Below are positions 1 through 64,000 of a stretch of DNA of 64,000 bases, one piece after another. This stretch comes from Massilioclostridium coli (GTDB lineage: Bacteria; Bacillota; Clostridia; Oscillospirales; Ruminococcaceae): contig NZ_FMIZ01000007.1 in the NCBI RefSeq assembly GCF_900095865.1, forward strand, positions 372,001 to 436,000, read 5' to 3'. Each line of letters opens with the position of its first letter. The first letter of the stretch is position 1. Position numbers and translations under genes: made by a program. The notes under the pieces are model-generated. The model made no database searches. It had not been told where the DNA came from and worked only from the letters and a program-made list of their open reading frames with translations.

Positions 1-2
1 GT

Positions 3-719
3 ATGCGGACAAAAGATGAAAGCGAATGGATCAAGATTCCCGATCATCACGCCCCATTGGTTAGCAAAGAACTTTTTGAGAAAGCCAATGCTTCCGTTAA
101 GCGGTTTAAAATTCCGAAACGAAAACAGCATAACTATCCCCTTCGAGGAAAAGTATTTTGCGGATCCTGCAAACATGCTATGCACCGTTCCAATGAGACC
201 ATTTACCGCTGCAGGTTTTCCTATATGGATTCTTCACAGCCCTGCTATGGTATGACGATCCGGGAAAAGGAATTGGAAGCCATAGTATATGAATTTCTCT
301 GTAAACAGTTTGAAGTATCTTTAGGGATTGATGGACCGAATGAATTAAAACCCGTCGATAAGGCTGCGGTGAGACGAGCTGAATTTGATAATCAGATTTT
401 TGAGCTGCAGGAAGAAAAGCGTAAACTCTATGAGGCGCTTGTAATAAAGCAGATTGATGTTAACTTCTATAAAGAACAGAAAGTGCTTATCGAACAGCGA
501 TTGCTTGAAGTGCAGAATATAAAAGCTGTTGTAATGACAAGGCTGGAGGCTGAACAAGAGGAAAAAGAACGTCGGCACCAACAAAAAGATGTGTTACAGT
601 CTTTGGTTGAAAACAAAGGACTGACTTCTGAACTTGTTGATATGCTGATTGAAAAAATCTTTATTTACCCTGACAAGAGGGTTGAAATCGTGCTAAAAAT
701 AAAAAATGACCTGGCATAA
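3..719 (+). CDS. Large serine recombinase, C-terminal part (runs off left edge)
   Basis: The reading frame is open to the left edge, so only the C-terminal half of a site-specific large serine recombinase (TndX/TnpX type) is present. Visible parts are the end of the recombinase domain (HHAPLVSKELFEKAN), a zinc beta-ribbon with the Cys pairs CGSC and a later single Cys pair region (YRCRF...QPCYG), and a long Glu/Lys/Gln-rich coiled coil (about residues 115-200). The N-terminal catalytic serine lies outside the window. Such enzymes integrate and excise conjugative transposons, islands or phages, and the gene often lies at one end of the element. Here the gene is followed by a terminator and then by an interrupted integrase gene, which suggests this is the right end of an inserted element. 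Confidence 0.85.
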   Translation: MRTKDESEWIKIPDHHAPLVSKELFEKANASVKRFKIPKRKQHNYPLRGKVFCGSCKHAMHRSNETIYRCRFSYMDSSQPCYGMTIREKELEAIVYEFLCKQFEVSLGIDGPNELKPVDKAAVRRAEFDNQIFELQEEKRKLYEALVIKQIDVNFYKEQKVLIEQRLLEVQNIKAVVMTRLEAEQEEKERRHQQKDVLQSLVENKGLTSELVDMLIEKIFIYPDKRVEIVLKIKNDLA

Positions 720-738
720 CAGCTCAGGGTATATTGAT

Positions 739-774
739 AAAGCCAGTTAGGAATTGCGGTTCTTAACTGGCTTT
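739..774 (+). terminator. Hairpin terminator after serine recombinase
   Basis: AAAGCCAGTTA at 739-749 pairs with TAACTGGCTTT at 764-774. It lies 20 bases after the recombinase stop codon and probably ends its transcript. It is still inside the putative element end. Confidence 0.65.
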
Positions 775-825
775 TAGAAGTTGAAAAAAAATCTCCATAT
801 TTTTTTGTCGTGGACTTGACATAAG

Positions 826-848
826 GGTGCCTTAACGCATGGAAATTA
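826..848. other. Putative junction between serine-recombinase element and integrase gene
   Basis: On the minus strand the integrase reading frame is convincing up to FHALRH and then turns into HPYVKSTTKKYG, which no longer looks like an integrase (normally HT-A-T and, some 25-30 residues later, a GH and the catalytic Tyr). The change falls at about 826-848, which I take as the right boundary of the element carrying the first serine recombinase. The exact crossover bases cannot be fixed without the left end. Confidence 0.45.
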
Positions 849-1794
849 ATATTCCTAATACCTGTTTGTTTTAAATACCTTTTAAAACTATTCTGATAGC
901 TTCTAGGTTCAATATATTTTTCTGTGTCCCCTGTTAAAATATAAGCATTTTCTGGGTATCTTTCAGACCATATTTTTAATTCTGTTAATAAAAAATCGGG
1001 GATAGGTATTTGACGGATAGAGTTTTGCGTTTTTGGGGTATCTATAACAATCTTTGTTTTTGTATCCGCTTCTTTATCTGTATTTTTGACCCTTTGCATT
1101 GTTTTTGTAATATTAATAATACCTATATCCAGTCGCAAGTCTTTCCATCGCAAAGCACAGATTTCCCCTAACCTAGTACCAGCATATAGGGATAATAAGA
1201 TACCAACCCCTTTTATCTCGTTCCTAATATTGGCTTTTATATATTTTACCAATTTAACCTGTTCTTCTTCCGTTAATACTTCTATTTCTTTCCTTGGTAC
1301 ACTAGGCTTTGTAATTTCATATTGGATAGGGGGGATATACCCCTTTATTTCTCCATAATGAAGGATTTGCTTTAATATCTTTACCATATCAAGGACTGTT
1401 TTAGGGGACAGCCCGCCTTTTTTGTCCAGCCTGCCGTTTTCTGTTTTTTTTTGATAAAATCGTGGATTGTTTCTTGTTGGATTTCATTTCTATCTATTTG
1501 TTTAAAGTAAGGTAGGATATGCCTTTCTAAGATGTACTGGTAATTTGTAAAAGTAGATTGTTTATTTTTTATTTGTATATTTGCCAGCCATTCAGAACAA
1601 ATCTCCTCAAATTCCTTTGGATTATGATAGGGTGTTTTCTCGGTTGGCTGTTGTGTTTGTAATTTCTGTTTTAATTCAGAGTAGGTTTTGGCATAAATAG
1701 ATTTATATTTTGTTTTTCCAAAGTTGGGAACAACGACCCTTGCTTCCCAGCGACCATCTTTTCTTTTACGGATATTCTCGCCATGTTTAGCCAT
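837..1794 (-). pseudogene. int: Tyrosine-family integrase, truncated and frameshifted
   Basis: This is a phage/ICE-type tyrosine recombinase broken in two ways. The N-terminal piece (1381-1794) begins MAKHGENIRKRKDG and holds the arm-type DNA-binding domain and the SAM-like core-binding domain. It runs out of frame at an A9 run (minus strand, about 1445-1455). One extra A would rejoin it to the second piece as KKKTENGRLDKKGG and on to MVKILKQILHYG. The second piece has the first catalytic motif (TRLGEICALRW, containing the catalytic Arg) and HALRH, but the box with the final Arg/His/Tyr is missing because foreign sequence starts there. A lysine-rich start with an upstream AAAGGAGCTTTT supports the 1794 start. 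The enzyme should be inactive. The frameshift alone could be a sequencing error in the homopolymer; the 3' truncation could not. Confidence 0.85.
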
Positions 1795-1984
1795 GTTTAA
1801 AAGCTCCTTTCTTTATAAAAAATTGACCCCTTATTTGACCCCTAATAGAAAAAAATCTACTAGAAAATAAAGTGTTTGATAGTAAGATAACATAAAAATG
1901 GTTCGGTAAGTTCATAAAAGTAGACAAAAAGCATTTACAAAAGACATTTTTTGATATAAAATAGGGGTATCAATAGTCGTGAAG

Positions 1985-2017
1985 TCCTTTCGTATAGCTA
2001 CAAGCTATACGAAAGGA
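1985..2017. repeat. Perfect 14-bp inverted repeat with 5-base loop
   Basis: TCCTTTCGTATAGC at 1985-1998 is mirrored by GCTATACGAAAGGA at 2004-2017 around TACAA. It lies in the 373-base gap between the divergent integrase fragment and the small ORF at 2168. It could be a terminator-like hairpin without a T tract, a regulator site or a recombinase binding site. The half-site core TTCGTATA also occurs in loxP, which is probably coincidence. Confidence 0.6.
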
Positions 2018-2077
2018 AAAGCACATATTTTACTACTTATAACTATGAAATAACTACAACTTTTATTCCATTTATAT

Positions 2078-2118
2078 AAAAGGGGTTGAAACACTTTTAA
2101 TGTGTTTCAACCCCTTTT
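2078..2118. terminator. Strong 17-bp hairpin terminator
   Basis: AAAAGGGGTTGAAACAC at 2078-2094 pairs perfectly with the sequence at 2102-2118 around the loop TTTTAAT, with A and T runs on the two flanks. It could stop transcription in both directions. It separates the integrase side from the recombinase side. Confidence 0.8.
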
Positions 2119-2167
2119 TGGTTTTTAAATTAGTTCTTTTGACATATATTTTACAGAGGTGATAGAC

Positions 2168-2302
2168 ATGTCAAAAGAATTTTCAAAAGATGGTATTAAA
2201 AATATTTTTAAATCGGAAACGAAAGAAGAAATAAAAATAAAATTCAATCAAAAAATGTTTGACATTATAAGCCATGCTCAAAAGTCTAAAAAAAATGTTT
2301 AA
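2168..2302 (+). CDS. Small basic protein of unknown function, 44 aa
   Basis: A 44-residue ORF starts MSKEFSKDGIKNIFKSETK and ends SKKNV. It is preceded by a good ribosome binding site (GAGGTGA, 2157-2163, spacing 4-5) and ends 79 bases before the next gene. It is lysine-rich and has no recognised domain. Its place, isolated behind a terminator and directly upstream of a complete serine recombinase, fits a small accessory protein of that recombinase, possibly a recombination directionality factor like the small SprB of the SP-beta system. That role is inference from position only. Confidence 0.55.
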   Translation: MSKEFSKDGIKNIFKSETKEEIKIKFNQKMFDIISHAQKSKKNV

Positions 2303-2307
2303 TATTG

Positions 2308-2337
2308 TTGCAAACCCGCAAAATATTGTTGTATAAT
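2308..2337 (+). promoter_or_regulatory. Promoter of the serine recombinase
   Basis: TTGCAA (2308-2313) and TATAAT (2332-2337) are separated by 18 bases, 44 bases before the recombinase start. The 9-mer ATATTGTTG occurs twice (2302-2310 and 2323-2331), 21 bp apart (two helical turns), overlapping the promoter, and could be an operator. Confidence 0.55.
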
Positions 2338-2381
2338 AATATTTAGTGGGATTGTTTCTTTGAAAGGAGAAACAACCTGAT

Positions 2382-3959
2382 ATGAAAAGTTATAAAAATA
2401 GAACACCGTTGGTTGCGATTTATCCCCGTTTATCCGATGAAGATAGGTTTAAAAAAGAAGGTGATGAAAGCGAAAGCATTATCAATCAAAAAAATATGCT
2501 AATCAAATATGCTTCCGACCAAGGATGGAATATTTATGACATTTACTGTGATGAAGATTATAGCGGTGCCGACCGTGATAGACCAGAATTTAACAGGTTG
2601 TTAAAAGATGCGGAAGAAAGAAAATTTGATATTGTACTCTGCAAGTCCCAATCCAGATTTACTAGAGAAATTAAAATTGTTGAAGATATTATTCATGAAA
2701 AATTTTTATTATGGGGAATTCGATTTGTCAGCATTGTAGACCATGCGGACACCGAAGACCCATATAATAAAAAACAGCGTCAAGTAAATGGTCTAGTAAA
2801 TGAATGGTTTTTGGAAGACACTTCTATTAATATTCGTAAAGTTTTTGACCACAAAAAGAGGGAGGGTATACATATTGGTTCCTTTGCTGTATATGGATAT
2901 AAAAAAGACCCAGAACACAAAGGGCACTTGATTATTGATGAGGAAGCCGCCCAAGTTGTCAGATTGGTTTTTCAATTATTTGTTGACGGAATGGGAAAGA
3001 CAGCGATTGCTAGATATTTGAATGAAAAGGGAATTCCAAACCCCAGCGAGTATAAACGACAGCAGGGGCTTAGATTTAAAATTAATGGCGGTAGTTGTGG
3101 ACATTTATGGAAATATTTTTCCATCTCCAATATGTTGACAAATGAAATGTATATCGGCAATATGGTGCAGAGCCGTCAGAAAAACCTTTCCTATAAATGC
3201 CGTAAAAAGGTAATGATACCGAAAGAAGATTGGGTTATTGTACCAAATACCCATGAACCGATTATTGATATTGATTTATGGAACAGGGCGCAAAAATTAA
3301 TCCAATTGAAATCAAAAGCATTTGACACCACTGGGAAAATTGGGCTGTTTAGTAAGAAAGTAAAATGCTTAAACTGTGGTTATACAATGCGAGCTGCGAA
3401 ATATCATGATGAGAGATATTTAAGATGTTCCTCCAGATTTTATGATAAAAAATCCTGCTCTGGTTCTATGATTTCTGAAAAAAGGCTCTCTAATTACATA
3501 TTAAATGAAATTCATAAATTAGCAAAAGAATTTCTGGACAAAGACGAATTGGAAAGAAAACTGGAACTAGAGGACAAAACAAAAACGAAACTAGATGAAA
3601 ATAAAAAACTTTTAGAACTTTATCACAAACAGATTGATAAATGTAAAACTTCCATCAAACAGGTTTATTTGGATAAATTAAACGGGGTTATACAATCCAT
3701 TGATTTAGATGAGATTATAAGCGATTTTGAAAAAGAACAAATGAAGTATGAAAAACTCGCAACTGATGTATTAGTTAATATTGAAAAAATTGAAAATCAA
3801 AAAGAAGAAAGCACCAGCAAACAACAACTAATTGAACAGTATAGTAATGTTCAAGAATTAACAAGAGATATGGTCGTAACACTAATAGACTACATAGAAA
3901 TCGGTTCAAGAAAAAAAGGGACGAGAATCCGTCCGATTGTAATTCATTGGAATTTTTAA
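2382..3959 (+). CDS. Large serine recombinase, complete (525 aa)
   Basis: This is an intact large serine recombinase. The N-terminal resolvase domain (about residues 8-155) has the catalytic Ser18 in YPRLSDED and the Arg-containing SQSRFTRE motif. It is followed by the recombinase domain (YGYKKDP... to GKTAIARYLNEKGIPNP), a zinc ribbon with KCLNCGYTM and a distal Cys pair (about 325-365), and a long charged coiled coil (about 400-490). The start is supported by GAAAGGAGAAACAACCTG before ATG. The 3' end lies about 35 bases from the point where a cotJC reading frame resumes, the usual gene-next-to-att layout of such elements. I infer that it mobilised an island into cotJC. Confidence 0.93.
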   Translation: MKSYKNRTPLVAIYPRLSDEDRFKKEGDESESIINQKNMLIKYASDQGWNIYDIYCDEDYSGADRDRPEFNRLLKDAEERKFDIVLCKSQSRFTREIKIVEDIIHEKFLLWGIRFVSIVDHADTEDPYNKKQRQVNGLVNEWFLEDTSINIRKVFDHKKREGIHIGSFAVYGYKKDPEHKGHLIIDEEAAQVVRLVFQLFVDGMGKTAIARYLNEKGIPNPSEYKRQQGLRFKINGGSCGHLWKYFSISNMLTNEMYIGNMVQSRQKNLSYKCRKKVMIPKEDWVIVPNTHEPIIDIDLWNRAQKLIQLKSKAFDTTGKIGLFSKKVKCLNCGYTMRAAKYHDERYLRCSSRFYDKKSCSGSMISEKRLSNYILNEIHKLAKEFLDKDELERKLELEDKTKTKLDENKKLLELYHKQIDKCKTSIKQVYLDKLNGVIQSIDLDEIISDFEKEQMKYEKLATDVLVNIEKIENQKEESTSKQQLIEQYSNVQELTRDMVVTLIDYIEIGSRKKGTRIRPIVIHWNF

Positions 3960-4000
3960 CCTTGATTTTACTTTTTTGTTGGTCATTTCTAATAGCTATA
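3960..4000. other. Putative attachment-site junction (attR) within cotJC
   Basis: Immediately after the recombinase stop the frame reads through a Phe/Leu-rich stretch with no CotJC similarity and then, from GCT at 3995, gives AIEEKARTTYDNLL, the well conserved helix of CotJC (usually I-A-x-EEKAR-TY). The crossover core must lie in about 3985-4000. The partner half with the cotJC N-terminus should sit beyond the left edge. Confidence 0.55.
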
Positions 4001-4207
4001 GAAGAAAAAGCACGGACCACCTATGATAACCTTTTACGTTTAGTTGATGATCCAGATGTAAGGGATCCATTAAAATTTTTGCGTGCTAGGGAAATTGTAC
4101 ATTTCCAACGCTTTGGTGAAAGCTTGAGAAAAGTGCAAGATGAATTAAATAGCAAGAATTTCTATGCGTTTAACCCTGCATTTGACCGCAAGAAGAAAAG
4201 AAAGTAG
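3995..4207 (+). pseudogene. cotJC: CotJC spore-coat protein / Mn-catalase-like, C-terminal fragment
   Basis: About 70 residues of CotJC remain: EEKARTTYDNLLRLVDDP followed by DPLKFLRAREIVHFQRFGES and a short Lys-rich tail. CotJC is a mother-cell spore coat protein of the manganese-catalase family. The metal-binding Glu/His pair in REIVHFQRF is present, but roughly the first 120 residues are missing. The open frame can be followed back to an ATG at 3947 inside the recombinase gene, but that start has no ribosome binding site and the extra residues are not CotJC-like. The fragment is best explained as the distal exon-like half of a gene split by the recombinase-bearing element. Excision could restore it. 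Confidence 0.8.
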
Positions 4208-4219
4208 CTTGAGATATAC

Positions 4220-4285
4220 AAAGAGCCTTATCATCTTTGAATAGACCCATTTTATTGGGTTTATTCATCGATGAAAGGCCCTTTT
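4220..4285. terminator. Long imperfect hairpin between convergent genes
   Basis: The arms 4220-4249 and 4256-4285 pair over about 30 bp with a few mismatches around the loop TTTTAT. It lies between the cotJC fragment and the convergent thiT gene and can serve both. Confidence 0.7.
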
Positions 4286-4302
4286 TGCATGCTATTGTAT
4301 TG

Positions 4303-4857
4303 TTATAATTTAATTGCTTTTTTAAGCGGAGGATAAATCAAGGATACAATAATAATACTGGAAACTAATGTAATAGCATTGTAAGGAAGGTTATAATAAA
4401 ACGAATACCAAAATGGATTTTGTCCTTCTGGAGCAGAGCTAGCAAAAAGCAACGCGCCAGAAAGGTAATGGCTTAAAAATTTTAAAACCATTGATAATAC
4501 TACTCCGATACATATTTCCCGTTTTTTTAATTTAATATTTGGTAAAAGGGCAGCTAAGCCACAAACAGCTAATGGAAGCAAGTAATCCAACAATACAGAC
4601 CAAGGGCCAAAATATTTTGCTAATCCTAAAATAAATTGCATTATGGCACCTAAACAACCAACGATAACTCCATAGCCAACCCCCATTAAATAACTGGTTA
4701 AAAAGATTGGAATGATTGCAAATGATATCCAGGAACCGCCTTGTGGCATTTCTGGAATAACATTGTCTACATAGGTTAGCACTACTTGCATTGCTAAAAG
4801 TAGCGCCATATAAGCCATATTTTTAACAGTTAATTTGACAGAAAAGAGTTTTTTCAT
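4303..4857 (-). CDS. thiT: Thiamine transporter S component ThiT (ECF type)
   Basis: A 184-residue, very hydrophobic protein with about six membrane segments and the ThiT hallmark stretch ending EMPQGGSWISFAIIPIFLTS, whose aromatic residues line the thiamine site in known structures. As an S component it captures thiamine and works with the shared ECF A, A-prime and T subunits, which are not encoded here. I chose the ATG at 4857 because AGGAG lies 7 bases upstream; a longer frame to 4920 starts inside the terminator. The gene stands alone under a TPP riboswitch, which supports the substrate assignment. Confidence 0.92.
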   Translation of the reverse strand: MKKLFSVKLTVKNMAYMALLLAMQVVLTYVDNVIPEMPQGGSWISFAIIPIFLTSYLMGVGYGVIVGCLGAIMQFILGLAKYFGPWSVLLDYLLPLAVCGLAALLPNIKLKKREICIGVVLSMVLKFLSHYLSGALLFASSAPEGQNPFWYSFYYNLPYNAITLVSSIIIVSLIYPPLKKAIKL

Positions 4858-4927
4858 AGTAATTCTCCTGTTCATATGATTTTTTGAAATCGGAACAGAT
4901 TTTGCTGTATTAAAAAACAATAAAAAT

Positions 4928-4955
4928 AGCCTTTCTACAAATACGCAGAAAGGCT
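4928..4955 (-). terminator. Expression-platform terminator of the TPP riboswitch
   Basis: On the minus strand AGCCTTTCT (4955-4947) and AGAAAGGCT (4936-4928) form a 9-bp stem followed by ATTTTTATTG. It sits between the aptamer and the thiT start, as expected for ligand-induced termination. Confidence 0.85.
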
Positions 4956-4975
4956 GGAATTTTTACAGCATAATA

Positions 4976-5051
4976 CTCCCTACGCTGGCATGACCCAGAT
5001 CAGGTATAAGGGTTAGGAAATAGTTCCTTCTCAGCCCTATGGCACCCCCGA
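4976..5051 (-). promoter_or_regulatory. TPP riboswitch (thi-box)
   Basis: The minus strand carries the classical thi-box elements in order: GGGGTGCC, GGGCTGAGAAGG, ACCCTTATACCTGATCTGGG (about 5008-4989) and TCATGCCAGCGTAGGGA. TPP binding should favour the downstream terminator and switch thiT off. Confidence 0.95.
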
Positions 5052-5094
5052 TTTCTAATTATTAGTTTATCTTTTTTTGGATGATTTGTCAAGT

Positions 5095-5730
5095 TTAACC
5101 TGTTTTCCCAGCAGATTTACAAATTTCGGCTAAGTCACAGCCTTCACATTTTGGTCCCCGTGCTTTACAAACATCCCGCCCAAATAATACTGTACGGTGG
5201 CAAAAATCACTGCTTTCCTCTGGTGGCAGTATTTTGCGTAGTTCCATTTCTACCTTTTTTGGTTCTTTTACTGAAACTAGCCCCAAACGATTGGAAATAC
5301 GGATTAGATGGGTATCGGTTACAACAGCAGGTTTATGGAAAACATCCCCCATAATTAGGTTTGCCGTTTTTCTTCCTACCCCTGGTAATTTTGTAAGTTC
5401 TTCAATAGAATCGGGCAATTCGCCATGATAATCGCTGATTAATTTTTGACAAATTCCTACCAAATCTTTTCCTTTTGTATTTCCCAATCCGCAGGGTTTG
5501 ACAATCGCTATAATATCATTTACATCCGCTTGAGCAATGGATTCCATGGTGGGATATTGTTCAAATAAATCTTTTGTTACAATATTTACTCTTGCATCGG
5601 TGCATTGGGCAGAAAGCCGGGTTGCTAATAAGAGCTGATAAGGATGCTGGTATGTTAAGGAACAAATAGCGTCTGGATACCGTTGTTTTAATAATTCCAC
5701 TGCTTTTAACGCACGGTCTTTTTTTGTCAT
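5095..5730 (-). CDS. nth: Endonuclease III (DNA glycosylase/AP lyase)
   Basis: A 211-residue base-excision repair enzyme that removes oxidised pyrimidines and cleaves the abasic site. The helix-hairpin-helix LPGVGRKTANL contains the catalytic Lys121, followed by the catalytic Asp139 in VVTDTH, almost the same numbering as in E. coli. The C-terminal [4Fe-4S] loop has Cys188, 195, 198 and 204 in the canonical C-x6-C-x2-C-x5-C spacing. The ATG at 5730 is preceded by GAAGGTGG. It is a single gene transcribed towards the TPP riboswitch region. Confidence 0.97.
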   Translation of the reverse strand: MTKKDRALKAVELLKQRYPDAICSLTYQHPYQLLLATRLSAQCTDARVNIVTKDLFEQYPTMESIAQADVNDIIAIVKPCGLGNTKGKDLVGICQKLISDYHGELPDSIEELTKLPGVGRKTANLIMGDVFHKPAVVTDTHLIRISNRLGLVSVKEPKKVEMELRKILPPEESSDFCHRTVLFGRDVCKARGPKCEGCDLAEICKSAGKTG

Positions 5731-5869
5731 ATGTCCACCTTCTTTTAAACTAGTAATTATTATTATTTATTATACCATAATGAAAAAAGTTACACAAGTT
5801 ATTTTTTATCGACATAATATGATTATTTTTGCAAAAATATTGGTATCATAAGGCTAGTTAAAATTTTTC

Positions 5870-5899
5870 TTGATTGTTTTTGTTTGTTTGTAGTATAAT
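5870..5899 (+). promoter_or_regulatory. Candidate promoter upstream of trxB
   Basis: TTGATT (5870-5875), 18-base spacer, TATAAT (5894-5899). The gap 5731-6109 holds nothing else recognisable except a second TATAAT at 5972-5977 without a good -35. If the first promoter is used, the trxB leader is about 200 bases. Confidence 0.45.
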
Positions 5900-6109
5900 A
5901 TAAAGTAACAATTTGTTTCATACAAATCTATGTCTTTCTATATAAGCGATTCTAGTGTATGGTAAAGCTGTTATAATATGAACACGATACCATCGAACGA
6001 GATGCTTTGAATACTATTTGGCTTCTACAATTTTTTAGTATGTCGTTAACATGTTGGACAAACTACATCTTTTTATAAAAATATCAATCGTAACTGAGGT
6101 GAATATACT

Positions 6110-7027
6110 TTGAATTCTAACTATGATATTGTGATTATTGGAGCAGGTACAGCGGGGCTTTCTGCCGCTATTTATGGTGTGCGTGCAGGCCTTTCCGTTT
6201 TAGTGGTTGAAAGCCAGATGCACGGAGGACAAATTATTAATACACCGGATATTGTAAACTATCCTGGAATTGAAAAAATATCTGGGTATGAGTTTGCAAA
6301 CCAACTATACCAACATGCAACTAATTTAGGGGCAAAAATTATTTATGAAGAGATTTCCGACCTTAATTTATTGGGGAGAATAAAAACGATTACTGCTGGT
6401 ACTCAAACTTATTATGCGAAAACAATTATTATTGCAACCGGAGCAAAACACCGGGATTTAGGTTGTGCTGGAGAAGAAGAATGGAAAGGTAGAGGGGTTT
6501 CCTATTGTGCTATTTGTGACGGAAACTTTTTTCAGGGACAGGACGTGTGTGTCGTAGGGGGTGGCAATACCGCTTTAGAGGATGCTCTATATTTATCGAA
6601 ATTTTGCCGTACTGTACATTTAATCCATCGTAGCAAACAGTTCAAAGCAAGCCCTATGTATGTACAGCAAGCACAAAATACCAATAATATTGTATTCCAT
6701 CTAGAATATGAAGTTACAAAGATTTCGGGAACGGATCAAGTGCAGCAGGTAATGATTTCCCATAAAGGGCAGGAAGAAAGCCTTTCAGTAGTAGGTGTAT
6801 TTGTAGCAATTGGTTCTCAACCAAACAATGGAATGTTTTCCCGCTGGGTTGAGATGGACAAGTATGGCTATATTGTGGCAGGGGAAGATTGTAAGACCAA
6901 TATTCCAGGTGTTTTTGTGGCAGGGGATACTCGTACCAAAAAAGTACGTCAGTTAGTTACTGCGGCAGCTGATGGAGCAGTAGCAGCAACTGGATGCGCA
7001 AACTTCATTAGCCATTCATTTTTTTAA
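6110..7027 (+). CDS. trxB: Thioredoxin reductase (NADPH, FAD)
   Basis: A 305-residue low-molecular-weight thioredoxin reductase that passes electrons from NADPH to thioredoxin. The FAD-binding GAGTAGLSAA is at residues 11-20, the redox pair CAIC at 133-136, the NADPH fold VVGGGNTALEDA at about 152-163, and the second FAD motif GVFVAGDTR near 268. The start is TTG with GAGGTGA upstream; no ATG is nearby. It stands alone between nth and a GNAT gene. Some clostridial members use ferredoxin instead of NADPH; the GGGNTA motif favours a nucleotide-binding form. Confidence 0.93.
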   Translation: MNSNYDIVIIGAGTAGLSAAIYGVRAGLSVLVVESQMHGGQIINTPDIVNYPGIEKISGYEFANQLYQHATNLGAKIIYEEISDLNLLGRIKTITAGTQTYYAKTIIIATGAKHRDLGCAGEEEWKGRGVSYCAICDGNFFQGQDVCVVGGGNTALEDALYLSKFCRTVHLIHRSKQFKASPMYVQQAQNTNNIVFHLEYEVTKISGTDQVQQVMISHKGQEESLSVVGVFVAIGSQPNNGMFSRWVEMDKYGYIVAGEDCKTNIPGVFVAGDTRTKKVRQLVTAAADGAVAATGCANFISHSFF

Positions 7028-7144
7028 ATAATCGGAAAGGTATGGTGCAAAACTATGCCTTTTTGTTTTGTATAGTAAAAATAGGATGATAAGAAAGAGA
7101 TTGCTAATAGTATCATGAAACAATGATGGAAAAAGGAGAAATTA

Positions 7145-7687
7145 ATGGCTGTATTACGTACAAAAAGATTGTTGTTGCGTCCAATGGTAAAGGGAGATTT
7201 GGATGATTTTTATGAATATTGCAGTCAACCGGAAGTAGGACCAAAAGCCGGATGGCTACCCCATCAAAGCAAAAAAGAGAGCTATAAAATTATGAAAAAA
7301 ATTTTTTTAAACCAGGAATCAGTATGGGGGATTATCTTTCCGGAAAAGAATAAATTGATTGGTACGATTGGGTTGGTTCCGGATATAAGCCGGAATTTTC
7401 CGAACAGTAGGATGATAGGATATTCCCTAAGTAAGACTTACTGGGGCAATGGTTATATGACGGAAAGTGTACTGGCTGTATTATACTACGGCTTTTCGGT
7501 CATGGGATTGGATTTGATTTCTGCCAATTGTTATCCAGATAATCCTGCTTCAAAACGTGTTTTAGAGAAATCTGGATTTTATTATGAGGGGTATTTACGT
7601 ATGGCAGAGCAAGTTTCCCCAACTGATATAAAAGACCACCTGTGTTTTTCAATATTAAAAGAAGAATACATCAATAAGAAAGAATGA
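7145..7687 (+). CDS. GNAT acetyltransferase, RimJ/RimL-like
   Basis: A 180-residue N-acetyltransferase of the RimJ/RimL group, with the N-terminal RLLLRPMVKGDLDDFYEYC, the acetyl-CoA-binding YWGNGYMTESV at about residues 99-109 and the C-terminal NPASKRVLEKSGFYYEG. The family acetylates protein N-termini, ribosomal proteins or small amines; the substrate here cannot be told. AAAGGAG precedes the ATG. The same frame stays open for another 46 codons after the TGA stop without a recognisable domain. Confidence 0.88.
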   Translation: MAVLRTKRLLLRPMVKGDLDDFYEYCSQPEVGPKAGWLPHQSKKESYKIMKKIFLNQESVWGIIFPEKNKLIGTIGLVPDISRNFPNSRMIGYSLSKTYWGNGYMTESVLAVLYYGFSVMGLDLISANCYPDNPASKRVLEKSGFYYEGYLRMAEQVSPTDIKDHLCFSILKEEYINKKE

Positions 7688-7902
7688 AATGAATTGATTT
7701 CTTGGTATAATTTTATAGCAAAAGATAAATTTACTTTTCCTTACTTTCAATCATTTATTGATACTACAATAAAAAAACACGATAAAAATCTAGGAATATT
7801 TCATTTAGCTTACCTTTATATTTTGTAGGAAAAAGGTCTATGTTCGATTTTGGGTTATTGTATAAGGTGGAGTGGCATAACAATTATCTATATGGACAAC
7901 GC

Positions 7903-7942
7903 AAAAAAGCTGGCATTACAAAATTGTAATACCAGCTTTTTT
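7903..7942. terminator. Bidirectional 19-bp hairpin terminator
   Basis: AAAAAAGCTGGCATTACAA (7903-7921) pairs with 7924-7942 with one wobble and is bordered by A6 and T6. It can end the acetyltransferase transcript and also the leftward CRISPR transcript. The stretch 7688-7902 has no convincing gene. Confidence 0.8.
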
Positions 7943-8066
7943 GCTGCCTAAAATGTGATCTGTCATCCATGGAAGGCTTAATCTTAAACTTATCAGTAGC
8001 TTTTTAATGTGGAGATAAAAAGGGTTAAAAAGCTTCTTTTCGAGATGGTGTATCTCTAATCTAATG

Positions 8067-8558
8067 AGACTGCACCCTGGCGGGTGTGTATTGTAACTCG
8101 CTCTCATTTTGGGAGACAGGAAAAATGGCTAAGTTTCCGTACCCTGGCGGGTGTGTATTGTAACCACTTTGGTTCATATTTGCTTTACTTACTTCAGTTT
8201 TCCGTACCCTGGCGGGTGTGTATTGTAACATCCGCCTGGCGTTCCTGGCCTTCTGGGGTGTAATTTCCGTACCCTGGCGGGTGTGTATTGTAACCTGTTC
8301 TTTTTAGTGTAAATTATTTTAATCGAAAGATTTCCGTACCCTGGCGGGTGTGTATTGTAACCCCGTGGTGCATATCATGGGTTATACATAGAGCTATTTC
8401 CGTACCCTGGCGGGTGTGTATTGTAACTTACAGATCAGCAAAAGGAGGATGCGAATAATGATTTCCGTACCCTGGCGGGTGTGTATTGTAACAAAAAGAG
8501 AAATTGGTCATAAACTAACGGAAGAAATTTCCGTACCCTGGCGGGTGTGTATTGTAAC
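8067..8558 (-). CRISPR. CRISPR array, 8 repeats and 7 spacers, no cas genes nearby
   Basis: A 31-base repeat (32 if the usual preceding A is counted) reads on the + strand TTTCCGTACCCTGG then CGGGTGTGTATTGTAAC. Copies start at 8067, 8134, 8199, 8264, 8331, 8397, 8462 and 8528. Copies 2-8 are identical; the first is altered in its left part (AGACTGC for TTTCCGT). The spacers are all different and 34-36 bases long. ACCC-TGGC-GGGT inside the repeat gives a small hairpin. A decayed repeat usually marks the leader-distal end, so the leader should be on the right and transcription leftwards, in agreement with a TATAAT on the minus strand at 8605-8600. The + strand end GTGTATTGTAAC resembles the 3' end of type I-C repeats, which would argue for the opposite direction, so type and orientation remain open. 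No cas gene lies in the window. Confidence 0.93.
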
Positions 8559-8745
8559 TGCGGCATGAATGCGCCCTTGATTTTCGGGGGTTCACAGCCA
8601 TTATAGTGCGAACTTGATCATTTCCACTTTCCTTTTAACCTAAATAAATCGACTTGTTACTCACAAAGCTACAAGTTATAGCTAGTGCGAACAATACGTA
8701 TTTTTTATGGTTACTTACCATTCGCACTGGCAATGATGTTTAAAA
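8559..8745 (-). promoter_or_regulatory. Putative CRISPR leader
   Basis: Read leftwards, this AT-rich segment has TATAAT (8605-8600) about 40 bases before the first intact repeat. The octamer TTCGCACT (or its complement AGTGCGAA) occurs three times: just before the -10, near 8677, and inverted near 8730, where it forms an inverted repeat with the middle copy. The clear -35 box is missing. These could be binding sites for a regulator or the adaptation machinery. Confidence 0.45.
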
Positions 8746-9036
8746 TTGGATATAATAATCTTTATTTAATCAAAAATTTTATCTCTGTTTATTATAATCT
8801 TAAATGTTAAAAAGTGCAAGCAATTTTTGATAGACGATTCTATCCAGCTATATTTTTTAGTTTTTACGGTTTAATTATCCACTGCTAAGGTGTGTTACAT
8901 GTCTTGTGAGGAGGAAGCGTTGCTCTGCTGGAAATTTTCCATTATTAGACTATGGACAGCTTGCTATGCTCAATAGTGAAATTGGGAATTTTTATGGAAC
9001 TCCTCCTTGGATATCATTGGTGATTTTTATAAAATA
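8746..9036. other. Gap without a gene
   Basis: AT-rich at first. From about 8930 to 9035 one + frame reads PLLDYGQLAMLNSEIGNFYG and on to IFIK, which looks like the decayed tail of a coding region but matches nothing I recognise. No RNA gene or promoter stands out. Confidence 0.3.
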
Positions 9037-9068
9037 AAGCCCTTTTTGTCCATTTGCAAAAAAGGCTT
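9037..9068 (-). terminator. Terminator of the esterase gene
   Basis: AAGCCCTTTTTG (9037-9048) and CAAAAAAGGCTT (9057-9068) pair with one mismatch, 17 bases after the esterase stop codon. Confidence 0.65.
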
Positions 9069-9085
9069 AAGATAAGAATCATAAT

Positions 9086-10051
9086 TCAATTGTTTTCACA
9101 ATTTTTCCGATTAATCCAAGCAGTAGACGCATCCATTGCGGTGCGACAGGCATCAGTCTGGTCCAAGGCATTTAACATCACAAAGTCATGAATCGTACCC
9201 TGTATCCGAATGGAGGTTACCTCTACTCCGGCAATCCGAAGTTTTTTCGCATATCCTTCTCCATCATCCCGCAAAACATCTGCTTCCCCATTGATTATCA
9301 TTGCGGTTGGAAGGCCTTTCAATTCCGCAATAGTCGATCGTAAAGGGGATGCTGTAGTTTCTTTTCGGTCTGATTCAAAATTTGCGTATTGGCTCCAAAA
9401 CCATTTCATACCAGTACGGTAAAGATAATAGCCACAGGCAAATTTTTGATATGTACTAGTATCGAAACGGGCATTTGTCACCGGGTAATACAATAGTTGT
9501 TTTTGTATCTTTGGACCGTTCCGTCGCTTTGCTAAGATTGTCATAGCAATAGCTAAATTTCCTCCTGCGCTATCTCCAGCTACAGTCAGTGTATTAGGGT
9601 TCATCTTGATATGAACCTGTTCCGTAATTTGGGTTAATTGGCATAAGGTAGCATAGCATTGCTCTATGGCAATTGGATATTTCGCTTCAGGGGCTCGATT
9701 GTATTCTGGAAACACAACAACTGAACGGGTTCGTGCAGCTAATTCCCGCACGAGTTTTTCATGAGTATGTAGATTGCCAAATACCCATCCAGCGCCATGT
9801 AAATATAAAATGACATTTGCGGGATCCAAAAGTTCCTCAGGCACAATAAGGTAAACGTTAATTTTTCCCCAATATCCAGCATTTACTTCCAGTTTTGTAA
9901 TATGAGCAGGAAATTTATATACAGGGGTATCCTGTACTTTATCCAAAATTTTTCTTCCTTGTTCAGGTGGAAGCTGGAAAATAAATGGTGGATTGGAATT
10001 TTCTATGCAAATCTGTTCAGCAGCTTTTTCTAATGGTATACGCCGGTTCAT
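9086..10051 (-). CDS. Alpha/beta-hydrolase esterase, hormone-sensitive lipase family
   Basis: A 321-residue carboxylesterase of the HSL (bacterial family IV) group, likely to cleave short acyl or acetyl esters. The oxyanion motif is HGAGW (residues 85-89, HGGG variant), the nucleophile Ser161 sits in GDSAGGN, and the triad is completed by Asp258 (NGEADVLRDD) and His288 (GTIHDF). There is no signal peptide, so it is cytoplasmic. I chose ATG 10051, with AAAGGTG upstream, over a TTG at 10069 that overlaps this site. It could deacetylate sugars, but no sugar operon adjoins it. Confidence 0.92.
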   Translation of the reverse strand: MNRRIPLEKAAEQICIENSNPPFIFQLPPEQGRKILDKVQDTPVYKFPAHITKLEVNAGYWGKINVYLIVPEELLDPANVILYLHGAGWVFGNLHTHEKLVRELAARTRSVVVFPEYNRAPEAKYPIAIEQCYATLCQLTQITEQVHIKMNPNTLTVAGDSAGGNLAIAMTILAKRRNGPKIQKQLLYYPVTNARFDTSTYQKFACGYYLYRTGMKWFWSQYANFESDRKETTASPLRSTIAELKGLPTAMIINGEADVLRDDGEGYAKKLRIAGVEVTSIRIQGTIHDFVMLNALDQTDACRTAMDASTAWINRKNCENN

Positions 10052-10135
10052 ATGGTCACACCTTTCCAAAATAGATCTTGTTTTAATCTATTCCGATATA
10101 CGAATTCATGTGAAAAAGTGTGAACTCAATCCCTT

Positions 10136-10777
10136 CTATGCTATCCTTGTACCGCCCCATTCTACCACTGTAAATCCTTGTCTTTTCATAGGTTGCAAGA
10201 TTGGTTCCTCCACTAAAATAGGATTTTCCAATGGTTGATACACCATAAAAACCCTTAGTATACTGTCTGGCTCTGGTGTAATATTCAGTTTGGCGTTTTC
10301 CGTGTAAGTTTCCCCCTGAAATGTAATCAGATTATAGGGGTTATCCTGCATTTTAGGGAGCCAATACACAATAAACTCGTTGTATTCTGAGGGAGTCAGT
10401 CCTATATACTCCAATTTTTCCCTTAAAAAATTAGCGGTATCTTCTCCTTTAACCACAAATCCTTTCCTCATATCATATTGGATTTGGTCAACGCCTTCCC
10501 AAAACAGATAGGAATACTCCTTTTTATCCGAATGATTTATGAGTTTCCCATCCGGATAAGCAGTTACATTCCAGCCATTTTGATATTGAGGATAGCTACA
10601 GGTTAACTCACCGCTGTATTCTAACTGGACGGATACTTCTGTTATATCCTCAGGATAAAGATAAATAACAGGTTTTTCTGTTAAATCGTTGTGATATGAT
10701 GTGCTAGAACATCCCATGAGTATTACCGTGATAAAAGCCAAAATAAAGGCTATAATTCTATGTTGCTTTCTTTTCAT
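10136..10777 (-). CDS. Lipoprotein of unknown function
   Basis: A 213-residue exported protein. A basic start and hydrophobic stretch lead to the lipobox ILMGC at about residues 19-23, so it should be lipid-anchored on the outer face of the membrane. The mature part starts with KPVIYLYPED and contains WNVTAYPDG and SYLFWEG, a pattern I know from uncharacterised clostridial surface proteins, but I can give no function. The ATG at 10777 has GAAGGTG at good spacing; a longer in-frame start overlaps that site. It precedes the esterase by 84 bases and could share its transcript. Confidence 0.8.
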   Translation of the reverse strand: MKRKQHRIIAFILAFITVILMGCSSTSYHNDLTEKPVIYLYPEDITEVSVQLEYSGELTCSYPQYQNGWNVTAYPDGKLINHSDKKEYSYLFWEGVDQIQYDMRKGFVVKGEDTANFLREKLEYIGLTPSEYNEFIVYWLPKMQDNPYNLITFQGETYTENAKLNITPEPDSILRVFMVYQPLENPILVEEPILQPMKRQGFTVVEWGGTRIA

Positions 10778-10900
10778 TGATAGCACCTTCTTTTTATAAT
10801 TTTTCAACTTTTTATTTATTTATATTATACCATTAATTTGAATCGAAATCTACAAAAAACGACATTTATGTTTTATATAAACTTTAAAATGATATATTTA

Positions 10901-10929
10901 TTGATTCTAACAAAATCATAAGATATAAT
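10901..10929 (+). promoter_or_regulatory. Promoter of the methylase-like gene
   Basis: TTGATT (10901-10906), 17-base spacer, TATAAT (10924-10929), 42 bases before the TTG start at 10972. Confidence 0.6.
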
Positions 10930-10971
10930 ATATATAGATATAAATTTTGAGATCGTACAGAGGTGAGTCAC

Positions 10972-12453
10972 TTGAACTTAAATTATTTATCCGCTATCTA
11001 TGCATCTTATTTAGAGCAGAATCATAAAGAGAACGCCCTCTGTGGAAATATTCCTGAGCAGGTTACGGAATTACTACTATTTCCATTAAATCCGATAAAA
11101 GAGATTTTAAATCCATACTACGGAACTAACAAAATAATAGCCCAAACTTCATTTTATTGGAGGCAGTTAGAGCAAGGTACTGAGATGAGGATAGAAAGCT
11201 GGAATCCAAAAACGGAAACAATTTTTTGTTGCAATATGAAATCGGATCAACTGGAAATCAAAAACATCCCTTTAACAGAATGGATGCAAGGCATAACAGA
11301 AACTTTTGATTACGTTATGTTAAACCCTCCATTTGGTTATTCTAATATTGAAAAAAAGAAAGAACGTTTGGAAAATCTGTTTTTATCCCATGCGTTAAAT
11401 TGTCTAAAAGAGGGTGGATTCTGTACTGCTTTTCTCCCCAACGGATTTTTGGGGCGTCAATCTTTTGATAATATCCAGCTTAGAAAAAATATTTCGTTAA
11501 ATCACCATTTGCAATCTATCATTTTATTGCCGAAATCAATCCTTTCTACTTCTGAAATTTTTACTTCTGTTTTATATTTTTCCAAAACAGCGCCAGCTAA
11601 GAAGATTCCGTTATACGATTTCCGTAATAAAAAGAATATAAACAGTTTTCTCAAATTATATCGTTCTTCGGAACCAAACTGGCAATTAGAACAACAAGAA
11701 TTAGAAGAACACCAATATTGTTTTCTCCCAGAAGAGTATATCCCTTCAAAATCGTTTGACTTTGAGGAAATTCCATCCCGAAAAAAATCTTTACACGCAT
11801 TATGGAGCGAACTACAAAAAAATCAGGATTCTCGTTTATACGAAGATCATTACGGTCAAACCAGTATCTTCAATACTGCCCAGTGTGTTTCCACCAGAAA
11901 AGGCCAATTGAAAAAATTAATTCAAACTGGCTATGGCCTTTTAGAATGTGAATTGTTGCTCTATTGTGGGCATATCCAGCCTACCAAAGAAATGGGAAAA
12001 TCACTAGCCCATTTAAAAACAGGGGATTTATGTCCTACTGACCATAAAAATGGAAAATATCCCTGCTATGGCGCTGGTGGGATCTATGGCAGTACAAATA
12101 CTTGTAATATTCCGCAAAGTACCGGAATTGTTATCGGTCGTGTAGGGAACTTTTGTGGAAACGTGTATTGGACTTGCCAGCCAGGATTCCTTTCCAATAA
12201 TGCCATTTGGGTAGAACCAGACCGAGAAAAAGTGATACCTGATTTCCTTTTTTTGTTATTGTACTCCGCCCATTTTCAAAACAAAAGACGTGGTGGGGGA
12301 CAACAATACATTACCCAATCTATGATTCAAAATCAAATTTTTTATTTACCAACCCTTTCCCAACAGGCAGATTTTTTGGCGCAACATCAAACTTTATTAG
12401 AGCAAATTCACTTTTATGAACAGGAGTTAGGGCAGTTAGAACTTACAGAATAA
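10972..12453 (+). CDS. Solitary HsdM-HsdS-like fusion (N6-adenine methylase-like with one target-recognition domain)
   Basis: A 493-residue protein built like a type I methylase subunit joined to half a specificity subunit. The N-terminal part carries the catalytic N6-adenine motif NPPFG (about residues 118-122) and the following SHALNCLKEGGFCTAFLPNG of HsdM. The C-terminal part (about 340-490) resembles one HsdS target-recognition domain, with YPCYGAGGIYGSTNT, GIVIGRVGNFCGNVYW, the QQYITQSMIQNQIFYLP box and a closing helix. The SAM-binding motif I is degenerate (ILNPYYGTN where D-P-x-x-G-x-G is usual) and the HsdM N-terminal helical bundle is absent. No HsdR or nuclease lies beside it. GTG 10963 overlaps the ribosome binding site AGAGGTGA, so TTG 10972 is the likelier start. 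It may be an orphan methylase or a DNA-binding relic. Confidence 0.8.
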   Translation: MNLNYLSAIYASYLEQNHKENALCGNIPEQVTELLLFPLNPIKEILNPYYGTNKIIAQTSFYWRQLEQGTEMRIESWNPKTETIFCCNMKSDQLEIKNIPLTEWMQGITETFDYVMLNPPFGYSNIEKKKERLENLFLSHALNCLKEGGFCTAFLPNGFLGRQSFDNIQLRKNISLNHHLQSIILLPKSILSTSEIFTSVLYFSKTAPAKKIPLYDFRNKKNINSFLKLYRSSEPNWQLEQQELEEHQYCFLPEEYIPSKSFDFEEIPSRKKSLHALWSELQKNQDSRLYEDHYGQTSIFNTAQCVSTRKGQLKKLIQTGYGLLECELLLYCGHIQPTKEMGKSLAHLKTGDLCPTDHKNGKYPCYGAGGIYGSTNTCNIPQSTGIVIGRVGNFCGNVYWTCQPGFLSNNAIWVEPDREKVIPDFLFLLLYSAHFQNKRRGGGQQYITQSMIQNQIFYLPTLSQQADFLAQHQTLLEQIHFYEQELGQLELTE

Positions 12454-12465
12454 ATTTTTGTAATA

Positions 12466-12501
12466 AAAAACACCTTACGATAAAAATAGTAAGGTGTTTT
12501 T
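12466..12501. terminator. Bidirectional terminator between convergent genes
   Basis: AAAAACACCTTAC (12466-12478) pairs perfectly with GTAAGGTGTTTTT (12489-12501). It serves the methylase-like gene and the ZIP gene. Confidence 0.85.
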
Positions 12502-12517
12502 CTGTTATTAAAATTTA

Positions 12518-13309
12518 TTATCCCAACGCAACATCTAAAATCATCATCACAAGGAATCCACCCATAACACCTAGGGTTCCAACATTGGAGTGTTCTCCCA
12601 AATGCGCTTCGGGAATTAATTCTTCTACAACAACATATACCATTGCACCGGCTGCAAAGCTTAATAACCAAGGCATAACAGGCTGTAAAAATCCCGCTAC
12701 CAACACAACTAAGATTCCGAAAATCGGTTCTACAATGCCGGATAGGCTTCCGTATACAAATGACCTGATTCTAGAAACTCCTTCCTGACGTAACGGTAAC
12801 GAAATGGCGGCGCCTTCTGGAAAATTTTGAATTCCAATTCCCAAGGCTAAGGCCATTGCGGCTGAAATGGAAGCGGAAGGATCATTTTGTGCGGCTAACG
12901 CAAAAGATAATCCAACAGCCATTCCTTCTGGAATATTATGTAAAGTAACTGCCATTACCAACAAGGTGGTTCTTTTCCAGGAAGAAGAATGCCCCTCTGG
13001 AGAAACAGAGCCTGGATGTAAATGAGGAAGCAAGGTATCCATTAACATTAAAAAGGCAATTCCTAAAATAAAACCACCAGCAGCAGGTAGCCAGCCGGGA
13101 ACACCCGAAGCTTCCGCTTGATCAATTGCGGGTATTAACAAACTCCATACAGATGCCGCTATCATTACTCCAGCGGCAAAACCAAGAAAAATCCGTTGTA
13201 TTTTAGGATTAATTGCGTTTTTAAAGAAAAATACCAATGCCGAACCTAATGTTGTCATTAAAAAGGTAAAACCTGTGCCGATAGCAGCCCATGTAATCGC
13301 AGTATTCAT
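12518..13309 (-). CDS. ZIP-family metal ion transporter
   Basis: A 263-residue membrane protein with eight predicted helices that imports divalent metals, usually zinc. The metal-site helices IV and V show HNIPEGMAVGLSFAL and IQNFPEGAAISLPL, where the helix V His of HNxPEG is replaced by Gln-Asn. It belongs to the GufA/ZupT-like bacterial group rather than the eukaryotic-type members. There is no long cytoplasmic His loop, only a short His-containing region (PHLHPG). GAGGCG precedes the ATG. It lies 36 bases downstream of ferritin and may be co-transcribed with it as a metal-homeostasis pair. Confidence 0.92.
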   Translation of the reverse strand: MNTAITWAAIGTGFTFLMTTLGSALVFFFKNAINPKIQRIFLGFAAGVMIAASVWSLLIPAIDQAEASGVPGWLPAAGGFILGIAFLMLMDTLLPHLHPGSVSPEGHSSSWKRTTLLVMAVTLHNIPEGMAVGLSFALAAQNDPSASISAAMALALGIGIQNFPEGAAISLPLRQEGVSRIRSFVYGSLSGIVEPIFGILVVLVAGFLQPVMPWLLSFAAGAMVYVVVEELIPEAHLGEHSNVGTLGVMGGFLVMMILDVALG

Positions 13310-13345
13310 AATCGCCTCTTTTCTATTATACTTTCAAAAATTTTT

Positions 13346-13858
13346 TTATAATACCAAGGAAGGCGCTGCGTATACACGGGATTTTAATTCATTATCCAGC
13401 ATATAAAGGCTTTTTGGATCATTTCCAAATAAATCCATTTTTGTAATTAAATCATGGGCATTGGTTTCTTCTTCGCCTTGTTCTTTAATAAACCAATCTA
13501 AAAACTGCATGGTGCGGAAATCATGTACCTCTTGCGCCGCAGCGTATATATTGTAAATCAAACCTGTTACATATTCTTCATGTTGTAATCCTGCTTTTAA
13601 TGGATCCATTAATTCAACTAAAGTTTGATCGGGCTTCGCAATTGCCTCTAATTGAACCTTTTCGTTGTTATTCTGCAGGTATTGATAAAACAGCATGGCA
13701 TGGTCTCTTTCTTCTTGTGCCTGTACTTTATACCAATTAGCAAATCCTTCTAATCCTTTATCCTCATAAAAATTAGAAAAATCTAAGTACAAATAAGCGG
13801 AAAAAAACTCTTTATTCACCTGGTCATTTAATAATGCTACTACTTTTTGGTTTAACAT
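13346..13858 (-). CDS. ftnA: Ferritin
   Basis: A 170-residue non-haem ferritin that stores iron in a 24-mer cage. The ferroxidase ligands are visible in NKEFFSAYLYL (Glu), AQEERDHAMLFYQYL (E-x-x-H) and the later FIKEQGEEETNA. Length and four-helix pattern fit bacterial FtnA. I chose ATG 13858 (MLNQKVVALLND), which has AAGAAGG upstream; the frame extends 25 codons further but runs into the promoter. The promoter contains a palindrome that may bind a metal or peroxide regulator. The ZIP transporter follows. Confidence 0.95.
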   Translation of the reverse strand: MLNQKVVALLNDQVNKEFFSAYLYLDFSNFYEDKGLEGFANWYKVQAQEERDHAMLFYQYLQNNNEKVQLEAIAKPDQTLVELMDPLKAGLQHEEYVTGLIYNIYAAAQEVHDFRTMQFLDWFIKEQGEEETNAHDLITKMDLFGNDPKSLYMLDNELKSRVYAAPSLVL

Positions 13859-13931
13859 AAACAAATGCCTTCTTTCTAATTTTTCAAATAAAATCATTAT
13901 TCTAAGAGGAAAACTAATTTTTCTCTTAAAC

Positions 13932-13962
13932 ATATCATATCACTATGATATAGCAATGTCAA
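13932..13962 (-). promoter_or_regulatory. Ferritin promoter with overlapping palindromic operator
   Basis: On the minus strand TTGACA (13962-13957), a 17-base spacer and TATGAT (13939-13934) form a near-consensus promoter. The perfect palindrome ATATCATA-N4-TATGATAT (13932-13951) covers the -10 and part of the spacer, as repressor sites of the Fur/PerR or DtxR kind do. The rest of the gap 13963-14129 shows nothing. Confidence 0.7.
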
Positions 13963-14129
13963 TAATGGCTCCTATTTTTGATGTTAAAAAGGATAAATTA
14001 CATTATTTTATCATAAAGAGAAACATAGAATAAAATATTGGATATTGATAATTTAAATTTTACTTATTTTCATTAAAACGCTGATTTCTCTACTAAATCA
14101 TATAAATTGAAATTATAATATACCTAAAT

Positions 14130-14185
14130 AAAAAAGTAACACCTATTATAGCTTTTAAATCTTAAAAAACAGGTATTACTTTTTT
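14130..14185. terminator. Hairpin terminator of the second GNAT gene
   Basis: AAAAAAGTAACACCT (14130-14144) pairs with AGGTATTACTTTTTT (14171-14185) with one wobble. It lies downstream of the leftward acetyltransferase at 14260 and has T runs on both strands. Confidence 0.75.
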
Positions 14186-14259
14186 AACTATTTACCAATA
14201 GTTTTACTATATAAAAAACATTGGAGTGGTACCCTTTTGTATCCTAATTTTAACACAAT

Positions 14260-14805
14260 TTATTTTTTTCCAACACATTCAAATCCTCTGTGTTCATAAA
14301 ATTGATAAGTGCAGGCGTTGTCAGTATATAAATATAATTTTTTCCCTTTTTCCCTGCGTTCTAATTCAGCGAGTAGAATGCTACCAATACCTTTGGCTTT
14401 TATGTTCGGGTTTGCCGCCAGGAAGATAATCTCACCATCTGGATTGTTATTATGGCAATACTGCAAAAACATTTCTTTATTTGCCTGATTATAAACATCC
14501 ACACCGCCTTTTACAAAAAGATTTTGTAAAAGATGGAAGGCCTTAATATAACACGATTTCCAAAATGAAGAGTATTTTTTGTGTTCTCCTTTTATTTCCG
14601 CAAGCAATATCCCAGCTAATTGGTCTCCTGCGTATACAGCAATGATCTGTGTGGCACGGGTCACTTCTAAATACCAAAAGTATCGTCCATACAAATTTAG
14701 TAATAATTTGTTGTCCATGTACCAATTAAAATGCATACCCACAATAGCAAATTCAATCGCTTTTTTAGCGTCCTTTTTTCTCAGTTTTCTAATTTCAAGT
14801 TCCAT
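14260..14805 (-). CDS. GNAT-family acetyltransferase
   Basis: A 181-residue GNAT protein. The N-terminal MELEIRKLRKKDAKKAIEFA, the central QLAGILLAEIKG strand, the acetyl-CoA loop NPNIKAKGIGSILLAELE and the C-terminal CTYQFYEHRGFECVG follow the family plan. The substrate is unknown. The ATG has only a weak site (GAAGATG) and starts 42 bases after the stop of the vanY-like gene, so both are probably on one transcript. It is unlike the RimJ-type protein at 7145. Confidence 0.85.
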   Translation of the reverse strand: MELEIRKLRKKDAKKAIEFAIVGMHFNWYMDNKLLLNLYGRYFWYLEVTRATQIIAVYAGDQLAGILLAEIKGEHKKYSSFWKSCYIKAFHLLQNLFVKGGVDVYNQANKEMFLQYCHNNNPDGEIIFLAANPNIKAKGIGSILLAELERREKGKKLYLYTDNACTYQFYEHRGFECVGKK

Positions 14806-14847
14806 GCAATCATCTTCTTTTATTTTTCGTTTAAAACCAGAGCATAG

Positions 14848-15666
14848 TTAGCTTTTCGCTGAGCTGGAAGAAGAGGAACCTTCCAAGTATTCTTCTAAGC
14901 AGATCCCTTTGCTCATAATTTCCTGTGCAGCTTCTTTTCCAACATAACGGAAGTGCCATGGCTCATAAATAACGCCTGTAATATCAGTTTTTCCGTTTGG
15001 ATACCGGACAATAAACCCATATTTACTGCAATTTTTGGATAGCCAGATATATTCTGGGGTTTCTTCCTGCTTTTCATCCAATAATTGATAATCTTCTGAA
15101 ACAATATCTACCGCTAACCCCAATTGATGTTCACTGGTGCCAGGATAGGCAACAGCTGTTTTCGCTTCCGCTACTGCGTCTACATAATCTTTTCCTTGGT
15201 TTTGTAAGCCTTTTACCTGTTCGTCAAACAGTCGGGTTTGCTTTTCCATACTGCGGTAGGAAGAACAGATGATAGGGGATAATCCCGCTGCTCGAGCATC
15301 GTCCATCATTTCCTGTAAATAAGGGTAGGCGCGTTTATCAATAGCTTGTCCATTATTTAATTCGGTTACTTCTATTGTATAGTTTTCTGGAATTAAATTG
15401 TTTTGGTTTACGAGAGTCAGCTTCCAATCTTGGGTATCTTTGGTAGAATTGGATTCCGATTGTTGTGTCTTGGATGATTGGTCATTTTGGGAGGATTGGC
15501 TGGATGTTTGGATATCCAATTTTTGGTCTAAATTATGAATTAGATAGTTGGTCCCAATAAAATATACGGCGACGCAAACAGTAATGACCATTGCAATAGG
15601 CCAAAAAATTTTAGAGCTATTATTTTTTTTCTTTTTCTTTGGGGGACGGCTAGGATATTGACTCAC
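14848..15666 (-). CDS. Membrane-anchored D-alanyl-D-alanine carboxypeptidase, VanY family
   Basis: A 272-residue zinc peptidase that trims the terminal D-Ala of peptidoglycan stem peptides. A short basic cytoplasmic tail (PSRPPKKKKKNN) precedes one membrane segment (about residues 20-38), then a Ser/Gln-rich linker, then the VanY domain with SSYRSMEKQ, the zinc ligands in TSEHQLGLAVDI (His, Asp) and EPWHFRYVG (His). A Ser-rich tail ends the protein. GTG 15666 is chosen because GGAGGAACCATC precedes it. Homologues occur in vancomycin-resistance clusters, but no vanHAX genes are present, so a housekeeping wall role is likely. Confidence 0.92.
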   Translation of the reverse strand: MSQYPSRPPKKKKKNNSSKIFWPIAMVITVCVAVYFIGTNYLIHNLDQKLDIQTSSQSSQNDQSSKTQQSESNSTKDTQDWKLTLVNQNNLIPENYTIEVTELNNGQAIDKRAYPYLQEMMDDARAAGLSPIICSSYRSMEKQTRLFDEQVKGLQNQGKDYVDAVAEAKTAVAYPGTSEHQLGLAVDIVSEDYQLLDEKQEETPEYIWLSKNCSKYGFIVRYPNGKTDITGVIYEPWHFRYVGKEAAQEIMSKGICLEEYLEGSSSSSSAKS

Positions 15667-15838
15667 GATGGTTCCTCCTATCTCTTTTATCATATTATAA
15701 TAATATCAGATGGATATAACGGGTTCTTTGCGGAAAACTGACCAAGCTGTAGCCTTTTTATCAATAATCTGTAACGGTTTATAAGACATGTTATAGTATA
15801 CCAAATAAATTTTTATTTATATCATTATAACCAATTAC

Positions 15839-15867
15839 TTGACCTTTTTCAATCTTTATAGTAATAT
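15839..15867 (+). promoter_or_regulatory. Promoter of the MATE exporter
   Basis: TTGACC (15839-15844), 17-base spacer, TAATAT (15862-15867). The predicted transcript start at about 15874 is only a few bases before the attenuator hairpin. Confidence 0.65.
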
Positions 15868-15879
15868 TATTATAAAAGA

Positions 15880-15922
15880 CCATATGTATGCCTGAAGATA
15901 CAGGGAAACATATGGCTTTTTT
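15880..15922 (+). promoter_or_regulatory. Promoter-proximal attenuator, possible guanidine-IV (mepA-type) riboswitch
   Basis: CCATATGT (15880-15887) pairs with ACATATGG (15908-15915), with an inner CCTG/CAGG pair around GAAGATA, followed at once by C and T6. This is an intrinsic terminator placed directly after the promoter and upstream of the coding region, so read-through must be regulated. MATE genes of the mepA group in Clostridia are known to lie behind guanidine-IV riboswitches; whether this RNA fits that consensus I cannot verify. Confidence 0.5.
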
Positions 15923-15953
15923 ATTGAGTGGTTATAGAAGAAAGGATGTTGAT

Positions 15954-17306
15954 TTGGTGGATACAAAACAGGAATTTATGCGGACAAAGCCTGTTTTTCG
16001 AATGTTAGTTTCTATGGCAGTTCCGATGATGCTCTCCATGTTTATCCAATCATTGTATAATATTGTGGATAGTATTTATGTAGCAAAGCTAGGGACGGAT
16101 GCCTTAACAGCTGTTTCGCTGGCGTTTCCTTTACAAAATGCACTACTTTCTGTCTCAGTTGGTATTGGTGTGGGGATTAACTCAGCCATCGCGATAAATC
16201 TGGGAGCGAAAAAATATGAGAATGCCAATAAGGCCGCGACAATTGGAATGTTTTTAACACTAATCCATTGTGTCTTATTTGTTATTTTTGGCTTATTGAT
16301 TACCCATCCATTTTTAAGTATGTTTACAAAAGATGTCCAAACTATGCAATGGGCAAGCCAGTATACCTATATTGTATTATGTTGCTCCTTTGGGCAATTA
16401 CTGCAAATTGCGATGGAAAAGATTTTCCAGGCAATTGGGGATATGACAACTACCATGCTTTTAATGGGAAGTGGATGTATTATCAATATTATTTTAGATC
16501 CAATTTTTATTTTTGTGCTTAAAATGGAAGTAGCTGGTGCTGCAGTTGCTACTGTTATTGGGCAAATTTGCGCTTTCTTTTTATATATTATAGTTTATAA
16601 AAAGAAAAGAATTAGTGTGCAAATTCATAGAAAATATCTGTGTTTTGACAAAGCGATTATAAAACAGATTTATTTTGTAGGGATTCCTTCTTCGATTATG
16701 TTGGCATTGCCATCGGTTTTGGTGGGAATATTAAATGGGATTTTGGCGCAGTTTAACCAAGTATATGTTGCTGTATTGGGGATTTATTTTAAATTGCAAA
16801 CGTTTATTTATATGCCTGCTAGCGGTGTTGTACAGGGGATGCGTCCAATTGTTAGCTATAATTATGGCGCAGGAGAAATCCATCGTGTCAAGAAAACCGT
16901 CAATTACAGTTTGTTGATTGTTGCCGTTATTATGCTGATTGGAACAATAGGGGCATTGGCTTTTCCACAACAGATTTTAACTATTTTTAATTCCGATTCA
17001 AAACTAATCGAATATGGTGTGGTTGCGTTGCAAGTAATCAGCCTTGGATTTCTTGTTTCTTCTGTTGGGGTGGTATATTCTGGTACTTTTGAGGCTTTGG
17101 GAAAAGGAAAAGAGTCTCTTACTATTTCGTTATTACGTCAATTTGTAATTATTATTCCACTAGGATTTCTGTTATCCCAATGGATAGGGCCTTTAGGAAT
17201 CTGGATTTCTTTCCCAATATCGGAATGTATCGCTACAGTTGTAGCTTATATTTTATTAAGATGTACTTATCGGAAATACGAATCACAAAATAGCAGCTTA
17301 TCTTAA
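15954..17306 (+). CDS. MATE-family multidrug/cation exporter, MepA-like
   Basis: A 450-residue, 12-helix antiporter expected to pump toxic organic cations out of the cell in exchange for Na+ or H+. It starts MVDTKQEFMRTKPVFRMLVS and has the typical VPMMLSMFIQSLYNIVDSIYV first helices and the symmetrical second half beginning SSIMLALPSVLVG. I chose TTG 15954 because AAAGGA lies 7 bases before it; an upstream ATG at 15888 would start inside the attenuator hairpin. Regulation by transcription attenuation is indicated by the 5' leader. A perfect terminator follows. Confidence 0.9.
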   Translation: MVDTKQEFMRTKPVFRMLVSMAVPMMLSMFIQSLYNIVDSIYVAKLGTDALTAVSLAFPLQNALLSVSVGIGVGINSAIAINLGAKKYENANKAATIGMFLTLIHCVLFVIFGLLITHPFLSMFTKDVQTMQWASQYTYIVLCCSFGQLLQIAMEKIFQAIGDMTTTMLLMGSGCIINIILDPIFIFVLKMEVAGAAVATVIGQICAFFLYIIVYKKKRISVQIHRKYLCFDKAIIKQIYFVGIPSSIMLALPSVLVGILNGILAQFNQVYVAVLGIYFKLQTFIYMPASGVVQGMRPIVSYNYGAGEIHRVKKTVNYSLLIVAVIMLIGTIGALAFPQQILTIFNSDSKLIEYGVVALQVISLGFLVSSVGVVYSGTFEALGKGKESLTISLLRQFVIIIPLGFLLSQWIGPLGIWISFPISECIATVVAYILLRCTYRKYESQNSSLS

Positions 17307-17308
17307 TA

Positions 17309-17348
17309 AAAAACAGGTATCAGATTGATTTAACTGATACCTGTTTTT
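17309..17348. terminator. Perfect 15-bp terminator
   Basis: AAAAACAGGTATCAG (17309-17323) pairs with CTGATACCTGTTTTT (17334-17348). It lies between the MATE gene and the convergent spoIIID. Confidence 0.9.
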
Positions 17349-17417
17349 GTTTTTTCATTGATTTGACCTTTTTGTCAAAAAAATACAATATTAGAATTTT
17401 TATAGTAGGGTATTTTA

Positions 17418-17666
17418 TTAAACTCCCTTATATTTTTTACGGGTAGCTATGCCTCCTCGAATGTGCCGTTCCTGTTTATTGATTTCTAGGATTTTTTTCA
17501 CTTGCTTATATAGTTGTGGATTTACCTTTTTTAAATTTTCAGATACATCTTTATGTACGGTACTTTTACTGATTCCAAATACTTTTGCCGTTGTGCGTAC
17601 TGTTGCCCGATGTTCGGCGATATATCTTCCTAGCAGGACGCATCTGTCATCTGTATTGATGTTCAC
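17418..17666 (-). CDS. spoIIID: Sporulation transcription factor SpoIIID
   Basis: An 82-residue mother-cell DNA-binding protein with the helix-turn-helix TVRTTAKVFGISKSTVHKDV and the conserved basic tail RHIRGGIATRKKYKG, clearly SpoIIID. It modulates SigmaE-dependent genes and helps to switch on sigK. The start is GTG 17666 with AAAGGGTG upstream; the ATG that overlaps it is out of frame and hits a stop. It shows that the organism belongs to a spore-forming lineage, which makes the split cotJC at 4 kb meaningful. Confidence 0.97.
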   Translation of the reverse strand: MNINTDDRCVLLGRYIAEHRATVRTTAKVFGISKSTVHKDVSENLKKVNPQLYKQVKKILEINKQERHIRGGIATRKKYKGV

Positions 17667-17723
17667 ATGGTTTCACCCTTTCCTGTCAGTTTGCATTTAT
17701 TCATATTTATGTAAAAAGTTGTA

Positions 17724-17731
17724 ATAGTATG
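17724..17731 (-). promoter_or_regulatory. Candidate SigmaE -10 element of spoIIID
   Basis: CATACTAT on the minus strand about 60 bases before the GTG resembles the SigmaE -10 consensus (CATACA-T). The -35 part is not convincing. Confidence 0.35.
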
Positions 17732-17807
17732 CAAGGGAAGGGCTGCTTTTCAAAAAAGATAACAAAAAATATTAGCGTAATTTTGTGTAATATTTTTATG
17801 ATTTTAT

Positions 17808-17836
17808 TTGACAAATATTACATTAAATTATATAAT
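17808..17836 (+). promoter_or_regulatory. Consensus SigmaA promoter upstream of the DeoR gene
   Basis: TTGACA (17808-17813), 17-base spacer, TATAAT (17831-17836): a perfect consensus promoter. It leaves a leader of about 220 bases before the DeoR start. I see no riboswitch or ORF in that leader (17843-18060). Confidence 0.75.
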
Positions 17837-18060
17837 AAGGATATAAGTTTGGGACGAATTGGTACAAAATAGTGAATGTAACCAGTATAATTGACCGTTT
17901 TATCTAATTATGTAATGGCATATCAGGATAAAATAGGATAGTTGATTGAGAATGTCAATTTTACAACTATAAACCGTCTTGTATCATGAGTACTATTTTC
18001 TGCATAACAAATTGATCGTTTTAATGAAAAGAGAGGGAATAAATTTAAGGAGGAAGTTCA

Positions 18061-18837
18061 TTGGTCTTAACACAACGTTATCGTCAAATTTTAGATTATA
18101 TCCAAGAGAAAAAGGCGGTTACTGTACAACAGCTTTGCGAACTGCTATATGCTAGCCCTGCTACCATACGTCGAGATTTATCGACCCTAGAAAAATGCCA
18201 TTTAATCAGGAGAGTGCATGGGGGAGCTGTTTTATACGAAAGCGATAGCAACGAGCCAGCTGCTTCGATCCGGCAAAACAAAAATATATATGGAAAACGT
18301 AGAATTGGCGAGTTAGCTGCAACCTTAGTAAAGGATTGTAGTACTGTATTTTTAGATTGTAGCAGTACCGTTTATTATACTGCATCCAGTTTGTTACATA
18401 TTTGTGGATTAACTGTGATTACCAATGGTTTAAATTGTGCATTGTTGCTTTCCCAACAGACAAATTGGGATATCTTTTTTCCATCTGGAAAAATAGAAGT
18501 ACAATCTGGGAGTACAACAGGAAGCGATACTATAGATGATATTTTTCGATTTTATGCCAATATTGCGTTTATTTCCTGTACTGGCCTTACGTTAGATGGT
18601 GTTACTGAGGCGACTGTAGGGCAGTCTAGATATAAAGATGCAATGTTAGACCGAGCGGAAATCAAAGTTTTACTGTGTGACCATACCAAATTTGGAAACC
18701 GGTTTTTTAGTAAGACATGTGATATTAAAAAACTGGATTATATTATTACTGACCAAAAACCTCCGCAGAATTATATGGAGCAGTTTGAACAGGATGGCTG
18801 CCAGTTGATTTATCCCGATCCAGCAGATGATCATTAA
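18061..18837 (+). CDS. DeoR-family transcriptional regulator
   Basis: A 258-residue sugar-phosphate-responsive repressor. The N-terminal winged helix has TVQQLCELLYASPATIRRDL and HLIRRVHGGAV, and the C-terminal DeoR sensor domain has the DCSSTVYYTASSL and ITNGLNCALLL phosphate-binding region and CDHTKFGNRFF near the end. The start is TTG with AAGGAGGAAG upstream. Members usually sit beside the sugar genes they control; here it is monocistronic and neighbours the rhamnosidase locus, which might be a target, though nothing in the sequence proves it. Confidence 0.93.
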   Translation: MVLTQRYRQILDYIQEKKAVTVQQLCELLYASPATIRRDLSTLEKCHLIRRVHGGAVLYESDSNEPAASIRQNKNIYGKRRIGELAATLVKDCSTVFLDCSSTVYYTASSLLHICGLTVITNGLNCALLLSQQTNWDIFFPSGKIEVQSGSTTGSDTIDDIFRFYANIAFISCTGLTLDGVTEATVGQSRYKDAMLDRAEIKVLLCDHTKFGNRFFSKTCDIKKLDYIITDQKPPQNYMEQFEQDGCQLIYPDPADDH

Positions 18838-18840
18838 ATG

Positions 18841-18882
18841 AAAAAACTGCCTAATGTGAAATTTCACATTAGGCAGTTTTTT
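18841..18882 (+). terminator. Perfect 21-bp terminator after the DeoR gene
   Basis: The arms 18841-18861 and 18862-18882 are exact reverse complements around CTGCCTAATGTGAAA, with A6 and T6 ends. Confidence 0.9.
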
Positions 18883-18898
18883 ATTTTTGTATAAGAAA

Positions 18899-18941
18899 AC
18901 CCTGTTCCATAGGAATCGTTTTTATTCCTGTGAAACAGGGT
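18899..18941. repeat. Second stem-loop in the DeoR-AraC gap
   Basis: ACCCTGTT-CATAGGAAT pairs with ATTCCTGTG-AACAGGGT with single mismatches. There is no T tract. The rest of 18942-19182 is AT-rich with no recognisable site other than the AGGAGGAGAG before the next start. Confidence 0.45.
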
Positions 18942-19182
18942 ACTTTTGATTATCTTACTCCATAAGTGTACATAAATAAAAGAATTCTGGTTTTTTATCA
19001 TGTCGTTTTGCTATGTAGATAGAAAATAAGACCTATTTAAAATATGCGAAATAAGCTAAATAGGTGAACCACTAAATTTGTGAAATATATTATCAACAAA
19101 ACAACAAAATTTGGACAAACCAACCCTCCTACCATCCATTTACTTTCTATGATATGATAAGAAGGAAGGAGGAGAGTAAAAG

Positions 19183-20229
19183 GTGATACAGGATATTAAC
19201 AATTACTTACAGGCAGCACAAAAACAAATCCAGGAATATCAGAAGATAATGGCGGACAGAGGAATTGACAATCGCAAAAGAGCAGAAGAACAAAATAAAA
19301 AATATGGTTACAGCACCATACCAGATGAAGAATGGTTTGTGTTTGGAAGTCCAATTTTTATTATGATGCATGGATGTCCATGGGAAGAAAAGAAATACCA
19401 TAAAGAAAACGAGTATCCACATAACCACGATTTTTTTGAGATGAGCTATGTTTATCGTGGGGCATTTCATAATACAATAGAAGGATATACCATTAAGCAG
19501 CCAGAAAATACTCTTGTTTTGCTTTCCCCCCAGGCAAAACACTGCTGTGATACTGTGAACCATCAAGATATTGTCTTTAATTTTTTAATTAAGAGGGAAT
19601 TAATAGAAAATATTTTTTTGCAGATGTTTTCGGAATCTGAACCAGTCTGCCGGTTTTTTCTGGATTCCCTATATAATGTACGGCAGCAAAAGCCTTACCT
19701 CTTTTTTGAATGCGATAATGTTTTGATCTCCTTAATCCATAGTATGATTGAGGAATATTTTGGTCAACAGGAGTTTTATCAAAGTATTATTAAATCCAAA
19801 TTAACAGAATTATTCTCAAGACTTTCCAGAATGCATAAGCAGCAGAATAGAGAATTAGGTGAGACGGATTCTTACCAATTGATGGTGCAGATCGAAACAT
19901 ATTTGGAACAAAATTACAGTACAGCTACATTGTCTTCAATGGCGGAATTTTTTCATTATACCCCAAGCTATCTTTCCAAACTGATACAACAGCAATTCCA
20001 AAAAAAATTTTCTACCTTGTTACAGGAAATCCGCTTACAATACGCCTGCCGGTATCTTGGCTATTCTTCATTGCCAATTGACCAGGTAGTTGAACTTGTA
20101 GGCTATACAGATGTTAGCCATTTTTACCGTGTATTTAAACAAAAATATGGAGTTTCTCCTAACCAATATCGAAAACAGAACAATACCTTAAAAAAAGCCA
20201 AAAATAACATAAAAAATCCACTAAAATAA
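19183..20229 (+). CDS. AraC-family regulator (first of three paralogues)
   Basis: A 348-residue regulator with an N-terminal cupin-like sensing domain (HNHDFFEMSYVYRGAF, about residues 83-98, then PENTLVLLSPQAKH) and a C-terminal AraC domain of two helix-turn-helix motifs (ATLSSMAEFFHYTPSYLSKL and PIDQVVELVGYTDVSHFYRVF, ending SPNQYRKQN). The start is GTG with AGGAGGAGAG upstream. It lies 79 bases ahead of the GH106 gene on the same strand and is probably its local activator, sensing a sugar released from the substrate. Confidence 0.92.
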   Translation: MIQDINNYLQAAQKQIQEYQKIMADRGIDNRKRAEEQNKKYGYSTIPDEEWFVFGSPIFIMMHGCPWEEKKYHKENEYPHNHDFFEMSYVYRGAFHNTIEGYTIKQPENTLVLLSPQAKHCCDTVNHQDIVFNFLIKRELIENIFLQMFSESEPVCRFFLDSLYNVRQQKPYLFFECDNVLISLIHSMIEEYFGQQEFYQSIIKSKLTELFSRLSRMHKQQNRELGETDSYQLMVQIETYLEQNYSTATLSSMAEFFHYTPSYLSKLIQQQFQKKFSTLLQEIRLQYACRYLGYSSLPIDQVVELVGYTDVSHFYRVFKQKYGVSPNQYRKQNNTLKKAKNNIKNPLK

Positions 20230-20308
20230 ATTGGTTGTTTTTGCTAAAATAAATTATAGCAACAAAAAATAATTGCTACTATATTCTAAATTAAGGAGGA
20301 AAAAAAGA

Positions 20309-23300
20309 ATGAAACGCATACGTAAAATGTTGGCGGCTTTGTTGTCTGTTGCTATGGTAGCTACTTGTATTTCTACTACGATACCAGTATCGGCACAACA
20401 GTCCAATTTTGCCACTACATTTGCCAATCCATTAGAAGAAAATTCGATGTTAAAGGTAAGGTATTGGATTCCATCCGGTTATCCAGCGTCCTCTCCTGAA
20501 CTATTGCAGGAGATTGACCGTGAAATGAAGGAACTGTCCGATGCGGGGTATAGTACAGTAGAAGTAGCGAATGTGTATGAACACCTAACCGATAGCGAAT
20601 ACGAGACTTTGGAACAAGGGGATGGAACTGAAAGTTATCTGTTTGGGAGCTCCTATTGGAAAGAAACCTTGCGCCAGGTATTGAAATCTGCGAAAAAATA
20701 TGGGATGACAGTAGATGTTACCATGGGACCCCATTGGCCTGCCGCTTCGGATGAAGTTGGCTTGGAAAGCGACGCTGTGATGAAAGAAGCTGTTTACTCA
20801 GTAACTGAATTAAAAGCGGGGCAGGAATACACGGATTTGCAGAGGGATTATGTAGAAATCACACAGAGTAACGCTTCTGTTAATTTGTTGGGTGTATATG
20901 CTGCAAAATTTGAGAGTACCAAGGAATGCAGTAAAACATCTGGTTATGGCGATAATGTTACTACAACCACATGGACGCAATATGCGGTTGATGACAGCAC
21001 CTTAACCCGTTTGGAACCAGATGAAAATGGAAAATATCATTTTACCGCTCCAGATGATCATTACGTAGTGATGGAAGTCTATGAGCATTCCACCGGCGCA
21101 ACGATTAAATACAGCACTTATAACAATCCGGATACAGGATATACTGGCTATTGTTTGGATATGTATAATACCGCTGGTGTGGAAGAATTTATCCGATATT
21201 TTGAGGAACATGTTATGGATGATGAAATTACTCAGTTGCTAAAAGAAGTAGGTGGGAATTTCTTTGAAGACAATTTTAGCTATAGTGCAAAAAATATTTG
21301 GACTTCCAGTTTAGTGGATACTTTTAACCAAAATTGTGGCTATGATATGATGGATGTTCTACCATATACACTAGGGATTCCATCCAATGGGCATTCTTCC
21401 GAACGGAACAGCACTGGAATTGATTTGGAATCTACTGCTCCGTTTGTCATTGCCAATGACACGGAATACAAATACAACCGTATCCGTGCGGATATGATTG
21501 ATTCCTGGGCAAGCTGTTATTTAAACCAGCATATCGCAACCATCAAGGAATGGGCAGAACAAACCTTTGGTATGGGATTCCGTACCCAAACTTATGGCGG
21601 CAGTATTGATACAGGATTATGTGCTGCCAATGTTACTGTTCCAGAAGGGGAAACAATTGGATTTTCAGACCAGTTCGACGGATTTAGTATGTTGGCAGCC
21701 GGCAGGGATATGGGAGGAACCACCTCTATGCTGACTTCTGAATTTGGTGCAAGCTTTAGCGTAGGCGGAGCTTATGGATATGCTTGGGATGATATGATGA
21801 AAGCAGCGTATAAAGATTATTCCGCTGGCGTCAACTCATTGGTATTCCATGGTTATAGTTATATGTATTCTCCAGAGTCCCAATGGCCAGGTTTTAATGC
21901 TTTTGGAAATTCCTGTTCTGGTACTTGGAGTTCCCGTGATCCACAATGGACTCAGATTGATGAATTATCTGGAAATCTTCGTCGTACCCAATATGCGTTG
22001 CAGCAGGGAGTTCAAAAAACTGATGTAGCTGTATATGAAAGCTTAGGAAATGCTCAGGGCGGTGGACCTTTCTATGACGGTAGTTCTATTACAGCGCAAG
22101 GATATTCTTATCAACTATTTACTCCAGGATTGTTAACAATGGATTCTGCCAAAGTTACAAATGGCGTTTTAAATGAAAATGGACCAGCTTACAAGGCAAT
22201 GGTCATTGATAATGAAACCGCTATCTCGGTAGATGCCATGAAAAAATTGGTGGAATTTGCAGATAATGGCCTTGCGTTAGTATTTGCGAACCAGCTGCCA
22301 TGTATCTCTACTTCTTATACAGAGGATAATACAGAGATTACTGCATTGATGGACACTTTACTGGAAAAAGAAAATGTAATCCATGTGGACTCCACTGAAA
22401 AGGTAGGGAACGCCTTGGCTCAATTGGGGGTTGTTCCATCCGCAGACAAAGCGGAACAGGATACCTCTATTTTGCCAATCCATCGTTCTATGGAAGATGG
22501 GGAAATTTATTTCTTCTATAATACATCAGAAGAAGAACAGTCTGTAACCGTAACGATGCAAGGAGATGGAGCACCATTTGTCCTAGATACTTGGACAGGG
22601 GAAATTCTTCCACTTGCAAACTATATCACGGATGGTTCTACTGTTACAACTACAATTACATTAGCGGGCAATGATGCCATTTTGTTTGGGATTGGTTCTG
22701 CTTTTGGAACAGGATATGATGTCCATGCTGTAGATAGCAATACCGCTGTTACTTACCAGGACGGTGTTTTAGTTGCCCATATTGAGCAAAATGGAAGTTA
22801 TTCAGTACAAACAAATGATGGAAAATTGTATAGCGAAGAATGTACTGATGTTCCTGCATCCACTCCAATTCATGAATGGAATTTACAGGTAGAAAGTTGG
22901 ACATCAGGAGATCCAAATGATGCGGCAGTAACTGCAAAAGATATCATCTACCATGATCAGACAGAGGCAGTAGCTTGGAGTGAGATTCCAGAAGTAGGCA
23001 AAGATGTTTCTGGTATTGGGACCTATACTACAACCTTTACCATGAAGAATGTGGAGCGATATGGAGCAACCCTTTCCTTTGAAGCAATTGGGGAAACCTT
23101 TCAAGTATATTTAAATGGAGAGAAATTGCCTGCCGCAAACCAGGTAACCAAAGAAATTGATTTGGGTGGTTATTTAAAAGAAGGGGAAAATACTTTGACT
23201 GTAGTGGTAGCTTCTTCTTTACAGAACGCTGTTGGAACAAATGGCGATCCAAAAGAATATGGGATTATTGGTACAACTACAATTTCCCCGTATAAAGTAG

Positions 23301-23458
23301 TGGCAATTCAACCGGCAATTAGTCCAAATCCAGTTGATCCAACCAATCCGGTTAATCCTTCTATTCCACAAACAGGCGATACCAATGTATTGTTTGGTAT
23401 TGTATTTGCAGGGATTGCTGGAACAACTATCCTTACCGTTTTCAAAAAACGCAAATAA
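20309..23458 (+). CDS. Secreted wall-anchored GH106-type alpha-L-rhamnosidase
   Basis: A 1049-residue surface glycoside hydrolase. A signal peptide (MKRIRKMLAALLSVAMVAT to PVSAQQ) is followed by the GH106-type catalytic region beginning MLKVRYWIPSGYP and EIDREMKELSDAGYSTVEV. A galactose-binding-like beta-sandwich lies near the C-terminus (GIGTYTTTFTMKN, FQVYLNGEKLP, GEGENTLTVVVASS-like), then a Pro/Asn linker and a sorting signal IPQTGD, hydrophobic helix and KKRK tail. GH106 enzymes release L-rhamnose from plant polysaccharides or glycosides. ATG 20309 is chosen for AAGGAGG upstream. The family match rests on resemblance of the N-terminal catalytic motif; the exact linkage is unknown. Confidence 0.85.
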   Translation: MKRIRKMLAALLSVAMVATCISTTIPVSAQQSNFATTFANPLEENSMLKVRYWIPSGYPASSPELLQEIDREMKELSDAGYSTVEVANVYEHLTDSEYETLEQGDGTESYLFGSSYWKETLRQVLKSAKKYGMTVDVTMGPHWPAASDEVGLESDAVMKEAVYSVTELKAGQEYTDLQRDYVEITQSNASVNLLGVYAAKFESTKECSKTSGYGDNVTTTTWTQYAVDDSTLTRLEPDENGKYHFTAPDDHYVVMEVYEHSTGATIKYSTYNNPDTGYTGYCLDMYNTAGVEEFIRYFEEHVMDDEITQLLKEVGGNFFEDNFSYSAKNIWTSSLVDTFNQNCGYDMMDVLPYTLGIPSNGHSSERNSTGIDLESTAPFVIANDTEYKYNRIRADMIDSWASCYLNQHIATIKEWAEQTFGMGFRTQTYGGSIDTGLCAANVTVPEGETIGFSDQFDGFSMLAAGRDMGGTTSMLTSEFGASFSVGGAYGYAWDDMMKAAYKDYSAGVNSLVFHGYSYMYSPESQWPGFNAFGNSCSGTWSSRDPQWTQIDELSGNLRRTQYALQQGVQKTDVAVYESLGNAQGGGPFYDGSSITAQGYSYQLFTPGLLTMDSAKVTNGVLNENGPAYKAMVIDNETAISVDAMKKLVEFADNGLALVFANQLPCISTSYTEDNTEITALMDTLLEKENVIHVDSTEKVGNALAQLGVVPSADKAEQDTSILPIHRSMEDGEIYFFYNTSEEEQSVTVTMQGDGAPFVLDTWTGEILPLANYITDGSTVTTTITLAGNDAILFGIGSAFGTGYDVHAVDSNTAVTYQDGVLVAHIEQNGSYSVQTNDGKLYSEECTDVPASTPIHEWNLQVESWTSGDPNDAAVTAKDIIYHDQTEAVAWSEIPEVGKDVSGIGTYTTTFTMKNVERYGATLSFEAIGETFQVYLNGEKLPAANQVTKEIDLGGYLKEGENTLTVVVASSLQNAVGTNGDPKEYGIIGTTTISPYKVVAIQPAISPNPVDPTNPVNPSIPQTGDTNVLFGIVFAGIAGTTILTVFKKRK

Positions 23459-23473
23459 AAACATTTTCTAAAT

Positions 23474-23505
23474 AAAAATAAGGCTCAATTTTGAGCCTTA
23501 TTTTT
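23474..23505. terminator. Perfect 15-bp terminator
   Basis: AAAAATAAGGCTCAA (23474-23488) pairs with TTGAGCCTTATTTTT (23491-23505). It separates the first GH106 gene from the convergent AraC gene. Confidence 0.9.
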
Positions 23506-23686
23506 GTTGTACTTATTTTGATAAATAAGTTAGATGGGATATCCAAAAATTATGATTACTTAAAACTTAAAAACCATGAAAATATCGCAAGAATACGTAG
23601 ATTGGTATGTCATATTTGCTAGTATGAAAATAATTTTGAGTTGAGCAATCGCTTTTGTGGCACTTAAATTACCCCAATTTCCGCTT

Positions 23687-24727
23687 TTATAGGTACGTAT
23701 CGGAAAAAATTTTACGGTATTGGCTTGGGGTCTTACCCGCCAGTTTTTTAAATTCTTTTTCAAAGGAACTTCTTTGATGATATCCCAGCAGATGGGCAAT
23801 TTGATCAATAGGGAGCTCGGAGTTTTTTAATAAATAGCGTGCTTTATCCATTTTATATTGATTCACATATTCTGAAAAAGTCATGTTTGTGTAGTTGGAA
23901 ATGCAGCGGGAAAGATATGCTGTGGAATAATGAAAATGCTCAGAGAGAGATTTTAATGTGACAGTTGAAAAATGGTCACTGATATAAGAAATAATCTCCA
24001 CAATATTCAGTTTTACATCATTTTTAATTAAGTGGTGAGTTTCGTAATACAGCCTAGATAGTTCGATTAACAGCGATGAAAAAGAGAGCTTCATCGCGCT
24101 CTGACTATACCTTGATTTTTGGTAATACTCCCGTATGATATTAAAGATATAAAACTCAGCCATGTCGCCAGGATGGATATTGAACTTCATATAACGTGGC
24201 TGATCCTGGTTACTGTAAATAGAGTTCAAGAAAAACTCTAAAAATAGGTCGTTTTGCTGGATGATATTTAGCATAGTGGCGATAAAGGTGGATTTACGGA
24301 CAATGATATTAACTAGCAGGCTTCCATCATTGGGGACAACAATTGCGTGGCGACACTGGGTATTAAAAATCCATGTGGAACCTTTTTCCAATACATATTC
24401 TTTTTCGTTAAAGTAGCAATAGCATGTTCCTTCATAAATATAAAAAAGCTCAAAAAATTCGTGGCGATGGAAATAGGTCTGTTCAAACTTTTTTTGTTCT
24501 TCCAAGTCAGTTACAGGATAGCCTATATAAGGAAAATCAGGGTACACCATAATGTCTTCTTCTGGTTGGAATACAAATTCTTCGGAATAAATATTTTTGT
24601 GTTCCAAATAAAGTTCGGGTGTTTTTTTTAGTTCTTCTTCTTGTTTTCTCCACCGCAGGATATGAGTAGGGTTTTGCTTCATAGCAGCAATTAGCTGTTC
24701 TACTTCCTGTTTTAAGCAATCGTACAT
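23687..24727 (-). CDS. AraC-family regulator (second paralogue)
   Basis: A 346-residue protein with the same layout as the regulator at 19183: cupin-like domain with FHRHEFFELFYIYEGTCY, a middle region ending in IIREYYQKS, and the AraC domain with TLKSLSEHFHYSTAYLSRC and PIDQIAHLLGYHQRSSFEKEF, ending TPSQYRK. It is divergent from the GH78 gene across 355 bases and is most simply read as that gene's regulator. The ORF start at 24727 has only a weak site (GAAAAGGAAACC upstream), so the exact start is less certain. Confidence 0.92.
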   Translation of the reverse strand: MYDCLKQEVEQLIAAMKQNPTHILRWRKQEEELKKTPELYLEHKNIYSEEFVFQPEEDIMVYPDFPYIGYPVTDLEEQKKFEQTYFHRHEFFELFYIYEGTCYCYFNEKEYVLEKGSTWIFNTQCRHAIVVPNDGSLLVNIIVRKSTFIATMLNIIQQNDLFLEFFLNSIYSNQDQPRYMKFNIHPGDMAEFYIFNIIREYYQKSRYSQSAMKLSFSSLLIELSRLYYETHHLIKNDVKLNIVEIISYISDHFSTVTLKSLSEHFHYSTAYLSRCISNYTNMTFSEYVNQYKMDKARYLLKNSELPIDQIAHLLGYHQRSSFEKEFKKLAGKTPSQYRKIFSDTYL

Positions 24728-24912
24728 TTTTACATGGTTTCCTTTTCTTCTGTTTTAATAAATTGCTATGTTTTGTATTGATTAGAACATAAAAATAGAA
24801 AAAATACGACATAGCTATTTGTTTATTACTATGATATACTAAAAAATATAAGATTTCAATAAGAAATTATGTAGAATTATACTTTATCTTTCATATCAAA
24901 TTTAGTAAAAAA

Positions 24913-24954
24913 TTCTATAGAAAATAAGGCTTTTTCTCCTGTTTTTCTATAGAA
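24913..24954. promoter_or_regulatory. Pair of TTCTATAGAA palindromes in the AraC-GH78 gap
   Basis: The self-complementary decamer TTCTATAGAA occurs at 24913-24922 and 24945-24954, 32 bp apart, about three helical turns. That spacing fits two dimers of a regulator bound on one face, for example the divergent AraC protein. The gap 24728-25082 contains no other clear signal. Confidence 0.45.
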
Positions 24955-25082
24955 CGATAAAGCATACTATTTGTATATATTTTTTATGCTGATAAAGGGC
25001 GTATTTGGAGGGTAACAATAGGGGATTTAAGATCAATTAAAAAACCTAAGGTTATAAATATTTAAAAATGGAGGAGAGGCAA

Positions 25083-28000
25083 TTGAACTCAAAATTTGTA
25101 AAAAAGTTGGCGGCATGCATTGTTGCATCCTGTTTAATGGCAACGGTTGCGGTACCAACTGTTGCAAATGCAGCAGGTGCCAACTACAGTGTTGCGCTAA
25201 CCAGCATTGTGGATACTACCACCAACTACCGTGAAAATCCAATTGGGATTGATACGGATTCCCTGCGTTTTGGCTGGAGAATGGAATCCAACCTGATTGG
25301 TCAGCAACAGGCTGCATATGAAATCAACCTTTATAAAGCTAGTGATAGTTCCAAAGCAATTTGGACAACCGGTAAAGTAGACGATGGCGTTTCTACTGGG
25401 ATTCTCTATAACGGAGAACCGTTAGATGCCACTACAGGCTACAATTGGGTGGTAACTGTTTGGGACGAACAAGGTAAAACATATGTTTCTGACCCAGCTT
25501 ATTTTGAAACAGGTGTTACCAATGAACAGGATTGGAATGCCGCAGAGTTTATCCAACTTCCAGTAAGTTCCGCAGCACCTATTTTTCGCACAGAGCAAAC
25601 AGTGGATGGTACTGTAGACTCCGCCCGTTTGTATATTACTGCGATTGGTGTGTATGAAGCATACATCAATGGAGAACAAGTAGGGAAAATAAATAAAGAT
25701 GGAACCACTACATACCACCATATGAACCCTGGTTATGGAAATGGGACTACCACGATTGGATATGAAACCTATGATGTTACCTCGTATTTAAACGATGATG
25801 CTCCATTCGCACTTTCTATTTTGGCTGGCACTGGTTGGAACGATGGAAAAGGCGATGGCGCCATGGGAAGCACTTCTGGACAGCCAGCAGTAAAAGCCAT
25901 GATGGTAATCAATTATACCGATAAAGATGGCAACCAGCAACAGAAAAAAGTTGCTACCAATACAGAGGATTGGAAGGGGACACTGGATGGTCCAATCACT
26001 GTAAACGGCGTTTTTTATGGGGAAGATTATGATGCTCGTAAAGAAGCAGCCTTGGGTGATTATAAAAATGTGGGTTACGATGATAGTAACTGGCTTTCTT
26101 CCGGTTCTAAAGAACAGACAGATAGCCATATTCTCACGAATACATTTGCTCCTGTAACTACCAAACACCTCCGCCTTTCAGTTTCAGAAACCGGCCCAGC
26201 AACCAGCAACGATAAAGAAAACCGTTTGCAGATTATGGAATTGGAGGCTCTGGATACTGCTGGCAACAATGTTGTAAAAGGCAAGCTTGCAACAGTGAGC
26301 AGCAACCAGGAAGTAGGGGATCAATGGAATGTCGCCAATATGACAGATGGTGACGATGGAACCAAAACAGACTATGGTTATACTTCCGCTATCCTCGGAA
26401 CAGAAGGCCTGGAAGCTTTCCATTCAGATCCACCTTTAACAGTGGATTTTGCGTTTGATCAACCAACTGAATTGGCAAGTTTAAAACTATATTGCCGTAC
26501 TGGTATCGCCTCTGTTACTAATGGGGTTTGCCCAAACTATGCAAAGGTTTACTCCATCCAGGTTTCAGATGATGGTCAGAACTGGAGAGATGTTGTAACA
26601 GATTACGATGCTGGCCGTGTAGAGAATTCTTTCCTGCAAACAACCGGTATTACTACAACAGAATATCCTGGACAAATTATTGCCAGCCGTGGTGATTCTG
26701 GACAAATTGTAGATGCGTTTGAACATCAACCAGTTTCCGTTACCTTATATACAGGGGAAGCAGCTGAGTCCCAATACGAAGGTGGAGAAATTGCAGTAGA
26801 TAACTATTATGCATATCAACCTTCTGAGGATGAACTGTATCAGAATGGTTTTGTACAGGTGCCAGAAGGACAACCAATTTTTGAAAATGGTATTACCCTA
26901 AAAAAAGGTCAGACCATGATTGTAAACATTGGACAGAATATGACTGCAATTCCTGAAATCAGTTTTCAATCTGTTCCAGGTGCAACTGTAAGCATGAAGT
27001 TTGCGGAAATGCTCAATGACGGCAGTTCTGTGGGAAATGGAGCTTTCCAGGCAAATGGTCCAAAAGGTTCCTTATATACCAAGAGTTTGCGTTCCGCACG
27101 CTCAGAAGCACATTATACCTTTGCCACCAATGCGATAGAAACTTATCAGACCAAGATGTCTTTCTTCGGTTACCAGTATGTCCAAATTACCGCAACGGAG
27201 GATGTAACCATTTATTCCATGCGTTCCAGAGCACTTTCTTCGATTAGTGAACAAACTGGACATATTACAACTAACAACGAAGATGTTAACCGTCTATTCT
27301 TAAACGCTTTATATGGACAATTGAGTAACTACTTTACCATCCCAACTGACTGTCCACAACGTGACGAAAGAAAAGGTTGGACAGGGGATGCCCAAGTATT
27401 CGCTCAAACTGGTATCTACAATTTTGACGCCGCATCCTTTATGATTGGTTATCAAGATATGCTTTCTGAATTGACAATGAAGCAAGGCTATCCTGGTGCG
27501 GTTACTTCCCAGTGGGGATGGTTTAATCACTGGGCTTCTGGATGGAGCGATGTCCAGGTGATTTATCCATGGATACTGTATCAGCAAACAGGTGACCGTT
27601 CTGTTTTAGAAACCAATTGGGAAGAAATGAACCACTATATGGATTGGTTGAAAAATAATGAAAGAGCTTCCTATCAGGCACCGGCTATCCAGAGAAATGG
27701 CTTTGGTGACTGGCTTGCATTCCAGGGAACAGGATATGAAGTAATCGCGGATTACTATTATGGTTATGTTACCCAGTTAATGGAACAAATGGCGGGTATT
27801 TTAGGAGATGCTGAAAAACAAAGCTATTATAGCGAACGTTTCGAAAATTTGAAACAAACCTTTTTAAATACTCATGTTTCTTTTAATGATGAGCCACAAT
27901 TAGATCCTACTATTTTTGAACAACCAACTACAGATAATCCTGGTACTAGCAATATCATTACCAATACCTTTAATGAAACTACAGCTAAGTATGTACGGTT

Positions 28001-30119
28001 TACTGTTTCCAGAACAGGACCAGGTACTTCGGATGATAATGAATACTGCCTACAAATGATGGAACTCAATGTATCCAAAGATGGTGGAGAGAACTATGCT
28101 CTTGGTAAATCAGTAGAAGCTTCCAACACCTTTGATTGGGGTACTTCTTGGGGGAATGCTTATTTAACCGATGGCAACACAGAAACTGGTTATTCTTCTG
28201 TGAATAACGGTGGAAATACTCTCACTGGAAATCCAATTACAGTTACAGTTGATTTAGGTCAGGAACAAACCTTTAACCAGATTGGTATTACTTGCCGTAA
28301 CTATGATAAATCCATGGAGACAGGTGTTTGTGTAAACTATCCAAAAGATTATACGATTGAAGTTTCTTCAAATGGTACCGATTGGACTACCATTGGACGT
28401 TTTGCAACCGATAACAAACCAGCAGATAAATTGGTGATTAAATCTGGAACTGGTAGCCCAGTAATGCAAAACAAAGGTGGAAAATATGAGGATAATTCCC
28501 AAACTGCATTGTTGTGGATGCTAAAATTAGGTTACTATACTAGTGACGACATGAAAGATGAAGCGATCCGTTTACTGGTAAAAAATATTAAAAATGAAGA
28601 TCCAGACCCAAGCAGTATCCGTGCCAAATATGGTGAAAATACGTTGTCGGTAGGGTTCTTAGGTTCTAATGTAATTACACCTGTTTTAACCGATAGTGGA
28701 TACTCTGATGTATCTTATGATTTGTTATTGAATGATTCTATGCCATCCTGGTTATTTGAAGTAAAAGCAGGAGCAACTACGATTTGGGAACGCTGGAACT
28801 CTTACGATCCTGAAAATGGATTTGGCGACCAAGAAATGAATTCATTTAACCATTTTTCTTACGGTTCTGTTGCGGAATGGATGTACCAATATATGGTGGG
28901 AATTGATTCCGATATTGAAAATCCAGGATTTAAACACATTATCCTGCAACCAACTTTGGATACTGGAGAAAAATACAATGATCAAAACAGAATTAATACT
29001 GTAAATGGGTCATACGATTCTTATTATGGTCTGATTGAATCTAACTGGACTTCTGACCAGAATCAACTGTCTACTTATCACGCAGTAATTCCAGCAAACA
29101 CAACTTCTACGTTGTATTTACCAGTTTCTGCTGATAAGATGGAAGGCTTTACAGCAATTTCTGGTGTTACTTTTGTGGGAATGACAGAACATAATGGAAT
29201 TGAAGTAGCACAGTTTGAATTAGTATCCGGTGGATATGATTTTGCTGTACAGAATGGAAAAGTAGTAGCTTCGATTGCGGATGGCTATGTAACAGAGGAT
29301 GCTGAACCATCCGATACAGATAAAACAATCCTAGATGCTGTGATTACCTATGCAGAAAATGCAAAAGCAAGTGGAGAATATGACAATGCCATCGAATCGG
29401 TACAAAAGTCCTTTGATAAAGCATTGGAAGAAGCAAAAACAATAGCAGCAGATCATAATGCAAGCCAGGAAACAATTAACCAAGCATGGAAAACCCTGTT
29501 GAATGAAATTCACAAACTAGGCTTTGTAGCAGGGGATAAAACAACATTGGCATCCTTAATCGAAGCAGCAAACGGAATCAACGCGGAACTTGACCGTTAT
29601 GTAGAAACAGGCAAAGCAGAATTTACAGCAGCATTAGAAGCGGCACAAGCAGTATACCAAGATGGAGACGCTATGCAGACAGAAGTAAATGAAGCAGCGG
29701 ACAACCTGTTAAACGCAATGTTGAATCTGAGATACAAAGCAGATAAATCCATCCTGGAAGAAGTACTTGCAGAAGCCAATAAGATAGATGCGAACGCATA
29801 CACAGAAGAAAGCTATGCAGTATTACAAACAGCAATAGCGGAAGCGAATGAAGTAATGGCAAATGAAAATGCAAGCCAAGAAGAAGTAAATACAGCAGTA
29901 GCAAATATACGGGCTGCCATGGATGGCTTAGTAGCAGTAGAAGGTGGAACAACAGAAACACCATCTACAAAACCAACAGAAGAAGGAGTACAGACAGGAC
30001 AGGAAACGACGACAACCAAAGCGAATGCAGCAAAAACAGGAGACTTTGCCCCAATTGCAGGTATTGCAACAATAGCAATCGCTGGTATGACATTGATCCT
30101 TTCCAGAAAGAAAAAATAG
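25083..30119 (+). CDS. Secreted wall-anchored GH78 alpha-L-rhamnosidase with discoidin and FIVAR modules
   Basis: A 1678-residue enzyme. A signal peptide (to VANAAG) is followed by the N-terminal Ig-like and rhamnosidase N domains (about 30-340), a discoidin (F5/8 C, CBM32-like) module (about 365-515), further beta domains, and the (alpha/alpha)6 catalytic barrel. The barrel has the GH78 acid motif DCPQRDERKGWTGDAQ (about 755-770) and the later TTIWERWNSYDP. A second discoidin module (about 950-1110) interrupts the barrel between its early helices and the EDNSQTALLW helix. Three FIVAR repeats, a Thr/Glu-rich spacer and a sorting signal (AAKTGDF, hydrophobic helix, SRKKK) end the protein. TTG 25083 follows GGAGGAGAGG; the ATG at 25068 overlaps this site. 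It removes terminal alpha-L-rhamnose at the cell surface. Confidence 0.93.
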   Translation: MNSKFVKKLAACIVASCLMATVAVPTVANAAGANYSVALTSIVDTTTNYRENPIGIDTDSLRFGWRMESNLIGQQQAAYEINLYKASDSSKAIWTTGKVDDGVSTGILYNGEPLDATTGYNWVVTVWDEQGKTYVSDPAYFETGVTNEQDWNAAEFIQLPVSSAAPIFRTEQTVDGTVDSARLYITAIGVYEAYINGEQVGKINKDGTTTYHHMNPGYGNGTTTIGYETYDVTSYLNDDAPFALSILAGTGWNDGKGDGAMGSTSGQPAVKAMMVINYTDKDGNQQQKKVATNTEDWKGTLDGPITVNGVFYGEDYDARKEAALGDYKNVGYDDSNWLSSGSKEQTDSHILTNTFAPVTTKHLRLSVSETGPATSNDKENRLQIMELEALDTAGNNVVKGKLATVSSNQEVGDQWNVANMTDGDDGTKTDYGYTSAILGTEGLEAFHSDPPLTVDFAFDQPTELASLKLYCRTGIASVTNGVCPNYAKVYSIQVSDDGQNWRDVVTDYDAGRVENSFLQTTGITTTEYPGQIIASRGDSGQIVDAFEHQPVSVTLYTGEAAESQYEGGEIAVDNYYAYQPSEDELYQNGFVQVPEGQPIFENGITLKKGQTMIVNIGQNMTAIPEISFQSVPGATVSMKFAEMLNDGSSVGNGAFQANGPKGSLYTKSLRSARSEAHYTFATNAIETYQTKMSFFGYQYVQITATEDVTIYSMRSRALSSISEQTGHITTNNEDVNRLFLNALYGQLSNYFTIPTDCPQRDERKGWTGDAQVFAQTGIYNFDAASFMIGYQDMLSELTMKQGYPGAVTSQWGWFNHWASGWSDVQVIYPWILYQQTGDRSVLETNWEEMNHYMDWLKNNERASYQAPAIQRNGFGDWLAFQGTGYEVIADYYYGYVTQLMEQMAGILGDAEKQSYYSERFENLKQTFLNTHVSFNDEPQLDPTIFEQPTTDNPGTSNIITNTFNETTAKYVRFTVSRTGPGTSDDNEYCLQMMELNVSKDGGENYALGKSVEASNTFDWGTSWGNAYLTDGNTETGYSSVNNGGNTLTGNPITVTVDLGQEQTFNQIGITCRNYDKSMETGVCVNYPKDYTIEVSSNGTDWTTIGRFATDNKPADKLVIKSGTGSPVMQNKGGKYEDNSQTALLWMLKLGYYTSDDMKDEAIRLLVKNIKNEDPDPSSIRAKYGENTLSVGFLGSNVITPVLTDSGYSDVSYDLLLNDSMPSWLFEVKAGATTIWERWNSYDPENGFGDQEMNSFNHFSYGSVAEWMYQYMVGIDSDIENPGFKHIILQPTLDTGEKYNDQNRINTVNGSYDSYYGLIESNWTSDQNQLSTYHAVIPANTTSTLYLPVSADKMEGFTAISGVTFVGMTEHNGIEVAQFELVSGGYDFAVQNGKVVASIADGYVTEDAEPSDTDKTILDAVITYAENAKASGEYDNAIESVQKSFDKALEEAKTIAADHNASQETINQAWKTLLNEIHKLGFVAGDKTTLASLIEAANGINAELDRYVETGKAEFTAALEAAQAVYQDGDAMQTEVNEAADNLLNAMLNLRYKADKSILEEVLAEANKIDANAYTEESYAVLQTAIAEANEVMANENASQEEVNTAVANIRAAMDGLVAVEGGTTETPSTKPTEEGVQTGQETTTTKANAAKTGDFAPIAGIATIAIAGMTLILSRKKK

Positions 30120-30134
30120 TTTTATCTTCTCTTT
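29349..30134 (+). repeat. 786-bp direct repeat, copy 1 (FIVAR and sorting-signal module)
   Basis: This segment matches 34449-35234 without gaps, offset 5100 bp. It covers three FIVAR repeats, the wall spacer, the sorting signal, the stop codon and 15 bases beyond. Differences cluster around 29770-29910; the first and last parts are almost identical at DNA level. Confidence 0.9.
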
Positions 30135-30147
30135 CTCTTTTTAAATA

Positions 30148-30182
30148 AAAATAAGGGAATCCAATATGGATTCCCTTATTTT
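30148..30182. terminator. Perfect 16-bp terminator
   Basis: AAAATAAGGGAATCCA (30148-30163) pairs with TGGATTCCCTTATTTT (30167-30182), between the GH78 gene and the convergent third AraC gene. Confidence 0.9.
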
Positions 30183-30193
30183 TTGCTACTATT

Positions 30194-31231
30194 TTATCCG
30201 TATGATTGGTGGTTTTTCCGATACTGTGCTGGCGTACAATGGAAATATTCTTTAAACGCCCGCTCAAAAGTACTTCTTTGGGAATATCCAACTAATTCTG
30301 GCAGATCATTCAGTGAAATATCCGTTTTGGAAAGATACTGACATGCATGGACGAGACGATAATTTTGCAAGGTTTCCCGAAATGTTCTACCCGTTTCCTT
30401 TAAAATAAAGTCGCTGATTGAACGTGAAGAATAGTGAAAATGTTCTGCCAGTTTTTCTAATGTAATTGTTTGATAGTGGACATTAATATAAGTAAGCAGA
30501 ATAGAAATATCAATATTGTTTCGGCGCATTATGGTACGAGATAATTTATGTGTATAACTTCTTGCCAGGTCAGATAATAGGCAACTAAAATAAGATGCCA
30601 ATATATCCTGGCTAAAACTATCATTCTTTTTGTATTCATACAACATTTGTATAACAATCATTGGGGCAATGGTAGTCTGTTCTTTTTTAAAAACAACGTG
30701 TTTCTGGTTACTATTTGGGTTATACAAGGCATCCATGAAGAACCCAGTAATTAAATCATTATTATCCACCATACTCAAAAAGGTTTGTTCAAATAATTTT
30801 TTCCGGATTAAAATATTGATGACTACATCTCCATCATCCGGTGTTCTCATACTGTGGATGGCCTTTGGAGAATAAAGACCAATATCTCCTTGGTGGAATT
30901 CCACTGGTACTTCATCAATTGTACTAATGCATTTTCCAGAATAAACATAAAATAGCTCAAAAAATTCATGTTGATGAACCATGTTCTGCCGTCCCGCCAA
31001 ATTATATTTTAAATCCCTATTGGTTATTTGATCTATACTAATGTGGATTAATTCATGTTTCAAAAAATATTGTTTTTCTGAAAAAATAAAATAGGGGACT
31101 TTATTTTTTTGCAAAAAATTTTCCATAATAGTGCCATAATCGATTTTAGAAAAATCAAATTTGACTGGTGGTCCATATTCATTTTTGTTTTGTGCAATAT
31201 ATTCTCTTACCTCTTTAAATATTTGTTCCAT
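30194..31231 (-). CDS. AraC-family regulator (third paralogue)
   Basis: A 345-residue paralogue of the two regulators upstream. The cupin-like part shows VHQHEFFELFYVYSGKC and HQGDIGLYSPKAIHSM; the AraC part shows TLEKLAEHFHYSSRSISDFI and SLNDLPELVGYSQRSTFERAF, ending TPAQYRKN. It is divergent from the second GH106 gene across 166 bases, repeating the arrangement at 24-25 kb. The GH106 side has TATAAT at 31306-31311 but a poor -35 (TATCTT), as expected for a promoter that needs an activator. Confidence 0.92.
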   Translation of the reverse strand: MEQIFKEVREYIAQNKNEYGPPVKFDFSKIDYGTIMENFLQKNKVPYFIFSEKQYFLKHELIHISIDQITNRDLKYNLAGRQNMVHQHEFFELFYVYSGKCISTIDEVPVEFHQGDIGLYSPKAIHSMRTPDDGDVVINILIRKKLFEQTFLSMVDNNDLITGFFMDALYNPNSNQKHVVFKKEQTTIAPMIVIQMLYEYKKNDSFSQDILASYFSCLLSDLARSYTHKLSRTIMRRNNIDISILLTYINVHYQTITLEKLAEHFHYSSRSISDFILKETGRTFRETLQNYRLVHACQYLSKTDISLNDLPELVGYSQRSTFERAFKEYFHCTPAQYRKNHQSYG

Positions 31232-31397
31232 TTTTTATCCTCAAATTTCCGAAAATGATATAAATGTTTTCTGGTTAAGAAATATCTTTCTAATTGTAAT
31301 TATTGTATAATACAAACAAAGACATGTCAACAGAAATCGTTTATAAACTACAAGCAATCCTGATCAGGTAATTTTTTATGAATGTGAGGGAAAATAA

Positions 31398-34300
31398 ATG
31401 AAGAATATGGTTAAAAAAGGGGTTGCTATCTGCTTAGCTGCTCTAATGGTAGGCTCTACTACTTCTGTATTTGCAGTAGATTCTTCCAATTCAACAACAG
31501 AAAATTCCTTTTTACAAGAATTTAAGGACCCATCCGGCGAAAATCGCCCAAAGACAAGGTGGTGGGTTCCAGGTTCCCATATGACAAAATCAGAAATTGA
31601 AACAGAAATCAAATCCATGTCTGAAGCTGGATTTGGCGGTGCAGAAATTGTACCAGTTTCTACTGGTGGAGAAGGTGGTGATTCCATTGATTGGGGCACA
31701 GACCAATGGAATGAAATGATTAAACATATGCTCCAAGTAGCTGGAAAATATGATTTTACTATTGATTTTACTATGACTCCGGCATGGCCTTTGGCTCTAC
31801 CTACTATCAAAGATTTAGACGACCCAAACTCAGGAGCACAAATGGAAGTGGACGCCAATCATGTGGATGGTATCACCAAAGAGAATCCATACAGCGGAAA
31901 AGTCCCTGTAGCTACAGAACTAGACGCTGGAACTCCTGTTCTACTGGCTGTTACCGTAGCAAAATATGTGGATAAGGAAAATAATATTTTAGATTATGAT
32001 TCCGCTCAAACATTAAATATGGAAACCCAGGTTGTTCAAAACAGCGATGACCCAACCGACTATACAGTAAACTTTACTCCAGAAGATGATGGGGAATATG
32101 TATTATTTGGCTGGTGGCAACATCCTTCTGGAGAACAGAAATATGGAAACTATCAAGTAGACCATTTTGGAAAAGCAGGTTCCCAGGCAATTATTGATTA
32201 CTGGGAAAATAATCTCCTTCCATACTACGGAGAAGATTTTAAAAATGCCTCCGCTTTGTTTATTGATTCCTTGGAATTTACTACTCATCTCGATTGGACC
32301 TTGGGTCTTTTAGACGATTTTAAAGCATATAAAAATTATGATATCACTGCCTATTTACCAGCAGTTTATGATACCGATTCACAGGGCAATTATAGTGGAG
32401 AACCACAACCAGACTTCCAATTTAATAAAAATAGCGATGCCCTACAAAATGATTATAAAGATACATTAACCCAGTTGTATATCGAAAACCATCTAAAACC
32501 ATTATCCGAATTCTGTGAAAAACACGGGGTAGATCTCCGTTACCAGACTTCGTATGGAAAGAGTTTGGAACTACCGCAAACAGCAATGTATGTGGATATT
32601 CCGGAAACTGAAACATTATATGGTAAAGATATTATCGACTTTTATCGTTTACAATCCGGTGCAGTACATATGACGGATAAAGAGATTTATTCGATTGAAG
32701 CTTCTCCAGAACAAAATATTTCTATTGACTTAGGAAGTTTTGTTTACAATATGTTCCGTGGAAATGGTGAAGAAGGGGCTGGCAACTACCAGCAAACCTG
32801 GGATGACCAGATGTGGCATGTTCAGCGGGCATTTGCAGGTGGGGTCAACCAGATTGTATTCCACGGTCATTCCTATAACGGACAATACGATGGAGAAGGT
32901 AATGAAAATGGTTATGTAGCGGGAACTCAATGGCCTGGGTTTGAAGGATTTGGTGCAAATTCTTGGTCGAATAGTTGGGGTGACCGTATTCCAAGCTGGA
33001 AACATGCACAAAGTTATACCGATTATATTGCTCGTAATCAATATATCTTGCGCCAAGGCGAATCAAAAGTAGATTTAGCAATTTATGCACAAAGATATTT
33101 TGAAAAAATTGATTTTTCAGGAGCGGAAAAGGTATACAAGGACGACGAATTGTTAACTCAAAACGGCTATACCTATGATTTTGTTAGCCCATCTGCCTTA
33201 TCCCTGGAAAATGCTGTTGTTTCCAATGGACGTTTGGATGCATCTGGCCCTGCTTATAAAGCTATCATTTTAAATCAGCAGGAAACTTTAACTGTAGATG
33301 CTGCCAACCAGTTGTTAAACTATGCAAAACAGGGCTTCCCTATCATTATTGTTGGAGATGCCCCTTCTCAGGATGCTTTCTGTGAAAATGCCGATATTGC
33401 TGGTATTGTATCCGAAATTATGGCTTGTGACTCTGTTGTCCAAGTATCCGACACTGCTTCTGTCCCACAGGCATTGGAACAGTTAGGCGTTACACCAGAT
33501 GTTTCTTACAGCCAACAGGATTATGTAATCAATGTCCATCGCCAAACAGATTCTACTGATTTCTATTACCTTTATAATTATGGCAATGCGGATAACTATC
33601 CAACTGCAAAAGAGATTCAGCCTGTTACAACTGAAGTAACCTTACAAGGTTCTGGAATACCATATTTCCTCAATACCTGGACTGGTGAAGTTACCCCTGT
33701 AAGCCAATATACCCGCAATGGTAATAGTGTTACCATCCCTGTTACGATCGCTGGAAACGATTCCATTATGGTTGCATTGACCAATGAAGATTGGGGTCAG
33801 GAACATTCTACCTATGTAACTAAATCAAACCTGGATACAGAATTTGACGGACAAACTATACTGGCAAAATCATATGAAGCTGGTACAGAAACAGTTACCT
33901 TAAGTAATAACAAGAAGGTTTTAGTCGAGACAGAACAAGTTGCTGCCCCAATGGAACTTTCCAGCTGGAACCTGTCTGTAGAAAGCTGGAGTAAAGGGGA
34001 TACCCCAACAGATACCAAGAAAACAACAATTGATGTTGGTACGGTAGACGGATTAAAACCATGGACAGAAATCTCTGGTTTAGAAAATGTATCTGGAATC
34101 GGAACCTATACAACCAGCTTTAACCTGGAACAAGGCTGGGAAGAAGGCACAGGAGCTATCATCAGTTTAGGGGATGTAGTGGATTCCTATCAAATTTATG
34201 TAAATGGAACACAGGTACCAGTAAGTCAGATTGACACTACTATTGATATTGGAAAATATCTAAAATTCGGAGAGAACACCATTACAGTAGAAGTTGCTTC

Positions 34301-35219
34301 CACTTTATTGAATGCAGTTTTAGTAGCAAATCCAACTGATACCAGAAAACCAGATGAATATGGAATGATGGGACCAGTTGTATTAACTCCATACCAGGTA
34401 ACAGAAATTGAATTAGTGGACAAAGGGATTTTAAATTCTGTCATTGCTTATGCAGAAAATGCAAAAGCAAGTGGAGAATATGACAATGCTATTGAAAGCG
34501 TACAGAAATCCTTTGATAAAGCGTTGGAAGAAGCAAAAACAATAGCAGCAGATCATAATGCAAGCCAAGAAACAATTAACCAAGCATGGAAAACCCTGTT
34601 GAACGAAATTCACAAACTAGGCTTTGTAGCAGGGGATAAAACAACATTGGCATCCTTAATCGAAGCAGCAAACGGAATCAACGCGGAACTTGACCGTTAT
34701 GTAGAAACAGGCAAAGCGGAATTCACTGCAGCATTAGAAGCGGCACAGGCAGTATACCAAGATGGAGACGCTATGCAGGCAGAAGTAAATGAAGCAGCGG
34801 ACAACCTGTTAAACGCAATGTTGAACTTGAGATACAAAGCAGATAAGTCCATCCTGGAAGAAGTCCTTGCAGAAGCAAGCAAAGTGGATGCAAACGCATA
34901 CACAGAAGAAAGCTATGCAACACTTCAAGCAGCAGTAGAAAAAGCGAATGAAGTAATGGCGGATGAAAACGCAAGCCAAGAAGAAGTAAATACAGCAGTA
35001 GCAAATGTACAGGCTGCCATGGATGGCTTAGTAGCAGTAGAAGGTGGAACAACAGAAACACCATCTACAAAACCAACAGAAGAAGGAGTACAGACAGGAC
35101 AGGAAACGACGACAACCAAAGCGAATGCAGCAAAAACAGGAGACTTTGTCCCAATTGCAGGTATTGCAACAATAGCAATCGCTGGTATAACATTGATCCT
35201 TTCCAGAAAGAAAAAATAG
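31398..35219 (+). CDS. Secreted wall-anchored GH106-type alpha-L-rhamnosidase with FIVAR tail
   Basis: A 1273-residue surface enzyme. A signal peptide (MKNMVKKGVAICLAALMVG to VFAVDS) precedes the GH106 catalytic part starting RPKTRWWVPGSHM and EIKSMSEAGFGGAEIVPVS, then regions shared with the first GH106 protein (GGVNQIVFHGHSYN, QWPGFEGFG, QYILRQGESKVDLAIYAQR). A galactose-binding-like sandwich (GIGTYTTSFNLEQG, YQIYVNGTQVP) follows, then three FIVAR repeats, a spacer and the sorting signal AAKTGDF-helix-SRKKK, nearly identical to those of the GH78 protein. GAGGGAAAATAA precedes the ATG. It should act on rhamnose-containing glycans at the cell wall, side by side with the other two enzymes. Confidence 0.87.
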   Translation: MKNMVKKGVAICLAALMVGSTTSVFAVDSSNSTTENSFLQEFKDPSGENRPKTRWWVPGSHMTKSEIETEIKSMSEAGFGGAEIVPVSTGGEGGDSIDWGTDQWNEMIKHMLQVAGKYDFTIDFTMTPAWPLALPTIKDLDDPNSGAQMEVDANHVDGITKENPYSGKVPVATELDAGTPVLLAVTVAKYVDKENNILDYDSAQTLNMETQVVQNSDDPTDYTVNFTPEDDGEYVLFGWWQHPSGEQKYGNYQVDHFGKAGSQAIIDYWENNLLPYYGEDFKNASALFIDSLEFTTHLDWTLGLLDDFKAYKNYDITAYLPAVYDTDSQGNYSGEPQPDFQFNKNSDALQNDYKDTLTQLYIENHLKPLSEFCEKHGVDLRYQTSYGKSLELPQTAMYVDIPETETLYGKDIIDFYRLQSGAVHMTDKEIYSIEASPEQNISIDLGSFVYNMFRGNGEEGAGNYQQTWDDQMWHVQRAFAGGVNQIVFHGHSYNGQYDGEGNENGYVAGTQWPGFEGFGANSWSNSWGDRIPSWKHAQSYTDYIARNQYILRQGESKVDLAIYAQRYFEKIDFSGAEKVYKDDELLTQNGYTYDFVSPSALSLENAVVSNGRLDASGPAYKAIILNQQETLTVDAANQLLNYAKQGFPIIIVGDAPSQDAFCENADIAGIVSEIMACDSVVQVSDTASVPQALEQLGVTPDVSYSQQDYVINVHRQTDSTDFYYLYNYGNADNYPTAKEIQPVTTEVTLQGSGIPYFLNTWTGEVTPVSQYTRNGNSVTIPVTIAGNDSIMVALTNEDWGQEHSTYVTKSNLDTEFDGQTILAKSYEAGTETVTLSNNKKVLVETEQVAAPMELSSWNLSVESWSKGDTPTDTKKTTIDVGTVDGLKPWTEISGLENVSGIGTYTTSFNLEQGWEEGTGAIISLGDVVDSYQIYVNGTQVPVSQIDTTIDIGKYLKFGENTITVEVASTLLNAVLVANPTDTRKPDEYGMMGPVVLTPYQVTEIELVDKGILNSVIAYAENAKASGEYDNAIESVQKSFDKALEEAKTIAADHNASQETINQAWKTLLNEIHKLGFVAGDKTTLASLIEAANGINAELDRYVETGKAEFTAALEAAQAVYQDGDAMQAEVNEAADNLLNAMLNLRYKADKSILEEVLAEASKVDANAYTEESYATLQAAVEKANEVMADENASQEEVNTAVANVQAAMDGLVAVEGGTTETPSTKPTEEGVQTGQETTTTKANAAKTGDFVPIAGIATIAIAGITLILSRKKK

Positions 35220-35234
35220 TTTTATCTTCTCTTT
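34449..35234 (+). repeat. 786-bp direct repeat, copy 2 (FIVAR and sorting-signal module)
   Basis: Partner of 29349-30134. Identity stops abruptly on both sides, just before the first FIVAR repeat and 15 bases after the stop codon. This points to module transfer or gene conversion between the two genes. Confidence 0.9.
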
Positions 35235-35349
35235 TTAAGTCATGACCACCCCTAAGAGGGGTGGCATGAACAAGGCCTAGAAGGCCTTAAAACAAGCCAG
35301 CGCCTAAATGACGCTGGCTTTCACTTTGTTCAAGCCACAAGTGGTATGA

Positions 35350-35802
35350 TTACCTGCTACCCTTAAAAGGGTCACTATACTCTTTCCGACTCAAACTATC
35401 TTCGATTTGATCTTGTTTCTCCTGTTCTCGGATATACTTTTGCACAGTCGATGTATTGATGCCAACCGTACTCACATAATATCCAGTTGCTCAGAAATTT
35501 CTATTTCCAAACTTGTATTTTAAGTTTGTATGTCTCTCAAAAATCATCATTGCGCTTTTCCCTTTGAGATACCCCATGAAACTGGACACACTCATTTTCG
35601 GTGGGATACTTACCAAGATGTGTATATGATCTGGCATCATATTCCCTTCTATGATTTCTATACCTTTCCATTTACATAAATCTTTAATGATTTCTCGTAT
35701 ATCTTTTCTTAACTGATTATAAATTACTTTTTTTCGATATTTCGGGGTAAACACGATAGGGTACTTGCATATCCATTTTGTATGTGCTAAACTATTTGCC
35801 AT
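35350..35802 (-). pseudogene. tnpA: IS200-type Y1 transposase with in-frame stop
   Basis: The protein begins MANSLAHTKWICKYPIVFTPKYRKK and has the HUH motif MMPDHIHILVSIPP. After GNRNF a TGA stands where the family has Trp (FWA-GYYVSTVG). The frame then continues GYYVSTVGI, KYIREQEKQ and DPFKG to the normal end at 35350. The stop removes the part with the catalytic tyrosine, so the protein from 35491 to 35802 would be inactive. ATG 35802 follows AGAAAGG at good spacing; the ATG at 35811 is too close to it. Confidence 0.88.
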
Positions 35803-35804
35803 GA

Positions 35805-35867
35805 GGAACATCCTTTCTGTTTTTTAGGTGGCTTGAACAATCACCATTATAGCAGAAAGGATGTTCC
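35805..35867 (-). repeat. Inverted repeat masking the tnpA ribosome binding site
   Basis: GGAACATCCTTTCTG (35805-35819) and CAGAAAGGATGTTCC (35853-35867) are perfect complements 33 bases apart. In the tnpA mRNA this stem buries the AGAAAGG ribosome binding site. Translational repression by a 5' stem-loop is known for IS200. Confidence 0.7.
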
Positions 35868-35929
35868 TTTGCTTAAGCTTGAATCTCACCCGCATAGCGG
35901 AGGATTTCTCGCTAAAGCACTAATAAAAA

Positions 35930-35958
35930 GAGTCTGGACGCAAATTGCATCCAGACTC
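35930..35958 (-). terminator. Terminator of the tRNA-Leu gene
   Basis: On the minus strand GAGTCTGGATGCAA pairs with TTGCGTCCAGACTC (14 bp with one wobble) and is followed by TTTTTATTAG. Confidence 0.9.
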
Positions 35959-35962
35959 AGCC

Positions 35963-36047
35963 TGGTGCGGCAAACGGGACTTGAACCCGTACGTCAAAGA
36001 CACACGCCCCTCAAACGTGCCTGTCTGCCGATTCCAGCACTGCCGCA
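35963..36047 (-). tRNA. tRNA-Leu, anticodon GAG
   Basis: The acceptor arms TGCGGCA and TGCCGCA pair fully and the CCA is encoded. The anticodon stem CACGT/GCGTG encloses TTGAGGG, giving anticodon GAG (Leu, CUC/CUU). A long variable arm (TGTC-TTT-GACG) marks a class II tRNA, and the T arm reads ACGGG-TTCAAGT-CCCGT. It has its own promoter and terminator. Confidence 0.95.
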
Positions 36048-36068
36048 TTTGTTCAATTGAACTGTTAT

Positions 36069-36097
36069 ATTATAGCAGTTATTGCGAAAATTGTCAA
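36069..36097 (-). promoter_or_regulatory. Consensus promoter of tRNA-Leu
   Basis: TTGACA (36097-36092), 17-base spacer, TATAAT (36074-36069) on the minus strand. Confidence 0.85.
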
Positions 36098-36125
36098 TAG
36101 CAAAATAAAAAAAGAAGCATTTATT

Positions 36126-37250
36126 TTAATGGAATACCTTTAGAAAACGCAAGATATTCTCCGTTGTACGAGCTAAATCCTGTTTGCTCCGTTTTTTAGA
36201 TTCTGAAAAAGGAATTGCAACCTGATTGATACTAAATACTGCTGAAATTCCCATTTGATAAATAGATGCTATATCTTCTCCAATATCCCCGACAATAGCA
36301 ACGGTGGGAATATGATAAGGGAAAGTCCGTTTGGCGATTCCACTGATGACTTTTCCCTGTAAGCTTTGTTGATCCAGCTTTCCTTCTCCAGTGATAACCA
36401 AATCAGCAAATTGAATTTGCTTTTCGAATTTGGTAAGTTCTAATACTGTATCAATCCCAGACTGCAATTTTGCTTGAAGAAATGCGACAGCTCCTGCGCC
36501 GAAGCCACCAGCAGCCCCTGCTCCAGGAAGGGCTGCCACAGAATAGCCAAGTTGAGTTTGTAGGATATGATCAAACTGTATTAATTGTTCGTTTAACAGT
36601 TTCACCATTTCAGGAGTAGCCCCTTTTTGTGGTGCGTAAACCACAGCAGCTCCATTGGGACCATATAATGGATTTGTGACATCACACATAGTAAGGACAG
36701 AAACTCCATTTAAAAGAGATTTGAGCTCTGACAAATCAATCTTTGTGATTTGACCTAAATTTTTTCCTGTTGGAAGGAAAGTCTGAGCTCCATGATAGAA
36801 TTTTGCACCTAAAGCAGCAGCACATCCACAACCAGCATCATTAGTACAGCTTCCCCCTATGCCTAAGATAATTTGTTTTGCACCATGTTGGATCGCATGT
36901 AACATCAATTCTCCTACTCCATAAGTAGTGGTAACAGAGGGATTCAAATGCCTTTCTGCCAATGGTAGGCCAGCAGCGGCAGCCATTTCGATAATTGCGG
37001 TATCTTGGAATCTACCATAAAATCCAGTAATATCCTCCATATGAGGCCCATGTACTGGTACCATTATCTTTTCTCCTTGCATTGCTTGTAAAAAGCAATC
37101 CACAGTGCCTTCGCCACCATCTGCGATTGGTAGACAAACTGTCTGGCAACCTGGAAAAAATTCTGCTACCTTTTGTTTTATAATTTGGCAAACCTCAATA
37201 GAAGTCATACTGCCTTTAAAAGAATCCGGTGCGATTACGCATTTTTTCAC
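36126..37250 (-). CDS. Glycerate kinase
   Basis: A 374-residue kinase of the GarK/GlxK family that phosphorylates D-glycerate with ATP, mostly to 2-phosphoglycerate. The start KKCVIAPDSFKGSMTS, the ADGGEGTVDCF motif and the GIGGSCTNDAGCG and GEGKLDQQS motifs are characteristic. GTG 37250 with GGAGGAATCCCT upstream is chosen; it overlaps the aroE stop codon (GTGA), so translation is probably coupled. It is the last gene of the cls-aroE-glycerate kinase operon. A link between glycerate and the shikimate-like dehydrogenase is not obvious. Confidence 0.95.
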   Translation of the reverse strand: MKKCVIAPDSFKGSMTSIEVCQIIKQKVAEFFPGCQTVCLPIADGGEGTVDCFLQAMQGEKIMVPVHGPHMEDITGFYGRFQDTAIIEMAAAAGLPLAERHLNPSVTTTYGVGELMLHAIQHGAKQIILGIGGSCTNDAGCGCAAALGAKFYHGAQTFLPTGKNLGQITKIDLSELKSLLNGVSVLTMCDVTNPLYGPNGAAVVYAPQKGATPEMVKLLNEQLIQFDHILQTQLGYSVAALPGAGAAGGFGAGAVAFLQAKLQSGIDTVLELTKFEKQIQFADLVITGEGKLDQQSLQGKVISGIAKRTFPYHIPTVAIVGDIGEDIASIYQMGISAVFSINQVAIPFSESKKRSKQDLARTTENILRFLKVFH

Positions 37251-38113
37251 AGGGATTCCTCCAGACCAAATTCTTTTTGGATTGCTTGTTTCATAACTTC
37301 TACAGGAGCCTTTTTTCCTGTCCACAACTGAAAGTTAATTGCTCCCTGATTCACCAACATGCCTAAACCATCAATCGTTTTTGCGCCTTGTTGTTCCGCC
37401 ATTTTGAGCAACTGGGTGCGAGGATGATTTGGGATGACATCGCACACAATCAGATCAGGACGAAGGGAAGATTCGTCTAAATCTGGTTTTTGTTCCACAT
37501 TAGGGAATAAGCCAATTGATGTAGCATTGACTAAAATATTAATTTCTTCTGGTATGGAAATTGTTTTATTCCATAGCAAAAATTCTGCCTGACAGGAGGT
37601 TTTTTCTTGGATTAGAGTTGTAAGTTCCTCACCACGTTGTCGGCTGCGATTGACAATGGTTATTTTTTTCGCACCCGCTAACGCTAATTCCACCGCTATG
37701 GCACGGGCAGCACCACCAGCGCCCAATATCATGATTTCTTGACCAAGAACGGTAATATCATTTTCCTGTAAGGAAGTTAAGAAGCCTTTTCCATCGGTGT
37801 TTTCCCCAAGTAGTTTGCCATCCTTTACTACAATGGTATTGACAGCCCCGATAATAGAGGCTTCTTTAGAAATACCATCTAAATAGGGAAGTACAGCGCA
37901 TTTATGGGGAATAGTCAAATTAATCCCTTTCATATGCATTGCTTTCATGCCAAGGATAGCTTGCTCCAGATCCTCTGATTTTACCAAAATATTTAAATAC
38001 CGGTAGTTTAACTGGCACGCCTGAAAAGCAGCTTGTTCTAAAATAACGGTTGGATTTTCGTCAATAGGGTCACCAAATACCCCAACCAATTCTTCCCGAT
38101 AAGATTTTTGCAT
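37247..38113 (-). CDS. aroE: Shikimate dehydrogenase-like protein
   Basis: A 288-residue NAD(P)-dependent dehydrogenase of the AroE family, which reduces 3-dehydroshikimate in aromatic amino acid synthesis. Present are the catalytic Lys in NLTIPHK, the Asp in GENTDGKGF, the Rossmann motif LGAGGAARAIAVELA and NRSRQRG, which recognises NADP. The usual N-terminal substrate motif with two serines (SxSLSP) is replaced by GDPIDENPTVILEQAAF, so the substrate could differ (quinate or another cyclic acid). ATG 38113 has AGAGGGA upstream. It lies 20 bases after cls. Confidence 0.88.
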   Translation of the reverse strand: MQKSYREELVGVFGDPIDENPTVILEQAAFQACQLNYRYLNILVKSEDLEQAILGMKAMHMKGINLTIPHKCAVLPYLDGISKEASIIGAVNTIVVKDGKLLGENTDGKGFLTSLQENDITVLGQEIMILGAGGAARAIAVELALAGAKKITIVNRSRQRGEELTTLIQEKTSCQAEFLLWNKTISIPEEINILVNATSIGLFPNVEQKPDLDESSLRPDLIVCDVIPNHPRTQLLKMAEQQGAKTIDGLGMLVNQGAINFQLWTGKKAPVEVMKQAIQKEFGLEESL

Positions 38114-38133
38114 TATATTTCCCTCTTTTCTGT

Positions 38134-39657
38134 CTACATTAACGGCGCAAATACGCGAAGTACAGCACGTAGTAGCCGTATATACCATTTTGTCTTTTTA
38201 CATTCTTCCAAAGAAATTTCCTGGGATTGCTTTAAAGTATTGCAGTAATCCTGATATACTTGGTGTACCGCTTTTGATTGGTACATCCAGATACCACATT
38301 CGAAATGAAGGTAAAAGCTCCGAAAATCAAAGTTGGTTGTTCCTACAATGGCAACCTGGTCATCAGCTACAATCGTTTTGGAATGGATAAATCCAGGGGT
38401 AAACTCATAAATTTTTACGCCAGCTTCTATTAACGGTTGATAGAAAGAGCGGGTTACTGCGAAAACATATGGCTTATCCGGGATATGTGGTGTGATAATC
38501 CGGACATCCACCCCGTTTTGTGCTGCTAAACACAACATGGAAAGCATCTCGTTATCCAGTACTAGATAAGGAGTTGTTAAATAGATATATTTCTCAGCGG
38601 AATTAATGATATTCAAGTAGGTTTTTTCCCCAACCAATTCTTCATCCAAAGGATTATCATCAAATGGCTGGACATAACCGTCTGTTTCATAAAGCCTGGT
38701 ACATTGATATTGGGAGAATTCGTTTGTAGTACCGGTTGTATACTGCCACAATTGCAGGAACATTGCGGTGAGGTTGTTTACAGCGGGGCCTTTGATCATA
38801 ACAGAAGCATCTTTCCAATATCCAAAACGTTCATGTTCGTTGATGTATTCATCTGCTAAGTTAATCCCACCGGTAAAACCTACATTGCCATCAATTACTG
38901 CGATTTTACGGTGATCACGATTATTCATAAAGCCGTTTAATTTTGCACGGAATGGATTAAATACAGCTACTTGAATCCCTTGGGAGCGTAGATATTCGTC
39001 ATAATGGGGAGGCAATGTATTGATACAGCCCATATCGTCATACATTAGCCGGACTTCTACGCCTTGTCTTACTTTTTCAATTAAAATATCCAATACGCTG
39101 TTCCACATTAAGCCAGGCTCAATGATAAAATACTCCATAAAAATGAACTGTTCTGCTTGTTCCAATTCTTCTAGTAAAGCTTTAAATTTTACTTCACCAG
39201 GGCTTAAATATTCTGTTTGGGTGTTTTTCCAGGCTGGTTCTTGGGTAACATGGGTAGTATAATGTACATGTTTTGCGATAACAGGATTTTTTTGTTGGAT
39301 TTCCTGGAAAATCTCCTGGTTTTCAGGCAGTTTTTTTTCAATGTGATATTTGCTTTTTTGGATTTGCTTTAAAATGTGTTTTTGAGTGTTTTCTTTCCGG
39401 AATAATAAATAAAAAATCCCTCCTGCCACTGGAAACAAAAAGATTAAGCAGATCCAGACAATTTTATAGGCAGGGTTTTCGTTTTTGTTAATAATTAACA
39501 ACACTAAACAGATACTAATTGCTGTTAAGAGCAAAGAATAATAGTAGTATTTTGCGCTGACAAAATACAAACAAAATGCCAACAGCGCAACTTGCAGCAA
39601 TAATAAAGCAATTATGACAAATAATCTACTTGTTAAAAACTTCCATACTTTTTTCAT
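38134..39657 (-). CDS. cls: Cardiolipin synthase
   Basis: A 507-residue membrane enzyme that joins two phosphatidylglycerols to cardiolipin. Two N-terminal membrane helices (about 8-30 and 35-60, with a third PLDc_N-type segment YKIVWICLIFLFPVAGGIFY) precede two phospholipase D motifs, HRKIAVIDGNVGFTGG and HSKTIVADDQVAIVGT. ATG 39657 follows CGGAGGGAAAC; the longer frame to 39783 has no such signal. First gene of a three-gene transcript. Confidence 0.95.
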   Translation of the reverse strand: MKKVWKFLTSRLFVIIALLLLQVALLAFCLYFVSAKYYYYSLLLTAISICLVLLIINKNENPAYKIVWICLIFLFPVAGGIFYLLFRKENTQKHILKQIQKSKYHIEKKLPENQEIFQEIQQKNPVIAKHVHYTTHVTQEPAWKNTQTEYLSPGEVKFKALLEELEQAEQFIFMEYFIIEPGLMWNSVLDILIEKVRQGVEVRLMYDDMGCINTLPPHYDEYLRSQGIQVAVFNPFRAKLNGFMNNRDHRKIAVIDGNVGFTGGINLADEYINEHERFGYWKDASVMIKGPAVNNLTAMFLQLWQYTTGTTNEFSQYQCTRLYETDGYVQPFDDNPLDEELVGEKTYLNIINSAEKYIYLTTPYLVLDNEMLSMLCLAAQNGVDVRIITPHIPDKPYVFAVTRSFYQPLIEAGVKIYEFTPGFIHSKTIVADDQVAIVGTTNFDFRSFYLHFECGIWMYQSKAVHQVYQDYCNTLKQSQEISLEECKKTKWYIRLLRAVLRVFAPLM

Positions 39658-39872
39658 GTTTCCCTCCGTTATGAAAAATGTATTATCTGGTGAAAAGGCG
39701 GGTTGTTTATTAAAATAGACAGTATTATTATAACATAAAATCTTATAAAAACAAACGGAGGTACAAAGTTGTTGAAAAAACAACCAATTTTATGTATTGC
39801 CATCTGAAAATGTCTGGTTTCAGATGGCATAGTATGAAACAATGTGTAGAAGAGAACACTATGGAGGACAGA

Positions 39873-40058
39873 TTATTTTTCGTTTTCAATCGAAAATTCC
39901 CTTAAATAAACGGCGTTATCTTCTGTATGGCTGTATTTTGTCTTTCCGCTTTTGGTTTTTTTAAACTGAGTTGCGGGAAAACTTTCGTCATATAGTGGTA
40001 CCACTGTTTCATCTGGATGAATCCTAGTGCGGTTTCCATGATATTTATTGGTGTTCAT
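39873..40058 (-). CDS. Small conserved-looking hydrophilic protein, 61 aa
   Basis: Starts MNTNKYHGNRTRIHPDET and contains SGKTKYSHTEDNAVYLREF. ATAGGAGGAAAGCT gives a strong ribosome binding site for ATG 40058. It is charged, has no signal peptide, Cys or membrane segment, and matches no family I know. It follows the next entry by 10 bases and surely shares its transcript; a spore or stress role is conceivable but unsupported. Confidence 0.75.
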   Translation of the reverse strand: MNTNKYHGNRTRIHPDETVVPLYDESFPATQFKKTKSGKTKYSHTEDNAVYLREFSIENEK

Positions 40059-40068
40059 AGCTTTCCTC

Positions 40069-40482
40069 CTATAAATATTTTTTATAGGCTTCGATAGTCT
40101 GCTGTTCAAAACTTATCATATCCTGTGCCAATTGTTTTTGTTCCTTGGGCGCTTCTGGATGATGGTTTAACGCGCTTTGTAAATCAATGATTCCCATATT
40201 GCTACCTTGAATCATCATTTTTGCCATATGGCTTGGGGTAGAATCCATCATTAAATTCATTTTAACTCCCATTTTTAACATTCTATCCTTCATGGAAGAG
40301 GTGGCTTGGGGGATTTGATTACCGGATTCAATTTTCCTTTTAAAATTCCGGTATTGGTTTAATTGGGAAGTAAGGCTGCGTTTGATTCCAGCAGATTGGG
40401 AGTATGCCAGCATGGACTCTGCGGCATGTTCCCCCATAGAAGCTGTTTTATAAATTTCTTTTTCCAATTCGCTTTGTGTCAT
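40069..40482 (-). CDS. Helical protein of unknown function, 137 aa
   Basis: A Met-, Gln- and Lys-rich, all-helical protein (MTQSELEKEIYKTASMGEHA, later KMGVKMNLMMDSTPSHMAKM). The pattern of His/Glu-containing helices (ASMGEHAAES, LNHHPEAPKEQK) suggests a four-helix-bundle fold, possibly ferritin-like, but a clean metal motif is not seen. AAAGGAGACC precedes ATG 40482. First of a two-gene unit divergent from coaX. Confidence 0.75.
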   Translation of the reverse strand: MTQSELEKEIYKTASMGEHAAESMLAYSQSAGIKRSLTSQLNQYRNFKRKIESGNQIPQATSSMKDRMLKMGVKMNLMMDSTPSHMAKMMIQGSNMGIIDLQSALNHHPEAPKEQKQLAQDMISFEQQTIEAYKKYL

Positions 40483-40563
40483 AAAAAGGTCTCCTTTCAT
40501 TCGTTCTTGTATTATTATTCGTGGTTTCTGCCTGGATTATGTGTGTTATTCCTTTGACGATTG

Positions 40564-40592
40564 TTGACATGATTACTAATAAATTGTATAAT
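40564..40592 (+). promoter_or_regulatory. Consensus promoter of coaX
   Basis: TTGACA (40564-40569), 17-base spacer, TATAAT (40587-40592), 28 bases before the coaX start. Confidence 0.85.
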
Positions 40593-40620
40593 CAAAATAT
40601 CAAAATTTAGGAGATTTACC

Positions 40621-41391
40621 ATGATTTTAACAGTGGACATTGGCAACACAAATATGGAGTTTGGGATTTTTGAAAACAATCAATTAAAAGCTAATTTTCG
40701 TTTGGTAACAAACCGCACTGTAACATCGGATGAAATTGGATTGTTTATGACGCAGTTTTTTTCCATCCATAAGATAACAACGGATGAAATTGAGGATATT
40801 ATCATTGGTTCGGTTGTGCCGCAGGTGATGTTTTCCGTATCCAACGCAATGCGGAAATATATTGGTAAAGATCCCCTAATTGTTGGAGAAAATATCCAAA
40901 TTAACATGAAAAACAATTATCACAATCCAAAGGAAGTAGGGGCAGACCGTTTAATCAGTGCTTATACCGCTTTTCAAAAATATGGCGGTCCTGTGATTAT
41001 TGTGGATTTTGGGACAGCCACTACCTTCGATTTGGTAGGAGAAGATGGTGCTTATGAGGGCGGGACCATTTATCCTGGCATTAAAATCTCCATAGAAGCG
41101 TTAACTCAGAATACCGCAAAACTGCCTACTATTGAGTTTCAGGCACCTGGTACAGTAATTGGACGGGATACTATAACCAGTATGCAATCCGGTGCAGTTT
41201 ATGGCTATGTAGGTGCTGTAACTTACTTAATCCAGAAAATGAATGATGAATTGGGCAAAAAAGCATTTGTAGTGGCTACTGGGGGACTATCTACCTTGAT
41301 TTATGAAAATTCTAATTGCATTGATAAAATTGACAAAACATTGATGCTGGAAGGCTTGATGAAAATTTATCAGGATTTTTGTCACGCATAA
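40621..41391 (+). CDS. coaX: Type III pantothenate kinase
   Basis: A 256-residue ASKHA-fold kinase that starts coenzyme A synthesis by phosphorylating pantothenate. The N-terminal phosphate loop TVDIGNTNMEFGIF, the GADRLISAYTAF motif with the catalytic Asp, IIVDFGTATTFDLV and the GGTIYPGI and ATGGLSTLIYE motifs are all there. This type is insensitive to CoA feedback. AGGAG lies before the ATG. It begins a run of + strand genes up to pfp. Confidence 0.97.
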   Translation: MILTVDIGNTNMEFGIFENNQLKANFRLVTNRTVTSDEIGLFMTQFFSIHKITTDEIEDIIIGSVVPQVMFSVSNAMRKYIGKDPLIVGENIQINMKNNYHNPKEVGADRLISAYTAFQKYGGPVIIVDFGTATTFDLVGEDGAYEGGTIYPGIKISIEALTQNTAKLPTIEFQAPGTVIGRDTITSMQSGAVYGYVGAVTYLIQKMNDELGKKAFVVATGGLSTLIYENSNCIDKIDKTLMLEGLMKIYQDFCHA

Positions 41392-41445
41392 AATAAAAAT
41401 ACGGGACATAGATATAAGGTAAAAGGGAAAAGCTGGTGAGAATCT

Positions 41446-42153
41446 ATGTTTCATTCCTGCAAATATGTGGTTGTTTCGGTTTGCCTGATTGTATTTGTCA
41501 GTTTATTTTGTATCCATGAAATTAAGACGGTTACCACAGTAGGGACAACGCCCCAGTTAAAGCGTCAAATTATCATAGACCCTGGTCATGGTGGGGAAGA
41601 CGGTGGAGCAGAAGGGTTGTATCAAGCTGTGGAAAAAAATATTAACCTGGATATTTCGTTGGAATTGGCAGATTTATTTCGTGCCTCAGGGTTTGAAGTC
41701 ATTTTGACCCGAGACCATGATGTGTCCATTTATGATGATTCCGCTAAAAGCTTGCGACAAAAAAAGAGATCTGACCTCAAAAAGCGGTTAGAGATTGCCA
41801 ACGATAATCCTCAGGCGATTTTTATCAGCGTCCATCAGAATAAATTTGAACAGAGCCAGTATTCTGGGGCTCAGATATTTTATGGAGAAAAAAATGCCTC
41901 CAGTAAATTGTTAGCGGAGTCTTTGCAGCAGGCATTTGTAGCGAATTTACAACCGGAAAATACCAGGCAGGTAAAACCGATTACTTCCAGCGTATATTTA
42001 ATTCAGAATGCGAAACCAGTAGCAGTGTTAGCAGAATGTGGGTTTTTATCCAACCCGGAAGAATCGAAAAAATTATTGGACTCTACCTATCAAAAACAGG
42101 TAGCGTTTACGTTATATTCTGGAATCCTCCGTTTTTATGAGGCTTCTGTGTAA
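41446..42153 (+). CDS. cwlD: N-acetylmuramoyl-L-alanine amidase, CwlD type
   Basis: A 235-residue amidase_3 enzyme with an N-terminal membrane segment (about 5-25). Zinc ligands are seen in IIIDPGHGGEDGGAEG (His), EKNINLDISLEL (Glu) and FISVHQNKF (His), with the catalytic Glu in VLAECGFLSNPEE. CwlD cleaves stem peptides to start muramic-delta-lactam formation in spore cortex. The SVHQNKF variant and size match CwlD better than vegetative amidases. The ribosome binding site is modest (GGTGAG). Confidence 0.92.
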   Translation: MFHSCKYVVVSVCLIVFVSLFCIHEIKTVTTVGTTPQLKRQIIIDPGHGGEDGGAEGLYQAVEKNINLDISLELADLFRASGFEVILTRDHDVSIYDDSAKSLRQKKRSDLKKRLEIANDNPQAIFISVHQNKFEQSQYSGAQIFYGEKNASSKLLAESLQQAFVANLQPENTRQVKPITSSVYLIQNAKPVAVLAECGFLSNPEESKKLLDSTYQKQVAFTLYSGILRFYEASV

Positions 42154-42174
42154 ATTTAGATAAAGGAGATCATT

Positions 42175-43551
42175 TTGGCAAAAACAAAAGAAGTATATTG
42201 TTGCACTGAATGTGGATATCAAACTCCAAAATGGAATGGAAGATGTCCCAACTGTGGTGCTTGGAATACATTTGAATTACAAACATCTGCTCCAGAACCA
42301 GCAGGAAAACGTACGGTTACCATCTCTTCTGCGGCAGCGGTTACGCCTACCAGTATTACTGAGATTGATGTTACGGATGAGGTACGCTATCATACAGGGA
42401 TTCAAGAACTTGACCATGTATTGGGTGGAGGGATTGTAAAGGGTTCCTTAGTCTTACTAGGAGGGGACCCTGGAATCGGGAAATCCACTTTGCTGTTGCA
42501 GATTTGTGGCAGACTAGGGGAACAGCTAGAAATTTTATATATTTCTGGAGAAGAAAGCGTTCGCCAATTAAAGTTAAGGGCAAACCGGTTAGGGGTAAAT
42601 TGCCCTAATTTATATATCGTATCGGAAACGGATTTAGATACGGTTGCCAGTACAATTATGAAGGAGCAACCTGATTTAGTAATGGTAGATTCCATCCAAA
42701 CCATGAACATGGCTGCAGTTCCTTCCTCTCCAGGTAGTGTCACCCAAGTGCGGGAATGTACCAATGCTTTAATGCGGTTGGCGAAATCAGAGGATATTCC
42801 CATTTGGATTGTAGGGCATGTAAATAAAGATGGAAATATCGCGGGGCCAAAAGTACTAGAACATATTGTAGATGCTGTACTATATTTTGAAGGGGAAAAT
42901 AACCTTTCTTACCGTATTTTAAGGGCTGCGAAAAACCGTTATGGTTCTACGAATGAGATTGCTGTGTTTGAAATGGGAAACGATGGATTGCATGAGGTGC
43001 TAAATCCTTCTATGCTGTTGTTATCGGAGCGACCAACAGGAGTATCCGGTACCTGTGTTGCTTCGGTGATGGAAGGTTCCCGTCCAATTATGGCAGAAGT
43101 ACAAGCATTGGTAACCAAAACCGGTTTTGGCAATCCACGTAGGACATGCACCGGATTTGATTATAATCGGATGGCACTGATCATTGCGGTACTAGAGAAA
43201 AGAGCGGGCTACTTTTTTGGAAGTCTAGATACATATATCAATATTATTGGGGGGTTGAAACTAGATGAACCTGGGGCAGACCTTGCCATTGCGTTGACGT
43301 TAATTTCTAGTTTGCGAGATATCCCGCTCGATGACCAGTTAATTGCCTTTGGGGAAATTGGATTAACAGGGGAAATCCGTACTGTGAGCGGGGCAGTTCA
43401 AAGAGTGAGAGAAGCAGAAAAGCTTGGTTTTACTCGCTGTGTATTGCCAAAACAATGTATGAAGAATTTGGTATTGCCAGCGGAAAGCCAAATTGAATTG
43501 ATACCGGTACAAAATATCCGGCAGGCAATTCAACGATTATTTCAGTCTTAA
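42175..43551 (+). CDS. radA: DNA repair protein RadA
   Basis: A 458-residue RecA-like branch-migration helicase used in recombinational repair. It has the N-terminal zinc finger CTECGYQTPKWNGRCPNCG, Walker A GGDPGIGKSTLL, Walker B LVMVDSIQTM, the RadA-specific KNRYGSTNEI (usually KNRFG) and a Lon-like C-terminal domain (EPGADLAIALTLISS). The start is TTG with AAAGGAG upstream. It is 21 bases after cwlD. Confidence 0.97.
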   Translation: MAKTKEVYCCTECGYQTPKWNGRCPNCGAWNTFELQTSAPEPAGKRTVTISSAAAVTPTSITEIDVTDEVRYHTGIQELDHVLGGGIVKGSLVLLGGDPGIGKSTLLLQICGRLGEQLEILYISGEESVRQLKLRANRLGVNCPNLYIVSETDLDTVASTIMKEQPDLVMVDSIQTMNMAAVPSSPGSVTQVRECTNALMRLAKSEDIPIWIVGHVNKDGNIAGPKVLEHIVDAVLYFEGENNLSYRILRAAKNRYGSTNEIAVFEMGNDGLHEVLNPSMLLLSERPTGVSGTCVASVMEGSRPIMAEVQALVTKTGFGNPRRTCTGFDYNRMALIIAVLEKRAGYFFGSLDTYINIIGGLKLDEPGADLAIALTLISSLRDIPLDDQLIAFGEIGLTGEIRTVSGAVQRVREAEKLGFTRCVLPKQCMKNLVLPAESQIELIPVQNIRQAIQRLFQS

Positions 43552-43690
43552 AGGGAAAATTGTAGGAATGGCAATGTGGGTGCATCCTCCAAATAATATT
43601 TGGATTTATGGGCGGATTGCAGCAATGCCGTTGTGCAAGCCCCTTTACAACAAAGATAAATAACACTGAAAGTTATAAGGAGACGTAAAA

Positions 43691-44908
43691 ATGAAAATTG
43701 GAAACATTGTAGTAGGGCAATCTGGAGGACCTACTTCAGCGATTAACGCCAGTTTAGCTGGTGTTTTTCAAGCGGCAAAAGATTTGGGTGCTGAAAAAAT
43801 TTATGGCATGCGGCATGGGATTGAAGGCATATTAAAAGAGGAATTTATCAATTTGTCCCAAACGTTGGGGTCGGATAGCAAAGTGCAGTTATTAAAAATT
43901 ACGCCTAGTTCTGCGTTGGGGTCCTGCCGATATAAACTACCTAAAGTAGAAAAGGATGAGCAGACATACCAGAAAATTTTTGATATTTTAAAAAAATATG
44001 ATATCTCTCATTTTTTCTATATTGGCGGGAATGATTCCATGGATACCATCCAAAAACTATCTTCTTACGGAGCAAGAATAGGGAGCAATATTACTTTTAT
44101 TGGTATTCCAAAAACAATTGACAATGATTTGCCTTTAACAGACCATACGCCAGGATATGGAAGTGCTGCTAAATACATAGCTGCCGCTACCAAAGAAGTC
44201 ATTTATGATGCGTCAGTTTATCCATTTCCAGCAGTTACAATTATGGAAATTATGGGACGTGATGCGGGGTGGCTTACCGCTGCATCCAGTTTATCCCGTG
44301 GGGAAGACTGTGATGGGCCAGATTTAATTTATTTGCCAGAACGGCCATTTGATGTGGAACAGTTTGTGGATAATGTAAAGGAAAAAATGTCACAGAAATA
44401 TGCTGTTGTGATTGCGGTTTCCGAAGGATTACGGGATGCTACAGGTACTTATATCTGTGATTCATTGGCAAGTAAAAAGGTAGATGCGTTTGGGCACCGC
44501 CAGTTGGAATGTACTGGAAAGGCTTTAACCAATATGTTAGAAGTATTGCATTGTAAAACCCGTGCCATCGAATTAAATACCTTACAACGTTGTGCCGCCC
44601 ATATACTCTCTAAGACGGATATTGATGAGAGTTTCCAATCCGGATATGAGGGGGTGCTGGCTGCTTCCAAAGGGGAAACGGGAAAAATGGTTACCTTCCA
44701 CCGCATTTCCAATACACCATACCAGTTGGAATACAGACTTAGTGATATTAACTTGATTGCCAACCAGCAGCGTTCTGTTCCAGGAAAATATATTACCAAA
44801 GGCGGTACAGATGTTTCTGATTCGATCCGTGAATATATTGAACCTCTGATTCAAGGGGAATATACACCACAATATAAAAACGGTGTTCCATCCTATTTTC
44901 GTTTTTAA
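43691..44908 (+). CDS. pfp: Pyrophosphate-dependent 6-phosphofructokinase
   Basis: A 405-residue phosphofructokinase. The motif GGNDSMDT at 112-119 has Asp115 where ATP enzymes have Gly (GGDGS), and GIPKTIDND has Lys141 in place of the Gly of ATP enzymes. Both are signatures of the PPi-using group, which works reversibly in glycolysis. MEIMGRDAGWLTA binds fructose 6-phosphate. AAGGAGACGTAAAA precedes the ATG. The 139 bases before it contain no recognisable element. Confidence 0.93.
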   Translation: MKIGNIVVGQSGGPTSAINASLAGVFQAAKDLGAEKIYGMRHGIEGILKEEFINLSQTLGSDSKVQLLKITPSSALGSCRYKLPKVEKDEQTYQKIFDILKKYDISHFFYIGGNDSMDTIQKLSSYGARIGSNITFIGIPKTIDNDLPLTDHTPGYGSAAKYIAAATKEVIYDASVYPFPAVTIMEIMGRDAGWLTAASSLSRGEDCDGPDLIYLPERPFDVEQFVDNVKEKMSQKYAVVIAVSEGLRDATGTYICDSLASKKVDAFGHRQLECTGKALTNMLEVLHCKTRAIELNTLQRCAAHILSKTDIDESFQSGYEGVLAASKGETGKMVTFHRISNTPYQLEYRLSDINLIANQQRSVPGKYITKGGTDVSDSIREYIEPLIQGEYTPQYKNGVPSYFRF

Positions 44909-44920
44909 TTATCTCAAATA

Positions 44921-44944
44921 AACAGCGGGATTTTTCCCGCTGTT
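44921..44944 (+). terminator. Terminator of pfp
   Basis: AACAGCGGGA (44921-44930) pairs with TCCCGCTGTT (44935-44944), then TTCTCC. It stands 12 bases after the stop codon. Confidence 0.75.
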
Positions 44945-44963
44945 TTCTCCATATAACAAAAAG

Positions 44964-44990
44964 TCTCCACCACTTTATAGTGGGTGGAGA
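44964..44990 (-). terminator. Terminator of the EamA-QueT-like operon
   Basis: On the minus strand TCTCCACCCACT and AGTGGTGGAGA form a stem with one bulge, followed by CTTTTTG. Confidence 0.75.
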
Positions 44991-45042
44991 GCTGAAATGT
45001 GAAATATAGCGATCCATTTTCTATGATATACATCTGTTTTTA

Positions 45043-45645
45043 TTATTTTTCCGCAGGCGAGTTTCCGTCTGCGGACTCTTCTTTTTTGCGCCGAGTCCAC
45101 AGGTCGAGAAGATGGAATTCTTCCTGCATGATGATCATAATCGGTGCACCAAGAATGATCGGAAAAATCGTGTTGTTACAAAAAATCGTGCCGATTAAGG
45201 TGACAAGATCTACTTCAGGCTGAACAGCATAAACGCCAAAGGAGATCATAACGGTCAGAACCACGGCGGAGATAAGAATTATGACAATATATGCAAGAAA
45301 ATCGCGGCTGTCACGCAGGGAAAAGGCTTTTTTGCGAATCATGTGCCATAATTTGTAGATCATCACCACATACAGGTAGTTGGCAATGAAACCGGCAATA
45401 CAGGACCACTGTAAGCTGTCGGATAGTACATCAGAAATCAGATTACCCACCGCAAAAGCAAGTGCCCCCGTCTGTCCGAAAAACAGACCGAAGATAGGTT
45501 GCAGGCAGGTGACAGGCCGGATATCGGTAAATCCGGGAATCATAATCATGACTTTAAACGGGAGAGAAAGAAGCATATGTATTAGGACCAAAAACAGAAA
45601 TCTACCAATTTTTCGTCCCAAAGGTGTTTTTTGAGTTTGTGTCAT
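45043..45645 (-). CDS. QueT-like ECF-type membrane protein
   Basis: A 200-residue protein with about five to six hydrophobic helices. The segment ending GFTDIRPVTCLQPIFGLFFG followed by QTGALAFAVGNLISD resembles the QueT/ECF S-component pattern (xIRPxxxLPPxxGLLFGPxGAxG-AxGNLI-D). It may bind a queuosine precursor or an unknown vitamin-like solute. ATG 45645 follows GGAGGTGG and overlaps the stop of the EamA gene (ATGA). GC content is about 50 percent in the first line I counted, clearly above the neighbours, and codon use differs, so both genes look acquired. Confidence 0.75.
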   Translation of the reverse strand: MTQTQKTPLGRKIGRFLFLVLIHMLLSLPFKVMIMIPGFTDIRPVTCLQPIFGLFFGQTGALAFAVGNLISDVLSDSLQWSCIAGFIANYLYVVMIYKLWHMIRKKAFSLRDSRDFLAYIVIILISAVVLTVMISFGVYAVQPEVDLVTLIGTIFCNNTIFPIILGAPIMIIMQEEFHLLDLWTRRKKEESADGNSPAEK

Positions 45646-46553
45646 GCGGACCACCTCCGTTTCCAAGCCACAACAAAAGCGGTTACATCAAATTCAGATA
45701 GGAAAGCCCCTAGTGCTACCAGAACGCAACCAATTATCAAAGAGGGTGTTAGTGTAATACGATCGACCAGAATCGGTGGAAGGGTAGCGGAAAAGATGGT
45801 GGAAAAGACGATTTCTAGAGAATAGATCACCGAAGCTGTCCGGGCAGACGCCTGCTTTTGTGCAAAAATATTTATGACGGTAGCAAAAGCACAGATAAAA
45901 TAACTGTAAACAAAAATGCTGGAGAGCATCTCGGAGGAGTAGGAAAGAGCAAAAACCGTGCGTGGTTCGATAAACAGCCATATGAGGAAGGATAGAACTG
46001 CAACCACACCTAAAATAAGGGCGGACAGCTGTATTGGCTCCATCTCTTTTGCCGCTTCGTTGAGTTTAATAATGTACCAAGCCCGAAGCAGGCATACCAC
46101 CAACATAATCCCGATTCCAGGTAGCTGGGATAAGTCAGTGTGCAGATTGACCGCCAGCAGAATCCCTATCAATATGAGCCCTACCCCAAGCCAAGTGTTG
46201 ATTCGAATCTTCTGACGTCGGAGCAGAAGAAGAACAGGAAGAACAACCGTTGTCATGGACAGGGTAAAAATACCGGTGGAAACATTGAGATATTGTAGTC
46301 CAAACAGCATCAGCAGGTTATAGGTCATATTCAAGATGCCTAACCCAGCCACACGCAGAAGATTCTTTTTTGTAATGGGCCGGAAGATTTTTTTAAAGAA
46401 GATGGCAATTAAAATCAGACAGCCGATAAAATTAGTCATGGCGGTAATCGAAATGGATGGAATTTCAGCAGGAATATTTTTAAGCAGAATGACCTCCGTT
46501 GACCAGCAAAGCGTTACGCAAAGAAGACAAAAATTGGATTGGATTTTATTCAA
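45642..46553 (-). CDS. EamA/DMT-family transporter
   Basis: A 303-residue protein with ten predicted membrane helices in two EamA repeats (NFCLLCVTLCWSTEVILLK at the start, ASARTSASVIYSLE-type helix 9 as ASARTASVIYSLEIVFSTIF). The family exports amino acids, nucleobases and other metabolites. The start is TTG with GAGGAGGAAATAC upstream. It is translationally coupled to the QueT-like gene, so the pair may move related compounds. Base composition is richer in G+C than the surrounding genes. Confidence 0.9.
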   Translation of the reverse strand: MNKIQSNFCLLCVTLCWSTEVILLKNIPAEIPSISITAMTNFIGCLILIAIFFKKIFRPITKKNLLRVAGLGILNMTYNLLMLFGLQYLNVSTGIFTLSMTTVVLPVLLLLRRQKIRINTWLGVGLILIGILLAVNLHTDLSQLPGIGIMLVVCLLRAWYIIKLNEAAKEMEPIQLSALILGVVAVLSFLIWLFIEPRTVFALSYSSEMLSSIFVYSYFICAFATVINIFAQKQASARTASVIYSLEIVFSTIFSATLPPILVDRITLTPSLIIGCVLVALGAFLSEFDVTAFVVAWKRRWSA

Positions 46554-46645
46554 AGTATTTCCTCCTCAAGCATTCTCTGTAAAGCGGGAAAATGTCGTCT
46601 CTCTTTTTCTGTAAATTTACCCGCTATACTTCTAAATCCTATATC

Positions 46646-46673
46646 ATTATATCAAAGAATCGTTTTTTTTCAA
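46646..46673 (-). promoter_or_regulatory. Promoter of the EamA-QueT-like operon
   Basis: TTGAAA (46673-46668), 16-base spacer, TATAAT (46651-46646) on the minus strand, about 90 bases before the TTG start. The base composition drops back to AT-rich here, so the acquired segment may end near 46620. The remaining gap to 46959 contains no convincing gene. Confidence 0.6.
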
Positions 46674-46959
46674 GTAATTTTAAAATAGGGCGAACCCAGA
46701 AAGAATACAATAGTCGCACTGCAAAAAAATGTTATGGAATCAAAGCCTGAAGAAGATTTTGAGAAGGAATAGAATTCTAAGGTGCCCCAGATATTCGTAT
46801 TGACGGGGATATTTTTTATAAACTGCTGTGACAAGCCTATTATATTATCAAATATAGATAGTTTTTTCTTTTTCATAGGGGAATACTAAATAAGCAAAAG
46901 CCTAAATTTTGTACTACCCTTTCCCTTTCTGAAATAGATATGGGATAAGGGGGGATTAT

Positions 46960-48330
46960 ATGGGGCTTTTAGAACAGATCAATAATGGATTAAGTCGGAT
47001 TGTTTGGGGTCCGGTAATGCTTTTGTTTTTATTGGGGATTGGGCTGTATTTTTCTGTCCGAACTGGTTTTTTTCAAATCCGCTATTTTGGAAGAATGTGT
47101 AGGGAAACAATTGGAAGTTTATTTGAAAAAAAACCAAAATCAAAACAAGGAATTACCCCCTTTCAGGCAGTATCAACCGCTTTGGCTGGCACATTAGGAA
47201 CAGGAAATATTGTTGGGGTATCCACCGCGATTGTTACTGGAGGTCCAGGTGCTATTTTTTGGATGTGGGTCAGTTCTATTTTGGGGATGATGACCAAATA
47301 TGCGGAGGTATTGCTGGCGGTTTATTACCGAAAGAAAAACGGAAAAGGGGAATATATTGGTGGCCCCATGTATTATATTCAATATGGTATGGGATATAAA
47401 TTCCCAGCCATATTATTTGCGCTGTTCTGCGTGGCTGCTTCGTTTGGAATTGGGAATATGACACAATCTAACGCTGTCTCTACGGCGCTAGAATGTTCTT
47501 TTGGAATTCCAACTTGGATTAGCGGTGTAATATTAGCTGTTTTGGTTGGAATTGTTATTATAGGAGGGATCAAACGAGTAGGAAGTTTAGCAGAAAAATT
47601 AGTTCCACTGATGTCCTTTCTCTATTTAGGATTGGCAATTTTTGTACTGTTTTTTAATAGAAGTCAGATACCAAAAGCATTTGAGGAAATTTTTCAATAT
47701 GCTCTTTGCCCATCTTCTATTTTAGGAGGAAGCGCCGGATATTTATTTATGCAGGGAATCCGCTTTGGTATTTCCAGAGGGGTTTTTTCCAACGAAGCGG
47801 GATTAGGGTCTGCTCCCATTGCCCATGCTGCTGCCAACGCAAAAAGCCCAGCTCAGCAGGGCATGTGGGGAATGTTTGAAGTGTTTTTTGATACGATTGT
47901 AAGCTGTACCATTACCGCTTTGGTTGTGTTAACTTCAGGGGATTGGCTAAGTGGACAGAATGGTTCCACGTTAACCTTAACTGCTTTTTCTAATGTGATA
48001 GGTGATTCAGCTCAGGGACTAATTTCAATTTGTATGGTATTTTTTGCGTTTTCCAGTATTTTGGGATGGGCATATTATGGTGAAAAATGTATGGAATACT
48101 TATTTCACAAAAAATTTGCTATTTTCATATATCGTTGTGTATTTTTAGGGTTTATGATATGGGGAGCAGTACAAAATCTTTCTTTGGTATGGTCTGTTTC
48201 TGATACACTAAATGGGTTGATGGCGATACCAAATCTGATTGCGTTAGTGTGGTTAAGCCCGATCGTATTTCAGGAAACAAAACGATATCAAAATATGATC
48301 AAAACAATTAAAAATGAAAGAAATTTGTAA
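46960..48330 (+). CDS. Sodium:alanine symporter (AGCS family)
   Basis: A 456-residue transporter with about eleven membrane helices that takes up alanine or glycine with Na+. Family signatures are GLYFSVRTGFFQIRYF, the TALAGTLGTGNIVGVSTAI motif, GGPMYYIQYGMG and SRGVFSNEAGLGSAPIAHAAA. AAGGGGGGATTAT precedes the ATG. It is monocistronic. Confidence 0.95.
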   Translation: MGLLEQINNGLSRIVWGPVMLLFLLGIGLYFSVRTGFFQIRYFGRMCRETIGSLFEKKPKSKQGITPFQAVSTALAGTLGTGNIVGVSTAIVTGGPGAIFWMWVSSILGMMTKYAEVLLAVYYRKKNGKGEYIGGPMYYIQYGMGYKFPAILFALFCVAASFGIGNMTQSNAVSTALECSFGIPTWISGVILAVLVGIVIIGGIKRVGSLAEKLVPLMSFLYLGLAIFVLFFNRSQIPKAFEEIFQYALCPSSILGGSAGYLFMQGIRFGISRGVFSNEAGLGSAPIAHAAANAKSPAQQGMWGMFEVFFDTIVSCTITALVVLTSGDWLSGQNGSTLTLTAFSNVIGDSAQGLISICMVFFAFSSILGWAYYGEKCMEYLFHKKFAIFIYRCVFLGFMIWGAVQNLSLVWSVSDTLNGLMAIPNLIALVWLSPIVFQETKRYQNMIKTIKNERNL

Positions 48331-48509
48331 GAGTTTTTCTATCGCTTTTTCATGGATCAGTGCTATAATAAACATAGCATATAAAATAATTTTTGATTAT
48401 CTTCTTAATTCAAAAAGCTTGTGGATAGGTACAATTTATTTAATTATAATATAGTAATAATTTGTATTGAAATACCATTAAATCATTTATCACAACAAAT
48501 CTTATTTTT

Positions 48510-48542
48510 GCCAAACCCATTGACTTGCTCAATGGATTTGGC
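48510..48542. terminator. Stem-loop in the gap after the symporter gene
   Basis: GCCAAACCCATTGA (48510-48523) pairs with TCAATGGATTTGGC (48529-48542) with one mismatch. No T tract follows, so its role as terminator is uncertain. The rest of 48331-48664 is AT-rich without clear features. Confidence 0.45.
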
Positions 48543-48664
48543 TATATGCCTTTGATAAAAATAGGAATATTTATATATCTTTGTAACACATATTAATGTA
48601 TTTTGAAAAACAATTGGCTAGTATTGTTTAGCGGTTAAAAGCAAATAAAGAAGGATGTGTAACC

Positions 48665-49393
48665 TTGCGTCAGAAAATGAATCATAAATTAATTTTAAAG
48701 GCAGTGTTTTTAACTTTATTTTTAGTGGTTGCTGTTTTACTTACCATTTGGGCATTTCCAAAAGTAATGGAACTAAAAGACCCTGCCGTACGGGAAATGT
48801 ACAAAAATGAAGTTGAAAATATGGGGATTTCCGGATGGTTTATCATGTTGGGAATCCAAGCGGCGCAGGTTGTGTTTGCTATTATTCCAGGGGAACCAGT
48901 AGAAGTACTATCTGGTTTGTTGTTTGGAGCGATCCCAGGATTGATTTTGTGTTTGTTGGGGATCTTTATTGGCACAGTAATTATTTATTATGTAGTAAAA
49001 TTATTAGGCAGACCGTTTGTAGAGTTTTTTATTTCTCAAGAGAAATTGGACAAATTGAGTTTTCTTCATGACACTAAAAAATTAGGGCCTTTGGTTTTCC
49101 TATTGTTTTTTATCCCTGGTACACCAAAGGACTTGCTAACTTATATTGTACCGTTAACGAATTTAAAACCACTCCATTTTTTTCTCATTTCTACCTTTGC
49201 TCGTATTCCATCTATTATTACTTCCACTTATGCAGGAGCAGCTATTTATCAAGAAAACCTGTGGGGTTCCATCATTATGTTTGCTGTTGCTGGTGGTTTG
49301 GCTATAGTTGGGATTTTAATAAACAAAAAATTAATGGCTTATTTAGAAAAACGGAGAAAAAAACATCCACATAAAACAAAGGTATCCAAATAA
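48665..49393 (+). CDS. TVP38/TMEM64 (DedA-like) membrane protein
   Basis: A 242-residue SNARE-associated (VTT-domain) membrane protein. The motif run EPVEVLSGLLFGAIPGLILC, FIPGTPKDLLTYIVPLT and RIPSIITSTYAGAA is typical. DedA/VTT relatives act in lipid scrambling or flipping and membrane homeostasis; the substrate of this group is unsettled. The start is TTG with AAGGATG upstream. The tail is Lys-rich (RRKKHPHKTKVSK). Confidence 0.92.
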   Translation: MRQKMNHKLILKAVFLTLFLVVAVLLTIWAFPKVMELKDPAVREMYKNEVENMGISGWFIMLGIQAAQVVFAIIPGEPVEVLSGLLFGAIPGLILCLLGIFIGTVIIYYVVKLLGRPFVEFFISQEKLDKLSFLHDTKKLGPLVFLLFFIPGTPKDLLTYIVPLTNLKPLHFFLISTFARIPSIITSTYAGAAIYQENLWGSIIMFAVAGGLAIVGILINKKLMAYLEKRRKKHPHKTKVSK

Positions 49394-49411
49394 GAAGATA
49401 ATAGTCTTTTT

Positions 49412-49436
49412 TCACCCGCTTTGCGGGTGATTTTTT
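49412..49436 (+). terminator. Terminator of the TVP38 gene
   Basis: TCACCCGC-TTT-GCGGGTGA followed by T6. From 49437 to 49677 there is no recognisable gene or site. Confidence 0.9.
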
Positions 49437-49677
49437 GTCTATTGTATCAATTTGATTAAGAAAGATGGAGAAGATTTTTATATTATTTTTTGAAAAAATT
49501 ATTTTTGGCTGTGCTGATTATAACGTTGTAGGTTTTTAATATTTTAGGGAAAACAGGTTTTATTCGTGATGGATAATATAATGGTTCTCCAAAAAGAAAA
49601 CTTTTCGATATCCATACTATAAGGTATCCTCTGTAATTATAAATTGATATATTTATCTTTCTAAGGAGGATAAAATA

Positions 49678-49715
49678 AAACCCGGTTTATGCACCATGAC
49701 ATAAACCGGGTTTTT
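49678..49715 (-). terminator. Terminator of the HPr-like gene
   Basis: AAACCCGGTTTATG (49678-49691) pairs with CATAAACCGGGTTT (49700-49713), a perfect 14-bp stem with A/T runs on both strands. Confidence 0.85.
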
Positions 49716-49730
49716 GTGTATGAATTTTTA

Positions 49731-49967
49731 TTATGCTTCTTCTTTGATAAAAGGTTTGATTTCCTCAAAAAATGCGGAAGCGTCATCACTGCGGACTTCC
49801 ACTCTAATTGGTTTTGATAAATCCAAACTAAAAATACCCATAATCGATTTTCCATCAATTGCGTATCTGCCAGATACCAAATCTACATCAAAATCATATT
49901 TGGATACTACATTTACAAAAGTTTTTACGTCAGTTACAGTATTTAACATAATGGTTACTGATTGCAT
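49731..49967 (-). CDS. HPr-like protein lacking the phosphorylatable histidine
   Basis: A 78-residue protein with the HPr fold pattern. The Ser46 region IDGKSIMGIFSLDL is well kept, but the active-site GLHARPA segment is replaced by TVTDVKTFVN, so it cannot act as a phosphocarrier through His15. It may act like Crh of Bacillus, as a Ser-phosphorylated partner of CcpA or a metabolic regulator. ATG 49967 follows GGAGGTAACC; the frame's earlier ATG is part of that site. It has its own promoter and terminator. Confidence 0.85.
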   Translation of the reverse strand: MQSVTIMLNTVTDVKTFVNVVSKYDFDVDLVSGRYAIDGKSIMGIFSLDLSKPIRVEVRSDDASAFFEEIKPFIKEEA

Positions 49968-50013
49968 GTTGGTTACCTCCAAACATCTTTACTTTATAAA
50001 ATTACCATAATAC

Positions 50014-50042
50014 AATATAACAGCACTCAATTTTTAAGTCAA
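50014..50042 (-). promoter_or_regulatory. Promoter of the HPr-like gene
   Basis: TTGACT (50042-50037), 17-base spacer, TATATT (50019-50014) on the minus strand. Confidence 0.7.
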
Positions 50043-50233
50043 CTATCTAATTGTAAAAAAAAATAAAATCAGCTATAATACTATCAGTAAACATAAATTA
50101 TGAGTAGATTTTATGTGTTTTTCGATTATTTTTTCGAAGTATACCGCAGTAAATAGCAATATCCTATAGGATAATTGGTTTGGTTTTAAAATGATAGGCT
50201 ATTTTTTCTATTAAATGTTAAAGGAATGATTAT

Positions 50234-51526
50234 TTGAGAGTTGCTTTTTATACCTTAGGTTGCAAGGTCAACCAATACGAAACTGAAATTATGTCCGATT
50301 TATTTTATCAGAATGGCTATGATGTAGTCCACTATGATGATGAAGCGGATGTATATGTTGTGAATTCTTGTACAGTTACATCTTCCGGAGATAAGAAGGC
50401 AAGGCAGGCATTGCGTCGGTTTAAACGGAACAATCCAGATGCTGTGGTAGTATTAACAGGATGTTTCCCTCAGGCTTTTCCGGATGTGGATCAACAAATA
50501 CCGGAGGCAGATGTGATTACAGGTTCCTATAACCGAAGTAAAGTGGTAGAACTGGTACAGCGCTTTTTGGAAACAAGGGAGCGTGTCATTGAAATCACTC
50601 CACATCAACGGCAGGAACCATTTGAAAAAATGGCGGTGAAGAAATTCACGGAACGCACCAGAGCCTTTGTGAAAATTGAGGATGGGTGTGACCGTTATTG
50701 TAGCTATTGTATTATTCCAACTGCCCGAGGGCCAGTGCGCTCTAAAACGATGGAAGATTTAAAACAGGAATTGACTGACTTGGCAGCTAATGGTTATTTG
50801 GAAGTGGTGTTGGTAGGAATCAACCTTTCCTCCTATGGCCGTGACCTGGAAAATGTCCGTTTGCTGGACGCGATCCAATTGGCTTGTTCTATTCCAGGAA
50901 TTGAGAGGGTCCGTTTGGGTTCTTTGGAACCGGAATTGTTAACCGATGAAGATATCCATGAGATGGCGAAAATGGAAAAATTTTGTCCTCAGTTCCATTT
51001 ATCCTTGCAAAGTGGGTGCGACGCTACCTTAAAACGGATGAACCGCCACTATGATACCAAAGAATATACTCGTATTGTGGAAGCTATCCGGAAAGCGTTT
51101 GACAACCCTTCGATTACAACGGATATTATGGTGGGGTTTGCGGGGGAAACCGATGAAGAATTTCAGCAATCTCTGGAATATGCTCGGTTTATCAAATTAG
51201 CGAAAGCCCATGTGTTCCCTTATTCGATCCGCCAAGGGACCAGGGCGGCGAAAATGCCTGATCAGATATCCAATGCGGAAAAAGCAAGGCGCGCCGCTTT
51301 AATGGCAAAAGTAACAGGGGAAACCCGTTTGGAATTTTTAAAAACCCAGGTTGGAAAACAAGAATCCGTATTGGTAGAAACCTTCCACAATGGTATTATG
51401 GAAGGATATACAAAAAATTATACTCCAGTAAGAATAAATACGGATGAAAACTTGTGTGGGCAGATAAAATGTGTTAAAATTATAGATGTATTGGACGATA
51501 AATGTGTGGGGGAATTGATCGATTAA
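50234..51526 (+). CDS. mtaB: tRNA t6A37 methylthiotransferase MtaB
   Basis: A 430-residue radical-SAM enzyme that converts t6A37 to ms2t6A in tRNA. It starts MRVAFYTLGCKVNQYETE, has the N-terminal cluster cysteines (GCKVNQ, NSCTVT, TGCFPQ), the radical SAM CDRYCSYC motif near residue 150 and a C-terminal TRAM-like domain. The short form of the start and the GCKVNQYE motif distinguish MtaB from MiaB. TTG is the start, with AAAGGA upstream. It is 39 bases before purL. Confidence 0.96.
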   Translation: MRVAFYTLGCKVNQYETEIMSDLFYQNGYDVVHYDDEADVYVVNSCTVTSSGDKKARQALRRFKRNNPDAVVVLTGCFPQAFPDVDQQIPEADVITGSYNRSKVVELVQRFLETRERVIEITPHQRQEPFEKMAVKKFTERTRAFVKIEDGCDRYCSYCIIPTARGPVRSKTMEDLKQELTDLAANGYLEVVLVGINLSSYGRDLENVRLLDAIQLACSIPGIERVRLGSLEPELLTDEDIHEMAKMEKFCPQFHLSLQSGCDATLKRMNRHYDTKEYTRIVEAIRKAFDNPSITTDIMVGFAGETDEEFQQSLEYARFIKLAKAHVFPYSIRQGTRAAKMPDQISNAEKARRAALMAKVTGETRLEFLKTQVGKQESVLVETFHNGIMEGYTKNYTPVRINTDENLCGQIKCVKIIDVLDDKCVGELID

Positions 51527-51565
51527 CTCCACTGGTGGTCACAATAAAATAAAGGAGCGTATCTA

Positions 51566-54500
51566 ATGTCAGTTTTTCGTATTTATGTTGAGAAAAAACC
51601 AGAATTTGCAGTAGAGGCAAAAAGTCTGCTTGGCGACTTAAAATCCGTTTTAGGGATGCCGGAACTGCAAGGTATCCGTGTTATCAACCGTTATGACGCG
51701 GATGAAATTTCGGAAGAAGTTTTTCACCAGGCAAAGGATATTATTTTTTCAGAACCCCAAGTAGATATTACTTATTCTGAACTGCCAGAGTTGCAAGCGG
51801 ATGAAAAAGTATTCGCTACTGAGTATTTGCCAGGGCAGTTTGACCAGCGTGCGGATTCCTGCGAACAGTGTATCCAGATTTTCGCTCAAGGTGTGCGTCC
51901 TATTGTAAAATCCTCTAAAGTATATATTGTAAAAGGTAACATCAGTGACGCGCAGCTAGATAAGATAAAACATTACATCATCAACCCAGTGGAAAGCCGC
52001 GAAGCAACCCTGGATTGTTATGAAACACTCAATATAAAATATGACCTGCCAAGCGATGTGGCTGTATTAACGGATTTTAGGTCTTTGGATGAGCAAGGTT
52101 TAGCTGATTTTATCAGCAACTATGGTTTGGCAATGGATTTAGATGATATTAAATTTTGCCAGAAATATTTTTCAGAGACAGAACAACGTGACCCTACTAT
52201 TACTGAAATCCGCATGATTGATACCTATTGGTCCGATCATTGCCGTCACACTACTTTTTCTACGATTATTGACCAGGCTGATATTGAAAATCCTGTAATC
52301 CAGGAAACCTATGAGGATTACCTGAAAACAAGAGAAGAACTGGGCCGAAGCAATAAGCCAATCTGTTTGATGGATCTGGCAACCATTGCGGCGAAAAAAC
52401 TGAAAAAAGAAGGCATTTTGGTTGACTTGGATGAATCTGAGGAAATCAATGCCTGTTCTGTAAAAATTAAAGTGGATGTAGATGGGGAACAGCAGGACTG
52501 GTTGCTGATGTTTAAAAATGAAACCCATAACCATCCAACTGAAATTGAACCATTTGGTGGCGCAGCTACCTGTTTGGGTGGTGCGATCCGTGACCCATTA
52601 TCTGGACGTTCCTATGTTTATCAGGCAATGAGGGTAACTGGTGCAGCTGACCCATTGGTTCCATTTGACCAGACAATTGAAGGAAAACTGCCACAGCGTA
52701 AAATTGTTACAACCGCGGCTAATGGGTATAGTTCTTACGGGAACCAGATTGGTTTGGCAACTGGGCATGTCCATGAATTATATCATCCAGGCTATGTGGC
52801 AAAAAGGATGGAAATCGGTGCTGTTGTTGGTGCTGCTCCAGCGGAAAATGTCATCCGCTTGGTTCCATCCCCATCCGATGTTATTATTTTATTGGGTGGG
52901 AAAACCGGCCGTGATGGATGCGGTGGTGCGACAGGTTCCTCAAAATCCCACACAGCACATTCTTTGGAAAGCTGTGGGGCAGAAGTACAGAAGGGGAACG
53001 CTCCAGAAGAAAGAAAATTACAGCGCTTGTTCCGCAACCCAACCGTAACCCGCATGATCAAACGTTGTAACGACTTTGGTGCTGGTGGTGTGTCAGTTGC
53101 AATCGGGGAATTGGCTGACGGATTGCAGATTGATTTGGATGCTGTTCCAAAGAAATATGAAGGCTTGGATGGCACAGAGTTAGCAATTTCCGAATCCCAG
53201 GAAAGGATGGCCGTTGTGGTAGCTGCTTCTGATGTGGAAGCGTTTATGGCGGAAGCACAAAAAGAAAACCTGATGGCAACCAAAGTTGCGGTAGTAACAG
53301 AACAGCCACGTCTGAAAATGACCTGGAGAGGAAAACAGATTGTAGACCTTTCCCGTGAATTTTTAAACTCTAACGGTGCAGAAAAACACACCAATATCCA
53401 GATTGGAAAACACCAAGTAGCTCCTGTCCACAATAAACAGAATACAAAACAGGATTGGATTTCCCACTTGTCCGACTTGAATATTTGTTCCCAGAAAGGA
53501 TTAGTGGAACGGTTTGACTCCACCATCGGCGCAGGGACTGTTTTGATGCCATATGGTGGAAAACGCCAGATGACCGAAACCCAGGCTATGGTGGCAAAGC
53601 TTCCTGTATTAGAAGGCAATACAAACACTGCTTCCATTATGGGATGGGGCTTTAACCCATATATCAGTTCTCAGGACCCTTATTACGGTGCTCAGTATGC
53701 GGTAATTGAATCTGTTGCGAAATCAATCGCGGTGGGTGGTTCTACAGAAAAATGCTGGCTGACTTTCCAGGAATACTTTGAGCGCACCCAAAACAATCCA
53801 TCCCGCTGGGGAAAACCAATGGCAGCTTTACTGGGTGCTTATAAAGCACAGGTAAACCTGGGCTATGGCGCAATCGGTGGTAAGGATTCCATGAGCGGTA
53901 CGTTTGAAGATATTGATGTTCCACCAACCCTGGTTTCCTTTGCGGTATCCGTTGCGGATTCAAATAAAGTGATTTCCCCTGAATTCAAACAAGCTGGTAA
54001 TCAAGTTGCGATTGTACTGCCAACCTATGATGAACAGGGTAATCCAGATTATACTTCGATTAAAAATACTTTCAAAAAAGTAGAAAGCTTGATTGCGGAT
54101 GGCAGCGTTGTTTCCGCATGGGCTTTGGGCTTTGGCGGCGTAGCGGAAGCTGTTGTGAAAATGGGATTAGGGAACCAGCTTGGTTTCCAATTCACCAAAG
54201 AAATTGACAACAATCTGTTGTTTAATCCAGTATATGGTGGTTTTGTATTAGAATTATCCCGTCCAGTGGATGGTACTACTGTAATTGGTACCGTAACCGA
54301 ACAAGCTGCTGTTGTATGTGGCGATGTGACTATTTCCATGGAAGAGTTGCAGCAGGCTTATGAACAGAAACTGGAATCTGTATTCCCAGCTTTAATTGAA
54401 ACAAAACAGGAAAAAGTACAGCCAATTTCCTGTGCTGCAACAACCCGTCCAGCACCATCTATTAAAGTGGCGAAACCAAGAGTGCTGATCCCAGTATTCC

Positions 54501-55270
54501 CAGGGACAAACTGCGAATATGATACAGCACGTCAATTTGAGCAGGCTGGTGCGGAAGCCGAGGTGTTTGTCATCAACAATCTGAGCAGTCAGGGTATCCA
54601 GGAATCAGTAAAAACCTTTACGGAACACATTAAAAATTCTCAGATTATTATGATCCCAGGTGGGTTCTCCGGCGGTGACGAACCAGATGGTTCTGGTAAA
54701 TTTATCACTTCTTTCTTCCGTAACCCATCCATTAAAGAAGAAGTTCACAACCTGTTGAAGAACCGCGATGGTTTGATGTTAGGTATTTGTAATGGGTTCC
54801 AGGCATTGGTAAAATTAGGATTGGTTCCTTATGGCGAAATTGTAGAGCCAAAAGAGGATTCTCCAACTTTAACCTTTAATACCATCGGTCGTCATCAATC
54901 CATGATGGTCCGCACAAGAATCGCTTCCAACAAGTCCCCTTGGCTGGCATATACCAATGTGGATGATATCCACAGTATTGCGATTTCTCATGGAGAAGGT
55001 AGATTTATTGCGCCACAAAACCTTTTGGATGAAATGATCGCAAATGGTCAGGTTGCAACCCAGTATGTGGATTTGGAAGGCAATCCAACTTATGATATCC
55101 GATTTAACCCAAATACTTCTGTACTGGCGATTGAAGGAATTACTTCTGTTGATGGTCGAGTATTTGGTAAAATGGGACATAGTGAACGTGTTGGTTCCAA
55201 TGTATGTAAAAATGTGCCAGGTGAAAAAGACCAAAAATTATTTAAAGCTGGCGTAGATTATTTTAAATAA
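51566..55270 (+). CDS. purL: Phosphoribosylformylglycinamidine synthase, single-chain
   Basis: A 1234-residue fused FGAM synthase of purine synthesis, combining the PurS-like, synthetase (PurL) and glutaminase (PurQ) parts. The synthetase shows TYWSDHCRHTTF and FKNETHNHPTEIEPFGGAATC. The C-terminal amidotransferase shows FPGTNCEYDTA, IPGGFSGGDEPDGSGKF and the nucleophile Cys in LGICNGFQAL, with the His in SHGEGRF. AAAGGAGCGTATCTA precedes the ATG. No other pur gene is near. Confidence 0.97.
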   Translation: MSVFRIYVEKKPEFAVEAKSLLGDLKSVLGMPELQGIRVINRYDADEISEEVFHQAKDIIFSEPQVDITYSELPELQADEKVFATEYLPGQFDQRADSCEQCIQIFAQGVRPIVKSSKVYIVKGNISDAQLDKIKHYIINPVESREATLDCYETLNIKYDLPSDVAVLTDFRSLDEQGLADFISNYGLAMDLDDIKFCQKYFSETEQRDPTITEIRMIDTYWSDHCRHTTFSTIIDQADIENPVIQETYEDYLKTREELGRSNKPICLMDLATIAAKKLKKEGILVDLDESEEINACSVKIKVDVDGEQQDWLLMFKNETHNHPTEIEPFGGAATCLGGAIRDPLSGRSYVYQAMRVTGAADPLVPFDQTIEGKLPQRKIVTTAANGYSSYGNQIGLATGHVHELYHPGYVAKRMEIGAVVGAAPAENVIRLVPSPSDVIILLGGKTGRDGCGGATGSSKSHTAHSLESCGAEVQKGNAPEERKLQRLFRNPTVTRMIKRCNDFGAGGVSVAIGELADGLQIDLDAVPKKYEGLDGTELAISESQERMAVVVAASDVEAFMAEAQKENLMATKVAVVTEQPRLKMTWRGKQIVDLSREFLNSNGAEKHTNIQIGKHQVAPVHNKQNTKQDWISHLSDLNICSQKGLVERFDSTIGAGTVLMPYGGKRQMTETQAMVAKLPVLEGNTNTASIMGWGFNPYISSQDPYYGAQYAVIESVAKSIAVGGSTEKCWLTFQEYFERTQNNPSRWGKPMAALLGAYKAQVNLGYGAIGGKDSMSGTFEDIDVPPTLVSFAVSVADSNKVISPEFKQAGNQVAIVLPTYDEQGNPDYTSIKNTFKKVESLIADGSVVSAWALGFGGVAEAVVKMGLGNQLGFQFTKEIDNNLLFNPVYGGFVLELSRPVDGTTVIGTVTEQAAVVCGDVTISMEELQQAYEQKLESVFPALIETKQEKVQPISCAATTRPAPSIKVAKPRVLIPVFPGTNCEYDTARQFEQAGAEAEVFVINNLSSQGIQESVKTFTEHIKNSQIIMIPGGFSGGDEPDGSGKFITSFFRNPSIKEEVHNLLKNRDGLMLGICNGFQALVKLGLVPYGEIVEPKEDSPTLTFNTIGRHQSMMVRTRIASNKSPWLAYTNVDDIHSIAISHGEGRFIAPQNLLDEMIANGQVATQYVDLEGNPTYDIRFNPNTSVLAIEGITSVDGRVFGKMGHSERVGSNVCKNVPGEKDQKLFKAGVDYFK

Positions 55271-55284
55271 TAACAAGAAATAGA

Positions 55285-55327
55285 AAAAAGCCGCTGTTGA
55301 ATGGAGTTCCATTGACAGCGGCTTTTT
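55285..55327 (+). terminator. Terminator of purL
   Basis: AAAAAGCCGCTGT and ACAGCGGCTTTTT form a 13-bp stem with an inner AATGGA/TCCATT pair. Confidence 0.9.
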
Positions 55328-55548
55328 GTTGCCTGCTGGATCGAAATAAGATTCTTGTTTTGTCATAGAAAGAGAAAAATTTTCGGAAATGATATGGAAT
55401 AGCAGGCTGTAGATAGAAAAATTTTTGCCAAAGCTTTTGATTTTTTTCCTGATTGCAGGAAGGATTTCATTTCTTTACAGGTTGTGAGATATTTATTGTT
55501 ATATCAGGCAAAATTCCTTGAATCAATTATGTAAGCTATGGGATATGG

Positions 55549-56058
55549 TTAACCTTTTGTGATACTGTGGTAGCATGCTGTCAGTAATTCTACATGTTCC
55601 ATTTCATCTAAAATAATCCGTTGTAGGTTTTCTACCACATTGGAATCTTTAATTTGTTCTGACTGCCGTTGATATTTTTCAATCGCTTGTTTTTCAGACT
55701 GGATGGCATTTTTGAGTAACTGCGGCAACTCTAAACTGTAAGTGTTGTAGGATGGGGACCAATAATGCCTTCCATTGGGTTTACTGCTCCATAGCCTTGG
55801 ATTCCCACCCAAGGCACATGCTAATTTACCGAATATCTCCAGGTGTCGCATTTCTGTAACACTGATTTTATGAAATAGTTCCGCTACTTCTGGAAATTTT
55901 TCAGTAATCAGATGGTTGTAAAAATAAAGGCTGACCGCTGACATTTCTGAAACTCTTCCGCCCATATTATCCAGCATTGCCTGGGCATATGATTTATTTT
56001 GTTTTGTTATCCGTATTGGTGGATAAGGCAATTGTGTAGCTTGACCATGTCGCTCCAT
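55549..56058 (-). CDS. Ferritin-like diiron protein
   Basis: A 169-residue four-helix protein of the rubrerythrin/ferritin-like superfamily. Two E-x-x-H motifs (TEMRHLEIFGKL and LDEMEHVELL) and matching Glu residues in GGRVSEMSAVSLYFYNH and AIQSEKQAIEKY give a plausible diiron or dimanganese site. No rubredoxin domain follows. Similar proteins occur in spore-formers, some near spore-coat genes, but the role is unknown. AGGAGGAAGATC precedes the ATG. Confidence 0.85.
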   Translation of the reverse strand: MERHGQATQLPYPPIRITKQNKSYAQAMLDNMGGRVSEMSAVSLYFYNHLITEKFPEVAELFHKISVTEMRHLEIFGKLACALGGNPRLWSSKPNGRHYWSPSYNTYSLELPQLLKNAIQSEKQAIEKYQRQSEQIKDSNVVENLQRIILDEMEHVELLTACYHSITKG

Positions 56059-56205
56059 GTGATCTTCCTCCTTACTGCTGTTTCTCTAGTTATATGAATG
56101 TGAAATGCAAAATAGAAGAATATTTTCTACTACTATTTTTGTTTTTATTACCATATACATAAATGGAATCGTTGTACAAGAATTTGCAAGATTGAGGTGG
56201 AAATC

Positions 56206-57381
56206 ATGACAATCACAAAGCGGATTTTATCTGGAATATTGGCGTTAGGCATTTTTTGTTCTGTTTTTGGTATTCCTGTATTAGCGGATGGAGTGGAGGA
56301 AGATGTTGTTGCGGCACAGTCTATAGGGGATATTCCCGCAAAATCCTATGTTTTAATGGAAGCATCCAGCGGAAAAGTTTTAATGGAACAAAATGCGGAT
56401 GAACAGATGCCACCGGCTTCTATTACCAAAATTATGGTGATGTTATTGTTAATGGAGCGGTTAGAGCAGGGAACTATCCACATGGAGGACATGGTGACAA
56501 CCAGTGAACATGCTAATTCCATGGGAGGGACACAGATTTGGCTGGAAGTAGGAGAAACGATGAGTGTTCATGATTTGCTGAAAGCGACTGCTGTAAATTC
56601 CGCCAATGACGCGGCTGTGGCATTGGCAGAATATATGGGTGGAACAGAAGAAGCATTTGTAGAACAGATGAACCAACGCGCGAAAGAACTAGGGATGAAT
56701 AATACTACTTTTAAAAATGCAACTGGATTGGATGCCGATGGACATCTATCCACTGCCAGAGATGTGGCGATTATGTCCGCTGAACTCATCAAACATGAAA
56801 AAATTAAGGAATACAGTTCTATCTGGATGGACAGTTTACGGGATGGAAAAACAGGGCTAACCAATACCAATAAACTGGTGCGGTATTATGAAGGATGTAA
56901 TGGGTTAAAAACGGGAACAACCGATGGAGCAGGTTCCTGTTTGTCCGCAACCGCTACTAGAAATGGTATGACTTTGATTGCAGTTACTATGGGATCAGCT
57001 ACCTCAAAGGAACGGTTTAAATCTGCTAGTACGTTGCTGGATTATGGGTTTGCGTCTTATGAAGTCTATACCCCTGATTTAAGTCAGCAGGAAATTCCAG
57101 AAATTCCTGTGTCCAATGGTCAGCAATCCCTTGTGGAAATAGAATTACCCTCTACGGTATCTATGGTGATATCAAAAGGAGATCAAACCAATATTACTTC
57201 TGAAGTGACTATAATAGAAGATCTGCAGGCGCCAGTAAAGCAGGGTCAGGAAGTTGGAAAAATCATCTACTATTTAAACAGTGATGTGTTGGCGGAATAT
57301 CCGATTTACGCGAAAAACCAAATCAACCAATTGGACTTTCCATTTGTTTTTCTAAAACTACTATTAAAATTAATTTCATAG
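56206..57381 (+). CDS. D-alanyl-D-alanine carboxypeptidase, DacF/PBP5 type
   Basis: A 391-residue serine peptidase that removes the terminal D-Ala from peptidoglycan. A signal peptide (to VLADG) is followed by the active motifs PASITKIM (Ser-x-x-Lys), NSANDAAV (S-x-N) and LKTGTTDGAG (K-T-G), and by a C-terminal PBP5-like beta domain. The C-terminus ends in a hydrophobic stretch (FVFLKLLLKLIS) that may be the amphipathic membrane anchor. ATG 56206 follows GAGGTGG; a GTG at 56197 overlaps that site. It may serve vegetative or cortex peptidoglycan. Confidence 0.93.
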   Translation: MTITKRILSGILALGIFCSVFGIPVLADGVEEDVVAAQSIGDIPAKSYVLMEASSGKVLMEQNADEQMPPASITKIMVMLLLMERLEQGTIHMEDMVTTSEHANSMGGTQIWLEVGETMSVHDLLKATAVNSANDAAVALAEYMGGTEEAFVEQMNQRAKELGMNNTTFKNATGLDADGHLSTARDVAIMSAELIKHEKIKEYSSIWMDSLRDGKTGLTNTNKLVRYYEGCNGLKTGTTDGAGSCLSATATRNGMTLIAVTMGSATSKERFKSASTLLDYGFASYEVYTPDLSQQEIPEIPVSNGQQSLVEIELPSTVSMVISKGDQTNITSEVTIIEDLQAPVKQGQEVGKIIYYLNSDVLAEYPIYAKNQINQLDFPFVFLKLLLKLIS

Positions 57382-57389
57382 TGGTAGTT

Positions 57390-57426
57390 AGCAGGCAATT
57401 ATAGTAAATATTTGCCTGCTTTTTTG
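57390..57426 (+). terminator. Terminator of dacF-like gene
   Basis: AGCAGGCAA (57390-57398) pairs with TTGCCTGCT (57412-57420), then T6. Confidence 0.85.
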
Positions 57427-57634
57427 TATTGTTCACAAACCCATAAAAATACCATCAGTTTGTTTTCACAAAGATATGATATCCTATCAATTAATCTATT
57501 ATTTTTCATAAACCTGAATAGAGGACTGAAAAAGTACAAAATCTTCTGTAAAATAGAAAATAGAATCTGTTAGGATTTCATAAAATTATTGCGTTATTTT
57601 TTATGAAAATAATTAAAATTATTGGATTTTACAC

Positions 57635-57663
57635 TTGATTTTTTGGGGAATTTATAGTAAAAT
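57635..57663 (+). promoter_or_regulatory. Promoter of pgi
   Basis: TTGATT (57635-57640), 17-base spacer, TAAAAT (57658-57663), 46 bases before the start. The rest of the 57427-57634 gap shows nothing recognisable. Confidence 0.6.
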
Positions 57664-57708
57664 AGAAGCAACAACCAAACATGAATCAAGAAATAGAGGT
57701 GCAAAAGA

Positions 57709-59046
57709 ATGGCCTTAACATTAAACACAAAACATGTGAAAAATTTTATTGCTGATCATGAATTGGCTGGAATGATTCCACAGCTCCAGGCAGCGCATGA
57801 TACGCTGAAAAATAAGACCGGTCTTGGTAACGACTTTTTAGGTTGGGTTGATTTACCGGTGGATTATGATAAAGAGGAATTTGACCGGATTTTGGCAGCA
57901 GCGGAAAAAATCAAACAGGATTCTGATGTATTGATTGTCATCGGCATAGGGGGGTCCTATTTGGGGGCACGTGCCGCAATTGAGTTTTTAAAATCACCTT
58001 TTTATAATAACTTGAAAAAAGATACACCTGATATTTATTTTGTAGGGAATAATATCAGCCCTACCTACTTAAACGAGGTTTTGTCCATTTGTGAAGGAAG
58101 AGATGTTTCTGTAAATATCATTTCCAAATCTGGAACAACAACCGAACCTGCGCTGGCGTTCCGTATTTTCAAAAAATATCTGGAAGATAAATATGGCGTG
58201 GAAGAGGCAAAAAAACGTATTTACGCTACCACAGATAAGGCAAGGGGTAAATTAAAAGAATTATCCGATGCTCAAGGCTATGAAGAATTTGTAGTACCAG
58301 ATGATGTAGGTGGACGTTTTTCTGTATTGACTGCAGTGGGCCTGCTGCCAATTGCTGTGGCAGGGGCGGATATTAAAGCATTGATGGAAGGTGCGGCAAA
58401 AGCACGGGAAGATTATGCAGTATGTGATATTGAGAAAAACGACTGTTACCGTTACGCTGTACTGAGAAATATCCTTTACCGTAAAGGAAAAAGCGTGGAA
58501 ATGCTAGTAAGCTATGATCCAGCGTTTACTATGATGGCAGAATGGTACAAACAGCTGTATGGTGAAAGTGAAGGCAAAGACCATAAAGGAATTTTCCCAG
58601 CATCCGCAACCTTCTCCACAGATTTACACAGTTTAGGACAATTTATCCAGGATGGTTCACGGGTGATGTTTGAAACTGTTGTGGATATTAAGAAACCAAA
58701 ACAGGATTTATTCATCGAAGAGGATGCTAGTAATTTTGACGGATTAAACTTCTTGGCAAATCAAAATATGAGTTTGGTAAACCACAAAGCCTTTGAAGGA
58801 ACTGTAATTGCCCACGAAGAAGGTGGCGTTCCAAACATTATTTTGGAAGTGCCTGAAATGAATGAACAGGAACTTGGCTATTTAATTTATTTCTTTGAAA
58901 AAGCATGTGCAATTTCCGGCTATATGTTGGGTATTAACCCATTTGACCAGCCTGGTGTAGAGGCTTACAAGAAAAACATGTTTGCCTTGTTAGGAAAACC
59001 AGGATATGAAGATATGCAGGAAGAATTGCTGAAAAAATTAGATTAA
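57709..59046 (+). CDS. pgi: Glucose-6-phosphate isomerase
   Basis: A 445-residue glycolytic isomerase of the short bacterial type. [35 protein letters not shown] and the [16 protein letters not shown] motif are typical; [12 protein letters not shown] lies in the C-terminal half. GAGGTG precedes the ATG. Confidence 0.97.
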
Positions 59047-59223
59047 TTTTTATTTAGCAGTTTTGTCTTTGTAACATGCGAAGAAATGTGTGGATGATGC
59101 CAAATCAGTTGGTTTCCCCCTCTTGGTTCTAATATGATACAAAGTACAAAACAAACTTTATCAACGCATAATTTTGGCACATCAGTGCTGTATTATAATA
59201 ATATAAAAATGGGAGGAATCACC

Positions 59224-59625
59224 ATGATTAAATTAATACTTGGCAAAAAGGGCTCCGGCAAAACAAAAATCTTATTGGAAGCTGTACGTGAATGTGTTTC
59301 AAAAACCGATGGCGATATCGTGTTTATTGACAACAGTGATCAGCATACATTTGAATTAGACCATAAAGTTCGTTTAGTGAACGCATTACATTATGATGTA
59401 ACAAATATTCAAGCATTTAAAGGCTTTATTGCTGGTATTTTAGCTGGTAACTATGATATTACTGATATTTATGTGGATGCTATTTTAAGGATTGTAGGCA
59501 GGGATTATGACCTGTTAGGACAAATGTTGGATGAAATCGATAAGATTTGCACCGATGTAAATATTACCTTCACTGTATCTGCTGACCGTGCTGAACTGCC
59601 AGAATCCGTTACAAAATTTGCTTAA
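59224..59625 (+). CDS. Small P-loop protein of unknown function
   Basis: A 133-residue protein with an N-terminal Walker A motif (GKKGSGKTK, residues 7-15) and a Walker B-like hydrophobic strand with Asp (DIVFIDNSDQ). It probably binds ATP or GTP. The rest (RLVNALHYDVTNIQAFKGF) matches no family I can name. ATG 59224 follows GGAGGAATCACC; the frame begins 90 bases earlier without a signal. It follows pgi in the same direction. Confidence 0.8.
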   Translation: MIKLILGKKGSGKTKILLEAVRECVSKTDGDIVFIDNSDQHTFELDHKVRLVNALHYDVTNIQAFKGFIAGILAGNYDITDIYVDAILRIVGRDYDLLGQMLDEIDKICTDVNITFTVSADRAELPESVTKFA

Positions 59626-59657
59626 TTTCAATTTGTAACATAACACAAGCTGTAAAA

Positions 59658-59696
59658 ATAGTTCCCGTAGAGCAATAAGCTACGGGGCTATTTTTG
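59658..59696 (+). terminator. Terminator of the P-loop protein gene
   Basis: AATAG-CCCGTAG pairs with CTACGGG-CTATT and is followed by TTTTG. Confidence 0.75.
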
Positions 59697-59780
59697 TGTA
59701 AATATATCTCCCCATTTGATTCTGATTTTCAAATTATTTTGGTGATATGAAAAAATTTTTAAAAAAACTGTTGCAACTAC

Positions 59781-59809
59781 TTGACAATTGAAGCGGTTTT
59801 TACTATACT
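59781..59809 (+). promoter_or_regulatory. Promoter of yceD-rpmF
   Basis: TTGACA (59781-59786), 17-base spacer, TATACT (59804-59809), 28 bases before the start. Confidence 0.8.
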
Positions 59810-59836
59810 ATATTAGTATCGTTATGGGGTGACACT

Positions 59837-60289
59837 ATGATTATTGATTTGAGACAACTGTTTGATGTAATTGGTGATCATAAAAGAATTGATTACAAAT
59901 TAGATCTTTCTGAATATACGTTGGATCAAAACAAACCTTTTCCGCATCCAGTGCATGTTGTTGGCGAGATTACAAACCAGGTTGGGATTGTAACCTTACA
60001 AATGACAGTTAGCACACTTGCGAATTTTGTGTGTGACCGTTGCTTGGATGAATTTCAGGTTGATTACGAAGAAGAATTTGAACATATTATTGTTCGGAAA
60101 CTGACGGGTCAAAATGATGATTACATTGTAGCGGAAAACGCACGTTTGGATTTGGACGAGCTTGTTTTAAATGACGTTGCGTTAAGCTTGCCAACCAAAA
60201 TTTTATGTAAAGAAGATTGTAAAGGGTTATGTTGTAATTGTGGTGCGAACTTAAATATAACGGAATGTAAGTGTGGAGAGTTTCAGTAA
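59837..60289 (+). CDS. yceD: DUF177 (YceD-like) protein
   Basis: A 150-residue protein with the DUF177 cysteine motifs CDRCLDEF and CKEDCKGLCCNCGANLN, likely a zinc site. Its place directly before rpmF is conserved in most bacteria, and family members are linked to 23S rRNA or ribosome biogenesis. GGGGTGAC precedes the ATG. Confidence 0.93.
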   Translation: MIIDLRQLFDVIGDHKRIDYKLDLSEYTLDQNKPFPHPVHVVGEITNQVGIVTLQMTVSTLANFVCDRCLDEFQVDYEEEFEHIIVRKLTGQNDDYIVAENARLDLDELVLNDVALSLPTKILCKEDCKGLCCNCGANLNITECKCGEFQ

Positions 60290-60343
60290 GCCGATAAGGC
60301 CAAACATAGAAACATAGTACTGCAGCGAAGGAGGTGCTGTAAG

Positions 60344-60526
60344 ATGGCGGTACCAAAGAGAAAAACCTCTAAAGCAAGACGTGATAAAAGACGTTCTAAC
60401 GTGTGGAAACTGGATGCTCCTGCATTCTCTAAATGTCCACAATGTGGAGAGTTAAAAGCTCCTCACAAAGTTTGTGGTAACTGTGGTTACTACAAAGGCG
60501 TTGAAGTAATTAAAAAAGAGGCATAA
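60344..60526 (+). CDS. rpmF: 50S ribosomal protein L32
   Basis: A 60-residue protein: MAVPKRKTSKARRDKRRS and then the zinc-ribbon CPQCGELKAPHKVCGNCG. All four cysteines are present. GAAGGAGGTG gives a strong site. Co-transcribed with yceD. Confidence 0.98.
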   Translation: MAVPKRKTSKARRDKRRSNVWKLDAPAFSKCPQCGELKAPHKVCGNCGYYKGVEVIKKEA

Positions 60527-60540
60527 GCCTGAACAAGAGG

Positions 60541-60570
60541 GGTAGGGAAGATACACTTTCCCTACCTTTT
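60541..60570 (+). terminator. Terminator of rpmF
   Basis: GGTAGGGAA (60541-60549) pairs with TTCCCTACC (60558-60566), then TTTTC. Confidence 0.8.
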
Positions 60571-60702
60571 CTTTTCGTATAATTCTGGTTCCGAAAAGAA
60601 TAGTATTTTTAATTATTATTATTTTTATTGCAACAGGTTATAAACTCGGAATCAGGATAAAAAACCGGTTGAAAATCAAGATAGAGGGAGGTTTGGATTT
60701 TT

Positions 60703-62013
60703 ATGAGCGTGACAATCAGTGGTATTACACCGAATAGTTATGCCAGCCGCGCAGGAATTCAGCCAGGGGAACAACTGATTTCGGTCAATGGTCATACCAT
60801 TACTGATGTGCTGGATTACCGTTTTTACGCAACAGACCCGAAAGTGAAATTATTGATTCAAGCCAAAGATGGCACACAGCGCTTTGTAAAATTGAAGAAC
60901 AACGAATATGATGATTTGGGGCTGGAATTTGAAACCTATTTGATGGACAAAAAACGCAGCTGTAAAAATAAATGTATCTTCTGTTTTATTGACCAGTTAC
61001 CAAAAGGAATGAGAAAGCCTCTCTATTTCAAAGATGACGACGACCGGTTAAGCTTTTTATTTGGCAATTATATTACCATGACAAATATCACGGAAGAAGA
61101 AATTGACCGTATTATCCGGCTGAAAATCAGCCCAATTAATGTTTCTGTCCATACCACAAATCCGGAACTCCGTGTAAAAATGATGGCGAATCCCCGTTCC
61201 GGCGAAGTTCTTCGTTATTTAAACAAGTTAGCGGATGCAGGTATTTCTTTAAATTGTCAGTTGGTATTGTGCCCAGGGATCAATGATGGCGATGAGTTAA
61301 AACGTTCTTTAACTGATTTGGAAAAATTGATTCCTGCATTGCAGAGTATTGCCTGTGTACCGGTGGGGTTGAGCGATTACCGTGACAAACTATATCCTCT
61401 TATTCCATATACACAACAGTCTGCGGCTCATACCATTGACTTAATCGAATCTTTTTCCAACCGATGGCTAGAGGAATATGGGGATCGGATTGTCTATCCT
61501 GCGGATGAATTCTTTTTAAAAGCAAAACGTCCTATTCCTCCGGCAGAATATTATGGCGCATTTGATCAGCTGGAAAACGGAATTGGAATGATTTCTTATA
61601 TGAAGCAGGAATTCTATGATGCTATACAGGATTTACAACCAAATGATCAGGAGATAAATTGTTCTATTGCTACTGGAATGGCTGCTTATCCTTTTATCAG
61701 CCACCTGGTTGACGAACTGAAACAAAAATGGCATAATTTAAACTGTAATGTATATGCTGTTAAAAACGACTGTTTTGGGCATCAAATTGTAGTAGCAGGG
61801 TTGATTACCGGTGGAGATTTAGTGAACCAATTGCAAGGGAAAGAATTAGGTGATCGCCTGCTTTTGCCAAGCTGTATGCTGGATAATGATGATATCCATT
61901 TCTTGGATGATATGACGCCGGAGCAGGTATCAGAAGCATTAAAGATTCCGGTGGAATTTATCAACAATGATGGTTATGATTTTATTAATAAGATCACTGG
62001 AGAATGTTTGTAA
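60703..62013 (+). CDS. DUF512 protein with PDZ and radical-SAM-like domains
   Basis: A 436-residue protein. The N-terminal PDZ-like domain (ASRAGIQPGEQLISVNGH) is followed by a radical-SAM-like cluster motif CKNKCIFCFIDQLPKGMR, LSFLFGNYITMTN, and a C-terminal DUF512 domain with LPSCMLDNDDIHFLDD. The family is widespread in Clostridia and lies next to der, as here (12 bases apart). The function is unknown. GGAGGTTTGG precedes the ATG. Confidence 0.93.
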   Translation: MSVTISGITPNSYASRAGIQPGEQLISVNGHTITDVLDYRFYATDPKVKLLIQAKDGTQRFVKLKNNEYDDLGLEFETYLMDKKRSCKNKCIFCFIDQLPKGMRKPLYFKDDDDRLSFLFGNYITMTNITEEEIDRIIRLKISPINVSVHTTNPELRVKMMANPRSGEVLRYLNKLADAGISLNCQLVLCPGINDGDELKRSLTDLEKLIPALQSIACVPVGLSDYRDKLYPLIPYTQQSAAHTIDLIESFSNRWLEEYGDRIVYPADEFFLKAKRPIPPAEYYGAFDQLENGIGMISYMKQEFYDAIQDLQPNDQEINCSIATGMAAYPFISHLVDELKQKWHNLNCNVYAVKNDCFGHQIVVAGLITGGDLVNQLQGKELGDRLLLPSCMLDNDDIHFLDDMTPEQVSEALKIPVEFINNDGYDFINKITGECL

Positions 62014-62025
62014 AGGAGTGTTATT

Positions 62026-63348
62026 ATGTCCATGCCGATTGTCGCAGTAGTGGGAAGGCCAAATGTAGGCAAATCCACACTGTTTAATAAATTGATTGGG
62101 CAACGTATGTCCATTGTAGATGACACCCCAGGTGTTACCAGGGACCGTATTTATTCGGAATGCGAATGGTTAAACAAAAAATTTTTGTTGGTTGATACTG
62201 GTGGTATTGAGCCAAATACAGATGATGTGATTTTATCTCAGATGCGTCGTCAGGCAGAGTTAGCAATTCAAAGTGCACAGGTGATTATTTTGGTGACAGA
62301 CCTTCGGTGCGGTGTCACTGCTACTGACCAGGATGTTGCCAGTATGCTGTTAAAAAGTGGAAAACCAGTTGTGCTCTGTGTGAACAAATGTGATTCTCTT
62401 GGGGAACCTCCTATGGAATTTTATGAGTTTTATAACTTGGGGTTAGGAGAACCAATTCAAGTATCCGCTGCCCATGGTCATGGAACTGGAGATTTGTTGG
62501 ACGCTGTGTTTGAGCATATGCCAGAAGATATGGAAGAAGATTATGAAGAGGATGTAATCAAAGTAGCGGTAGTGGGAAAACCAAACGCTGGAAAATCCTC
62601 TTTGATCAATAAAATTGCCGGGGAAGACCGGGTGATTGTTTCAGATATTGCTGGTACGACCCGGGATGCTGTGGATACTGTAATCGAAAATAAAGATGGA
62701 AAATTTGTGTTTATTGATACAGCAGGAATCCGGCGAAAATCCAAAGTATTGGATCAGATAGAAAAATATAGTGTATTACGGGCGCATATGGCAGTGGACC
62801 GTTCTGATGTATGTGTGATTATGATTGACGCAACCGTTGGGTTTACGGAACAGGACTCAAAAATTGCGGGATATGCCCATGAGCAGGGAAAAGGCTGTAT
62901 CGTGGCCATCAATAAATGGGATGCGCTGGAGAAAGATACCCATACTATGAATGAGTTTACCAAAAAATTAAAGAATGATTTTAGTTTTATGTCCTATGTA
63001 CCATTCATTTTTATTTCCGCTAAAACAGGGCAAAGGGTGCAGGATTTATTCGCTTTGATTCAAAATGTAGCATCACAGAATAGCATGAGGGTTTCCACTG
63101 GTATGTTAAACGATTTGTTGGCGTATTGTACTGCCCGTGTGCAGCCGCCTTCTGATAAGGGAAAACGTTTGAAAATTTACTATATGACCCAACCTTCCAC
63201 AAAGCCACCAACCTTTGTTGCGTTTGTTAATCGGGCGGATTTATTCCATTTTTCTTATCAGCGTTATTTGGAAAACCAAATCCGTGAAACCTTTGGGTTG
63301 GTGGGGACACCAATCCGGTTTATAGTTCGTGAACGAGGAGATAAATAA
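62026..63348 (+). CDS. der: Ribosome-biogenesis GTPase Der (EngA)
   Basis: A 440-residue protein with two tandem G domains: GRPNVGKSTLF, DTGGIEP and NKCD in the first, GKPNAGKSSLI, DTAGIRRKSK and NKWD in the second, followed by the KH-like domain. It acts in 50S subunit maturation. AAAGGAGTGTT precedes the ATG. It is coupled to the DUF512 gene upstream and followed by plsY at 6 bases. Confidence 0.98.
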   Translation: MSMPIVAVVGRPNVGKSTLFNKLIGQRMSIVDDTPGVTRDRIYSECEWLNKKFLLVDTGGIEPNTDDVILSQMRRQAELAIQSAQVIILVTDLRCGVTATDQDVASMLLKSGKPVVLCVNKCDSLGEPPMEFYEFYNLGLGEPIQVSAAHGHGTGDLLDAVFEHMPEDMEEDYEEDVIKVAVVGKPNAGKSSLINKIAGEDRVIVSDIAGTTRDAVDTVIENKDGKFVFIDTAGIRRKSKVLDQIEKYSVLRAHMAVDRSDVCVIMIDATVGFTEQDSKIAGYAHEQGKGCIVAINKWDALEKDTHTMNEFTKKLKNDFSFMSYVPFIFISAKTGQRVQDLFALIQNVASQNSMRVSTGMLNDLLAYCTARVQPPSDKGKRLKIYYMTQPSTKPPTFVAFVNRADLFHFSYQRYLENQIRETFGLVGTPIRFIVRERGDK

Positions 63349-63354
63349 AATATT

Positions 63355-64000
63355 ATGGAAATGACCCCACTTTTTATCCTTTCAATTGTATTGTCTGCCA
63401 TTGTTGCTTATTTCATTGGCAGCATTAATTTCGCCCTTGTTATTTCAAAAGTATTTTACCATAAGGATATCCGTGACTATGGGAGCGGGAACGCCGGTAT
63501 GACCAATATGCTGCGTACTTTTGGAAAATTACCTGCTTTATTTACCTTAATTGGAGATTTGACCAAAGGAATGGTTGCTATCCTAATAGCAAGGCTGCTG
63601 TTTTGGCTGGTAGGAGGAGTTCCACAGTTTGTTTTGGGTGGATATATTGCCGGATTATGTGCGTTTTTAGGGCATGTGTTCCCGATTTACTATGGCTTTA
63701 AAGGCGGAAAAGGGATTCTGGTTACTTCGGGTATTTTAATAATGATTGACCCGTTGACCTTTGGAATCATCTTCCTTATCTTTTTGATTGTATTTATTGG
63801 AACAAAAATTATTTCGATATCTTCTATTAGTGCGTCGATTGCTTACCCAATTGTAACTTGTGTTACCCGCATTATACAGGGTTATGATATTACAACAATT
63901 GTGTTACATACGGCGTTCTCTTTGGCGATTGGCGGACTGGTAGTGTATCTCCATCGTGGCAATATCAAGCGTTTGCTGGCAGGAGAAGAGCCAAAAATCG
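63355..64000 (+). CDS. plsY: Glycerol-3-phosphate acyltransferase PlsY (runs off right edge)
   Basis: The N-terminal 215 residues of the membrane acyltransferase that transfers acyl from acyl-phosphate to glycerol 3-phosphate. The conserved loops GSGNAGMTNMLR and GHVFPIYYGFKGGKG are seen, together with at least five membrane helices. The ATG at 63355 has GAGGAG at long spacing (14 bases); ATG 63361 is an alternative. The end is outside the window. der-plsY order is common in Firmicutes. Confidence 0.95.
   Translation, partial: MEMTPLFILSIVLSAIVAYFIGSINFALVISKVFYHKDIRDYGSGNAGMTNMLRTFGKLPALFTLIGDLTKGMVAILIARLLFWLVGGVPQFVLGGYIAGLCAFLGHVFPIYYGFKGGKGILVTSGILIMIDPLTFGIIFLIFLIVFIGTKIISISSISASIAYPIVTCVTRIIQGYDITTIVLHTAFSLAIGGLVVYLHRGNIKRLLAGEEPKI

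Follow-up and report, generated by a model that had tools for sequence, protein, structure and literature searches.

The interrupted cotJC gene

The window, a 64,000-nucleotide stretch of the Massilioclostridium coli genome, corresponds to C1:372001-436000 of an assembly that comprises 2,985,330 bp in 7 contigs. Its first 4,000 bp (positions 1-4000) are the end of a 91,391-bp element inserted in cotJC, and the remainder of this element lies to the left of the window, at C1:284610-372000. Close to its right end, the element encodes a small protein of 44 aa (2168-2302, + strand), a candidate recombination directionality factor, followed by a complete large serine recombinase of 525 aa (2382-3959, +), which had been correctly delineated in the initial annotation. 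The host sequence resumes with the 3' piece of cotJC (4001-4207, +; 68 codons plus the stop), ahead of which no ribosome-binding site could be seen by eye, in agreement with the earlier description. The window also contains spoIIID (ORF 17418-17666, - strand; named by eye), previously listed at 17.4 kb as an indication of a spore-forming host lineage, and spoIVA is likewise present in this genome.

A search of the same genome with the Pfam Mn_catalase profile produced matches at four places. The cotJC piece in the window aligns with profile positions 147-198, and positions 1-150 are matched by a 5' piece at about C1:284205-284611, on the same strand and preceded by cotJA and cotJB, just where the N-terminal half had been predicted to reside. 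The two pieces are separated by 91.4 kb on a single contig of 1.7 Mb. The frame of the 5' piece closes a few codons past the break, and the 3' piece is in frame with it, so that computational joining of the two host sides at a shared GA yields a complete CotJC of 201 residues. The reported split of cotJC by a recombinase-encoding element is therefore confirmed, with the two halves of the gene found at the two ends of the element. Similarly to the skin-type elements, the interrupted gene is a sporulation gene that we take, from B. subtilis, to be expressed in the mother cell. Elsewhere in the genome, there is a 222-aa Mn-catalase paralogue (C1:471444-472055), 34% identical to CotJC, and a weak, more distant 169-aa relative at C1:427822; beyond these two, the searches detected no further copy of CotJC. 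The paralogue was considered as a potential spare cotJC and rejected, given this low identity and the absence of cotJA and cotJB matches in the surrounding 8 kb. Thus, the situation that would have spoken against the initial annotation, a complete cotJC elsewhere and no N-terminal half at the far end of the element, is not the one encountered here.

Ends of the element and attachment sites

The length of the element follows from the position of the 5' piece behind cotJA and cotJB, with the crossover dinucleotide GA located at C1:284610 and at position 4001 of the window. The attR site (3978-4002) consists of an element arm, repeated in inverted form at attL, and the crossover GA at 4001-4002; the recombinase gene ends 41 bp from the crossover. 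The circular junction (attP) is an imperfect inverted repeat centered on the shared GA, with 17 matches in 23 positions; when one arm is slid along the other, the score does not exceed 13, and a score of 17 is reached by 0 of 5000 shuffled sequences. Accordingly, this element has, as expected of the skin type, its own recombinase gene next to an attachment site and a matching attL/attR pair. Inverted arms of this form are used by serine integrases.

Two details of the initial annotation have to be corrected. The clean cotJC frame proposed to run from 3995 is there, but its host part begins only at 4001-4002. Likewise, the predicted attachment pair was found, but a core repeat matching positions 3985-4000 was not: in register, no match longer than GA exists at the break, and longer matches between the ends at other offsets were rejected, as they do not fall at homologous codons. 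An arm consensus built from 35 attL and 59 attR regions of relatives with insertions at the same site (site C, see below) contains TAAGAACAAC on the element side of attL and GTTGTTCTTA on that of attR. In M. coli, both arms have changed together relative to this consensus, with GACCAAC paired with GTTGGTC.

The same analysis was applied to seven small site-C elements for which a single locus includes both ends. Six of them, with sizes from 3,306 to 9,318 bp, join at GA in frame and show symmetry at 13 to 18 of the 23 positions. In loci L130 and L180, moving the register by one position raises the score from 16 at GA to 17, and the 5' cotJC pieces in these loci themselves start at site-B codons. 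No shared GA was detected at the ends of the L153 element.

Gene content of the element

The 525-aa recombinase contains the Resolvase (PF00239), Recombinase (PF07508), and zinc-ribbon (PF13408) domains, all above the cutoff, which together define it as a large serine recombinase, as well as the DUF4368 domain. It matches a PHROG integrase family with an E value of 9.5e-101 and groups with four other site-C recombinases with 100/100 support. The window starts inside the last of three tandem serine recombinase genes (3-719, +, the 3' part of ORF C1:371196-372719, with two more upstream). Its neighbor has the same combination of Resolvase, Recombinase, and zinc-ribbon domains, and the C1:371196-372719 product itself falls outside every clade of cotJC-site recombinases; these three genes probably belong to a conjugative element located within the cotJC element. 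Between them and the small gene there is a broken tyrosine integrase in two reading frames (665-1794, -), an accessory part of the element, whose 240-aa piece matches Phage_integrase (PF00589).

This integrase, the small gene, and the 525-aa recombinase form a low-GC arm beside attR. The low-GC arm beside attL encodes an M48 peptidase, a TraD-like coupling protein, and a von Willebrand domain protein. The segment between the two arms encodes a MobA/VirD2-like relaxase, a TraG-type P-loop ATPase, a topoisomerase, a CD1108-family protein, a sortase, and a Tet(M/W/O/S)-type ribosomal protection protein, in addition to the three tandem recombinases. Of the 100 ORFs listed for the element, 13 different ones were scanned against Pfam and/or NCBIfam; none of these matched a phage structural family, and the matches were to conjugation, recombinase, and resistance proteins. 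The PHROG comparison in this element covered the recombinase and the small gene. Judging from this gene content, the 91 kb appear to represent mostly a conjugative element, nested in an older and smaller cotJC element, rather than a simple prophage. Comparison of 10 ORFs from the site-B element of the only other member of the genus in the genome set (G001) with PHROGs gave one match, to a family of unknown function, and thus no indication of a phage origin.

Recurrence of cotJC splits

The family set included 148 genomes that were at least 90% complete, of which 106 gave a match. According to a hand tally, cotJC is intact in 58 of these (not each of them was read) and is in separated pieces in 40; in 5 genomes it ends at codons 176 to 180, in 1 it is cut by the contig end, and 2 contain only paralogues or weak matches. 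The gene is therefore split in 40 of the 104 family genomes that have it. The breaks in these 40 genomes are at codons 28 to 33 (site A), 61 to 65 (site B), and 133 to 136 (site C, which includes the M. coli insertion at codon 136), and the breaks at codons 176 to 180 represent a probable fourth site, D. The cotJC gene of G001 is broken into three pieces, the cores being 10 and 11 bp long, and this genome is one of six (with G005, G067, G084, G097, and G126) that appear to carry two, perhaps three, elements in cotJC at once. Within the stretches examined, a recombinase frame was found in 36 of the 40 split genomes, including G095, where it is positioned before the 5' piece, and G019, where the recombinase is broken and cotJC is frameshifted. 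No recombinase frame was found in the stretches examined from G015, G066, G109, and G124, in three cases because the contigs end at the break. The 40 genomes also include four (G005 at site B, G074, G098, and G109) in which the order or orientation of the pieces could not be mended by simple excision; in G054 and G083, the middle pieces of cotJC were not found.

A tree of 44 recombinases, 40 from the split loci and 4 others from the M. coli element, separates the insertion sites. The 12 site-A rows and the 5 site-C rows are each set apart in full by a branch of their own, supported at 100/100, and the 21 site-B rows form two groups. The site labels require 5 changes on this tree, with a minimum of 4 and a mean of 20.6 for shuffled labels, of which 0 of 200 were as low. 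Thus, the recombinases group by site, with the relationships between the groups being unsure because the program warns of long branches.

When titled genome records were scanned using the site-C alignment, at least 423 relatives were identified. Among the best 80 of these, which were kept, 71 have in their locus a cotJC piece broken at site C. In 64 of them, this piece is no more than 500 bp away from the recombinase gene, and in the remaining 7 the distance is 0.6 to 5.7 kb. These 71 loci include those of Clostridium fessum, Diplocloster modestus, Anaerotignum lactatifermentans, Anaerotruncus colihominis, Roseburia faecis, Faecalicatena faecalis, Sporofaciens musculi, Pseudoflavonifractor, and many metagenome-assembled genomes; the titles of the records with split cotJC include Lachnospiraceae, Oscillospiraceae, and others. 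In IMG/VR, where the flanks are often short, cotJC pieces were detected in 6 of the 21 loci for site C, 18 of 80 for site B1, 20 of 80 for site A, and 10 of 63 for site B2. The elements of C. fessum and D. modestus (L122 and L123) are 99.9% identical over 7,600 bp and their cotJC flanks 68.4% identical, which points to recent insertions into the same site in both genera.

Many cotJC pieces in the draft genomes lie near contig ends, so some splits could in principle be mimicked by misassembly or truncation at a contig end. As a general explanation, this is highly improbable: both M. coli pieces are in one large contig, complete small elements are contained within single loci (L158, L166, L175, and L182, the last being the 5.6-kb element of Sporofaciens musculi), the recombinase clades match the insertion sites, and one and the same element is found in two genera with different host flanks.

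Preservation of the split genes

The splitting of the same gene at a few fixed spots in many relatives suggests its routine rebuilding by excision during sporulation. Alternatively, cotJC could be merely a conserved landing site, with insertions inactivating a dispensable coat gene and the pieces being young pseudogenes. This explanation, which we consider unlikely, would account for the recent movement of elements between genera, for the frequent presence in the same genus of one species with an intact gene and another with a split one, and for the decayed appearance of G019 and of G147, which has a split cotJC and lacks spoIVA. It would also agree with the pN/pS values for trimmed cotJC pieces in same-genus pairs, the median of which was 0.108 for intact-intact pairs (n = 10), 0.163 for intact-split pairs (n = 12, P = 0.044 versus intact-intact), and 0.136 for split-split pairs (n = 8, P = 0.12). 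However, these values are far below 1, and the in-frame stops seen in the trimmed pieces of 3 of the 28 split genomes, G005 (codon 181), G054 (177, 181, and 189), and G068 (199), are all at codon 177 or later, which points to a strong, possibly slightly relaxed, constraint on the split pieces.

Several other observations argue against a mere landing site. Among the genome_contigs pieces assessed, internal stops were absent from all 17 N-terminal pieces that start by codon 3, and 46 of the 49 C-terminal pieces with enough sequence stay open for at least 55 codons from the crossover; all 80 genome_contigs recombinases are stop-free in the alignment, with 78 nearly full length and 78 retaining the YxRxS motif. 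In the G083/G143 pair, 45 of 200 fourfold sites are different between the site-B recombinases, and the downstream cotJC piece differs at a similar proportion of such sites (10 of 41, or 24%) with 0 of 106 residues changed, which fits a single inherited insertion. Of the 40 split genomes, 39 have the sporulation gene spoIVA, as do 56 of the 58 intact ones (P = 1, Fisher's test), compared with 33 of the 44 genomes without CotJC (P = 0.0039 versus split); this comparison leaves out the five site-D genomes and the one with cotJC at a contig end, all of which have spoIVA. Among the matches listed, a paralogue was about equally frequent by hand count in split (8 of 40) and intact (9 of 58) genomes. 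Together with the conserved promoter-like motif of the small gene, described below, these data favor retention of cotJC function in the split genomes.

The small gene and promoter-like motifs

A co-directional small gene is located directly upstream of the site-C recombinase gene in 87 of the 106 loci examined, at a median distance of 77 bp; for the genome_contigs loci that contain a cotJC piece, the count is 67 of 71. The small protein encoded in the window was recognized with an E value of 3.4e-6, in a small search set, by a profile built without its own copy. It had no match in Pfam, NCBIfam, or PHROG at E values up to 1. A different small gene precedes the site-B2 recombinases in 11 of 19 loci, and the B1 recombinases have HTH-type frames upstream, with no clear candidate for a directionality factor among the six largest clusters shown for sites A and B1. 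Based on its conserved position, the site-C small gene is a candidate for such a factor. In the window, it is preceded by a terminator-like hairpin (2082-2121; read from the sequence, not folded) and a mother-cell-type -10-like box, CATATATT (2143-2150, +), with no matching -35 box ahead of the gene.

Upstream regions were compared in dissimilar representatives (<65% identity) using patterns that were set after viewing the consensus. The pattern ATA-N17-CATANNNT, which we regard as sigma-E-like by the B. subtilis consensus forms, precedes the small gene in 19 of 34 regions (2 on the reverse strand; shuffled mean, 0.3) and cotJA in 1 of 67. Conversely, AC-N16/17-CATANNNT, sigma-K-like by the same assumption, precedes cotJA in 34 of 67 regions (1 on the reverse strand; shuffled mean, 1.0) and the small gene in 0 of 34. 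The first, looser version of the sigma-E pattern was found ahead of the small gene in 51 of 69 regions (shuffled mean, 2.95) and, among 42 dissimilar ones, in 26 on the forward strand and 2 on the reverse strand, compared with 16 of 740 other ORFs. Ahead of cotJA, it showed no enrichment (7 of 73 on each strand), the sigma-K-like pattern being found there instead. The spoIVA upstream regions, tried as a sigma-E control (0 of 20), proved unfit because the coding sequence of a neighboring gene abuts in many of the 12 that were inspected. The small-gene motif includes a conserved inner stretch (37 of 53) that would be superfluous for a plain promoter. In M. coli itself, the small gene has the -10 part alone of the sigma-E-like motif, and cotJA is preceded by AC and CATAGGAT boxes with suitable spacing that deviate from the strict pattern by one base. 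From these motifs, we infer a sigma-E-like promoter class for the small gene and a sigma-K-like one for cotJA, with an apparent order of sigma-E, then sigma-K.

The elements might also exit and enter in growing cells, producing a mixed population in which cotJC is restored stochastically, as reported for yin in yabG, whose excised forms were detected at every time point (PMC10747680). The window contains a sigma-A-like promoter ahead of the recombinase gene, as read from the sequence (2308-2337), which, along with the missing -35 box of its small gene, would be compatible with such behavior. Still, stochastic restoration seems rather unlikely in view of the recurrent sigma-E-like motif in the dissimilar small-gene regions and of the skin elements of C. 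difficile and B. subtilis, in which excision is restricted via a directionality factor, according to the relevant parts of PMC5025042 and PMC6957869.

Proposed mechanism and comparison with known systems

Taken together, the data support the original interpretation of a skin-like serine recombinase element that interrupts cotJC. Its excision in the mother cell through the joint action of the recombinase and the small protein, under sigma-E control and ahead of sigma-K-directed expression of the rebuilt gene, is probable. An element with a dedicated serine recombinase would have inserted at the conserved site C, at codon 136, and could persist in cotJC because this gene is expected to serve the mother cell alone, a cell that does not survive. 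Expression of the small gene would begin early in the development of the mother cell, in most dissimilar relatives from a sigma-E class promoter, and its product would act as the directionality factor. The recombinase could then join attL and attR at GA, so that the element would exit as a circle and leave cotJC whole. Transcription of the gene together with cotJA and cotJB would follow, from a sigma-K class promoter active at a later stage. In the forespore, the gene would stay split, and the element would therefore be inherited.

A broader proposal, to which we assign an even chance, is that cotJC, a gene of 600 bp, serves in these Clostridia as a shared docking gene for several distinct recombinase lineages, with three or four sites (A, B with two lineages, C, and probably D), multiple occupancy, and one or more ordered, sigma-E-driven excisions before sigma-K activity in more than a third of the species that have the gene. 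Mother-cell DNA rearrangement would then be a routine step of sporulation and a standing route for cargo across genera. In the parts of the cited literature that deal with them, developmentally excised elements are isolated occurrences, limited to a few genes; the reasons for which mobile DNA occupies mother-cell genes can now be addressed by comparing many genomes. If excision is confirmed, rebuilding of mother-cell genes would be common in these bacteria. The analysis also yields new pairs of recombinases and attachment sites, with a candidate directionality factor, and carries a warning that cotJC may be mistaken for a truncated gene in annotation and by sporulation predictors.

Excised intervening elements in sporulation genes are already known as a kind. 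What appears to be new, as far as the literature searches go, is the target gene, the existence within it of several sites, used by several recombinase lineages, its occupation by more than one element, the wide distribution, and the apparent order of sigma-E and sigma-K. No report of an element in cotJC was found among the open-licence papers listed, although one could be in print elsewhere, and cotJC is not mentioned in the main text of PMC4191935, PMC5595907, PMC5025042, PMC10747680, PMC6957869, or PMC10083194.

Like skin in sigK of B. subtilis, the cotJC element has a serine recombinase gene at its end inside a mother-cell gene. In skin, as described in the corresponding sections of PMC6957869, skr is directly upstream of, and overlaps, spoIVCA, with the sigma-E promoter of spoIVCA located upstream; the cotJC small gene resembles skr in its layout, being directly upstream of the recombinase gene. 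In contrast to skin, the target is a coat protein gene rather than a regulator, and a conjugative element seems to be nested within the 91 kb. The skin of Clostridioides difficile, judging from the portion of PMC5025042 devoted to CD1231 and CD1234, has a small directionality protein under sigma-E control. The similarity to the cotJC element is again in the arrangement of a recombinase and a small, here candidate, directionality protein, but the target gene is different and the small protein of the cotJC element is encoded directly upstream of the recombinase.

As with SP-beta in spsM and phi3T in kamA, excision would restore a spore gene in frame, here on paper. In the relevant passages of PMC4191935 and PMC6957869, these two are active phages with the recombinase and directionality genes forming a unit, whereas six small site-C elements have no phage genes evident by eye and the ORFs scanned in the M. 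coli element are conjugation-like. The gin element in gerE of Bacillus cereus ATCC10987, as presented in part of PMC5595907, is likewise a nonphage intervening element with several serine recombinases; in M. coli, however, the three tandem recombinases are apparently part of the nested element, separate from the recombinase beside attR. The yin element of Clostridium botulinum V73 also interrupts a clostridial sporulation gene, yabG, but is described in the consulted part of PMC10747680 as unique to one strain, whereas cotJC elements are widespread. Convergence of diverse large serine recombinases on one conserved gene was described by Durrant et al. in 2022, with Mg chelatase and prolyl isomerase among the targets named in the sections concerned (PMC10083194), which also place a DUF4368-rich clade among the multitargeting recombinases. 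By contrast, the DUF4368-bearing M. coli recombinase and its relatives are found at cotJC in 71 of the best 80 site-C loci.

A fourth break in the spore-coat gene cotJC probably lies near codon 176, as exemplified by the loci L051, L136, L207, L258, and L349, among others. Twenty cotJC fragments have their end points at codons 173 to 179, including one (L186) that stops at a contig end and another (L229) whose end may be merely divergent. In six of these 20 fragments, a recombinase frame is found no more than 3.5 kb away.

The large serine recombinase encoded next to the cotJC 3' piece (window 2382-3959) contains the DUF4368 domain, which PMC10083194 associates with multi-targeting recombinases. 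Nevertheless, the near relatives of this recombinase are found mostly at cotJC.

In four genomes of the family, G109 (C1:1313660 and C1:1325146), G074 (contig C83), G098 (contig C1), and G005 (contig C23), the order or orientation of the cotJC pieces is such that simple excision would not restore the gene; these arrangements possibly arose by recombination between elements. In G095, a recombinase of the B1 lineage (L106:63-1343) is encoded immediately 5' of a cotJC piece whose initial codons are missing; it looks as though the start of the gene holds a further insertion.

Two minimal elements at site A (codons 28 to 33), found in different genera, carry next to the recombinase genes for mutually similar 247-aa cell wall amidases: an Amidase_3 protein with an SH3 domain (L056:3248-3991) and its look-alike (L059:1931-2674). 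One might guess at a role in mother-cell lysis or, equally speculatively, at phage relics.

To the left of the window, at C1:307187-309106 (L006:11187-13106), the 91-kb element in cotJC encodes a ribosomal protection protein of the Tet(M/W/O/S) type (1285 bits against NF033148, for which the cutoff is 1100); the gene lies in a probable nested conjugative element. A tyrosine integrase disrupted into two reading frames (window 665-1794), flanked by the tandem recombinases and the cotJC recombinase, perhaps derives from a third element. The window also contains eight copies of a CRISPR-like direct repeat (8067-8567), spaced by 65 to 67 bp. In G001, another member of the genus, look-alike repeats, recognized by eye, adjoin the cotJC 5' piece, and a nearby sigma-factor-like frame (L016) seems, also by eye, to be truncated at ∼170 residues.
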